Shown piece by piece: positions 1 through 38,714 of a stretch of 38,714 nucleotides of DNA. The position numbers and the translations under genes were made by a program. The stretch is taken from assembly GCF_000350145.1 (NCBI RefSeq), contig NZ_BAOL01000023.1, positions 1 to 38,714 on the forward strand. The letters are read 5' to 3'. Numbering within the stretch: the first letter of the stretch is position 1; each line of letters begins with the position of its first letter. Under the pieces are notes generated by a model. The model saw only the letters and a list, made by a program, of their open reading frames with translations, ran no database searches and was not told the DNA's origin. The stretch is from Ilumatobacter nonamiensis YM16-303 (lineage in GTDB: Bacteria; Actinomycetota; Acidimicrobiia; Acidimicrobiales; Ilumatobacteraceae).

Positions 1-2
1 AG

Positions 3-89
3 CGCGACGAGAACCCTGATCGCGACGAGAAGGGGCGGTGGATCGCGAGGTCTGGGGTGCTCGACGGGGAGAGTTCGGAATGGGTTTGA
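3..89 (+). CDS. possible C-terminal tail of a gene entering from the left edge
   Basis: The frame beginning at base 3 is open from the window edge to a TGA at 87-89 and would encode 28 charged residues (starting RDENPDRDEK). The stop lies just before the promoter of the next gene, which fits a gene ending here. A 29-codon open stretch in GC-rich DNA is weak evidence, and a ten-base repeat (GCGACGAGAA) near the edge adds nothing decisive. No family is recognisable. Confidence 0.2.
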   Translation, partial: RDENPDRDEKGRWIARSGVLDGESSEWV

Positions 90-114
90 ATTGTCGTTAG
101 GTGATCTTTACAAT
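86..114 (+). promoter_or_regulatory. promoter of the imelysin operon, leaderless type
   Basis: TTGAAT at 86-91 (-35) is separated by 17 bases from TACAAT at 109-114 (-10). The -10 ends seven bases before the ATG at 122, so the transcript should start at or next to the start codon. This supports 122 over the upstream in-frame GTG at 101. Confidence 0.6.
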
Positions 115-115
115 C
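97..115 (+). promoter_or_regulatory. DtxR/IdeR-like iron box (weak)
   Basis: TTAGGTGATCTTTACAATC matches about 11 of 19 positions of the actinobacterial DtxR/IdeR consensus, with a perfect left half (TTAGGT). It overlaps the -10 element, so a bound iron-loaded repressor would block transcription. Three other boxes with the same left half lie before other iron genes in this window. Confidence 0.45.
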
Positions 116-121
116 GCGCCG

Positions 122-1279
122 ATGCGATCACGAGCAATCCTTCCCACGATCACGGCGGCGACGCTGGTGCTGGCCGCGTGCGGCAGTGACGACGGTGGGG
201 GAGATGCCGACATGGCCGACGCCGTCGAGACCTATGCCGAAGGTGTGGAGGCTTCGTACGAAGCGAGCGTGGAGTCGGCCGAGGCGATGGACGAGGCGAT
301 CGACACGTTCGTCGATGACCCGACCGAGGAGAACCTCGAGTCGGCCAAGCAGGCGTGGCTCGATGCCCGCGACGACTACGGCCCGACCGAGGCGTTCCGC
401 TTCTACGGCGGACCGATCGACAACGAGGAGGACGGCCCGGAAGGCCTGATCAACGCGTGGCCGATGGACGAGGCGTACGTCGACTACGTCGAGGGAAGCC
501 CCGACTCGGGCATCATCAACGACCCCGAGACCTACCCGACCATCGACGGCGAACTGCTCGAATCGCTGAACGAGGACGGCGGCGAGACCAACATCTCGAC
601 CGGCTGGCACGCCATCGAGTTCCTCCTGTGGGGTCAGGACCTGAGCGATGACGGTCCCGGCGCGCGACCGGCCACCGACTACTCCGATGCGGAGAATGCC
701 GACCGGCGTGCGGAGTACCTCACGACCGCCTCGGAGCTCCTCGTCGGCCACCTCGAGGATCTCGAAGCCGCATGGGACGAGGACGGGGACAACTACCGCG
801 CCGAGTTCGTCGCTCTCGATCCCGAGGAGGCGATGACCAACATCATCACCGGGATCGGCGAACTGAGCCGCGGCGAACTCGCCGGCGAGCGGATGAACGT
901 CGCCTACAGCGAACGGTCGCAGGAGGACGAGCACTCGTGCTTCTCCGACAACACGACGGCCGACATCGTGGCCAATGCGACCGGGATCCAGATGGTGCTG
1001 ACCGCCTCCTACCCGGGCGGTGTGGAGGGAACGAGCGTGCTCGACGTGATCAGCGCCGAGGACTCCGAACTCGCGGAGCAACTGGCCGAGCAGGTCGACG
1101 TCAGCGTGGCCGCCGTGACGGCGATTCCGGCACCGTTCGACCAGCATCTGGCCGACGGCGTGCCCGACGACGATCCCGGCCGCGCCACCGTGCTCGTCGG
1201 GATCGAAGCCCTCGAAGCACAGACACCGACGATCGTGTCCGCTGCCGAGGCCCTGGGACTGACGATCAACGTCACCTGA
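122..1279 (+). CDS. imelysin-family (peptidase M75 / IrpA-like) lipoprotein
   Basis: This 385-residue lipoprotein has a signal peptide ending in the lipobox LAAC (lipidated Cys20), followed by an acidic mature region. The imelysin hallmark GxHxxE is present as G161-W162-H163-A164-I165-E166, within a GWHAIEFLLWGQ stretch typical of the family. Members (EfeO, IrpA, algal p19-like proteins) act outside the membrane in iron uptake, and the His/Glu motif is thought to bind metal. Despite the peptidase name, proteolysis is doubtful for most members. It heads a tightly coupled operon with a di-haem oxidoreductase and a second imelysin, and sits behind an iron box. ATG 122 is chosen because it gives a clean signal peptide and matches the leaderless promoter. 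Confidence 0.9.
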   Translation: MRSRAILPTITAATLVLAACGSDDGGGDADMADAVETYAEGVEASYEASVESAEAMDEAIDTFVDDPTEENLESAKQAWLDARDDYGPTEAFRFYGGPIDNEEDGPEGLINAWPMDEAYVDYVEGSPDSGIINDPETYPTIDGELLESLNEDGGETNISTGWHAIEFLLWGQDLSDDGPGARPATDYSDAENADRRAEYLTTASELLVGHLEDLEAAWDEDGDNYRAEFVALDPEEAMTNIITGIGELSRGELAGERMNVAYSERSQEDEHSCFSDNTTADIVANATGIQMVLTASYPGGVEGTSVLDVISAEDSELAEQLAEQVDVSVAAVTAIPAPFDQHLADGVPDDDPGRATVLVGIEALEAQTPTIVSAAEALGLTINVT

Positions 1280-1344
1280 TGATCGGGGCCGTCGATCGCC
1301 GGAACCGGAGCGCGGTCCGGCGATCGGTAGCCTGCCCCGGGTCG

Positions 1345-2727
1345 ATGCGCCCGCGAACCGCTTTCACCGTCGCACTCGTGCTCATCGCGTCGGCGTGCGC
1401 CGGAGGAAGCGGCGACGATGTGGACCCGCAACTCGGCGGGGACACCACTCGCGAGGTCACGGGCCGGAATGCGTTCAGCTTCCCGGCAGCGGAATTGACG
1501 AATGAGGAACGCCGTGTGTTCGAGATCGGCGACAGCTTCTTCACCCAGAACTGGGTGACGGCGCCCGCGTCGACCGACGCACGTGACGGACTCGGCCCGA
1601 TGATGAACGCTCAGGCGTGTTCGTCGTGCCATCTCCTCGACGGCCGTGGCGTGCCGGCATCGACCGGTGACGGGGAACTCGGGTTGCTCCTCCGACTCTC
1701 GGTCGCCGAAACCGACGGGGTCTCCGGGCCGACTCCCCACGAGGTGTACGGCGATCAACTCCAGGACCGCGCGATTCTCGGTGTCGAAGCCGAGGGCGAG
1801 GTCGTGATCTCCTACTCCGAGCAGGTGGGGGAGTACGCGGACGGGACGGAATACTCGCTGCGGGCCCCCACCTACACGATCGAATCGCCGGCGTACGGTC
1901 CGCTCGGTGACGATCTGCTCGTCTCGCCACGCTTGGCACCGCAGGTGATCGGCGTCGGCCTGCTCGAAGCGATTCCCGAGGACGACATCCTCGCCGCCGC
2001 CGACCCCGAGGACGCCGACGGCGACGGGATCTCCGGGCGCGCGAACCGGGCCTGGAACCCGAGCACCGAGGAACTCGAACTCGGCCGCTTTGGCTGGAAG
2101 GCGAACGTCCCGACGGTCGAGGCGCAGGTCGTGGGAGCGTTCAACGGTGACATCGGGATCACCTCGGAACCGCTTCCCGACGACGCGTGCACACCGACCC
2201 AGACCGCCTGCCTCGACGCTCCCGACGGTGGCGACCCGGAACTGACCGACAGTCGGCTCGGGAGCGTCACCTTCTATTCGCGCACGCTCGCGGTACCTGC
2301 GATGCGCGATGCCGACACCGACGAGGTGCGTGACGGAGTCGCGCTCTTCGATGACTTCGGCTGTGCGACGTGCCACACGCCGACGCAGGAGACCGGACCG
2401 ATCGCCGACGTCGGGGTGGAGGCTCTCTCCGACCAGACGTTCTCGCCGTACACGGACCTGCTGCTGCACGACATGGGTGAAGGCCTCGCCGATGGTCGGC
2501 CCGATTTCGACGCTTCCGGAAGCGAGTGGCGAACCCCGCCGCTGTGGGGGATCGGTCTGATTCTGGATGTGAACGGTGAGCGCTTCCTGCTCCATGACGG
2601 TCGTGCGCGCACGATCGAGGAAGCGATCCTGTGGCACGGTGGCGAGGCCGAGGATGCCGCCGAACGATTCCGCACCGCCGATCTCGACGACCGCACCGCA
2701 CTGATCGCATTTCTGGAGGCACTGTGA
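1345..2727 (+). CDS. di-haem oxidoreductase (DHOR, DUF1111 family) lipoprotein
   Basis: The 460-residue product has a lipoprotein signal (lipobox ASAC, Cys18) and two c-type haem motifs: C92-S-S-C95-H96 and C340-A-T-C343-H344. Two CxxCH sites about 250 residues apart, with the surrounding FGWKANVPTVEAQ and RTPPLWGIG stretches, are characteristic of the DUF1111 / thiol-oxidoreductase family related to MauG and bacterial di-haem peroxidases. These genes commonly accompany imelysins, as here. It probably does extracytoplasmic redox chemistry linked to iron or haem handling; the substrate is unknown. An alternative ATG at 1279 overlaps the upstream stop (TGATG) and would add 22 residues before the signal peptide. 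I prefer 1345 for its normal lipoprotein N-terminus, but coupling from 1279 is possible. Confidence 0.88.
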   Translation: MRPRTAFTVALVLIASACAGGSGDDVDPQLGGDTTREVTGRNAFSFPAAELTNEERRVFEIGDSFFTQNWVTAPASTDARDGLGPMMNAQACSSCHLLDGRGVPASTGDGELGLLLRLSVAETDGVSGPTPHEVYGDQLQDRAILGVEAEGEVVISYSEQVGEYADGTEYSLRAPTYTIESPAYGPLGDDLLVSPRLAPQVIGVGLLEAIPEDDILAAADPEDADGDGISGRANRAWNPSTEELELGRFGWKANVPTVEAQVVGAFNGDIGITSEPLPDDACTPTQTACLDAPDGGDPELTDSRLGSVTFYSRTLAVPAMRDADTDEVRDGVALFDDFGCATCHTPTQETGPIADVGVEALSDQTFSPYTDLLLHDMGEGLADGRPDFDASGSEWRTPPLWGIGLILDVNGERFLLHDGRARTIEEAILWHGGEAEDAAERFRTADLDDRTALIAFLEAL

Positions 2728-3599
2728 CCCGTCCACCGAGCCGATCCCGGGTTCGTCCGGCGAACGTTGTTCCGCTTGCGTTCGCGGCCGGCCTGGTCGT
2801 GTCGGCGTGTGGCGACTCCGGCCCGTCGCGATCCGAAGTCGTCGGGTCGGCGACGGAGACGATCGTTCCCGCCCGGTATGCCGAACTCGCCGCTGCGGCG
2901 GAGACGGTCGTCCACGACGTGCAGACGTGGTGCGACGGCGAGGATGCGACCGCGGCGACGGATTCGATCTCGGCGGCTCGGGACGAATGGCTCACGCTCC
3001 GGCCGTACAGCTTCGGTCCTGCCAACGAGCGTCGCTCGATGTTCATCATCGACCCCAACATCCGCGAGGACGACGTCGATGAACTCGGCGCCGACGGAGC
3101 GGCGGTCGATGCCGACTCGCTCCGCAACCTCGCCGGTGCCGACCAACGCGGTTGGCAGGCGGTGGAACACCTCGTCGCCGGCGAGCTGACCGATCGCCGC
3201 TGCGAGTATGCGCTCGGCGCGTCGCAACTGACCGCAGACGAACTCGCCGCGGTCGCCGATGAATGGGTCGAGTACGGATCGGCGGTCGCCGAGGACGACG
3301 AGGCGGCCAACATCGCGCTGCGCAACATCGTCAGCGAGAGCCTGTTCTCGGTGCAGATGGTGATCGACGAACCCAACCCCGACACCGACGCGGTGCGACT
3401 GGAGGGAGTGCGACTGGCGCTCGTCGGTGAGGACGGCACCGGAGGGATCGCCGAACTGCTCTCGGACGACCTCGTCGAACGGCTGACAGCCGAGCTCGAC
3501 GCCGGAGACGCGACCGCGTTGCAGATCACCATCAACACCGAGGTGGTCGGCGAACTCGGAACCACGGTGAACTTCTCCGATGCCGACGGCGACGGCTGA
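2724..3599 (+). CDS. second imelysin-like lipoprotein with a degenerate GxHxxE motif
   Basis: The GTG start at 2724 overlaps the upstream TGA (GTGA), giving 291 residues. A lipoprotein signal ends at VSAC (Cys29). The segment around residues 140-150 (RGWQAVEHLVAG) aligns with the imelysin hallmark of the first gene, but the central histidine is glutamine: G143-W144-Q145-A146-V147-E148. The protein is about 90 residues shorter than the first imelysin. It is probably a paralogue that kept the helical fold and partner interactions but has altered metal binding. The order imelysin - DHOR - imelysin suggests that the three lipoproteins form one assembly at the outer face of the membrane. That assembly is an inference. 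Confidence 0.8.
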   Translation: MTRPPSRSRVRPANVVPLAFAAGLVVSACGDSGPSRSEVVGSATETIVPARYAELAAAAETVVHDVQTWCDGEDATAATDSISAARDEWLTLRPYSFGPANERRSMFIIDPNIREDDVDELGADGAAVDADSLRNLAGADQRGWQAVEHLVAGELTDRRCEYALGASQLTADELAAVADEWVEYGSAVAEDDEAANIALRNIVSESLFSVQMVIDEPNPDTDAVRLEGVRLALVGEDGTGGIAELLSDDLVERLTAELDAGDATALQITINTEVVGELGTTVNFSDADGDG

Positions 3600-4959
3600 C
3601 CGACTCGCTACGGAGACGGAGTCGGCGGGCCGCGTCAGCGGCCGTGGGCTCGTCCCGACGCTCCACGCGGTACGGACGGCGGCCCGCCGTTCGGTCGACG
3701 CGCGTTCGACCGTTGCGTTCCGAGTGGCGTTCGGGGCACTCATCGTCTATTCGACCGTGCGATTCGTCGCCCGCGGATGGGTCGACGAGTTCTACCTCCG
3801 GCCCGAACACCACCTGACGTATCCCGCCTTCGGCTGGGTGCATCCGCTTCCCGCGCCGTGGATGTACGTCCACATGGGGCTGCTCGGGGCACTCGGCGTC
3901 GCGATCGCGGTGGGTTTCCGACCGCGCATCTCGGCCGCGCTGTTCGCGCTCGGTTTCGCCTACGTCGAACTCATCGATGCCGCGCTGTACCTGAACCACT
4001 ACTGGTTCGTCACGCTCGCCGCGGTCGCCCTCGCGATCGTCCCCGGGCCGGCGGGTGGCCGTGTCCCTGCCGTCACCGTGTGGGTGCTGCGTGGTCAGGT
4101 CGCCGTGGTCTACGTGTTCGCCGGCATCGCCAAGCTCAACACCGACTGGTTGCTCCACGCCCAGCCGATGAGCTCGTGGCTCACGGCGCGTACCGATCGA
4201 CCGTTGATCGGCCCGCTGCTCGACGAGCCGGCCGTGTGGTTCACGTTCAGCTGGTTCGGGGCAGCGTTCGACCTCACGATCGTCGGTTGGCTGCTGTGGC
4301 GCCGAAGCCGCCCGATCGCGTACGTGGCCGTGGTCGTCTTCCACGTCGCGACGGCGATGTTGTTCCAGATCGGCGTCTTTCCGTGGGTGATGATCGCGCT
4401 CACACCGATCTTCTTCTCGCCCGACTGGCCGGGACGGGTGTGGGCGATGCTCTCTCGACGTGACCGCTTCTCCGTTCCGACCACCGAACCCGTTCGCGCT
4501 CACCGAATCGCTCCACCGACGATGGCCGCGATCGCGCTGCTCGTCGCGGTGAACGTCGTGCTCCCGCTCCGGCACTATGCGGCCGAGGGAAACGTCCGCT
4601 TCAACGACGACGGCTACTACCTGTCGTGGCGGGTGATGCTCACCGAGCGCAGCGGCTTCCTCGAGTTCACCGCGCGTGATCCCGCGACGGACGAAACGTG
4701 GGTCGTGCGTCCGGATTCCGTCCTCGCCGACTGGCAGGTCGCGCAAGCCGTTCAGCGGCCCGACCTCGCGTTGAGTACGGCTCACCTCGTGGCGGAACAG
4801 CACGCCGGTCAGGGGCGCGTCATCGAGGTCTATGCGAACTCCTGGGTCGCATTCAACGGGCGGCCCCGCCAGCGATGGATCGACCCCGACGTGGACCTGG
4901 CAGCGCTGGATCGCTCGAGCCCCGCGTCGGAGTACGTGCTTGCGGAGTCCGAGCCGTGA
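3580..4959 (+). CDS. HTTM-domain multipass membrane protein
   Basis: The 459-residue protein starts 20 bases inside the preceding gene. It has about eight hydrophobic segments, beginning near residues 46-64, and a hydrophilic C-terminal domain of roughly 120 residues. The signature VYVFAGIAKLNTDWL and the earlier YLNHYWF are typical of HTTM (horizontally transferred transmembrane) proteins, which are related to the vitamin K-dependent gamma-glutamyl carboxylase membrane domain. HTTM genes recur beside imelysin genes in other phyla, so it is probably part of the same extracytoplasmic system. Whether it carboxylates or otherwise modifies the neighbouring lipoproteins cannot be told from sequence. 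The coding overlap indicates translational coupling. Confidence 0.85.
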   Translation: MPTATADRLATETESAGRVSGRGLVPTLHAVRTAARRSVDARSTVAFRVAFGALIVYSTVRFVARGWVDEFYLRPEHHLTYPAFGWVHPLPAPWMYVHMGLLGALGVAIAVGFRPRISAALFALGFAYVELIDAALYLNHYWFVTLAAVALAIVPGPAGGRVPAVTVWVLRGQVAVVYVFAGIAKLNTDWLLHAQPMSSWLTARTDRPLIGPLLDEPAVWFTFSWFGAAFDLTIVGWLLWRRSRPIAYVAVVVFHVATAMLFQIGVFPWVMIALTPIFFSPDWPGRVWAMLSRRDRFSVPTTEPVRAHRIAPPTMAAIALLVAVNVVLPLRHYAAEGNVRFNDDGYYLSWRVMLTERSGFLEFTARDPATDETWVVRPDSVLADWQVAQAVQRPDLALSTAHLVAEQHAGQGRVIEVYANSWVAFNGRPRQRWIDPDVDLAALDRSSPASEYVLAESEP

Positions 4960-5546
4960 GCGCGAAGACGGACGGACGGGGTCGCGCGTTCACCGTCGTC
5001 CTCCCGGCCCTGATCGTGGTCGCTTCGGTGGTGTTCGCCGTGTGGCTGTTCCTCCCCGATGACGCGGAACCACAGGTCGACGTGGACGCCCAGGGTCCGC
5101 GTTTCGAACTCCCGGAGCAGCTCGTCGAGGCGAGCGACCTGATCGTGGTGGGTGTGGTGGCACGCGTCGATGACGGGCGTGTGCTGACCGACCCGGGAGA
5201 TCCCGAAGCGGGAATTCGGACGCAACTCGCGACCGTCGAGGTCGACGCACCGCTCGTCGGCGACGTCGACGATCCGCTCGTGGTCGAGCAGGAAGCCGAG
5301 CTGCTCGACGGAACGAGGGTGACAGTGAACGGTGTCGCTCCACTGGCGCCCGGCGACCGTGGCCTGATGTTCCTGGTCAGCGGCGACAGCGACGAGTTCC
5401 CGTACACCGCCTTCGTGAACGAGCAGGCCTGGGTTCCGATCACCGACGACCGGCTGGACCCGATCGATCCGGAGGATCCGATCTGGCGTGAGTTCGTCGG
5501 AATGAGGACGAACGAGTTCCTCGCCGGCCCCGCAGACGACAACTGA
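4956..5546 (+). CDS. small membrane-anchored extracytoplasmic protein, function unknown
   Basis: A GTG start overlaps the HTTM stop (GTGA), giving 196 residues. One hydrophobic segment at about residues 12-35 (VVLPALIVVASVVFAVWLFL) is followed by an acidic soluble domain. That domain contains a beta-rich pattern (SDLIVVGVVARV, LATVEVDAPLVGDV, PGDRGLMFLV) of the kind seen in small proteins that handle exported cargo or form OB-like folds. I do not recognise a named family. It is the last gene of the imelysin/DHOR/HTTM operon, so a structural or accessory role in that system is the simplest guess. Confidence 0.75.
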   Translation: MSAKTDGRGRAFTVVLPALIVVASVVFAVWLFLPDDAEPQVDVDAQGPRFELPEQLVEASDLIVVGVVARVDDGRVLTDPGDPEAGIRTQLATVEVDAPLVGDVDDPLVVEQEAELLDGTRVTVNGVAPLAPGDRGLMFLVSGDSDEFPYTAFVNEQAWVPITDDRLDPIDPEDPIWREFVGMRTNEFLAGPADDN

Positions 5547-5582
5547 CCTCGCCGCGCGGCGCGGCGTAGTTGACTGGTGGAC

Positions 5583-5612
5583 TTGCTTCGGAGGATTAGG
5601 GATGCCTAACAT
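5583..5612 (+). promoter_or_regulatory. promoter of the haem-uptake operon
   Basis: TTGCTT at 5583-5588 and TAACAT at 5607-5612 are 18 bases apart. The -10 ends eight bases before the GTG start at 5621, so the mRNA should be leaderless or nearly so. The iron box overlaps the spacer and the -10. Confidence 0.55.
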
Positions 5613-5614
5613 CA
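5596..5614 (+). promoter_or_regulatory. DtxR/IdeR-like iron box
   Basis: TTAGGGATGCCTAACATCA matches about 14 of 19 positions of the DtxR/IdeR consensus and contains the inverted pair TTAGG/CCTAA. It covers the -10 element of the haem operon, which is where iron-dependent repression would act. Confidence 0.7.
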
Positions 5615-5620
5615 CCCGTT

Positions 5621-6505
5621 GTGGAACGGAAGTTGCGGAGGTCGATCGGTCGGAGCGTCGCCGGCGTGCTGGTGCTCGGCGCGACGGCCTGCGGCGGCAC
5701 GGCTGATGCGGACCCTGCCGAGACGCGGATCGTTCCGGTCGATGGCGACGTCGCCGAGATCGTGTTCGCACTCGGGCTCGGCGACCAGGTCGTGGCGACC
5801 GACATCTCCGCGACCTTTCCCGCTGAGGCCGATGCGCTCCCCGAGGTCGGTTACCAGCGTGCGCTGGCTCCCGAACCGATCGTCGCGTTCGAACCGACGA
5901 TCGTCCTCGCCACCGATCTCGCCGGTCCCGACGAGACGCTCGACGCGCTCGAACGGCTCGGCATCGAAACCGTCGTCATCGAACGCGAGAGCGCCCCTTC
6001 CGGCCCGGGCGACAAGATCCGTGCGGTCGGCGCTGCGCTCGGCGTCGAGGACGCGGCAACCGAACTGGCAGCCGATGTCGACGCGCGGATCGCTGCCGGA
6101 ATCGAGCGAGCGGCGGAGGAAACGGCCGCGCCCCGAGTCGGAGTGCTGTACCTGCGCGGTGAGAACGTACAGCTGCTGCTCGGTGAGGGAAGCGGCGTCG
6201 ACTGGCTGATCGAGGCCGCTGGTGCGATCGACATCGCCGACGATCTCGGTGTCGTGGACAACACCGCCATCAACACCGAAGCACTGATCGAGGCGGCACC
6301 CGACGTCCTGATCGTTCCCGAACGTGGCCTCGAATCGGTCGGCGGGATGGAGGGATTCCTCGACATCCCGGGAATCGCGCAGACGCCGGCAGGTGCCGAC
6401 GGACGAGTCCTCGTCTACGACGACCAGTACCTGCTGGGCAACGGACCGCGCACGGGCGCGCTCCTCGACGACCTCATCACCGAGATTCACGGAGACAACC
6501 GATGA
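5621..6505 (+). CDS. hmuT: haem-binding ABC transporter lipoprotein, HmuT-like
   Basis: This 294-residue periplasmic-binding-protein-fold lipoprotein has a signal ending in ATAC (Cys24). GYQRALAPEPIVAFEPTIVL near residues 75-95 and LLGNGPRTGALLDDL near the C-terminus are close to the HmuT signatures for hemin receptors of the class III binding-protein fold. It is followed by a HugZ-type haem oxygenase in a 4-base ATGA overlap, which supports haem as the ligand. Unlike classical hmuTUV operons, no permease follows directly. The nearest permease/ATPase set starts at 8770 under its own iron-controlled promoter. The GTG start is fixed by the promoter spacing and the signal peptide. Confidence 0.87.
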   Translation: MERKLRRSIGRSVAGVLVLGATACGGTADADPAETRIVPVDGDVAEIVFALGLGDQVVATDISATFPAEADALPEVGYQRALAPEPIVAFEPTIVLATDLAGPDETLDALERLGIETVVIERESAPSGPGDKIRAVGAALGVEDAATELAADVDARIAAGIERAAEETAAPRVGVLYLRGENVQLLLGEGSGVDWLIEAAGAIDIADDLGVVDNTAINTEALIEAAPDVLIVPERGLESVGGMEGFLDIPGIAQTPAGADGRVLVYDDQYLLGNGPRTGALLDDLITEIHGDNR

Positions 6506-7317
6506 CCGATACGTCACCCGCGACCGACACCGACGCTGCGGTCGATCCGCACGACACCGCCGGTCCACCGCTGGTCGGTGACACCAACAGCTTTCCGTCG
6601 TATGCGGAGCTCTCACGGACGTTGGTCGAGCCCGGCGGTCTGCTGACACTGAGCACGCTCACGTGGTCGGGTCACCCGTACGCGTCGATCGCGCCGTATT
6701 CCACGTTGGATTCGGGTGCGCCACTGATCTGCGTCTCGTCGCTCGCCGAGCACACGCAGAATCTGCGCCGGGACCCGCGATCGAGCGTGCTCGTCGAGGC
6801 ACCGGCGGATCCCGGGGTCGACCCCCTCTCACTCGCCAGGGTCACGATCCTCGGTTCGTTCATTCCCTACGAGCCGACGGGGGAGGAGGTCGACGCTCAC
6901 CTCGAACTGCATCCCTACGCCCGCCACTACGTGGGCTTTCCCGACTTCTCGTGGTGGCGATTCGACGCCGCCAACCTGCGCTACGTCGGTGGCTTCGGCG
7001 TGATGGGGTGGGGGACCGGCGAGGAGTATCTGGAGTCGAGTGCCGATCCGGTCCTGCCACACGCGGGCCCGATGATCGAGCACCTCAATGCCGATCACAG
7101 CGACGCCTGCCTGTCGATCGTGCGCAACCTCGGCGGCGTCACCACGGCGGTGGACGCCACCGTGTCCGCTGTCGATCGCTACGGGATGACGCTCGATGCG
7201 CGAGACGCAGAGCGGTCGTATCTCGCCACCGTCCGCGTCGCCTTCGCCGAACCGCTGACCCGTCCCGACCAGGTTCGTGCCGCCTCGATCGAGCTCGTCC
7301 GACGCGCGACGCCCTGA
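6502..7317 (+). CDS. hugZ: HugZ-family haem oxygenase (split barrel plus DUF2470)
   Basis: The 271-residue protein starts in an ATGA overlap with hmuT. Residues about 25-165 form a pyridoxamine-phosphate-oxidase-like FMN-binding split barrel (LSTLTWSGHPYASIAPYSTL, then LRRDPRSSVLV). Residues about 185-265 match DUF2470, with the M191-I-E-H194-L-N-A-D-H199 motif typical of HugZ proteins. HugZ enzymes use such C-terminal histidines to bind haem and cleave it to release iron in the cytoplasm. HmuT would capture haem outside and HugZ degrade it inside. An ordinary flavin oxidoreductase is less likely because of the DUF2470 domain and the context. Confidence 0.88.
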   Translation: MTDTSPATDTDAAVDPHDTAGPPLVGDTNSFPSYAELSRTLVEPGGLLTLSTLTWSGHPYASIAPYSTLDSGAPLICVSSLAEHTQNLRRDPRSSVLVEAPADPGVDPLSLARVTILGSFIPYEPTGEEVDAHLELHPYARHYVGFPDFSWWRFDAANLRYVGGFGVMGWGTGEEYLESSADPVLPHAGPMIEHLNADHSDACLSIVRNLGGVTTAVDATVSAVDRYGMTLDARDAERSYLATVRVAFAEPLTRPDQVRAASIELVRRATP

Positions 7318-7394
7318 CCGTGAGGTCGCGCCGTCGTCAGCCCGAAGTCAGACCACACCCGCCAGTCCCGAACCCGACACACCGCACCAGCAAC

Positions 7395-7400
7395 AAGGAG
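7395..7400 (+). promoter_or_regulatory. strong Shine-Dalgarno before the unknown gene at 7410
   Basis: AAGGAG lies nine bases before the ATG at 7410. It is one of the few canonical ribosome-binding sites in a window dominated by leaderless or coupled starts, and it fixes the start of this gene. The preceding intergenic stretch (7318-7394) shows no convincing promoter, so the site probably serves re-initiation within the haem operon. Confidence 0.7.
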
Positions 7401-7409
7401 AGAACTCTC

Positions 7410-7961
7410 ATGACCCCACTCGAACGACTGCGGCTCGCCGCCGCCCTGTGCCATGCGGTGCCGGGTGCGCAGCTCCGGCTGCACACCGACCGGGACGAGA
7501 CCGTCGTCGTCGGGCACCACGTAGGCGCCGACATCGACCCGTGTGCGATGCGGCGCGTGGTGGCGGCGAGTGCGTGTCCGCACCAGCCCGACCTGTCCGC
7601 CCATCTGTCGGGGATGGAGGTGGGCGGCGCGCTGATCGACCTGGGAGGCGGAGTCGCCGGGTCGCAGCACGCGGGGCGTGAACAACGCTGGATCGCCAGC
7701 CTGCTCCCAGCGGATCGGATCATCTCGATCCTCGACGACTCCGGCTCGGGGCTGATCCCGGATGATGCGATGAAGGCCACGGTCAAGCCCGACCCCGGGC
7801 TCGGCGTCACGGTGCTGATGATCACGTCGATCGATCCGCGCTTCGACCATGCGCTCGACGCCGTGGTGGAGCAGGTCGCCGCGTCGTGTTTCGTGGAGGA
7901 ACTGCGGACATCGATGTCGAACCTGGATCGCGAAGACGACCACTCGGGGAGCACGTCATGA
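7410..7961 (+). CDS. unknown His/Cys-rich protein of the haem operon
   Basis: This 183-residue protein has no signal peptide or membrane segment. I do not recognise a family. Its first 65 residues are rich in potential metal or haem ligands: C14, H15, H25, H36, H37, C45, C56, H58 and H65, including a CPH motif at 56-58. The rest is a mixed alpha/beta sequence with a glycine-rich turn (IDLGGGVAG). The gene lies 92 bases after the haem oxygenase, has a strong Shine-Dalgarno, and overlaps the next lipoprotein gene by ATGA. Context suggests a cytoplasmic haem or iron accessory protein (chaperone, sensor or degradation partner), but that is a guess from position and composition. Confidence 0.75.
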   Translation: MTPLERLRLAAALCHAVPGAQLRLHTDRDETVVVGHHVGADIDPCAMRRVVAASACPHQPDLSAHLSGMEVGGALIDLGGGVAGSQHAGREQRWIASLLPADRIISILDDSGSGLIPDDAMKATVKPDPGLGVTVLMITSIDPRFDHALDAVVEQVAASCFVEELRTSMSNLDREDDHSGSTS

Positions 7962-8563
7962 AGCGCTCGATCTGCTCGATCGCCGTCGCGGCAGTGCTGC
8001 TCGCTGCGTGCGGATCATCCGACGACGCCGACACGACGGTCGGGGTCACCGAGTCGGCACCTGCCGAGACGGCCCCGCCCGCGACCGAAGCGGTCGTGAC
8101 GACGGAGGAGACGACGACAACGGAAGCCGTCGAGACGACGACACCGGAACCGGAATCGACCGAAGCCGTACCGGAGTCGACGGAGTCGGAACAGGAACCC
8201 TCCGATGCCAGTGGTGCGGACATGGCCGCCGAAGAGCAGGCCGCCGCCGATGCGTGGTCGATCGTCTTCGACTCGACGGCCGAGTTCGCCGACAAGGAAA
8301 CCCACCTGGCGGATGCGGCAGCGCTGCAGGCGACGCTCGAGGCGTACACCGAGGCCGGGAGTGGGTTCGGCGGCATCAGTCTCGTGCCGACGGCCGTCGC
8401 CATCGACGGTGAGACGGCGGCGATCACCTATGACGTCAACTTCGGTGAGAACCCCGCCTACGAGGACCAAGCGGGTTCGATCGGGCTGGTGGACGGAGTC
8501 TGGATCGTGGATCGCGACGAGTTCTGCGCGTTCATGTCGTCGGCCCGGGTCTCGTGTCCATGA
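7958..8563 (+). CDS. lipoprotein with Thr/Glu-rich linker and Mtb12-like C-terminal domain
   Basis: The 201-residue protein starts in an ATGA overlap. A lipoprotein signal ends at LAAC (Cys18), followed by about 50 residues dominated by Thr, Glu, Ser and Pro, a flexible tether across the cell wall. Residues about 90-201 form a compact domain that ends WIVDRDEFCAFMSSARVSCP. Its two C-terminal cysteines and final CP resemble the Mtb12 / low-molecular-weight antigen family of actinobacterial exported proteins. The function of that family is not settled. Its place after hmuT-hugZ suggests a surface-exposed part of haem capture or a docking protein. Confidence 0.75.
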   Translation: MKRSICSIAVAAVLLAACGSSDDADTTVGVTESAPAETAPPATEAVVTTEETTTTEAVETTTPEPESTEAVPESTESEQEPSDASGADMAAEEQAAADAWSIVFDSTAEFADKETHLADAAALQATLEAYTEAGSGFGGISLVPTAVAIDGETAAITYDVNFGENPAYEDQAGSIGLVDGVWIVDRDEFCAFMSSARVSCP

Positions 8564-8748
8564 CGCGGTCAGCCGACGCGGTCCGAAGCGGCCGTCCGTC
8601 ACGGCCATGGCAACGCGAGGTCCGCTCCTCGGAACGGCATCCGACGTTGCGCGAGGTCGCGGCGCTGGCCGTCGCCGGCGACCGCAGCGACGGGACCGCG
8701 GTGGCATGCGTCTGTGTGACGCAGGGCCGTCTTGCCGTTGGCTATTAG
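8560..8748 (+). CDS. possible 62-residue small protein before the permease promoter
   Basis: An ATG overlaps the preceding stop (ATGA at 8560) and opens 62 codons, Arg-rich at first and then LREVAALAVAGDRS and CVCVTQGRLAVGY. The TAG stop at 8746-8748 falls inside the next iron box. Start coupling is the only positive evidence. It may be a chance open frame in the 206-base gap between the lipoprotein and the permease gene. Confidence 0.25.
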   Translation: MTRSADAVRSGRPSRPWQREVRSSERHPTLREVAALAVAGDRSDGTAVACVCVTQGRLAVGY

Positions 8749-8761
8749 GTGGCCCTAACCT
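8732..8761 (+). promoter_or_regulatory. promoter of the FecCD-ATPase-bacterioferritin operon
   Basis: TTGCCG at 8732-8737 and TAACCT at 8756-8761 are separated by 18 bases. The -10 ends eight bases before ATG 8770. The overlap with the iron box places this operon under the same control as the haem operon. Confidence 0.6.
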
Positions 8762-8763
8762 GC
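8745..8763 (+). promoter_or_regulatory. DtxR/IdeR-like iron box
   Basis: TTAGGTGGCCCTAACCTGC matches about 14 of 19 consensus positions, with both half-sites (TTAGGT and CTAACCT) essentially intact. It covers the -10 element and ends six bases before the permease start codon. Confidence 0.75.
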
Positions 8764-8769
8764 ACGGCG

Positions 8770-9888
8770 ATGCGTACCTCGGTGCTCACGGACCAACGGC
8801 CGCATTCCGACTCGGTCACCGATCCCGGTCCCGGCGTCACCGACGACACCGACGATGGCCGGGTGGAGTGGACGACGTCCAGCCGACCCTCGGCTGCACG
8901 ACGTTCGATGGGGATCGTGCTGCTCGCTGCGGCCGTCGGGCTCGCGGTGCTGCTCTCGCTCGCCGTGGGAGCGAAGTCGATGCCCTGGAGCACCGTCGTC
9001 GATGCGGTCATGAGCTACGACAGCACGAACACGGATCACCTGATCGTCCGTGAACTCCGCCTGCCGCGCACGGTGCTCGGGCTGTTGGTCGGTGCTGCGC
9101 TCGGTGCTGCCGGCGCGCTGATGCAGGGCGTGACCAGGAATCCGCTCGCCGATCCGGGGCTGCTCGGTGTGAACGCCGGAGCCGCGTTCGCCGTGGTCCT
9201 CGCCATCTGGGGTTTCGGGATCACCTCGGTGTCGGGAATGGTCTGGTTCGCGTTCGTCGGCGCCGGGATCGCATCGGTCGCGGTGTACGTCCTCGGTTCG
9301 GCCGGGCGTGGAAACGCGACACCGGTTCGGCTCGCACTCGCCGGAGCGGCGCTGGCCGCGTTGCTCTTCGCTCTGACACGTGCGGTCACCCTGCTCGATC
9401 AGGCGACGCTCGACCAGTTCCGCTTCTGGGCGGTCGGTTCACTGGGAGGGCGCGGCACCGATGTCGCCGGACAGGTGGTCGTCTTCATCGCGATCGGGCT
9501 GGTTCTCGCGATCGGAGTCGCCCGACACCTCAACGCGTTGGCTCTCGGGGAGGAGACAGCGACCGCACTCGGGACGAAGATCGCCGCCACTCGTACGGTG
9601 AGTGTGATCGCGATCACGTTGCTGTGCGGCAGTGCGGTCGCCGCAGCGGGCCCGATCGGATTCGTCGGGCTGGTCGTCCCGCACGCGGTGCGCGCCTGGT
9701 TCGGACCGGACCAGCGGTGGCTGTTGCCGGCCTCGGCATTGGCGGGGGCGGCGTTCCTGCTGTACTGCGACACGCTCGGACGTGTGCTCGCACGCCCGGG
9801 CGAGGTGCAGGTGGGGATCATGACCGCAGCGATCGGTGGGCCGGTCTTCATCGTGCTCGTTCGCCGTACCCGGATGGCTCAGCTCTGA
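8770..9888 (+). CDS. FecCD-type iron-siderophore/haem ABC permease, subunit 1
   Basis: The 372-residue permease has a hydrophilic N-terminal extension of about 45 residues, then roughly ten transmembrane helices. Family signatures are RLPRTVLGLLVGAALGAAGA, MQGVTRNPLADPGLLGVNAG and the cytoplasmic coupling helix region GPIGFVGLVVPHAVR. These are diagnostic of BtuC/FecCD permeases that move iron chelates, haem or cobalamin. ATG 8770 is preferred over an in-frame GTG at 8749, because 8749 lies inside the operator. It is followed by a second, distinct permease, so the translocation pore is probably a heterodimer, as in FepD/FepG or FecC/FecD. Confidence 0.93.
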   Translation: MRTSVLTDQRPHSDSVTDPGPGVTDDTDDGRVEWTTSSRPSAARRSMGIVLLAAAVGLAVLLSLAVGAKSMPWSTVVDAVMSYDSTNTDHLIVRELRLPRTVLGLLVGAALGAAGALMQGVTRNPLADPGLLGVNAGAAFAVVLAIWGFGITSVSGMVWFAFVGAGIASVAVYVLGSAGRGNATPVRLALAGAALAALLFALTRAVTLLDQATLDQFRFWAVGSLGGRGTDVAGQVVVFIAIGLVLAIGVARHLNALALGEETATALGTKIAATRTVSVIAITLLCGSAVAAAGPIGFVGLVVPHAVRAWFGPDQRWLLPASALAGAAFLLYCDTLGRVLARPGEVQVGIMTAAIGGPVFIVLVRRTRMAQL

Positions 9889-9898
9889 GCGTGCCACG

Positions 9899-11005
9899 AT
9901 GACCGACACCCTCACATCGACGCCGAACGACGCTTCTCGTTCCGACCTCGTCGAACGCCCCGAGCAACTCCCGATCCGCGGCACCGTGATTCGCGCCGGT
10001 TCGTTCTCGGTGCGGCTCGACACCCGAGCGGTCTGGGTGTGCTGTGTGCTCGGTGCGCTGACCGTCGTGATCGGACTCTGGTCGATCAGTGTCGGGGACT
10101 TCCCGATTCCGATTTCGGAGGTGGTGGCCACGCTGCTCGGCAACCCGACCGACGACTCGGAGTTCATCGTCGGGACGCTTCGACTGCCGCGCGTGCTCGT
10201 GGGCGCCGGCGTGGGCGCCGCGTTCGGGATGTCGGGCGCGATCTTCCAGTCGCTCGTGCGCAATCCCCTGGGATCGCCCGACATCATCGGTTTCACCGCA
10301 GGGGCGTCGCTCGGTGCGGTCACGACGATCGTCGTGCTCGACGCCTCGGCGTTCGGGGTGTCCGTCGGTGCGGTTCTCGGCGGGTTGATCAGTGCCCTCG
10401 CCGTGTACCTGCTCGCCTGGAAGCGTGGTGTGCAGGCGTACCGACTGGTGCTGGTCGGCATCGGAGCCGGGTTCGCCATCAGTGCCGCCATCGACTACAT
10501 GATCACCCGCGCCGAGATCTACGACGTGCAGCGGGCGACCGTCTGGCTGACCGGGTCGCTCAACGGGCGCAGTTGGGACGACGTGCGAATCGTGTTCCTC
10601 GCATTGCTCGTGCTCGGCCCGTTGGCGATCCTGATGCAGCGGAACCTGGATCGGCTCGATCTCGGCGACGACACCGCCGCGGGGCTGGGCGTCGACGTGG
10701 GACGCGCGAAGTTGTCGCTGGTCCTGGTCGGAGTTCTGCTGGCGGCGCTCGGTGTCGCGGCAGCCGGCCCGATCGCTTTCGTCGCTTTCGTCGCGGGGCC
10801 GATCGCGCGTCGTCTGGTCAGTTCACCGCGGGCGTGCATCGTGCCCGCCGCGTTCGTCGGTGCGCTGGTCACGGTCGTGGCCGATCTCGCGGCGCGACGG
10901 GTACTTGCTCCGACGGAGCTGCCCGTCGGGATCATGACCGCGCTGATCGGAGCGCCCTACCTGCTCTGGCTGTTGAGCCGGCAGGCGCGGACGGGGCTGC
11001 TGTGA
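9899..11005 (+). CDS. FecCD-type iron-siderophore/haem ABC permease, subunit 2
   Basis: The 368-residue protein begins ten bases after subunit 1 ends. A hydrophilic leader of about 40 residues precedes the membrane domain. Signatures include [41 protein letters not shown] and [18 protein letters not shown]. Sequence divergence from the first permease indicates an old FecC/FecD-like pair rather than a recent duplication. The gene overlaps the ATPase gene by GTGA, ensuring coupled production of the importer core. Confidence 0.93.
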
Positions 11006-11898
11006 GGTTCTCGGCGCGCCGCGACGAACACGAGCACGTGCGGAGCGATCACGATCGCCCGGCGCCCGCGGCTTCACGCCTGATTGCTGAGTCGGTCACC
11101 CTCGGCTACGACGACCACACCGTCGTCAACAGCCTCGATCTGGAGATTCCCGATGGTGAGATCACCGCGATCATCGGCCCGAACGCGTGCGGCAAGTCGA
11201 CGTTGCTGAAGGCGCTCGCACGCCTGCTCGTGCCGAACAGTGGTCAGGTGGTGCTCGACGGGGAGAAGATCCAGCGGATGCCGACCAAGGAGGTGGCCCG
11301 CCGACTCGGTCTGCTGCCACAGACCCCGATCGCTCCGGAGGGGATCACGGTCGTCGATCTCGTCGCGCGAGGTCGGACTCCGCACCAGAAGCTGTTCCAG
11401 CAGTGGTCCGAGTCCGACGAGTGTGCGGTCCGCGCGGCACTCGACGCGACGAGCACCGGCGAACTGGCCGATCGGACGGTCGACGAACTGTCGGGCGGTC
11501 AGCGTCAGCGGGTCTGGATCGCGATGGCGTTGGCGCAGGAGACCGAGTTGCTGCTCCTGGACGAGCCGACGACGTTTCTCGACATCGCCCACCAGATCGA
11601 TGTCCTCGACCTCATCGATCGGCTCAATCGTGAACAGGGGCGGACGATCGTCGTGGTCCTCCACGATCTGAACCTCGCGTGCCGGTACGCCCATCACGTG
11701 GTTGCGCTGCGTGATGGTTCGATCGTCGCATCGGGCGCGCCCGCCGACGTGATCGACCCGGACACGGTCCGTTCGGTGTTCGGCCTGGAGTCGATGGTGA
11801 TCGACGATCCGATCAGCCACACCCCGCTCGTGGTGCCGATCGGTTCGCGACATGCGCAGCCGCCGCTTCCGCCCGTCGAGTTGGACGAGGCACGATGA
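11002..11898 (+). CDS. FepC-type ABC ATPase for iron chelate or haem import
   Basis: The GTG start overlaps the permease stop. In 298 residues it has the complete nucleotide-binding set: Walker A G59-PNACGKS-T67, Q-loop Q107, signature L163-SGGQ, Walker B with D187-E188, and the H-loop histidine H221 ([18 protein letters not shown]). The pattern [18 protein letters not shown] and the [13 protein letters not shown] stretch are typical of FepC/FhuC/HmuV importers. It should power the two permeases just upstream. The N-terminal 25 residues are charged and not part of the fold, so an internal start cannot be excluded, although none is better placed. Confidence 0.93.
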
Positions 11899-11954
11899 AG
11901 AACGAAGTCCCCACCCCACAGAAACGAGTACCACTGCCATGGTCGACGACCTGA
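11895..11954 (+). CDS. possible 19-residue coupling peptide between ATPase and bacterioferritin
   Basis: An ATG overlaps the ATPase stop (ATGA at 11895) and opens 19 codons ([12 protein letters not shown]...), ending 16 bases inside the bacterioferritin gene. Translation of such a peptide would carry ribosomes onto the bacterioferritin start, which has no clear Shine-Dalgarno. The evidence is positional only. Confidence 0.25.
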
Positions 11955-12385
11955 TCGAATCCACTGACCTCGTCCCGGTCCTGAACGACATCATGCTGGC
12001 CGAACTCGCCGGCGTCGTTCGCTACACGCACTACTCGCTCGTGATCACGGGCCCGAATCGACTGCCGCTCGTCGATTTCATGCAGCAACAGGCCGACGAG
12101 TCCCTGGTGCACGCTCGACAGGCCGGGGAGATCCTCACCGGGCTCGGTGGTCACCCGACGCAGGGGATCGGGAAGATCGAGGAGTCCCACGACCACTCGA
12201 TCGAGAACATCCTGCGTGAGTCGATCGCCCACGAGCGTCGAGCTCTCGACCTGTACCGGGCACTGCTCGGACTGTCCGAGGGCAAGTCCGTGTATCTCGA
12301 GGAGTACGCGCGGACCCAGATCGGTGCCGAGGAACTGCACGTCATCGAGATGAACAAGCTGCTCCGGGACTACACGATTGGCTGA
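11939..12385 (+). CDS. bfr: bacterioferritin-like ferritin-superfamily protein
   Basis: The 148-residue protein has the four-helix ferritin-like pattern. Expected di-iron ligands are visible: E22 (helix A), H58 (helix B), E99 (helix C), and E131 with H134 (helix D, GAEELHVIE). In helix B the usual ExxH spacing is replaced by E54-SLV-H58, one residue longer. The position of the haem-ligating methionine of classical Bfr appears to be leucine (L56), so haem binding is doubtful. Bacterioferritins oxidise and store iron as a mineral inside a 24-mer. Its place at the end of an iron import operon suggests that incoming iron is buffered at once. The start is the ATG at 11939, 40 bases after the ATPase. 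Confidence 0.82.
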   Translation: MVDDLIESTDLVPVLNDIMLAELAGVVRYTHYSLVITGPNRLPLVDFMQQQADESLVHARQAGEILTGLGGHPTQGIGKIEESHDHSIENILRESIAHERRALDLYRALLGLSEGKSVYLEEYARTQIGAEELHVIEMNKLLRDYTIG

Positions 12386-12746
12386 GCGGGCGCGAGTGGG
12401 AGTTCTCCCGCCGGACGTACCGCCGACCGTCGCGTTGTGCGCCGGCAAGGACTGCCGGAAGCGATGTGAAGCCGCCAAGATCCGGGACTCGCTCGCCGAC
12501 GGGTTCCGGGTCGTCGAGTTGAAGTGTGTCGGAATCTGTTCGGGACCGGTCGCGATCGTCGACCCGGGTTCCGACCGGCCCATCGTCTACTCGAAGCTGC
12601 GGTCGAAGCGGGATCGCAAGCTCCTGGTGCGAGCGGTCGCCGGTGAGCAGGGGGCGCGTCAGGAACTCGCCACGCGAAGCGTCACGAAGAAGAAGGCCCG
12701 GCGGACCGTCTCCCGTCGACTCGAACGGACCTCGCTCACCGACTGA
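12378..12746 (+). CDS. thioredoxin-fold [2Fe-2S] ferredoxin-like protein
   Basis: The frame overlaps the end of the bacterioferritin gene. It starts at TTG 12378 (122 residues) or possibly GTG 12396. Cysteines C21 and C26 (LCAGKDCRKRC) and C50 and C54 (LKCVGICSGP) form the Cx4C...Cx3C pattern of thioredoxin-like [2Fe-2S] ferredoxins, and the following IVYSKL is also typical. C30 is an extra cysteine. The C-terminal 40 residues are Lys/Arg-rich. Pairing with bacterioferritin suggests a role like Bfd, giving electrons to reduce and release stored ferric iron. Bfd itself is a different, much smaller fold, so this would be an analogue. The role is inferred from position. Confidence 0.75.
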   Translation: MAERARVGVLPPDVPPTVALCAGKDCRKRCEAAKIRDSLADGFRVVELKCVGICSGPVAIVDPGSDRPIVYSKLRSKRDRKLLVRAVAGEQGARQELATRSVTKKKARRTVSRRLERTSLTD

Positions 12747-12777
12747 TCGAAAACCTGCCGCCATCCATTCGCGGTGT

Positions 12778-12822
12778 TCTCGACCCCGTTCCGCCCACCA
12801 GGTGATTCAGAACGGGTCGAGA
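12778..12822. terminator. bidirectional terminator candidate between convergent operons
   Basis: TCTCGACCCCGTTC (12778-12791) pairs with GAACGGGTCGAGA (12810-12822), giving a 13-bp stem with one bulged C and an 18-base loop. It sits between the ferredoxin stop (12746) and the convergent siderophore-binding gene ending at 12846. There is no T-tract, so Rho-independent strength is uncertain. Confidence 0.55.
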
Positions 12823-12845
12823 AAGTGACGGGAGCGCCGCGCCGG

Positions 12846-14012
12846 CTATTCGGCGATGACTTCGGTGGGGGCGACCTCCGTGGCGGGATCGCCGTCGACT
12901 GCCGCGACGAGGCGAGGCACCATCTCCTCGATCGCCACCGGCAGGCTCAACACGGAGCCGAACGACATGGCGGTGTTCGCCCGGCTGAGCTCGAGGAGCG
13001 GAACCGTGTTCCCGCGCTCGACGAAATCGAGCTGGGAGTAGATCGGGTGCCCGTTCAGCTGGTCCTCCGTCGTTCCGCTGTACAGGCCGATGACAGTTGC
13101 GTCCGAGGCGAGCAGGTCGAGTTGTTCGTCGCTGAGCTGGGTCGGGCTGCGATCGTTCGAATCCAGAGCGGCGTCGGCCGCCTCGGGAATCTCGAGGCCG
13201 AGCGCGGCGAGGAAGTTCGGTGCCGGTCCATCGGCGTAGAGCCAGAAGTCTCCCGCGATGTCGGTGGCGAGCATTCCGGTTGCATCCGCGAGGCTCGGGT
13301 TCTCCTCCGCCGCGGCGACGAGCTGGGCCTCGACCTCGCCGACCAGGACTTCCGCCTCGTCTTCGCGGTCGAGCGCGGTGCCGATGCGTTCGGTGATCTC
13401 CTGCCACGGTGCTCCGTAGTCGGGGAACTCGCCTGGCTGTGCGACCGTCGGAGCGATCTCGTCGAGCAGGTCGTACTGCTCCTGGGTGAGCCCGCTGTTG
13501 ATGGCGAGGATGAGGTCGGGTCGAAGCGCCGCGATCTCCTCCGGGTCCGGCTCGTAGATGTCGAGGACCGCTTCGGGCATCGGCTGGTCGCCGAGCGCCT
13601 CGATCGCCCAGGGGAACAGCGCGCCCGGCTGTTCGCCGAACCACTCGCTCGTTCCGACCGGTGCGAAGCCCAGCGCGATCACGTAGTCCTGATCGGTGAG
13701 ACCGATCGTGACGATCCGTTCCGGGACACCCTCGATGGTGGTGTTGCCGAACTTGTGCTCGATCGTGCGCGGCTCGGCCTCCGTGGCCGTGTCGGAGGTC
13801 GGATCGTCCGTGGCGACCGCTGTCGCCTCGGTTTCGGTGGCATCCGACGTGTCCGCGGTCGTCGTTTCCGGTTCCGTGCCCGGAGATTCGGTGGCGACGC
13901 TGTCCGGAGCGTCGGTCGTTGCGGCGTCGTCACTCCCGCACGCGCCGAGCCAGATCGGGGCCGTCGCCACGATCGCGAGCAGTGCTGCGCTTCGGCGTGG
14001 AACTCGGCTCAT
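12846..14012 (-). CDS. FecB-like iron-siderophore binding lipoprotein 1
   Basis: This 388-residue lipoprotein has a signal ending LGAC (Cys25). A Thr/Glu/Asp-rich tether of about 55 residues leads to a class III periplasmic-binding fold with typical segments PERIVTIGLTDQDYVIALGF, EEIAALRPDLILAI and YDLLDEIAPTVA. These are characteristic of ferric-siderophore receptors of the FecB/FepB/FhuD type. Its ATG overlaps the stop of the paralogous gene upstream (ATGA), so the two are co-transcribed. Each probably presents a different ferric chelate to the permease encoded nearby. The specific siderophore cannot be read from sequence. Confidence 0.9.
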   Translation of the reverse strand: MSRVPRRSAALLAIVATAPIWLGACGSDDAATTDAPDSVATESPGTEPETTTADTSDATETEATAVATDDPTSDTATEAEPRTIEHKFGNTTIEGVPERIVTIGLTDQDYVIALGFAPVGTSEWFGEQPGALFPWAIEALGDQPMPEAVLDIYEPDPEEIAALRPDLILAINSGLTQEQYDLLDEIAPTVAQPGEFPDYGAPWQEITERIGTALDREDEAEVLVGEVEAQLVAAAEENPSLADATGMLATDIAGDFWLYADGPAPNFLAALGLEIPEAADAALDSNDRSPTQLSDEQLDLLASDATVIGLYSGTTEDQLNGHPIYSQLDFVERGNTVPLLELSRANTAMSFGSVLSLPVAIEEMVPRLVAAVDGDPATEVAPTEVIAE

Positions 14013-15112
14013 CGGTCGATCGCTTCGGAGATCAGCGGGACGATGTTCTCCAGCGTGTAGGCCGTGGAAAGGGTGGTGTTGATCGAGTAGGCGTCGGACA
14101 GGTCACCGTCGACGATGACGGAGCGGCCGTCCGCGACGGCCGGGATCTGGCCGAAGATGGGATCACCGGTGATCTCGGTCGTCTCGATCTGGATCGGGAA
14201 CGCCACGATCAGATCGGCGTCGAGCACGTTCAGTTCCTCGCCGGACAGCTCGGCGTAGAAGCCGCCACTCGCATCCAGCTCGGCCACCGCGGGGTTCTGT
14301 TCGAACCCGAGTGACTTCAGGAACTCCAGGCGCCCTTCACCGTCGACGTAGGCGCCCCATTGGTCTCCGAAACGTGTCGCGGCGCTGACGGTCTGGCCGG
14401 CCCAGTCGGGATGCGCGTCACGGACGGCTTCGAACTGGGCATCGATCTCGTCGAGCAGCGCCTGGCCGGCTTCTGGTTGACCGAGTGCGGCGGCGATCAT
14501 CGTCACCTGCTGCTCCTGGCTCGTGAGGAACGCGTCGCCACCTTCGGGAATGCCGATGGTCGGGGCGATCTCCGTCAGCAGGTCGTGCTCCGCCGCGTCG
14601 CCACCCGACCGAACGTTCAGGATCAGGTCGGGGTCGAGCGCTGCGATCGCCTCGTACGGTGTCTCCGCCACCGTGATCAGTTCGGGCGGAGCGTCGTAGA
14701 GCCCGGCGGCCCAGGGTCCGACGCCCTCGCCACCGAAGCCGAGCCAATCAGCGGCACCGACCGGCTGAACGCCGAGGGCCAGCGCCGTCTCGGCGTCACC
14801 CCAGCCGAGTGCGACGACTCGTTCCGGTTGCTCGTCGACCGTGACCTCACCGAACGCGGTCTCCACGGTCGCCGGGAATCCGGCCGTGTCGGGTTCGGCC
14901 CCGGCCGGGGTGGAGACCGTGCTCTCCGCGGACTCGGCGGACTCGCCGTCCGTCGATGGCACCGATTCGGTGGTGCTCTCGGCGGGCGGCGTCGGTTCGG
15001 TGGACCCGTCGGTGGTGGCGTCGGTCGATGAGCTGGTGGAGTCGTCGCTGCCACAGGCGACGACCGCGAGCGCGACTGCGCCCGCGACGAGGAGGTGAAG
15101 AGATCGTTGCAT
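14009..15112 (-). CDS. FecB-like iron-siderophore binding lipoprotein 2
   Basis: This 367-residue paralogue of the following gene has a signal ending VVAC (Cys20) and a Ser/Thr/Glu-rich tether. The binding domain contains QPERVVALGWGDAETALALG, YEAIAALDPDLILNV and DLLTEIAPTIGI, all typical of ferric-siderophore receptors. The two proteins differ widely in the binding lobes, which points to different ligands. The start at 15112 gives the signal peptide directly and lies seven bases after a TAGACA -10 element. An upstream in-frame TTG at 15139 would fall inside the promoter. It is first in a two-gene iron-regulated operon on the minus strand, facing the importer operon. Confidence 0.9.
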   Translation of the reverse strand: MQRSLHLLVAGAVALAVVACGSDDSTSSSTDATTDGSTEPTPPAESTTESVPSTDGESAESAESTVSTPAGAEPDTAGFPATVETAFGEVTVDEQPERVVALGWGDAETALALGVQPVGAADWLGFGGEGVGPWAAGLYDAPPELITVAETPYEAIAALDPDLILNVRSGGDAAEHDLLTEIAPTIGIPEGGDAFLTSQEQQVTMIAAALGQPEAGQALLDEIDAQFEAVRDAHPDWAGQTVSAATRFGDQWGAYVDGEGRLEFLKSLGFEQNPAVAELDASGGFYAELSGEELNVLDADLIVAFPIQIETTEITGDPIFGQIPAVADGRSVIVDGDLSDAYSINTTLSTAYTLENIVPLISEAIDR

Positions 15113-15119
15113 CGCCCGC

Positions 15120-15149
15120 TGTCTATCGGGAAGAAACAAGAAATGTCAA
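15120..15149 (-). promoter_or_regulatory. promoter of the siderophore-binding-protein operon
   Basis: On the minus strand a perfect -35, TTGACA (15149-15144), is followed after 18 bases by TAGACA (15125-15120). The ATG at 15112 begins seven bases later, so the transcript is probably leaderless. This is the strongest-looking promoter in the window. Confidence 0.7.
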
Positions 15150-15159
15150 GTTCACCTAA
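15141..15159 (-). promoter_or_regulatory. DtxR/IdeR-like iron box over the -35
   Basis: On the minus strand TTAGGTGAACTTGACATTT matches about 12 of 19 consensus positions, with a perfect left half-site. It overlaps the -35 hexamer, unlike the other three boxes, which overlap the -10. It also contains the stop codon of the upstream MscS gene. Confidence 0.55.
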
Positions 15160-16025
15160 CGCAACCTGCTCGGCAACGTTGTGCGACCGACCGGTGAGCG
15201 AACCCGCCGGGCGCGGGACCAGGCGGGTGGTTCGACGAGGCGCTCGTGGACCAATCGCTTCTGCTGGTCGGTGAGCGGGCGATTGCTGCGCACGGTGACC
15301 GTGGTGACCCCGGTCGGGTGCTCCTGCGACGCCAATTCCGGCAGGAAGACGACCCCGGTGAGGCCGACGTCGTTCGAGGCCGTCGTGAGGCGACGCGACG
15401 CTTCGTCCTCCACGTCGTTCCAGTGCACCGTGGGAATCGCGAGGTCCGAGCTCGCCGCGAGCTGGGAGAAGTTGGTGACGCTGTCGATCGCCGAATGGCC
15501 GGCGTGCCAGGTCGCGCCCTGCTCGGTGCGAACGCGAATCGAAGCGGCACCCATCAGGTCGATCGTTCCGCTGACTTCGTTGCCGGACATCGTCACGGTC
15601 ACCTGGTCGCCCACGGCGTAGCGATCCTCGAGCAGCGCCATCGTGCCGGCCAGCAGGTTCTTGATGATGTCCTGGCCGGACAGTGCGATCGCCACGCCGA
15701 TGAAGCCGGCGCTGGAGATCGCGTAGACCGGATCGACGCCGATGATGTGGAGCGCGAGGAGGACCGATCCGATCACGATGAACGTCGTGACCAGATGACC
15801 GAGCATGCGCGCCGCAGCGTCGGCGCGCTGGCGTCGGCGGACTTCGACGTCGCTGTCGATGTCGTTGAGTCGGCGGAGTCGTCCTCTCCACGTTCCCGGG
15901 CGTTCCTGCGCTCGTCGGACGGCGCGGCGCGTGAGTGCCTTGATCGTGAATCGGGCACACCAGGCGAGGACGGTCGCAGCCGGAACCAGCAGGATCAGTT
16001 CGAGGAGGGTGGTGAGGTTGTTCAC
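15156..16025 (-). CDS. MscS-family mechanosensitive channel
   Basis: The 289-residue small-conductance channel has a hydrophobic helix at about residues 5-24, a second at 76-93, and the pore-lining helix with SSAGFIGVAIALSGQDIIKN from about residue 98. The beta domain (AVGDQVTV, then GTIDLMGAASIRVRT) follows. MscS channels open under membrane tension to release osmolytes on hypo-osmotic shock. The GTG at 16025 is the first start that precedes the membrane segment without a charged, non-family extension. The gene runs directly into the siderophore promoter, and its TAG lies in the iron box, so a little read-through into the binding-protein genes is possible. Confidence 0.85.
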   Translation of the reverse strand: MNNLTTLLELILLVPAATVLAWCARFTIKALTRRAVRRAQERPGTWRGRLRRLNDIDSDVEVRRRQRADAAARMLGHLVTTFIVIGSVLLALHIIGVDPVYAISSAGFIGVAIALSGQDIIKNLLAGTMALLEDRYAVGDQVTVTMSGNEVSGTIDLMGAASIRVRTEQGATWHAGHSAIDSVTNFSQLAASSDLAIPTVHWNDVEDEASRRLTTASNDVGLTGVVFLPELASQEHPTGVTTVTVRSNRPLTDQQKRLVHERLVEPPAWSRARRVRSPVGRTTLPSRLR

Positions 16026-16087
16026 GGTGGTCGTCCGATCGGTTCGGAGGGGTGCTCCGCCAAATATGACAGTTTGATGACGCGTCG

Positions 16088-17029
16088 ATGACGCTAGGTG
16101 CCGGGGTCGACGAAGCCACATCACGGAACGGAGACACCCGTCTCACCGGATCTCGTCGTTACCCTTGCGTCATCAGCCAGGTCAGTTCAGTCTTCACGTG
16201 GGTCCGCAACGTCGTGATGGAGACCTACGGCGAATGGCGATCACACCGCACGATGCGGCTGGGAGCCGGCCTCGCCTACTACGGGCTGTTCGCAATCGTG
16301 CCGCTGGTCTCGATCAGCCTGGCCGTCGCCGGGCTCGTGGTCGATCAAGCGGACGTGAACGAGCTCGTTTCCTCGATCCTCAGCAACGTGTTCGACACCG
16401 ACGCGAGCGAGTTCTCGTCGGAGGTGAGCCAGACCATCGACTCGGGCTCCACCGCGAGTGGGCTCGGCGTGTTCGGCCTCGTCTCCCTGCTCCTGACGGC
16501 CTCGCTGGTCTTCGTCGCGCTGCAGGACGCGTTCGACACGATCTGGGAGGTGCCCGTTCCCCGTGGAACGTGGTCGAGCATGCGGCGCCGCTTCCTCGCG
16601 TTCGCCGTCGTGTTCCTCGCCGGGGCGGTGCTGATCGTGTCGTTCGCCGTCGTGAGCATCTCGAATCTGATCCGCTCCTTCGTGCCGGGCGATCACGCCC
16701 TCATCGACGTGGCCGCCGACGTACTCGCGACGGTCAGCTCCGGGGCCATCCTCGCGGCCGTCATCGCGATGCTGTTCCACTACCTGACCGCGCATCGGCT
16801 CACCTGGCGCGTCTCCGCCGTCGGCGGAATCGCGACCGCCCTGGTGCTGACGATCGGCAACCGACTGTTCGTGGAATACATGCGCCGGTACGGCGTGTCG
16901 TCGCTGGTCGGAGTGACCGGATCGATCCTCGCCGGCATCGTCTGGCTCTATGCAATCGCCCAGATCGTCCTCGCCGGAGCCGAACTGACCCGGACCCTTC
17001 AGAGCCGGTTGCCGGTTCGCTTCCGCTGA
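16088..17029 (+). CDS. YihY/BrkB-family inner-membrane protein
   Basis: The frame encodes 313 residues with about six transmembrane helices. Family signatures are LGAGLAYYGLFAIVPLVSIS near the N-terminus, the DAFDTIWEVP stretch, and the C-terminal LAGIVWLYAIAQIVLAGAEL. YihY/BrkB proteins were once called ribonuclease BN by mistake; their role is unclear, possibly membrane transport or envelope integrity. The N-terminus is uncertain. ATG 16088 adds 43 residues unlike the family, while ATG 16217 starts just before the conserved core. A TACCCT hexamer at 16160-16165 raises a third possibility discussed in the findings. It is divergent from the MscS gene. Confidence 0.85.
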   Translation: MTLGAGVDEATSRNGDTRLTGSRRYPCVISQVSSVFTWVRNVVMETYGEWRSHRTMRLGAGLAYYGLFAIVPLVSISLAVAGLVVDQADVNELVSSILSNVFDTDASEFSSEVSQTIDSGSTASGLGVFGLVSLLLTASLVFVALQDAFDTIWEVPVPRGTWSSMRRRFLAFAVVFLAGAVLIVSFAVVSISNLIRSFVPGDHALIDVAADVLATVSSGAILAAVIAMLFHYLTAHRLTWRVSAVGGIATALVLTIGNRLFVEYMRRYGVSSLVGVTGSILAGIVWLYAIAQIVLAGAELTRTLQSRLPVRFR

Positions 17030-17087
17030 CCGGTGGCGTGAGATGTCGTTCGCCGGACGAGATCCGAACTCCCTGGTGATTGCGCAC

Positions 17088-17093
17088 TAGCCT
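17088..17093 (+). promoter_or_regulatory. -10 element of the GlsB/YeaQ gene
   Basis: TAGCCT ends eight bases before ATG 17102, the leaderless layout seen elsewhere in the window. No good -35 is visible at the usual distance. Confidence 0.4.
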
Positions 17094-17101
17094 CAGCCGC
17101 C

Positions 17102-17395
17102 ATGTTGATTCTCGCACTCATCGTCGCCGGCATGCTCGTGGGCTGGCTGGCACAATTCATCCTCGGTCGCTCCGCAGGCCAAACCGACTGGATGATGGCG
17201 TTCGTGGCCGGAATCGTCGGATCCTTCGTTGGCGGACTCCTGTTCAGCCTGATCAATGGTGACGGCCTCGACATCGCGCCGAGTGGGCTCATCGGTTCAC
17301 TGGTGGGAGCGCTGATCGTCACGGCGATCTGGCAGGCGTACAACAAGAAGCAGCGCGCCGCCGATCGCGCCCCGGACGCCAAGCCCTGGGAGTGA
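17102..17395 (+). CDS. GlsB/YeaQ/YmgE-family small membrane protein
   Basis: The 97-residue protein has three hydrophobic, glycine-rich helices (LILALIVAGMLVGWLAQFIL, MAFVAGIVGSFVGGLLF, GLIGSLVGALIVTAIW) and a charged C-terminal tail. The length and glycine pattern match the GlsB/YeaQ/YmgE (transglycosylase-associated) family. Its members are often stress-induced and have no proven enzyme activity. Its place between a YihY protein and a channel module supports an envelope-stress role. Confidence 0.88.
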   Translation: MLILALIVAGMLVGWLAQFILGRSAGQTDWMMAFVAGIVGSFVGGLLFSLINGDGLDIAPSGLIGSLVGALIVTAIWQAYNKKQRAADRAPDAKPWE

Positions 17396-17397
17396 CC

Positions 17398-17414
17398 CCG
17401 ATCCCGGGGATCGG
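17398..17414 (+). terminator. weak hairpin after the GlsB/YeaQ gene
   Basis: CCGATCCC and GGGATCGG form a near-perfect palindrome two bases after the stop codon. The loop would be short (about three bases after opening the top pair) and no T-run follows. It may be a terminator or simply a GC-rich palindrome. Confidence 0.3.
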
Positions 17415-17439
17415 TCCGAAGGCATGACACAATCGGCTC

Positions 17440-17496
17440 GTGTGCGGTGTCGTGGCGCTCGAGTCCTCTGGCGTCATCGCGTCGCGGACGGTGTGA
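17440..17496 (+). CDS. possible 18-residue leader peptide before the first cyclase-like gene
   Basis: A CACAAT hexamer (17428-17433) is followed after six bases by GTG 17440. That opens 18 codons (MCGVVALESSGVIASRTV), ending at TGA 17494-17496, four bases before the GTG of the cyclase-like gene. The layout fits a leaderless mRNA whose first frame is a small upstream peptide coupled to the main gene. It could equally be chance. Confidence 0.3.
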   Translation: MCGVVALESSGVIASRTV

Positions 17497-17499
17497 CCC

Positions 17500-19680
17500 G
17501 TGGGTGATCGGACCCGATCTCGCAAACCGCTGCGTTGGGCCAGGTCGGTGTCGGTCGCGACTCGGCTTGCGATCTCGATCGTGGTGGTCAGCGTCATCTC
17601 GTTGGTCGTCGCGACGATCGTCGGCGTCAACACCGGACAGACGCTGAGCGACTCGATCGTCGATTCCCGGCTGGATGCGCTGCGTGCGTCCGCGGCAACG
17701 AACGTCGCCGCCGAGATGACGACGATCGAACGCGCCGCAGAGACACTGGGCGCCAGCCCGCAGGTGGCGCGGTCGATCGACGAACTCGCCGATGCGCTCG
17801 CCGACCTCGATGCGAATCCGCCCAGCGACCTCGAGTCGAACGTCGAGGACCTCGTCGATCAGTACGACGTCGAGTTCATCGAACCGCTGCAGGAGGCCGG
17901 CTTCGACGTCGTGCGTCGCGACCTGATCGACACCGACGACCTGGCATCGCTCCAGTTGCAGACCGCCTACTCGCTCGTGGACGACGACGCGGACTCGGCG
18001 CGCGACGTGGACGACGCGCGTGACGGCTCGGACTGGAGCGAGGTGCACCGGCGCGTGCATCCTCCGATCCGCAGCGTGGCCGATCGCCTCGAACTCGCCG
18101 ACGCATTCCTCGTCGAGCCCGACGATGCCACCATCGTCTACTCGGTCGAGAAGGGCCCGGACCTCGGCACCAGTCTCGACGTCGGCCCGTTCAGCGGCAC
18201 GGTGGTCGCCGGAGCGGTCGCATCCGTCATCTCCGACCCGTCCGCCGGCACCGTGATCAGCGATGTCAGTACCTACCTGCCCCAGGGGCTGCTGCCGGTC
18301 GGTGCCGTGGCGACGCCGGTCATGGACGGCGAGGAGCTCGCCGGGGTGGCCGTGCTGGTCTACTCGACGGAGCCGATCACCGATCAGTTGACGGCGGGTG
18401 GCGACTGGGACGCGAGTGGATTCCCGCCAACCGGCGAGACGTTCATGATGGCAGGAGACGGAACGATGCGATCCGAGCCCCGTTCGTTCCTCGAGGACCC
18501 TCGTGAGCACCTGACCAAGGCCGAGCAGACGGGTTCGATCGACGAGGACGGCCGTGTCCGCATCGAACGCTCGGGTACGACCGTGCTCACCGAGACCGCG
18601 ATCGGCGAAACCCTCAACGCAGCCCAGGACGACGACGAATCGGTCGAGGTGCGCACGTCGGTGATCGGCGACCAGGCCTACAGCTCGACCGAACCCGTAC
18701 CGCTCGACGGCGTCGAGTGGTACGTCGTGTCCGAGGTGGACGAGGACGTGATCCGCGAGCCGCTCGAAGATTTCGGCAAACGGTTGATCATCGGCGCGGC
18801 GATCCTGGTCGTCGTCATCGCGTTCGCCGCCGTCGCCTGGAGCGCGGCGATGATGTCGTCGATCCGCGAGATGAGCGAACGGCTCCGCACGTGGCGGACC
18901 TCCACGGGGCCGATCGACGTGCCCGAACGCAGCCCCGTCGAGATCGAGCGGCTCGCCGCGAGTTTCACCGAGATGGTGAACTCACTCGAATCGCAGCGGG
19001 CGGAGTTGACGGCCGCCAGGGAACGCCGGACCGAACTCCTGCAGTCGATGCTGCCGCCCCAGGTCGCGGAGCGGGTGATGAGCGGCGAACTCGAGACCGT
19101 GGAGGAGGTTCCGAAGGTCACGGTCGTGGTGATCGTCGTGGCCGGACTCGGTGAACTCGTCCGGCTCGGTCGAGACAGCGCGAATCGCGAGTTGGTCGAT
19201 CGCCTCACGGCCGAGTTGGACGAAATCGGCGAACGCCATGGGCTCGAACGGATCAAGATCGTCGGCGACGCGTACTTCGCCGTGTGCGGCCACAACCGTC
19301 CGTACATCGACCACGCGCCGCGCGCGCTCTCGTTCGCCGCGGATGCACAGGACGCCGTGCGGGAGCAGGGCACCGGGACCGACCACGGACTCGACGTGGT
19401 GATCGGGATCCACACCGGTCCGGTCAACGTCGGCATGACCCGCGAGACGGGGCTGGTCTACGACGTGTGGGGGCCGACCGTGTCCCGGGCACACGACCTC
19501 GCGCGGAGCGGCGGGCGCGGACAGATTCTCATCAGCGGACGGACCCACGCGTTGTTGCCCGACAGCGTGGTCGCCGAGCGTGTCACCGAGACCGAGACGG
19601 ACGGCGAACCGGGTGACGACGGCGACGACACGGACCTGGTGTTCGCCGTGTCGGCAGAGACGGTGGGGGGAACGGTGTGA
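17500..19680 (+). CDS. receptor-type class III cyclase homologue with degenerate active site (paralogue 1)
   Basis: The 726-residue protein has a membrane helix at about 20-42, a large extracytoplasmic sensor region (about 43-427, Cache-like in outline), a second helix from about 428, a HAMP linker, and a class III nucleotidyl-cyclase fold from about 510. Adenine-recognition residues K586 and D655 (YDVWG) and the second metal aspartate D590 (VGDAYF) are present. The first metal aspartate is V546, the transition-state asparagine is S662 and the arginine is D666. Catalysis is therefore unlikely, and nucleotide binding without turnover is possible. The gene overlaps the channel gene (GTGA). The start is GTG 17500, after a possible leader peptide. 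Confidence 0.85.
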   Translation: MGDRTRSRKPLRWARSVSVATRLAISIVVVSVISLVVATIVGVNTGQTLSDSIVDSRLDALRASAATNVAAEMTTIERAAETLGASPQVARSIDELADALADLDANPPSDLESNVEDLVDQYDVEFIEPLQEAGFDVVRRDLIDTDDLASLQLQTAYSLVDDDADSARDVDDARDGSDWSEVHRRVHPPIRSVADRLELADAFLVEPDDATIVYSVEKGPDLGTSLDVGPFSGTVVAGAVASVISDPSAGTVISDVSTYLPQGLLPVGAVATPVMDGEELAGVAVLVYSTEPITDQLTAGGDWDASGFPPTGETFMMAGDGTMRSEPRSFLEDPREHLTKAEQTGSIDEDGRVRIERSGTTVLTETAIGETLNAAQDDDESVEVRTSVIGDQAYSSTEPVPLDGVEWYVVSEVDEDVIREPLEDFGKRLIIGAAILVVVIAFAAVAWSAAMMSSIREMSERLRTWRTSTGPIDVPERSPVEIERLAASFTEMVNSLESQRAELTAARERRTELLQSMLPPQVAERVMSGELETVEEVPKVTVVVIVVAGLGELVRLGRDSANRELVDRLTAELDEIGERHGLERIKIVGDAYFAVCGHNRPYIDHAPRALSFAADAQDAVREQGTGTDHGLDVVIGIHTGPVNVGMTRETGLVYDVWGPTVSRAHDLARSGGRGQILISGRTHALLPDSVVAERVTETETDGEPGDDGDDTDLVFAVSAETVGGTV

Positions 19681-21167
19681 GCGGGTTCAGTTCGACCAGT
19701 TCGATCTGGGCGATCGTCGTCATCGTCATCGTTCCACTCCTCATCATCGCGACGGCCGAACTCGACGAACGACTCCGTCAGCGCGATTCACCGTTCCGTC
19801 GGGCTGCGGCGATGCTGCGCACCTGGACACTCCCGTTCTTCGCGATCTGGGCACTGCTCGTCCCGGTCCTCGGGGTCGAAAACGACTCGATCGCGGTCAG
19901 GATCGCGCTCACGGGGCTCCTGCTCTCGATCGCGGCTGCGGTGCAGCGGGCACTGCGGATCGGAGTCGACCGGACGCGGACGAAGCTGAGCGACGGAGGT
20001 CGTCGGAACGCTCCCGAACTGCTGCTGATGCTGCCGAAGCTCGCCGTCGTGCTCGTATCGGCGTGGCTCCTGATCGATTCGGTCTGGGGGATCGACCTGT
20101 CGGCGGCGCTGACGGCACTCGGGGTCACCTCGCTCGTGATCTCGTTCGCGCTCCAGGACACCCTCAGCGGCCTCGCCTCCGGGGTGCTGCTGCTCAGCGA
20201 TCAGCCGATCCAACCGGGTCATTGGATCGAGGTCGGCGACAACGAGGGCATCGTGGTCGACATCAACTGGCGAACGACCCGGATCCGCAACCGGGACGGG
20301 GACATGATCATCGTTCCCAACAGCGAACTCGCCCAGTCGAGCATCGTGAACCACACCGACATCGACTCGCGGACCCGTGTGGTCGTGTCGCTGACGGTCG
20401 CCTATGTCAACCCACCGACGTTGGCCAAGGCGATGCTGCTCGACGCCGCGCTCGGCACCGAAGGCGTCCTGGCATCACCACCGCCCGCAGTGCTGGTCAC
20501 GACGATCGACGACCCGTTGATGGGTTACGAGGTCCACATGTGGATCGACGACTACGCGATCGCCCCGCGCGTCAAGAGTGACTTCGGCGCCCTCGTCTGG
20601 TACCAGTCGCACCGTCACAACGTGCCGCTGCCGAGCCCGGCGCAGGATCTCTTCATCCACGACGGCGATGCCGTGGAGGCCGGGCCGGGGCACGCCGAGA
20701 TCCGCGTCGCACTCAGCCGATCGTCGCTGCTGTCGTCCCTCGACGAGGGCGACCTCGACCGACTGGCACAATCGACCTCGTACTCGCGCTACGCCGTCGG
20801 GGAGCTGATCAGCATCTCCTCCGCGAGCACGCGCGATCTGATGATGATCATCGAGGGCAACGCGCGCATCGTGCTCCGACGCCCCGACGGGACGGAGGTG
20901 ACGTTCGGCGAGTTGTCCGACGGGGACATCGCCGGGCTCCACGCCGAACAGTCGGTGAGTGGAAACGACATCGGGGTGCGAGCGGTCACCGACTGCCAGG
21001 TCGCGGTCGTGGAGGGCGACGCCATCGAGGAGGTCGCGAGTCGCAGCATCGACCTCGCCGCCGCATTCAACCGGATGGCTGCGGTTCGTCGGCGTCGGGC
21101 TGAGCGGATGATCGCGGCACCCGACGACCCGACCGAGGCCGACGACGACGGAGCGGCAGTTTCGTGA
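19677..21167 (+). CDS. MscS channel with C-terminal CNB-like fold (bCNG architecture), ligand site degenerate
   Basis: The 496-residue protein has membrane helices at about 8-26, 50-65, 78-94 and 115-135. The MscS pore and beta domain follow (LGVTSLVISFALQDTLSGLA, GHWIEVGDNEGIV, IVPNSELAQSSI). Residues about 350-465 align without gaps to a cyclic-nucleotide-binding domain. In the phosphate-binding cassette the conserved Glu is L421 (D-I-A-G-L421) and the conserved Arg is N430, while the later VRA-TDC pattern is intact. Channels of this design are known as bacterial cyclic-nucleotide-gated (bCNG) relatives of MscS. Here ordinary cAMP or cGMP binding is doubtful. Its start and stop both overlap the flanking cyclase-like genes by four bases. 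Confidence 0.85.
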   Translation: MSGFSSTSSIWAIVVIVIVPLLIIATAELDERLRQRDSPFRRAAAMLRTWTLPFFAIWALLVPVLGVENDSIAVRIALTGLLLSIAAAVQRALRIGVDRTRTKLSDGGRRNAPELLLMLPKLAVVLVSAWLLIDSVWGIDLSAALTALGVTSLVISFALQDTLSGLASGVLLLSDQPIQPGHWIEVGDNEGIVVDINWRTTRIRNRDGDMIIVPNSELAQSSIVNHTDIDSRTRVVVSLTVAYVNPPTLAKAMLLDAALGTEGVLASPPPAVLVTTIDDPLMGYEVHMWIDDYAIAPRVKSDFGALVWYQSHRHNVPLPSPAQDLFIHDGDAVEAGPGHAEIRVALSRSSLLSSLDEGDLDRLAQSTSYSRYAVGELISISSASTRDLMMIIEGNARIVLRRPDGTEVTFGELSDGDIAGLHAEQSVSGNDIGVRAVTDCQVAVVEGDAIEEVASRSIDLAAAFNRMAAVRRRRAERMIAAPDDPTEADDDGAAVS

Positions 21168-23254
21168 GCGGACGACGTGTGAAGCCGAGGCGCGAGTTGC
21201 GACGTCAGTTGGCACAGACGCTGATCGGTACGGCCCTGGTCTCATTGCTGACCATCGGAGCGGTGAATTTCCTCGCATCCCGCGCGCTGCTCGAGGAGGG
21301 CTCGCGTGATCAGCTGGTCGCCGTTGCGGAAGGTCGGATCGATTCGATCGAGAACGGGGTCGAGCGGGTGCTCGACCGAGCGTCGATCACGGCGACCGAC
21401 CCCGAGATGGCGGAAGCGCTCAGTGCCTTCACCGAGGCGTTCGAGGCACTCGAGGACGAGCAACTCGACGAGGCCGACGACGCGGTCGTCGACGAGTTCT
21501 ATGCCGACCGGGTGGTCGAACCCCTGAGAGAAATCGGGTTGGAGGTCGACGAGAACCGCATCCAGCCGACGGGAGCGGCCCGGTACCTCCAGAGTCGATA
21601 CACGATTCCTGCCGCCGAAGGAGTCGCCGCTCCGGTCGACGACACGGCGTATGCCGACGTGCTCGATCAGTACGACGACTACCTGTCGCAGTTCACCGAC
21701 CAGGCCGAGATCGATGACATCGTCCTGATCTCGTCCGACGGAACCATCGTGTACACCGCCAGCAAGTACGTCGACCTCGGCGCCGACCTGAACGACGGAC
21801 CGCTCGATGATTCGTCACTGGCGGTCGCGACGCTGGACCAACTCCCACGGGTCCGAGCGGGCGACTCCGTTCTGGCGGACTTCGAGTTGTACATCCCGGG
21901 TGGTGCGCGGCCGGCGGCCTTCGCACTCGCTGCGGTCGAGGACGGCTCGGAGGCGATCGGGACGTTGGGGATCCGGCTGTCGGTCGACGGACTCAACGCG
22001 ATCACCACGGCCGGTGGCGACTGGGAAGGCGTCGGAATGGGGGACGGCGAGACCTACGCGGTCGGCCCGGAATCCATCCTGCAGAGCGAGAGCCGACTCT
22101 GGATCGAGGATCCGCAGGCATATCTCGACCGGATCGACGACCCCGAGGTGGCCGGGGTCATCGAGTTCGTCGGTTCGCCGGTCGGCGTGCAGATCGTCGA
22201 CACCGAGCCGGTCCGGGTCGCCGCGGAGGGCGAGACGTTCGAGGGGAAGGCGACGAACTACGTCGGCGAGGACACGTTCAGCTACGCCCGCCAGGTCGTG
22301 GTCGGCGGAGCGCGGTGGGTCATCGTGGCCGACCAGCCCGCCGACGAGCTGCGCGCTCCGCTGTGGGACTACGCGAAGCGGCTCGGACTCGTCCTCGCGA
22401 TCGTGCTCCCCCTCGCCGCACTGGTCGGTTACGTGATCGCGAGTCGGCTCACCCGTTCGATCCCTCCCGTCGTCGACATGGCCGAATCGATCGCGGCCGG
22501 GGAACGCGACCCGGAGGTTCCCCCGCTCGGCTCGAACGAATTCGGAGACCTGGCCGTCCAACTCGAGCGGATGGCGGTCGAGCTCGGTCGCCAGGAGGCC
22601 GAACTGGACGAGGAGTTCGAGCAGCGGCGACGGCTGCTGCTCAGCGTGTTGCCCGAGCGTCTCGTCGACGGCTCCGGCGAGATCGGTGACACGCAGGAAT
22701 CGATCTTCGAGGGGACGGTCATCGCCGTGGTCGTCGAAGCGCACGGTGACCCGGCGGCGGAAGAACGAGTGGCCGAACTGCTCCGGCGTTTCGGCGCCGA
22801 GGCCGAAGCCGACGCAGAGGAATTCGACATCGAGCGGGTGCGCACGGCGGCCGACCGGTTCCTGTTCGTGTGTGGTGCAGAGAACGAGGACAACGGTGTC
22901 GATCAGGCGATCGGTTTCGCCGACGACCTGGCCGAACTCGCCGACCGACTGACCGACGATCCGGACGAGGCCCAGCTCGATGTGAGCATCGGGATGGCCA
23001 CGGGCGCGGTCGCGACGGGCGTGCTCGAGCGTGGAAGTCTGACGTTCACCGTATGGGGCGATCCGGTGCGACGCGCGATGGCGATCGTCTCGTTGGCCGG
23101 TTCTCGCGACACGTTCGTCGACGCATCGACGGCCCACGCGCTCCAGACCCGTTCGAGACTCGAACCTGCACCCCACGTCGTCGCGCTCGACGGGGAGACG
23201 ATGGAGCTGTTCGTGCTGCCGCGGAGCGAACACGAACCCGCGGTCTCGAACTGA
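21164..23254 (+). CDS. receptor-type class III cyclase homologue with degenerate active site (paralogue 2)
   Basis: The GTG overlaps the channel stop, giving 696 residues. The layout repeats paralogue 1: helix at about 18-37, extracytoplasmic sensor, helix at about 406-428, HAMP (SRLTRSIPPVVDMAESIAAG), and a cyclase fold from about 490. Shared sensor motifs (GGDW followed by a GETY/GETF stretch, then SR..LEDP/IEDP) show common ancestry. The cyclase site is more eroded: first metal Asp is E525, second metal Asp D564 is kept, adenine Lys is R560, adenine Asp is T629, and the transition-state Asn and Arg are R636 and A640. It is probably non-catalytic. The pair of receptors around one channel suggests signal input by domain contact. 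Confidence 0.82.
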   Translation: MSGRRVKPRRELRRQLAQTLIGTALVSLLTIGAVNFLASRALLEEGSRDQLVAVAEGRIDSIENGVERVLDRASITATDPEMAEALSAFTEAFEALEDEQLDEADDAVVDEFYADRVVEPLREIGLEVDENRIQPTGAARYLQSRYTIPAAEGVAAPVDDTAYADVLDQYDDYLSQFTDQAEIDDIVLISSDGTIVYTASKYVDLGADLNDGPLDDSSLAVATLDQLPRVRAGDSVLADFELYIPGGARPAAFALAAVEDGSEAIGTLGIRLSVDGLNAITTAGGDWEGVGMGDGETYAVGPESILQSESRLWIEDPQAYLDRIDDPEVAGVIEFVGSPVGVQIVDTEPVRVAAEGETFEGKATNYVGEDTFSYARQVVVGGARWVIVADQPADELRAPLWDYAKRLGLVLAIVLPLAALVGYVIASRLTRSIPPVVDMAESIAAGERDPEVPPLGSNEFGDLAVQLERMAVELGRQEAELDEEFEQRRRLLLSVLPERLVDGSGEIGDTQESIFEGTVIAVVVEAHGDPAAEERVAELLRRFGAEAEADAEEFDIERVRTAADRFLFVCGAENEDNGVDQAIGFADDLAELADRLTDDPDEAQLDVSIGMATGAVATGVLERGSLTFTVWGDPVRRAMAIVSLAGSRDTFVDASTAHALQTRSRLEPAPHVVALDGETMELFVLPRSEHEPAVSN

Positions 23255-23276
23255 CGGCGCGGAAGTTCGCGCGCAG

Positions 23277-23282
23277 TACTGT
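23277..23282 (+). promoter_or_regulatory. -10 element of the DUF1269 gene
   Basis: TACTGT ends six bases before ATG 23289. This fits the leaderless pattern and favours 23289 over the in-frame GTG at 23286. Confidence 0.4.
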
Positions 23283-23288
23283 CGGGTG

Positions 23289-23816
23289 ATGGCACTCGAC
23301 ACCTTTGTTTCATTCGTTGGCTCGTACGGGAGCGTCGATGACGCTCGTTCCGACTACGACGCCGTCAAAGCGCTGCACACCGAGCTGGGATTGCTCGACG
23401 CGTACGACGCGGCGGTGATCGAGCGGCGCGAGGACGGCAAGGTGAAGATCGTCAAGAAGCACGAGACACCGACCCGCGTCGGCGGAGTACTCGGAGGCGG
23501 CGTGGGCCTGGCGACCGGGTTGGTCGTCGCACTGTTCCCGTTCGCCGCGATCGGGTCCGGGCTGGTGCTCGGGACCACCGCGAGCGGAGCGTTGCTCGGA
23601 GCGGTGGCGGGGCACACGGTGGCCGGGATGAGTCGCCACGACCTGAAAGAACTCGGCGAGCAACTCGACGAGGGGAGCGCGGCGTTGATCGTGGTCGGCG
23701 TCCAGGACACCGGTGCACGGATCGAAGCGGCGATGAAGCAGGCCGACAAGCTCCAGAAGAAGGAACTCGCGGTCGACACCGAGGCGATCGAGGCCGACGC
23801 CACCTCGACCGACTGA
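23289..23816 (+). CDS. DUF1269-family membrane protein
   Basis: The 175-residue protein has an N-terminal soluble part (DARSDYDAVKALHTELGLLDAYDAAVI, then KVKIVKKHETPT). A glycine-rich hydrophobic hairpin follows (GGVLGGGVGLATGLVVALFP and GALLGAVAGHTVAGM), then a C-terminal helix rich in Lys and Glu. This order is typical of DUF1269, a widespread family of stress-associated bacterial proteins with no known activity. It converges on the DUF2510 gene 27 bases away. It may be independent of the channel operon, because it has its own -10 element. Confidence 0.85.
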   Translation: MALDTFVSFVGSYGSVDDARSDYDAVKALHTELGLLDAYDAAVIERREDGKVKIVKKHETPTRVGGVLGGGVGLATGLVVALFPFAAIGSGLVLGTTASGALLGAVAGHTVAGMSRHDLKELGEQLDEGSAALIVVGVQDTGARIEAAMKQADKLQKKELAVDTEAIEADATSTD

Positions 23817-23843
23817 CGGGAGCGCCTGTCCGCCCCCGGCGTC

Positions 23844-24299
23844 TCAGCCTCCGCTCGGCGCCGGATCTGCCTCGGCCGCCGGAGCTTCAGTGGCCGGCGC
23901 GGCCGGCGCGGTTGCCGGGACGTCGGTGTTCGGGGGCGGGGTGTCGCCCTCGTCGTCCCGGGTGAGCAACACGACGAGCGCGACGATCACGACCAGCGCA
24001 ATGACCGCCGCGAGGATCGCACCGACCGGTGAACGTGGCGCCGACTGCGTCATCGTCACCGGTGGCGGCGTCGGCGGGATGGGTGCGGTCACTCGGCGAT
24101 GTGCGCGGAACTCGCTGCCGCGCACCGGAGGGACCCCGACGAGTGCGGGCTCGATTGCCGCGGTCGACGTGACACCGTTGGTGCTGATCGACGTCGTCCA
24201 TCCGAAACCGTCCCAGTAGCGAGCCTCACCAGCGGGAGTCGGATCGTCGTACCATCCGGCGGGCATCAGGGGAACGCGCTGGTTGCTCTCGTCACTCAT
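23844..24299 (-). CDS. DUF2510-domain single-pass membrane protein
   Basis: The 151-residue protein begins with the DUF2510 signature PAGWYDDPTPAGEARYWDGF at residues about 13-32, a short WW-like domain common in actinobacterial envelope proteins. A proline-rich spacer leads to one membrane helix (AILAAVIALVVIVALVVLLT) and an Ala/Pro-rich exterior tail. An AAAGGA Shine-Dalgarno (minus strand, 24315-24310) lies ten bases before the ATG, and a TATGGT -10 lies at 24346-24341. The N-terminal domain should be cytoplasmic and may bind a partner. The function is unknown. Confidence 0.82.
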   Translation of the reverse strand: MSDESNQRVPLMPAGWYDDPTPAGEARYWDGFGWTTSISTNGVTSTAAIEPALVGVPPVRGSEFRAHRRVTAPIPPTPPPVTMTQSAPRSPVGAILAAVIALVVIVALVVLLTRDDEGDTPPPNTDVPATAPAAPATEAPAAEADPAPSGG

Positions 24300-24340
24300 A
24301 CGGCTCGGGTCCTTTCGGGGACGATCGGGTGCGTCGGCCG

Positions 24341-24346
24341 ACCATA
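24341..24346 (-). promoter_or_regulatory. -10 element of the DUF2510 gene
   Basis: TATGGT on the minus strand lies about 40 bases before the ATG, leaving room for a leader with an AAAGGA ribosome-binding site. This gene therefore appears to use a conventional leadered mRNA, unlike most neighbours. Confidence 0.35.
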
Positions 24347-24419
24347 GTCGCACCGGCTGCGACGCGGCTGGGCACGTGGTGGTCGCATCGGAGGTGGCGG
24401 ACCGGGCAGACTCCAACCG

Positions 24420-25721
24420 GTGAGGGTGCGCATCCGACAGCTGATCGACGAACTCCGGCACCGTCTGCTGGTCGTGCCCGTGGCGTTCGTGATCGGTGGG
24501 ATCGTGCTCGCCCAGATCACCCTCTGGATCGACCGAACGGTCGACGACGACTCGATTCCGCAGGTGCTGTCGACGACCGTCGAGAGCGCGCGGTCGATCC
24601 TCACCGCGATCGCGGGCGGCCTGATCACCGCCATCACGCTCCTGTTGTCGATGATGCTCGTCGCGGTTCAGCTGGCGAGCTCTCAGTTCTCTCCGCGCAC
24701 GGTGCGGAACTGGATCGGCGACCGCACCCAGCAGGGTGCGATCGGCTTCGTCTTGGGGACGACGGTGTACTGCCTGCTGGTGTTGCGTCAGACCCGTACG
24801 GTCACGGACGGCGACCCACTCACTCCCAACATCTCGGTGCTGGTCGCCCTGGTACTCGGCATCGGCTCGTTGATCGCCGTCGTCCGCTCGGTCGACCAGT
24901 TGACCAACCGGCTGCGAATCGGTTCGGTCGCGTCGAACATCCTCGACGAAACGGTGGCGACCATCGAACGCAGGGAGCGGTTGATGCCGATCGAGGACCC
25001 GGCCGGCGGACGCCCGGGCGGACATCAGGACGGGACCGAGTCGGCACCGCCGTCGGGCGCTCATCCCGTCCTCATCGACAGCTCGGGATGGGTTCAACAG
25101 ATCGACGTCGACACGGCTCTGGTCGGTATCCCGGAAGGCTCGACGCTGTACCTGCCGCTGTCGGTGGGCGCGTTCGCCTTCCCGGACGCCCCCATCGCGT
25201 GGGTGTGGCCGGTCCCGATGGAGCCGCAGATGAGCGAAGAGTCCGTCGGTCGTGCGATTGCGGTCGGCACCGAGCGGACGATGCAGCAGGACGTCGGATT
25301 CGGCATCGTGCAGATGGTCGACATCGCGCTGCGCGCCCTGTCTCCGGGGGTGAACGACCCCAACACCGCGAGCGACCTCGTCGCCCACCTGGGGGTCACG
25401 ATGTTGAAGCTGTGGGAGCGGCCGGTGGCGCCGACGATGCAGGAGATGAAGGGCCGCACGGTGGTCCGTCGCGACCTCGACCACGCCGACTACCTCCATG
25501 CGGCATTCGACCCGGTCCGCATCTACGGCGCACAGGACCCGGGTGTTGCCTCCACGATGATCCGAACTCTCCAGACGCTGCGCGCCGAGGTCGAGCGGCG
25601 CGGGCTGCCGGGGCCCACCGAGCCGATCGACGAGGTGATCGGTCAGATCCTGCAGGCCGTGGATGCGAGTGAACTCGCAGACTTCGACAAGCAGCGCGTC
25701 GCCGCGCTCGTCACGAGCTGA
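24420..25721 (+). CDS. DUF2254-family membrane protein
   Basis: The 433-residue protein has four N-terminal membrane helices (about 18-34, 58-82, 102-118, 136-155), separated by the conserved QLASSQFSPRTVRNW loop. A large cytoplasmic domain follows, with the family motif ALSPGVNDPNTA. These match DUF2254, a family of predicted membrane proteins of unknown function. The GTG at 24420 lies seven bases after a CAGACT hexamer (24407-24412), consistent with a leaderless start. Its last 11 bases overlap the 3' end of the oppositely oriented flavoprotein gene, with no terminator between them. Confidence 0.88.
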   Translation: MRVRIRQLIDELRHRLLVVPVAFVIGGIVLAQITLWIDRTVDDDSIPQVLSTTVESARSILTAIAGGLITAITLLLSMMLVAVQLASSQFSPRTVRNWIGDRTQQGAIGFVLGTTVYCLLVLRQTRTVTDGDPLTPNISVLVALVLGIGSLIAVVRSVDQLTNRLRIGSVASNILDETVATIERRERLMPIEDPAGGRPGGHQDGTESAPPSGAHPVLIDSSGWVQQIDVDTALVGIPEGSTLYLPLSVGAFAFPDAPIAWVWPVPMEPQMSEESVGRAIAVGTERTMQQDVGFGIVQMVDIALRALSPGVNDPNTASDLVAHLGVTMLKLWERPVAPTMQEMKGRTVVRRDLDHADYLHAAFDPVRIYGAQDPGVASTMIRTLQTLRAEVERRGLPGPTEPIDEVIGQILQAVDASELADFDKQRVAALVTS

Positions 25722-27063
25722 GCCGTCGCTCGAGTTCGGTGAAGGCCTCTCCGAGGATCTCACCGACGGTCGGGAACGGTTGAAGTGACCGCGCGAGTCG
25801 CCTGATCGGAACCTCGCCGTCGATCGCGACGACGAGCGCATGGGTCAGCTCGTCGAAGCGCGCGCCGATGCCGTGGGCCGCAATGACGTGTTCGGTCGAT
25901 CGACGGGCCGCCACGGCGAGGAAACCGGGTCCGAGTCGATCGGTCGCCGAGCGCGCCGTGTCGAGCTCGATCTCGGCCCACACCACGTCATCGTCGCCGT
26001 CGAGATCCGCCCACGTCGGTCCGACCACGATCATCGGTGGCTCGGTGAACATGCAGGCGGGCACGACGACGTCGTCGTAGCGACGGGTGGCCGATCCGCT
26101 CAGGTGATCTGCGACCACCGCAGCATGATGGTTCGCCACGTGGGTGTACTGGTCCTGTCCGGCCGCATCGCCCATGAACCAGACATCGTGGTCGCGGTCC
26201 GACACGAGTCGCCCTCGCGGGTCGACGGTGATGTCGTCCGGGTCGAGGCCCAGATTCTCGAGACCGATGCCGTGCCACCGCGGTGTGCGCCCGACGGCGA
26301 CGAGGAGCACGTCGGCGTCGTGCGCGGATCCGTCCCCCAGCCGGACGGTGACGCCGTCGTCACGAAGTTCGACGCGCTCGACGTCGGCATCGTTCACGAC
26401 GCCCACTCCGGCATCCCCGAGCGTCTGCTCGACCAGTTCGGACACGCGCGGATGGAGGTCGGGGGCCCGGCGACTCATGGATTCGAGCGTCTTCACCTCC
26501 GTCCCGAACCCGGAGTAGATGAAGGCGAGTTCACTCCCGATCACGCCGCCACCGATGACGATCATCGATGACAGCTGGTCCGAGTTGGTCAGCGCGTCGT
26601 CGCTGGTCCACACCCGCGCGTGGTCTGCGTCGAGGCCGTCGATCTCGGGGATGTCCGATTCGGCGCCGGTCGCGACGACGATGTGGTCGACGTGATACGT
26701 CGTGCCGGCGGCGCGCACGACTCCGGGCGCGGTGAGCTCGGCGCGTGCGCGCACGATCGTCGCCCCGCGGTCGCGAGACGCTTCGGCGTGTGCTCCGTCG
26801 TCCAGGTGGGACACGAGGTCGTCCCGTCGTCGCACGGCGTCCGGCCACTCCCGTCCGACCGCACGGTCGTGGAGCATCGCCTTCGACGGGATGCACGCGA
26901 CGAACGGGCACTCGCCGCCCATGAGGTTCGGCTCGAACACGACGATGCGCTGGCTTCCGTTGTCGAGTTCGCGAATCAGGGCTTCGGACGCTGAACCGCC
27001 GCCCAGGATCGCGAGCGTGAAGTCGTGGTTGTCGTCGATCGATCCGGCCATGGAGGTCGACAT
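25711..27063 (-). CDS. disulfide-reductase-like FAD/NAD(P) oxidoreductase
   Basis: The 450-residue flavoprotein has an FAD-binding GGGSAS turn at 21-26 and a redox cysteine pair C52-PFVA-C57 followed by IPSK, as in class I disulfide reductases. It also has an NAD(P) Rossmann turn (VIGGGVIGSELAFIY) and the FAD-contact VWFMGDAAGQDQYTHVANHH. At the C-terminus the usual catalytic HPT is FPT (LQPFPTVGEI), so the base histidine is missing while the Glu is kept. It may act on a quinone or small electron acceptor instead of a disulfide. The start is ATG 27063. ATG 27051 is a good alternative, because TATGTC precedes it by seven bases. It is divergent from the next flavoprotein. Confidence 0.85.
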   Translation of the reverse strand: MSTSMAGSIDDNHDFTLAILGGGSASEALIRELDNGSQRIVVFEPNLMGGECPFVACIPSKAMLHDRAVGREWPDAVRRRDDLVSHLDDGAHAEASRDRGATIVRARAELTAPGVVRAAGTTYHVDHIVVATGAESDIPEIDGLDADHARVWTSDDALTNSDQLSSMIVIGGGVIGSELAFIYSGFGTEVKTLESMSRRAPDLHPRVSELVEQTLGDAGVGVVNDADVERVELRDDGVTVRLGDGSAHDADVLLVAVGRTPRWHGIGLENLGLDPDDITVDPRGRLVSDRDHDVWFMGDAAGQDQYTHVANHHAAVVADHLSGSATRRYDDVVVPACMFTEPPMIVVGPTWADLDGDDDVVWAEIELDTARSATDRLGPGFLAVAARRSTEHVIAAHGIGARFDELTHALVVAIDGEVPIRRLARSLQPFPTVGEILGEAFTELERRLSS

Positions 27064-27133
27064 ACCCCGACGGCGACCGATTGGAACCAACGAGTGCCGC
27101 GTTCTGCACTCGGGATGTGGCGTGGCGAAAAAC

Positions 27134-27139
27134 TATCGT
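27134..27139 (+). promoter_or_regulatory. -10 element of the FAD/FNR fusion gene
   Basis: TATCGT ends seven bases before ATG 27147, selecting that start over an ATG/GTG 66 bases upstream. Confidence 0.45.
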
Positions 27140-27146
27140 GCCCCCG

Positions 27147-28910
27147 ATGGACTCCTCGGACGGATCGATCCCCACGCAGCTCTACGACATGGTGATCGTG
27201 GGCGGATCGGCCGGTGGGCTCTCCACGGCGGTCTCATCGTTGCGGTCCGGGCTCCAGCGCGTGCGGATCATCGAATCGTCGTCACGGGTCGCGCTGCCGG
27301 ACCTCATCGGTCCGAACCAACTCGACGTCGGTTTCGGTGAGACCGTGGAGTCGATCGACCTGGTCGGTGACGACGTCGTCGTCACCACCAATCGCCTGAG
27401 CTACCGGACTCGCGGTGTGTTGGTGGCGGACCGTCGGGCCGATCCGTCGTGGACGCCACCGCTTGCGATTCCGGACAGCCCGCGGGTGCACCTCGACTCA
27501 CTGGCATCGGTCGCGGATCAAGACGTGCTCGTGGTCGGCTTGTCGGATCACGCGGTGGAGCTGACCGCCCAGTTCGTCGATGGCGGGAGCCGAGTCGTAC
27601 TCGCCGCCGCAGGGATGGACCCGACGCTGTTGTCGCCGGCTGCCGCGCGTGCGTTGCGGACGCTGGAGCAGGGTCGACAGGCGACGCTGCTGTACCGATC
27701 CACGCCACGACACATCACCTTCGCCGGCGAGTTCCCGATGGTCGAGTTCGGCGACCGTCGGACACCCGATCTGCAGTTCGACCACGTCGTGTTCGCCGCA
27801 CCGCGGCAAGCGTTCGAACCGGACGACGTTGGCGTCACTCCCGCAGCCCTCGACTCCGGGAAGGTGTGGTTCCTCGGCGATCCCGGCGAGGGGCGCCCGG
27901 TGACGACCGCGCCCGGATGGCAGGTCGGGATCGCCATGGCGGAGGCACTGTTCCCCGAGGTCGAGCTCGTGACACCGTTGTCACCGCTGGAGCGGCGGAC
28001 GCAGCACGTCGGGGCGATCGAGGAACTGCGTGAGGAGCACTACAACGCGACGATCACCCACTTCGAGCCGACGCACTCCGATCTGTGGGTACTGCGGGTG
28101 AAGCCCGACCAGGGCGACACGTCGTATCTGCCCGGACAGTACGCGTCGCTCGGGCTCGGCTACTGGGAGGAACGCATCGACGACGCTCCCGACCCCGAAG
28201 CCGATCGACGGTGGGACAAGCTGATCCGTCGCTCGTATTCGATCTCGTCGCGGATGTTCGACGATCACGGGTACCTGACGGACGAGAACGGGCTCGACGA
28301 ACTCGAGTTCTACATCGTGCTTGTCGCGCCCACGCCCGACAACACGCCGGCGCTCACCCCGCGTCTGGCGTTGAAGCGCGCCGGCGATCGGATCTATCTC
28401 GGACCGAAGGTGGCGGGCCGGTACACCCTCAACTCGGTCATCGATCCGAGGTCGGAGATCGTGTTCTTCTCGACCGGTACCGGCGAGGCGCCGCACAACG
28501 GCATGGTCATCGACCTGCTCCGCAAAGGCCACACCGGACCGATCATCTCCGCGGTCACGGTACGCAAGTCGGCGGACCTCGGGTATGCGGACAAGCACCG
28601 CGAACTCGAGTTCCGATACTCGAACTACCACTACGTCCCGATGCCGACGCGCGAGCCCGGGATCCCGAAGCGGTACCTCCAGGACCTGCTGCGCGACGAC
28701 GACTTCGCCGAGCTGGGCGTCACCTTGTCACCGTCGTCGACGCACGTGTTCCTGTGCGGAAACCCGGCGATGATCGGGCTCCCGGAGGAAGTCGACGGAC
28801 ACGAGGTGTTCCCCGAGACGACCGGCGTCGTGGAGCTGCTGGTGCAACAGGGGTTCACCCTCGACCGCCGCAACACCCCCGGCAACATCCACTACGAAGA
28901 ATACTGGTGA
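27147..28910 (+). CDS. fusion of an FAD/NAD(P)-Rossmann domain with a ferredoxin-NADP reductase
   Basis: The 587-residue protein has two modules. Residues about 12-290 form a thioredoxin-reductase-like flavin domain (VIVGGSAGGLSTAVSSL at the start, VWFLGDPGEGRP near its end) without a CxxC redox pair. Residues about 310-587 are a plant-type FNR: PGQYASLGLGYW, the FAD-binding RRSYSISS, the NADP-binding FFSTGTGEAPHNGMV, FLCGNPAMIG, and a terminal aromatic residue (EEYW). FNR moves electrons between NADPH and ferredoxin or flavodoxin. The fused front domain may take over the role of electron partner, or be regulatory. It is divergent from a second flavoprotein, so the two may be co-regulated. 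Confidence 0.85.
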   Translation: MDSSDGSIPTQLYDMVIVGGSAGGLSTAVSSLRSGLQRVRIIESSSRVALPDLIGPNQLDVGFGETVESIDLVGDDVVVTTNRLSYRTRGVLVADRRADPSWTPPLAIPDSPRVHLDSLASVADQDVLVVGLSDHAVELTAQFVDGGSRVVLAAAGMDPTLLSPAAARALRTLEQGRQATLLYRSTPRHITFAGEFPMVEFGDRRTPDLQFDHVVFAAPRQAFEPDDVGVTPAALDSGKVWFLGDPGEGRPVTTAPGWQVGIAMAEALFPEVELVTPLSPLERRTQHVGAIEELREEHYNATITHFEPTHSDLWVLRVKPDQGDTSYLPGQYASLGLGYWEERIDDAPDPEADRRWDKLIRRSYSISSRMFDDHGYLTDENGLDELEFYIVLVAPTPDNTPALTPRLALKRAGDRIYLGPKVAGRYTLNSVIDPRSEIVFFSTGTGEAPHNGMVIDLLRKGHTGPIISAVTVRKSADLGYADKHRELEFRYSNYHYVPMPTREPGIPKRYLQDLLRDDDFAELGVTLSPSSTHVFLCGNPAMIGLPEEVDGHEVFPETTGVVELLVQQGFTLDRRNTPGNIHYEEYW

Positions 28911-28914
28911 ACCG

Positions 28915-29637
28915 TCAGCGGGGTTCGACGTCGATCGCTTCGAGCGCGATCGGGAACTCGGAGAAGAACGAATGGGCGTGGCCGCTCACGGTCGACACCG
29001 CCCGGCTGTTGATCCCGTATCCGAGGGCGGCACCGACTCCGAACGGCACGGCCCGACCCACCGCGGCGACCCCGGCGCGTTTGCCGTACTTGCCGACGAC
29101 GACCCGCCCGACCGTCGCGTTGATGCGTTGCATCGTCCGCTCCGAGATCCGGCGGACACCGTTGCGTCCCGAGGTCTCGGCGAGTTCGGCGACGAACCCG
29201 GCGAGGATTCCCGCCGCACCGTCGCGATAGGTGAGGATCGACAGGATCCACATCCGCCGTTCCTCCAGTCCGGCCCGTCCGTGTCCGTGGATCACGGCGA
29301 TGGTCATGATCAGGTCGCACAACCGCACGGTCGTCCACGCGAGTTCCACGGCGAACGCGGCTGACGCCGTGCCGAGTCCGACTCCCGGGACCGCGGCGGT
29401 TCCGCCCGACGCGGCGCCGGCGAGCGCGACCTCGCGTCGGATGCTCTTGGTGACGGCGGCGACCCGCTCGTCCCGGGTGCCTTCGAGTCGGTCGGCGCGT
29501 TCCTGAGCGGCTTCCCAGCGGGTCGCCGTGGCACGGTCAACACTCCCGATCAGTTGCTGGGCGAGCGTGGCACGCACGACCGAAGCAGTCCCCGCGCGAC
29601 GCGGCGTGCGATCGTCCGATGTCCGTCGTCGTCCCAC
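28915..29637 (-). CDS. EcsC-family-like protein
   Basis: The 240-residue protein has a basic N-terminus, a glycine/alanine-rich amphipathic region (LAGAASGGTAAVPGVGLGTA), and the segment HGHGRAGLEERRMWILSIL. It ends with a second glycine-rich hydrophobic stretch (GRAVPFGVGAALGYGI). This pattern fits the EcsC family, whose biochemical role is unknown. The GTG at 29637 is chosen because a minus-strand TACCGT (29649-29644) ends six bases before it. The gene converges with the fusion flavoprotein, with stops four bases apart. Family assignment is moderate. Confidence 0.65.
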   Translation of the reverse strand: MGRRRTSDDRTPRRAGTASVVRATLAQQLIGSVDRATATRWEAAQERADRLEGTRDERVAAVTKSIRREVALAGAASGGTAAVPGVGLGTASAAFAVELAWTTVRLCDLIMTIAVIHGHGRAGLEERRMWILSILTYRDGAAGILAGFVAELAETSGRNGVRRISERTMQRINATVGRVVVGKYGKRAGVAAVGRAVPFGVGAALGYGINSRAVSTVSGHAHSFFSEFPIALEAIDVEPR

Positions 29638-29643
29638 GTGTCG

Positions 29644-29649
29644 ACGGTA
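29644..29649 (-). promoter_or_regulatory. -10 element of the EcsC-like gene
   Basis: TACCGT on the minus strand ends six bases before the GTG start at 29637, matching the leaderless layout. Confidence 0.4.
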
Positions 29650-29750
29650 CCCGGGCCGGCCGCGGTCCAGTCGTCGACTCCACGGGGCCATCGGGCGGTG
29701 AGCGAACTCCCGGCACCGTGTGGGTTGGCTCGCCGGAATCGGCCAGGGGG

Positions 29751-29780
29751 TTGACGTGCACCTGAATAACGAGTTAGTTA
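29751..29780 (+). promoter_or_regulatory. promoter of the ArsR-SDR-hyuAB operon
   Basis: TTGACG at 29751-29756 and TAGTTA at 29775-29780 are 18 bases apart. The -10 ends seven bases before ATG 29788. This short AT-rich patch stands out sharply from the GC-rich surroundings. Confidence 0.55.
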
Positions 29781-29781
29781 T
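29766..29781 (+). promoter_or_regulatory. inverted repeat, probable operator of the ArsR-type regulator
   Basis: ATAAC (29766-29770) and GTTAT (29777-29781) form an inverted repeat with a six-base spacer, with a nested TAAC/GTTA pair at its left side. It covers the -10 element. ArsR-type repressors commonly bind such AT-rich dyads in their own promoter, so autoregulation is likely. Confidence 0.55.
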
Positions 29782-29787
29782 AGAGAT

Positions 29788-30111
29788 ATGCAGCTTGCAA
29801 CGATGACCGATCCGGCACTGGAGCGAGCGCTCAAGGCGCTGGCCAGTGCGCGGCGACTCCAGATCCTCGAGTGGCTCAAGGACCCGGTCGGTCATTTTCC
29901 GCCCCAGGAACACGGCGACCCGATCGAGCACGGGGCGTGCAACATGTACATCACCGACAAGCTCGGGGTGAGCCAGCCTGCGGCGTCGCGACACATGAAG
30001 GTGCTGCTCGACGCCGGCCTGGTGATTGCCACACCCCGCGCCGGGTACGTCTACTACCGGCGAAACGAAAGCGCGATCGATCGACTGAAGGAGGACGTCG
30101 CCGATGTCTGA
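29788..30111 (+). CDS. ArsR-family winged-helix transcriptional regulator
   Basis: The 107-residue protein has the ArsR layout: helix ALERALKALASARRLQILEWL, recognition-helix region LGVSQPAASRHMKVLLDAGLV, and a beta-wing with the tyrosine-rich YVYYRRNESAI. An insertion at about 32-50 (PVGHFPPQEHGDPIEHGACNMY) carries several His and one Cys. Such insertions occur in the subfamily with DNA-binding regulators of metabolic operons, so an effector other than arsenic is likely. It overlaps the SDR gene by eight bases and is preceded by an inverted repeat over its -10. It therefore probably regulates the SDR-hyuA-hyuB-oxidase operon. Confidence 0.85.
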   Translation: MQLATMTDPALERALKALASARRLQILEWLKDPVGHFPPQEHGDPIEHGACNMYITDKLGVSQPAASRHMKVLLDAGLVIATPRAGYVYYRRNESAIDRLKEDVADV

Positions 30112-30928
30112 GTCCGTTCCCACCGTCTACCCGTCGTTGCGCGACAAGGTCGTGGTCGTCACCGGTGCCGGTGGCGGGATCGGCCGGTCGATCGCGCGAC
30201 GATTCGCCGGTCAGGGAGCGATCGTCGTCGTCAACGACGTCGACGCCGCGACCGCGCTCGACGTCGCGCAGGGGATCGTCGACGACGGCGGAACGGCATC
30301 GGCCTCCGTTGCCGACGTCTCGAACGGTGAACAGGTCGCCGCGATGTTCGACGACGTGGTCGACCGCCACGACACGGTCGACGTGCTGGTCAACAACGCC
30401 GGGCTCGTGTCGCCGATGCTGCACTTCTTCGAAGCCGACGAGGCGTGGTGGCGCAAGATCATCGACGTCAACCTCACGGGCCATTTCCTCTGCTCGCACC
30501 GGGCAGCCCGCATCATGGCGAAGGCCGGCGGCGGCAGCATCATCAACATGAGTTCGGGTGGTGCGACCCGTGCCCATCGAGCGTTCACGGCCTATGACGC
30601 GACCAAGGGTGGAATCGAAGCGCTCACCCGGGCGATGGCGCTCGACCTCGGCCCGTACTCGATCCGGGTCAACGCGCTGATGCCGGGTTCGATCGACACG
30701 TCGGGGCTCGACGTCGAGCAGCGAACGCTGCGCGGCGAGAACGTTCCGCTCGGCCGGATCGGTGAACCACACGACATGACCGGAGCAGCGCTGTTCCTCG
30801 CATCCGACGACGCCTCGTACATCACCGGCGACGTCATCAAGGTCGACGGCGGGATGCTCGCCCAACAGCGCTCTGCGACGGTCGACATCATGCCGCCCGG
30901 CGACTTCCCTCGATTGGAGGACCTGTAG
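30104..30928 (+). CDS. short-chain dehydrogenase/reductase (SDR)
   Basis: The 274-residue classical SDR has the cofactor motif TGAGGGIG (G21-G27), NNAG in the fourth strand, the catalytic set S151, Y164 and K168 (AYDATKGG), and PGSIDT after the sixth strand. An acidic residue after strand 2 (NDVD) suggests NAD rather than NADP. It should oxidise or reduce an alcohol/ketone group of the substrate handled by the operon. It overlaps the regulator gene by eight bases and ends directly before hyuA. Confidence 0.92.
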   Translation: MSESVPTVYPSLRDKVVVVTGAGGGIGRSIARRFAGQGAIVVVNDVDAATALDVAQGIVDDGGTASASVADVSNGEQVAAMFDDVVDRHDTVDVLVNNAGLVSPMLHFFEADEAWWRKIIDVNLTGHFLCSHRAARIMAKAGGGSIINMSSGGATRAHRAFTAYDATKGGIEALTRAMALDLGPYSIRVNALMPGSIDTSGLDVEQRTLRGENVPLGRIGEPHDMTGAALFLASDDASYITGDVIKVDGGMLAQQRSATVDIMPPGDFPRLEDL

Positions 30929-33046
30929 ATGACGAACTCCTCGACCCCGCCCACCAGCGGATCCGTCCGGATCGGGGCTGATGTCGGTGGCACGTTCACC
31001 GACATCGTGCTCGAGCGCCCGGACGGCACGTACGCATCGACGAAGGTGCTCACGACACACGACGCCCCGGAGCGCGCGATCCTCGACGGGCTGGAGAGTC
31101 TGGCCGCCGCGGAGTCGGTCGCTCTCGCCGACGTCGAGCAGTTCATCCACGGGACAACGCTGGCGACCAACGCGCTCATCGAGCGTCGCGGCGCCCACAC
31201 CGCGCTGGTCACGACCGAAGGTTTCCGCGACGTCATCGAGACGCGCACCGAGAGCCGGTTCGAGCAGTACGACCTGAACATCGTGTTGCCGAAGCCGCTG
31301 ATCGAACGGCGCCACCGGCACACGCTGAGCGAGCGTCGTGGCGCTCGCGGTGACGAGTTGATCCCGTTCGACGAGCAGGGCGCGGCCGCGCTGATCGAAC
31401 GGATCGCGGGCGAGGGATACGAGTCGGTCGCCGTCGGCTTCCTCCACAGCTACGTGGACGGCACGAACGAGCGTCGGTTTCGTGACCTGCTGCTCGAGGC
31501 GTTGCCCGACATGTCGGTGTCGATCAGCTGCGAGGTCTCGCCGCAGATGCGCGAGTACGAGCGCTTCAACACGGTGTGCGCGAACGCCTATGTCCAGCCG
31601 CTGATGGCGACGTACCTCGTTCGGCTGCGCGACCAACTCCAGGAACGCGGTGTCGTCGCGCCTCTCTACCTCGTGCACTCGGGTGGCGGATTGATGAGTG
31701 TCGACAGCGCGGCCGCGTTCCCGGTCCGGTTGGTCGAGTCGGGTCCCGCCGGTGGAGCGATCTTCGCCGCAGACCTCGCCGAGCGCTACGGACGCGACCG
31801 GGTGTTCTCGTTCGACATGGGCGGCACGACGGCGAAGATCAGCCTCATCGACGACTCGCGACCGGCGACGGCCAAGACGTTCGAGGTCGATCGCACGGCG
31901 CGATTCAAGAAGGGGAGTGGGATGCCGATCTCGATTCCCGTCATCGACATGATCGAGATCGGTGCCGGTGGTGGATCGATCGCGCACGTCGACACACTCG
32001 ATCAGATCCGGATCGGTCCGCACAGCGCCGGATCCGAACCCGGACCGGCCGCCTACTCGCTCGGCGGCGAAGACGCGACGGTGACCGATGCGAACCTGCA
32101 ACTGGGACGGCTGCATCCGGACACCTTCGGAGCAACGGACATCGACCTGTCGCCGCAACTCGCAACGGAGGCGCTCGTGCGCAGCGTCGGCGAACGGTTG
32201 GGTCTCGACGCGATGACGGCTGCCGTCGGCGTGGCCGAGGTCGTCGACGAGAACATGGCCAACGCAGCCCGTGCCCACGCGGTCGAGAACGGCAAGAACC
32301 TCGGCGGCTACACGATGATCGCGTTCGGCGGAGGTGCACCGCTCCACGCCGCACGGTTGATGGACAAGCTGGGTCTCGACGAGCTGATCGTTCCGCCGGG
32401 AGCGGGCGTCGGCTCCGCGATCGGGTTCCTGGTGGCTCCGTTCTCGTACGAGGCGGTGCGCAGCTTCTACACCTCGACCAACGACTTCGACGTCGTCGGA
32501 TCGAACCGGGTGTTGAGCGAGCTCACCGACGAGGCGATGGCGTTCGTCCGACAGGGCACCGACACCGAGGTCACCGTCGAGCGTCAGGTGTCGATGCGCT
32601 ACGCCGGGCAGGGCTGGGAGATCCCGGTGATGCTCGACGCGGACTCGTCGTTCGACGACTTCGCCGCCGAGCTGTTGTCGGCGAAGTTCACCAAGGCCTA
32701 CGAGGAGTTCTTCGGTCGGGCGATCGACGATCTCGCGATCGAGACGGTGAGTTGGTCGGTGCGGGTTTCGTCGGTCCTTCCACCGCGCGATCGAGTGTCG
32801 CTCGCTTCGACGGTCGGTGAGATGCTCGAGCCGGGTGGGCATCGCGATGCCTACGACCCGGTGACCGGCGACGTCGTGCCGACGGGGCTGTTCGAGCGCA
32901 CGTCGCTCGAGCCGGGAGTGACGATCGACGGCCCGGCGATCATCGCCGAACAGCAGACGACGACCGTTCTCGCGTCGCACCACCGCTGCACGATGCAACC
33001 CGATCGCACGCTCTTCATCACCCGACGCACGGAGGTGTCGTCATGA
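30929..33046 (+). CDS. hyuA: hydantoinase/oxoprolinase-family subunit A
   Basis: The 705-residue protein has the actin-like ATPase signatures of Hydantoinase_A: GADVGGTFTDIVL near the N-terminus, HGTTLATNALIERRGAHTAL, FSFDMGGTTAKISLID, and VIDMIEIGAGGGSIAHVD. The C-terminal part (GQGWEIPVM, FTKAYEEFFGRAI) is also typical. With subunit B it forms an ATP-dependent amidohydrolase or carboxylase. Known substrates of the family include 5-oxoproline, N-methylhydantoin, and (in acetone and acetophenone carboxylases) ketones. The gene follows the SDR by one base and overlaps hyuB by ATGA. Confidence 0.92.
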   Translation: MTNSSTPPTSGSVRIGADVGGTFTDIVLERPDGTYASTKVLTTHDAPERAILDGLESLAAAESVALADVEQFIHGTTLATNALIERRGAHTALVTTEGFRDVIETRTESRFEQYDLNIVLPKPLIERRHRHTLSERRGARGDELIPFDEQGAAALIERIAGEGYESVAVGFLHSYVDGTNERRFRDLLLEALPDMSVSISCEVSPQMREYERFNTVCANAYVQPLMATYLVRLRDQLQERGVVAPLYLVHSGGGLMSVDSAAAFPVRLVESGPAGGAIFAADLAERYGRDRVFSFDMGGTTAKISLIDDSRPATAKTFEVDRTARFKKGSGMPISIPVIDMIEIGAGGGSIAHVDTLDQIRIGPHSAGSEPGPAAYSLGGEDATVTDANLQLGRLHPDTFGATDIDLSPQLATEALVRSVGERLGLDAMTAAVGVAEVVDENMANAARAHAVENGKNLGGYTMIAFGGGAPLHAARLMDKLGLDELIVPPGAGVGSAIGFLVAPFSYEAVRSFYTSTNDFDVVGSNRVLSELTDEAMAFVRQGTDTEVTVERQVSMRYAGQGWEIPVMLDADSSFDDFAAELLSAKFTKAYEEFFGRAIDDLAIETVSWSVRVSSVLPPRDRVSLASTVGEMLEPGGHRDAYDPVTGDVVPTGLFERTSLEPGVTIDGPAIIAEQQTTTVLASHHRCTMQPDRTLFITRRTEVSS

Positions 33047-34704
33047 CGCAGACCATCGACACGACCGAGACGGCGCGCACGCTCCACAACCAGGTGATGT
33101 GGAACCGACTGATCTCGGTCGTCGAGGAACAGGCGCTCGCGCTCGTGCGGACGGCCTTCAGCACGTCGGTACGCGAGGCCGGCGACCTGTCGGCCGGCGT
33201 GTTCGATCCCGACGGGCGGATGATCGCGCAGGCGGTGACGGGGACCCCCGGCCACGTCAACACGATGGCCGCCGCGGTTCCGCACTTCATCAACGACATC
33301 GGCCCCGAGCGGATCTTCCCCGGCGATGTGTACATCACGAACGATCCGTGGAAGGGGACCGGCCACCTCCACGACATCACGGTGTGCACTCCTGTGTTCC
33401 GACCGATCGCCGGTGACGACGGGCAGGAGACCGAGACGCTGATCGGCTTCTTCGCCTCGACTGCACACGTCGTCGACATCGGTGGGCGCGGTTACGGACC
33501 CGACGGCAAGGAGGTGTACGAGGAAGGGATCAACATCCCGATCATGAAGTGGGTCGACCGGGGCACGCTCAACAGCGACCTCGTCGGGATCGTCCGGGTC
33601 AACGTCCGCGAATCCGACCAGGTACTCGGTGACATCCACGGCCTCGCCGCGTCGAACGAGACCGGCCGTCGTCGGTTGCTCGACATGCTCGACGAGTTCG
33701 CGATCGATGGCCTGCGCGACCTGGCGACCTTCGTGTTCGATCGGACCGACGCCGCGATGCAACAGGCGATCGCCACGGTCGAGCCGGGCGTCTACCGCAA
33801 CGAGATGGTCGTCGACGGGTACGGCGAGCCGGTCACGCTCGCGGTCGAAATCACGGTCACGGAGGACGGCATGCACGCCGACTTCACTGGGACGTCGCCG
33901 GTGTGTCCGCTGGGGATCAACGTCCCGCTCGGCTACGCGCACGCGTACTTCACGTACGGGATGCTCGTCGCGCTCGCCCCGGAGTTGCCGAACAACTACG
34001 CCTCGTTGGCGACCTTCACGGTGAGCGCCCCCGATGGCGTGATCCTCAACGCGAAGCACCCCGATCCCGTGGCCGTCCGCCACGTGCTCGGCCACTTCGT
34101 CACCGATCTGTGTCTCGGTGCGGTCGCCCAGGCGATCCCCGAGCGGATCCCCGCCGAGGGCTCAGGGGCGCTGTGGAACTTCCAGGCGAGTGCGCGGTCC
34201 TCCGACCCGATGGACCCACGCCCACCGGTCGAGATCCTGATGTTCAACAGCGGAGGTACGGGAGCCCGTCCGACGCTCGACGGACTCACCTCGACGGCGT
34301 TCCCCTCCGGCGTCCGGACGATGTCGGTCGAAGCCACCGAGCAGGTGGGTCCGATCGTCATCTGGCGCAAGGAGATCCGGCCCGACAGTGGCGGTGTCGG
34401 CGCGCAGCGCGGCGGACTCGGCCAGGTGATCGAACTCGGCCCGACCGAGGGGTACCGGTTCGACTTCTCCGCGATGTTCGACCGGATCGACCATCCCGCA
34501 CGAGGACGCGCCGGTGGAGGGGACGGCGCACCCGGCGCGGTGTACCTCGATGATGGGACCCCGTTCGCCGGCAAGGGTCGTCAGGTCGTGCCGGAGGAGC
34601 GTCGGCTCGTGCTCGAACTCCCGGGTGGTGGTGGATTCGGGGACCCGGCGGACCGTGACCCGGACGACGCCGAGCAGGACCGGATCCAGGGCTACGTCAC
34701 GTGA
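33043..34704 (+). CDS. hyuB: hydantoinase/oxoprolinase-family subunit B
   Basis: The 553-residue partner of HyuA starts in an ATGA overlap. Hydantoinase_B signatures are FSTSVREAGDLSAGVFD, ITNDPWKGTGHLHDITV, FTGTSPVCPLGINVPLGYAH, GGGDGAPGAVYLDDG and the terminal LPGGGGFGDP. The two subunits together form the active enzyme. Length and motif order are normal, with no frameshift. The FAD-dependent oxidase gene begins 13 bases downstream, consistent with one transcript. Confidence 0.92.
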   Translation: MTQTIDTTETARTLHNQVMWNRLISVVEEQALALVRTAFSTSVREAGDLSAGVFDPDGRMIAQAVTGTPGHVNTMAAAVPHFINDIGPERIFPGDVYITNDPWKGTGHLHDITVCTPVFRPIAGDDGQETETLIGFFASTAHVVDIGGRGYGPDGKEVYEEGINIPIMKWVDRGTLNSDLVGIVRVNVRESDQVLGDIHGLAASNETGRRRLLDMLDEFAIDGLRDLATFVFDRTDAAMQQAIATVEPGVYRNEMVVDGYGEPVTLAVEITVTEDGMHADFTGTSPVCPLGINVPLGYAHAYFTYGMLVALAPELPNNYASLATFTVSAPDGVILNAKHPDPVAVRHVLGHFVTDLCLGAVAQAIPERIPAEGSGALWNFQASARSSDPMDPRPPVEILMFNSGGTGARPTLDGLTSTAFPSGVRTMSVEATEQVGPIVIWRKEIRPDSGGVGAQRGGLGQVIELGPTEGYRFDFSAMFDRIDHPARGRAGGGDGAPGAVYLDDGTPFAGKGRQVVPEERRLVLELPGGGGFGDPADRDPDDAEQDRIQGYVT

Positions 34705-34717
34705 TCCGGATGGTGCG

Positions 34718-35911
34718 GTGACCGACCTCGACTCCTCCTACGACGTCGTCTGCATCGGCGGCGCCATGATGGGCAGTTCGACGGCGTACTTCCTCACCGA
34801 GAACCCCGACTTCGACGGCTCGGTGCTGGTTGTCGAGCCCGACTGGACGTACGACCGGGCCGCGACCACGCGGGCGCAGAACAGCATCCGTGAGCAGTTC
34901 ACGAACGAACTGAACATCCGGCTCAGTTCCTTCGGGGTCGACTTCATCGCCGACTTCCACGAGCACGTCCAGGTCGACGGCGACTCGCCCGAGATCAACT
35001 TCCGGGGCACCGGGTACCTGTTCCTCGCCGACACCGAGGAGTTGTACGAAACGCTCGAACGGGAGTCGGAGGCGCAGCTGTCGGCGGGGGCCGACGTCGA
35101 GATGCTGCGTCCGGGCGATGTCGCGCAGCGGTTCCCGTACATGGACGCCGACCAGCTGGCGGGTGCTCGTCTCGGCGGGATGCGCGAGGGCTCGTTCGAC
35201 GGGTGGGCGCTGTTCCAGGGGCTACGTCGACGTGCGATCCACAACGGCGCGACGTACGTGAAGGATCGGGTGGTCGATCTCGATGTCGAGGCGGGCCGCG
35301 TCACGCAGATCCGACTGGAGTCGGGACGGTCCGTTGCGTGCGGACACGCGGTCAACACCTCGGGGTGTCGGGCGAAGCAGGTCGCAGCGATGGCCGGCGT
35401 CGAGCTGCCGATCGAGCCGCGGGCGCGCACCAGTTTCGTGTTCGACTGTCGCACGCCGATCGAGGGGATCGTGCCACTGACGATCACACCGGTCGGCGTC
35501 CACTTCCGGCGTGAGCAGAACCACTACATGACCGGCGCCGTTCCCGAGCACGACGTGGCCGTCGACTACGACGACCTCGACGTCCGCCACGACGAGTTCG
35601 AGGACCTGATCTGGCCCGCCGTCGCCCGGTTCGTGCCGCAGTTCGATCAGATCGGTCTGGTCACGTCATGGGGCGGGCAGTACGACTACAACACGCTCGA
35701 CCACAACCTGATCGTCGGCCCGAGCAGTGCGGTCGAGAATCTGGTGTTCGCCAACGGATTCTCCGGTCACGGACTGCAGCAGGGACCCGCGGTGGGCCGT
35801 GCGATCAGTGAGCTGATCACCTACGGCGAGTACCGCACGATCGACCTCTCGCCGTTCGGCTACGGCCGCATCGAGCGCAACGAACCCATCGTCGAACACG
35901 CCGTCATCTAG
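34718..35911 (+). CDS. DAO-type FAD-dependent oxidoreductase
   Basis: The 397-residue flavoprotein starts at GTG 34718. The FAD-binding turn is GGAMMGSS at residues 13-20, following YDVVCI. RAQNSIREQFTNELNIRLSS and the C-terminal VFANGFSGHGLQQGPAVGRA are typical of the D-amino-acid oxidase / sarcosine and dimethylglycine oxidase superfamily. In this context it may oxidise an amine released by the HyuAB step, for example an N-methylated amino acid. The true substrate is unknown. It closes the regulator-SDR-hyuAB operon and converges on the transglutaminase gene 33 bases away. Confidence 0.87.
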   Translation: MTDLDSSYDVVCIGGAMMGSSTAYFLTENPDFDGSVLVVEPDWTYDRAATTRAQNSIREQFTNELNIRLSSFGVDFIADFHEHVQVDGDSPEINFRGTGYLFLADTEELYETLERESEAQLSAGADVEMLRPGDVAQRFPYMDADQLAGARLGGMREGSFDGWALFQGLRRRAIHNGATYVKDRVVDLDVEAGRVTQIRLESGRSVACGHAVNTSGCRAKQVAAMAGVELPIEPRARTSFVFDCRTPIEGIVPLTITPVGVHFRREQNHYMTGAVPEHDVAVDYDDLDVRHDEFEDLIWPAVARFVPQFDQIGLVTSWGGQYDYNTLDHNLIVGPSSAVENLVFANGFSGHGLQQGPAVGRAISELITYGEYRTIDLSPFGYGRIERNEPIVEHAVI

Positions 35912-35944
35912 CGCGACGTCACCGTGGGATCCGTCACGTAGCGC

Positions 35945-36769
35945 TCAGGCGGTCGAGGTGGCGTCGGGTTCGTCGCCGGCGTCGCCGTCCAGCTCGACGC
36001 TGACGGTCTTGTCGAGCAACTCGGCTTCTCCGACGAACGTCGCGAACGGAGTGTCCGCGGCGTCACGTCCGAAGCCGATCCTCGCCAGCCCGTTGATGGG
36101 CGACATTCCGGTCGGGTCGAACAGATACCAGTCGTCGCCCAGGTACGCCTCGAAGAAGCCGTGGAAGTCCTGTGGCTCGACACCGACGCCGTAGCCCGAC
36201 ACGTAGCGCGCCGGGATCCCGAGCGCACGGCACAGCGAGATCGACACGTGGGCGAAGTCGCGACACACGCCGGCGCGTTGTTGCAGAACGTCCGAGGTAC
36301 CGCTCGACCCGTCGGTCACCCCGGGCTCGTACACCAGGTTGTCCTCGACCCAGTCTGCGACGGCCTGCACCCGACCGTGTCCCCGGTCGAGGTCACCGAA
36401 CAGGCGTGAAGCGAGGTCGATGAACAAGTCGGATTCGCAGTAGCGACTGGGATTCAGGTACGGCAGGACCGGTCCCGGAATCTGTCCGAAGTCGACCTCG
36501 TCGAGATCGGTTGCTCGGGCGTCGTCGCCCTCGAGGCTGACCGATGCTCGATACGTGATCTCGAGTTCGCCGGGCTCGGCGTCGAATCGGAGCAACTGGT
36601 GGGTACCGGACCCGAAAGGAACGTTCGATGCCGCCACATCGGGGGTGATCACGATCTCCTCGGCGGTCACGAATTGGTGATCGGTGCGTGCCGCCGTGAC
36701 GGAGAATGCGAACGAGGTCGGTTCGTGAACCTCGTAACGCATCGTGGAGTGGACGTCGACGGTGCTCAT
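35945..36769 (-). CDS. transglutaminase-like cysteine protease-fold protein
   Basis: The 274-residue protein has an N-terminal beta domain of the bacterial transglutaminase type (RYEVHEPTSFAFSV, GTHQLLRFD). The core follows, with the full triad: C169 (GVCRDFAH), H203 (FHGFFEAYL) and D218 (FDPTG). GIPARYVSGYG between them is a family hallmark. Such proteins are usually proteases or amidases, sometimes transglutaminases, and lie near unrelated metabolic genes. There is no signal peptide, so it is cytoplasmic. The ATG at 36769 is preceded by TAGACC at six bases on the minus strand. Confidence 0.9.
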   Translation of the reverse strand: MSTVDVHSTMRYEVHEPTSFAFSVTAARTDHQFVTAEEIVITPDVAASNVPFGSGTHQLLRFDAEPGELEITYRASVSLEGDDARATDLDEVDFGQIPGPVLPYLNPSRYCESDLFIDLASRLFGDLDRGHGRVQAVADWVEDNLVYEPGVTDGSSGTSDVLQQRAGVCRDFAHVSISLCRALGIPARYVSGYGVGVEPQDFHGFFEAYLGDDWYLFDPTGMSPINGLARIGFGRDAADTPFATFVGEAELLDKTVSVELDGDAGDEPDATSTA

Positions 36770-36775
36770 GCCCCA

Positions 36776-36781
36776 GGTCTA
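36776..36781 (-). promoter_or_regulatory. -10 element of the transglutaminase-like gene
   Basis: TAGACC on the minus strand ends six bases before the ATG at 36769, close to the leaderless pattern but lacking the final T. Confidence 0.3.
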
Positions 36782-36881
36782 CCGTCGATCCGGTCCCGGC
36801 GTTCCGACGATGTGCTCCGTCGTGGGTGGTGGTCGTCCGTCGTCGTCGTTCGTGTCCGTGGTCGCGAGGCCCGAGGCTCCG

Positions 36882-36887
36882 TAGCAT
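36882..36887 (+). promoter_or_regulatory. -10 element of the acyl-CoA dehydrogenase gene
   Basis: TAGCAT ends seven bases before ATG 36895, the leaderless layout common in this window. No clear -35 is seen. Confidence 0.45.
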
Positions 36888-36894
36888 CGATGCC

Positions 36895-38682
36895 ATGAGC
36901 ACGTACACGCCTCCGACGGACGACATCCGCTTCGTCATGACCCACGTCGCCGATCTCGACGGGATTCTGGCCACCGAGCAATTCGGCCATGTCGACGCCG
37001 ACAGCCTCGCGGCGGTGCTCGACGAGGTCGCCCGCTTCATGGCCGACGAGGTCGCCCCGACGAACGTCGACGGTGATCGCATCGGATCGCAGTGGCAACC
37101 CGACGGAACCGTCGTCACGCCACCGAGCTTCGCCCCCGCGTACGACAAGTGGGTTGCGTCGGGTTTCGGTGCGATGCCGTTCGAGGCCGAGTTCGGCGGT
37201 GCGGATTTCCCCTGGATCTCGGCGATCGCCGTCCAGGAGCTGTTCACGTCGGCGAACATGGCGTTGTCGTTGTGCCCGCTGCTGACCCAGGGCGCGATCG
37301 ACGCGATTCTCGCCCACGGCTCCGACGAGCAGAAGGCGACCTACCTCCCCAAGATGATGACCGGGGAGTGGACCGGCACCATGAACCTCACCGAGCCGCA
37401 GGCCGGCTCCGATGTCGGTGCGGTCACGACCAAGGCCGAGCCCAACGGCGACGGGTCGTGGAGCATCACCGGGCAGAAGATCTTCATCACGTTCGGTGAA
37501 CACGACCTGGCCGAGCAGATCATGCACCTCGTGCTCGCGCGGACACCGGGCTCCCCTCCCGGGACGAAGGGCATCTCGATGTTCCTCGTGCCGAAGTTCC
37601 TGTTGAACGACGACGGGTCGTTGGGTGAGCGCAACGGCGCGTCGTGCGTGTCGATCGAGCACAAGCTCGGAATCCACGGGTCGCCGACGTGCGTCATGTC
37701 GTTCGAAGGGGCGAGCGGATGGCTCGTCGGTGAGGAACTCGACGGCATGAAGAACATGTTCACGATGATGAACAACGCGCGTCTGTCGGTCGGTCTGCAG
37801 GGACTCTGCATCTCCGATCGCGCCTACCAGCAGTCGCTCGAGTACGCGCAGGAACGCGATCAGGGAACGGCGATCGGCGCCGAGAAGGGCACCTCCAGTC
37901 CGATCATCGAGCACCCGGACGTCCGCCGGATGCTGATGACCCAGCGGGCATGGATCGACGCGATGCGTGCGCTCACCTACACGAACGCGGCAGCGCTCGA
38001 CCGCGCCGATGCGGCAGCGGCCTCCGGCGATTCCGACGAGGCGCGTCGGTGGCGTGAACTCGCCGACCTGATGATCCCGCTCTCGAAGGGGGTCTGTACC
38101 GACGTGTGCAACGAGATGACGTCGCTCGCGCTCCAGATCCACGGCGGGATGGGCTACGTCGAGGAGACCGGCGCGGCTCAGCACTACCGGGACGCTCGCA
38201 TCGCCGCGATCTACGAGGGCACCAACGGCATCCAGGCTGCGGACCTCGTCGGTCGCAAGCTCGCGATGCGCGGGGGAGCGGTGATCACCGACCTCCTCGA
38301 CGAGTTCGAGTCCCGCGCCGAGGAACTCGGTGCGATCGATGGCTTGTCCACGTTCGCCGATCGGTTGGCCGAAGCGGTCGGCACCGCTCGGACCGCCACC
38401 GCCCACCTCGTCGAGCACGGCCCGTCCGATCCGCGTTCGCTGCTCGCGGCGTCGGGTCCCTACCTCCGCCTGCTCGGCACCACGGTGTGTGCCGGTCTGC
38501 TGGCCAAGGGAGCGATCGCCGCATCGAGTGCCGACGATTTCGACCCGGCCTTCCTCGAGGCCAAGGTCACCAGCGCGAAGTTCTTCGGTGAGCAGATCCT
38601 GCCCACGACGGCCGGCCTCCTCGCTGCGGTCACCTCACCCGCCGACGACCTCTACGCCCTCACCCCCACCCAACTCCTCTGA
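36895..38682 (+). CDS. long-type acyl-CoA dehydrogenase (FadE5-like)
   Basis: At 595 residues this is the longer class of acyl-CoA dehydrogenase, with an added N-terminal segment (TPPTDDIRFVMTHV) and an extra C-terminal helical domain. FAD and substrate contacts include GTMNLTEPQAGSDVGAV and the GQKIFIT stretch. The catalytic base is E441 in IYEGTNGIQAADLVGRKL. The enzyme introduces the 2,3-double bond in fatty acyl-CoA, passing electrons to ETF. It has its own promoter and is divergent from the transglutaminase-like gene. The gene is complete, and only 32 bases follow it before the window ends. Confidence 0.93.
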   Translation: MSTYTPPTDDIRFVMTHVADLDGILATEQFGHVDADSLAAVLDEVARFMADEVAPTNVDGDRIGSQWQPDGTVVTPPSFAPAYDKWVASGFGAMPFEAEFGGADFPWISAIAVQELFTSANMALSLCPLLTQGAIDAILAHGSDEQKATYLPKMMTGEWTGTMNLTEPQAGSDVGAVTTKAEPNGDGSWSITGQKIFITFGEHDLAEQIMHLVLARTPGSPPGTKGISMFLVPKFLLNDDGSLGERNGASCVSIEHKLGIHGSPTCVMSFEGASGWLVGEELDGMKNMFTMMNNARLSVGLQGLCISDRAYQQSLEYAQERDQGTAIGAEKGTSSPIIEHPDVRRMLMTQRAWIDAMRALTYTNAAALDRADAAAASGDSDEARRWRELADLMIPLSKGVCTDVCNEMTSLALQIHGGMGYVEETGAAQHYRDARIAAIYEGTNGIQAADLVGRKLAMRGGAVITDLLDEFESRAEELGAIDGLSTFADRLAEAVGTARTATAHLVEHGPSDPRSLLAASGPYLRLLGTTVCAGLLAKGAIAASSADDFDPAFLEAKVTSAKFFGEQILPTTAGLLAAVTSPADDLYALTPTQLL

Positions 38683-38714
38683 CCCGTTCTCGTGAACAGT
38701 TCCCGCGCTCCGTG

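Follow-up and report, generated by a model that had tools for sequence, protein, structure and literature searches.

A 38,714-nucleotide stretch of DNA from Ilumatobacter nonamiensis YM16-303 (the window) carries three overlapping plus-strand genes (17500-23254) that encode two pseudo-cyclases, PC1 and PC2, on either side of an MscS-type channel with a C-terminal cyclic-nucleotide-binding (CNB) fold. The module is a conserved bacterial gene set in which components of a cyclic-nucleotide pathway link an ion channel to sensors facing the exterior. Family matches would label the proteins adenylate/guanylate cyclases and cyclic-nucleotide-binding channels; judged by their residues, they are probably neither. 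The reading we favor, with a probability of about 60%, is a messenger-less receptor-channel complex in which the pseudo-cyclases would gate the channel through contact with its pseudo-CNB domain. No pseudo-cyclase/MscS-CNB module was described in the titles and abstract openings listed for the literature searched, subscription papers aside.

The gene order described in the earlier note, cyclase homologue, MscS/CNB channel, cyclase homologue with four-base overlaps, is confirmed, and all three genes lie on the plus strand. The channel and PC2 start at GTG codons within the GTGA that closes the preceding gene, and the three-gene operon is predicted to be translationally coupled. The features are as follows.

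17500-19680, plus strand: PC1, 726 aa, GTG start; TM, extracellular sensor, TM, HAMP-like region, pseudo-cyclase
19102-19596, plus strand: PC1 pseudo-cyclase domain, aa 535-699 (Pfam, 85.6 bits; AF2 model)
19135-19137, plus strand: V546, PC1 first metal-Asp position (alignment)
19255-19269, plus strand: K586 to D590, PC1 Lys and second metal Asp, both retained (alignment)
19483-19497, plus strand: S662 and D666, PC1 Asn/Arg transition-state positions (alignment)
19677-19680, plus strand: GTGA overlap of four bases, PC1 stop and channel start
19677-21167, plus strand: MscS-type channel with C-terminal CNB-fold domain, 496 aa
20157-20357, plus strand: MscS beta domain, aa 161-227 (Pfam, 77.8 bits)
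20697-21086, plus strand: pseudo-CNB domain, about aa 341-470 (Pfam cNMP_binding match; AF2 model)
20937-20966, plus strand: L421 in place of the canonical Glu and N430 in place of the canonical Arg, phosphate-binding-cassette positions (alignment)
21087-21107, plus strand: basic C-terminal helix, R471, R473, R474, R477, candidate contact site
21164-21167, plus strand: GTGA overlap of four bases, channel stop and PC2 start
21164-23254, plus strand: PC2, 696 aa, GTG start; TM, sensor, TM, HAMP, pseudo-cyclase
22730-22732, plus strand: V523, PC2 first metal-Asp position (alignment to relatives)
22853-22855, plus strand: D564, PC2 second metal Asp, retained (alignment)
23069-23083, plus strand: R636 and A640, PC2 Asn/Arg positions (alignment)

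The Pfam Guanylate_cyc profile (cut-off 21.9 bits) matches PC1 at 85.6 bits and PC2 at 41.0 bits, and both proteins possess the cyclase catalytic fold; the structure comparison covered PC1, for which the predicted AF2 monomer model aligned with the solved cyclase 1azs_A (Z 24.5, rmsd 2.4, 184 residues aligned). The best PDB sequence matches of PC1 were 4p2m and 7yz9, the latter titled Rv1625c. The HAMP profile (Pfam cut-off 25) scores above threshold in PC2 (30.6 bits) and below it in PC1 (20.7 bits), and is matched at E≤0.01 by 25 of 44 upstream PCs. At the same E value dCache_1 is matched by 35 of the 44, window PC1 not among them, and six of seven upstream PC examples score under the Pfam cut-off for this domain. 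The PC1 sensor is tentatively assigned to the dCache type by family membership, not from its own score.

Active class III cyclases require two metal aspartates together with a transition-state Asn and Arg, and residues at these positions were assigned by alignment to solved cyclases and to relatives. PC1 has V546 and D590 at the metal positions and S662 and D666 at the Asn/Arg positions, so that the earlier assignment of V546, S662 and D666 is borne out. The corresponding residues of PC2 are V523 and D564, and R636 and A640; the last two had been named correctly, while E525, previously taken for the first metal position, was wrong, since the column falls two residues earlier. The retained K586, D590 and D564 were absent from that account. 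The adenine-Asp column is occupied by P659 in PC1, and D633 is kept in PC2. Because neither subunit has the first metal Asp, no PC1:PC2 heterodimer restores the site, as had been argued, and a composite active site in the window is rejected. Both PC1 and PC2 are predicted from these substitutions to lack catalysis.

The channel shares the bCNG architecture of an MscS pore and a C-terminal CNB fold. Its CNB part scores 28.7 bits against cNMP_binding (Pfam cut-off 27.5), and the AF2 monomer model of this part aligns with 4muv_B (Z 17.1, rmsd 2.7, 135 residues aligned). The Glu and Arg that hold the cyclic phosphate in bCNG channels are L421 and N430 here, in agreement with the earlier claim, and the domain is predicted not to bind cyclic nucleotides. 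Among 26 aligned three-gene channels, the pocket positions are variable, whereas a TDC motif and the basic C-terminal helix are near-invariant (Arg at the R471, R473, R474 and R477 columns in 26/26, 25/26, 26/26 and 25/26); the MscS pore core is well conserved.

The proposed check against characterised cyclases and CNB domains upheld the residue loss in the window, with V523 in place of E525, and the loss extends across the sampled family. Not one of 99 readable module cyclase domains (101 sampled, two cut by contig ends) has both metal aspartates, Asn and Arg; both metal aspartates occur in three, and both Asn and Arg in five. The three are PC2 domains (L057, L059 and L060), and a composite site is rejected there as well, as neither partner has Asn and Arg. 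Three-gene PC1s have the first metal Asp in 0/34, the second in 30/34 and the Lys in 26/34; f89 domains keep the first, with Asn for the second and Gln for Arg (10/10); mycobacterial-type PCs have lost the second metal Asp and the Lys; and two gammaproteobacterial PCs (L213 and L214) depart from the canonical set at just two of the six positions, that of the first metal Asp and that of the Lys. On the channel side, Glu and Arg occur together in none of 68 readable module CNBs (three channels, cut or N-masked, excluded), and the first cassette Glu is missing from 66.

Set against controls, and bearing in mind that members are related and the counts phylogenetically non-independent, all four cyclase residues are present in 28 of 31 domains from outside the module against 0 of 99 within it, a contrast beyond chance. 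The outside sample leans towards intact because it was drawn from the best-scoring 37 loci of well over 100 matches listed. It leaves out module domains (L003, L007, L110), a repeat (L009) and unalignable loci (L114, L116); the exceptions are L008 (Met for the first metal Asp, and Thr for Asn in its other domain) and L119 (Thr for Asn). Of 13 alphaproteobacterial MscS-CNB channels unconnected with the module (those with a readable CNB among 29 non-module loci), nine have both Glu and Arg; Glu or Arg is missing from the other four, so CNB loss extends beyond the module. Other CNB rows aligned from genomes G000 and G006 have both residues in 13/13, with two proteins counted twice (L257/L259, L261/L266); 14 of 18 matched loci were aligned, one being the module's own, and L258, L260, L263 and L264 were omitted. 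Every other CNB aligned from the window's genome is intact.

A search for the same gene order in related genomes, as had been suggested, gave 70 channels. Each of the 68 for which upstream sequence exists is preceded by a cyclase homologue, and the other two start at a contig edge; nine duplicate loci, a weak match (L095, no PC found) and a partial channel (L027) were omitted. The channel frame opens no later than the PC stop except in L093 and L201, where it opens directly behind that stop. A four-base overlap is possible in 42/68 copies, including the window. A PC also lies downstream in 36 copies, with a four-base channel/PC2 overlap in 31 of these, again including the window. Conversely, 17 further loci were opened on the strength of a PC match alone, and all 17 carry the channel (G964, G211 and many partial matches were left out). 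By record titles, the module occurs in Actinomycetota, Pseudomonadota and Campylobacterota; two-gene forms are present in Proteobacteria. No fourth gene recurs in more than 6 of 51 loci compared (E 1e-10; many with short flanks), and the channel had no match in a plasmid collection at E 1e-20.

The pseudo-domains are under purifying selection, with omega of 0.05-0.33 for the upstream pseudo-cyclase (18 pairs) and 0.06-0.44 for the CNB (16 pairs with finite dS), the latter often above that of the pore. The term "eroded" used in the earlier note is misleading because the non-canonical state is common to all sampled members in several phyla and selection is purifying; recent erosion within one lineage is rejected. 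In a quick tree, PC1, PC2 and the two-gene PCs each form a group set off by a single branch, with SH-aLRT values of 100, 100 and 98, and parsimony suggests that the metal site was lost at least two separate times. PC1, PC2 and the channel are inherited jointly (Mantel r 0.97 for PC1-PC2 and 0.93 for PC1-channel), which would also follow from plain operon linkage.

Several known systems share parts of this arrangement. The bCNG channels of the MscS superfamily match the channel in architecture, but in the 68 readable module members the Glu and Arg never co-occur, and a pseudo-cyclase receptor adjoins the channel. Rv1625c/mammalian-type class III cyclases share the cyclase fold, and receptor cyclases the sensor and HAMP; unlike them, the window pair is without first metal Asp, Asn and Arg. 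A CNB fold in a channel is also found in KCNH (EAG) proteins, whose KCNH1 chains turn up in the CNB sequence search. The KCNH CNB homology domain gates without cyclic nucleotide and contacts its own PAS domain, not a pseudo-cyclase, and the protein is, in contrast, a voltage-gated K channel. An NCBIfam model for Family 2B encapsulin matches the channel CNB part with 41 bits in the window and with 57 bits in L213, where it exceeds the CRP model, and scores below that model in L203 and L206; PMC12407261 describes an encapsulin insertion that does not bind cyclic nucleotide and has divergent pocket residues, although it sits inside a capsid-type shell protein rather than a channel.

Two-gene forms probably occur in mycobacteria too, as the Rv2435c-Rv2434c pair. 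As in the window, a PC lies directly upstream of an MscS/CNB gene in mycobacterial-type genomes (10/10 opened; L203-L211 and L216); the pair differs in having no PC2 and in the f89 residue pattern. In L206, alone among the loci, the pair lies ~1.4 kb from a frame that matches, with 580 bits across 296 residues, the glutamine-dependent NAD synthetases 3dla/6ofc; these solved proteins come from mycobacteria, as does this gene order. A 2004 actinobacterial cyclase survey is indexed as naming both Rv2435c and Rv2434c, and Rv2435c is called a double-Cache adenylate cyclase in PMC4822843. If orthology holds, our results suggest that this protein, counted among mycobacterial adenylate cyclases, may not make cAMP.

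Since the messenger-making and messenger-reading sites both look chemically unfit, the signal probably travels by direct protein contact. The translationally coupled operon would yield a single receptor-channel complex. Its receptors, PC1 and PC2, are ancient paralogues whose cyclase-fold output has presumably stopped making cAMP or cGMP. A sensor signal would pass through HAMP to a pseudo-cyclase dimer (a putative PC1:PC2 heterodimer, or homodimers in two-gene forms), which would act on the CNB-fold domain beneath the MscS-type pore, perhaps via the basic C-terminal helix, and open or close the pore by direct contact; the channel would retain the architecture of a cyclic-nucleotide pathway, minus the messenger. 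Contact gating as proposed in the earlier note thus fits the data and remains the best reading, with contact and gating themselves being what we infer. At about even odds, we place the broader proposal that a receptor-cyclase/gated-channel pathway became a hard-wired complex family-wide, with synthesis lost at least twice, reading lost throughout and the folds serving as contact modules, and with the duplicated receptor of three-gene forms an obligate heterodimer through which two external signals converge on the channel. Counted against a contact complex are the Lys and second metal Asp kept in most three-gene PC1s, so that nucleotide may still bind, the three PC2s with both metal aspartates, the often higher omega of the CNB than of the pore, and the possible gating of MscS relatives through tension alone.

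That same retention, K586 and D590 in the window and the 26/34 and 30/34 counts, is what speaks for a ligand-switched pathway, in which the pseudo-cyclases bind nucleotide unconverted or the CNB fold binds another small molecule to gate the channel. The trypanosomatid PKA regulatory subunit offers a precedent, its CNB domains having switched from cAMP to nucleosides according to PMC10959531; 6hyq is among the fold matches of the channel CNB model. The nucleoside signature with its ribose-binding glutamates, the cassette Glu and a second two residues on, is absent from the window, where L421 and A423 occupy these positions. The missing first Glu in 66/68 CNBs and the loss of the second metal Asp and Lys in mycobacterial-type PCs also argue against such a switch, which we consider unlikely. 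The unusual ligand allowed for in the earlier note is weakened as one common ligand because the pocket varies while the TDC motif and basic helix are near-invariant.

Residual or altered catalysis, with at least one cyclase domain still yielding cyclic nucleotide through replacement residues, is consistent with the intact predicted fold of PC1, the three PC2s with both metal aspartates and the two-position change in L213 and L214. It is improbable given the complete set in 0/99 domains, and because the CNB side is equally non-canonical, the module would offer no obvious reader for any messenger made. Plain tension gating of an MscS-type channel, with the fusion and neighboring genes decorative and non-signaling, would account for the conserved pore core, and mechanosensitive behavior is reported for bCNG channels; the PC pairing in 68/68 readable cases across several phyla, the co-inheritance of PC1 and PC2 and the purifying selection on the pseudo-domains make it very improbable. 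An assembly or decay artefact, that is, pseudogenes in a MAG, is scarcely credible: the window does come from a 399-contig assembly, and L046, L075 and L080 carry split frames of PC1, PC2 and both PCs, respectively, through frameshift or assembly error, but the window frames are open, omega is far under 1, and modules occur in one-contig genomes (three-gene in G006, two-gene in, for example, G818) and in the record of an isolate, Actinotalea sp. M2MS4P-6 (three-gene, L053).

If contact gating is true, the module illustrates how signaling by a diffusible messenger can be reduced to a protein complex, pseudo-cyclases gain a use in bacteria, and the module would be a prokaryotic receptor-gated channel on an MscS scaffold. 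In L247, an MscS-CNB gene with Glu and Arg is overlapped by that of a cyclase in which none of the six canonical residues is changed, and this live alphaproteobacterial counterpart provides a ready comparison; a second neighborhood, L248, had no match to the cyclase model.

The module is composed of three overlapping genes, in which two paralogous sensor proteins with cyclase-like domains, PC1 and PC2 (25-27% identical), flank an MscS-type channel that carries a CNB domain at its C-terminal end:

17500-19680, + strand: PC1 gene, first of the three
19677-21167, + strand: MscS/CNB channel gene, with its GTG start within the GTGA that ends the PC1 gene
21164-23254, + strand: PC2 gene, with its GTG start within the GTGA that ends the channel gene

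PC1 and PC2 share a layout of TM helix, extracellular part, second TM helix, HAMP-type linker and cyclase domain. Mean pLDDT is 87 for the AlphaFold2 (AF2) model of PC1 and 86 for that of the channel; the modeled cyclase part of PC1 resembles solved cyclases (1azs_A; Z 24.5, rmsd 2.4, 184 aligned), and the modeled CNB part resembles experimental CNB structures (4muv_B; Z 17.1, rmsd 2.7, 135 aligned). On the CNB part, the NCBIfam model for encapsulin outscores the CRP model in the window channel and in L213, a gammaproteobacterial module locus, and scores lower than it in L203 and L206, two mycobacterial-type two-gene loci (f89 group).

Residue columns for PC1 and PC2 were read by alignment to solved cyclases and relatives, and the assigned columns correspond to the established catalytic and binding positions of the cyclase and CNB families. 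PC1 has V546 at the first metal Asp (D1), D590 at the second (D2), K586 at the Lys, P659 at the adenine Asp, and S662 and D666 at the transition-state Asn and Arg; the corresponding residues of PC2 are V523 (D1), D564 (D2), R560, D633, R636 and A640. In the channel CNB, L421 replaces the Glu and N430 the Arg of the phosphate-binding pair. The residues that the earlier note did call agree with the alignments except at D1 of PC2, which it placed at E525, two residues after V523.

These losses extend across the family. We aligned 101 module cyclase domains, 99 of them readable at D1, D2, Asn and Arg, and none of the 99 has all four: D1 is present in 15, D2 in 64, both in three, and Asn plus Arg in five. 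Three-gene PC1 proteins keep D1 in 0/34 and D2 in 30/34, while the f89 group keeps D1 in 10/10 and has Asn at D2 in all ten. An ancestor with both metal Asp residues is the simplest starting point, which would imply two or more separate losses of the metal site. Among the 68 of 71 module channel CNBs that could be read, Glu is found in two, Arg in 11 and both in none. The least altered members seen are the gammaproteobacterial PCs of L213 and L214, in which only D1 and the Lys differ among the six positions.

As controls, the best-scoring PF00211 matches from 13 genomes were taken, and removal of module members and one repeat left 32 cyclase domains; all four residues are present in 28 of the 31 readable, D1 in 30 and D2 in 31. 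Alphaproteobacterial MscS-CNB channels outside the module have Glu plus Arg in 9/13 and lack the pair in 4/13 (Fisher 2.7e-9 versus the module, a value that ignores relatedness). Other CNBs from the window's own genome and a one-contig relative have the pair in 13/13 aligned rows, two of which are repeats, in an alignment that covers 14 of the 18 matched loci. In the alphaproteobacterial locus L247 (4127-7611, - strand), a cyclase whose six key positions are all canonical (D K D D N R) overlaps an MscS-CNB gene having Glu and Arg; judged by these residues, it is a predicted live cyclase-channel pair representing the same idea with a different sensor, which by eye may be CHASE2-like. The window's own genome also encodes a two-cyclase-domain protein (L008/L009, contig C180), with Met at D1 of the second domain and Thr at Asn of the first, for which a split active site is possible.

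Across 26 three-gene channels, differing residues occupy the columns of the canonical Glu and Arg, while E376, G394, A396, A436, D439 and C440 are invariant in all 26 and R471, R473, R474 and R477 are kept in 26, 25, 26 and 25. Variable pocket positions beside near-invariant residues elsewhere in the CNB and C-terminal part suggest a surface for protein contact and not a site for a shared ligand. The simplest account would be a receptor-channel complex without a messenger, in which the contact itself is predicted: the sensor signal would pass to HAMP, from HAMP to the pseudo-cyclase dimer, from the dimer to the pseudo-CNB, and from there to the pore. An unconverted nucleotide could still serve as a structural or regulatory ligand, which is conceivable because PC1 retains K586 and D590. 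Since the module lacks residue features tested for active cyclases and bCNG channels, we file it, on sequence grounds, as putatively working like a cyclic-nucleotide pathway but not being one.

Mycobacterial Rv2435c-Rv2434c is the probable identity of the f89 loci: in L206 a nearby frame matches solved NAD synthetases (580 bits over 296 residues), and both those solved proteins and this gene order are mycobacterial. The component types, bCNG channels and receptor cyclases, are already known. One paper lists Rv2435c as a double-Cache adenylate cyclase (PMC4822843), and another classes it with Rv1625c as mammalian-type (PMC3961136). Precedents for the pseudo-CNB are family 2B encapsulins (PMC12407261) and trypanosomatid PKA (PMC10959531), which have the CNB fold without cyclic-nucleotide binding. 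No title or abstract opening listed in the literature searches concerned this module or the joint loss at both ends.

The channel alignment matches 12/397 sampled genomes of the order (E 1e-40) and PC2 matches 8/198 (E 1e-10), own genome included in both; with so few matches among those sampled, the spread is patchy, and the sampled genome of the same genus gave no module match. A named-genome scan returned 50 loci (L046-L095), by record title mostly Acidimicrobiia, the others being an Actinotalea isolate plus records titled as gammaproteobacterial, campylobacterial, rhodobacterial or burkholderial. One of the 50, L095, is a weak MscS match only, without a PC. The PC alignment matches 41/274 genomes in the class of G397, many over the sensor or cyclase part only, and 39/396 in the phylum. 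In G606, G515, G543 and other genomes the sensor-HAMP match ends before the cyclase domain, so this part probably serves other outputs.

Gene order is conserved. The channel lies downstream of the PC in 17/17 new loci examined from the PC-alignment searches, and 68/70 channels have an upstream PC with no gap between frames, the remaining two beginning at a contig edge; a 4-base overlap is possible in 42/68. A downstream PC follows 36 channels, 31 with the 4-base overlap. This third gene is present in the window, L030, L043 and loci from the L046-L080 set, titled mostly Acidimicrobiia (L050, Acidobacteria), and absent from the proteobacterial, f89 and f117 loci. At E<=0.01, dCache_1 matches 35/44 upstream PCs and does not match the window PC1. 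Split PC frames occur in L046 (PC1), L075 (PC2) and L080 (both), through frameshift or assembly error, and one MAG (G094), possibly a mixed bin, holds two module copies on different contigs (L066, L072).

No fourth gene is common to more than six of 51 loci compared. The window neighbors are:

16088-17029: BrkB-type membrane protein
17042-17395: open frame just 5' of PC1; among 51 loci, only L054 and L071 have a related frame in their flanks
23286-23816: DUF1269 protein, outside the compared neighbor set
24420-25721: DUF2254 membrane protein

The BrkB and DUF2254 frames have no match in the flanks of other module copies at E 1e-10; in L051 there is a match to a frame running antisense to BrkB.

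By a simple counting method, with dS saturated in some pairs, omega is 0.05-0.33 for the upstream pseudo-cyclase (18 pairs), 0.11-0.38 for the PC2 pseudo-cyclase (four pairs with finite dS) and 0.06-0.44 for the CNB part (16 pairs with finite dS), where it often exceeds that of the pore. In a quick unrooted tree of 91 PCs, PC1, PC2 and the two-gene PCs are each separated from the rest by a single branch (SH-aLRT 100, 100 and 98), and the PC1 and PC2 sub-clades are similar. The module of L053, from the isolate record of Actinotalea sp. M2MS4P-6, nests among Acidimicrobiia-type copies, a position that looks like whole-operon transfer. Distance matrices correlate at 0.97 for PC1-PC2 (27 loci) and at 0.93 for both PC1-channel (29 loci) and channel-PC2 (30 loci).
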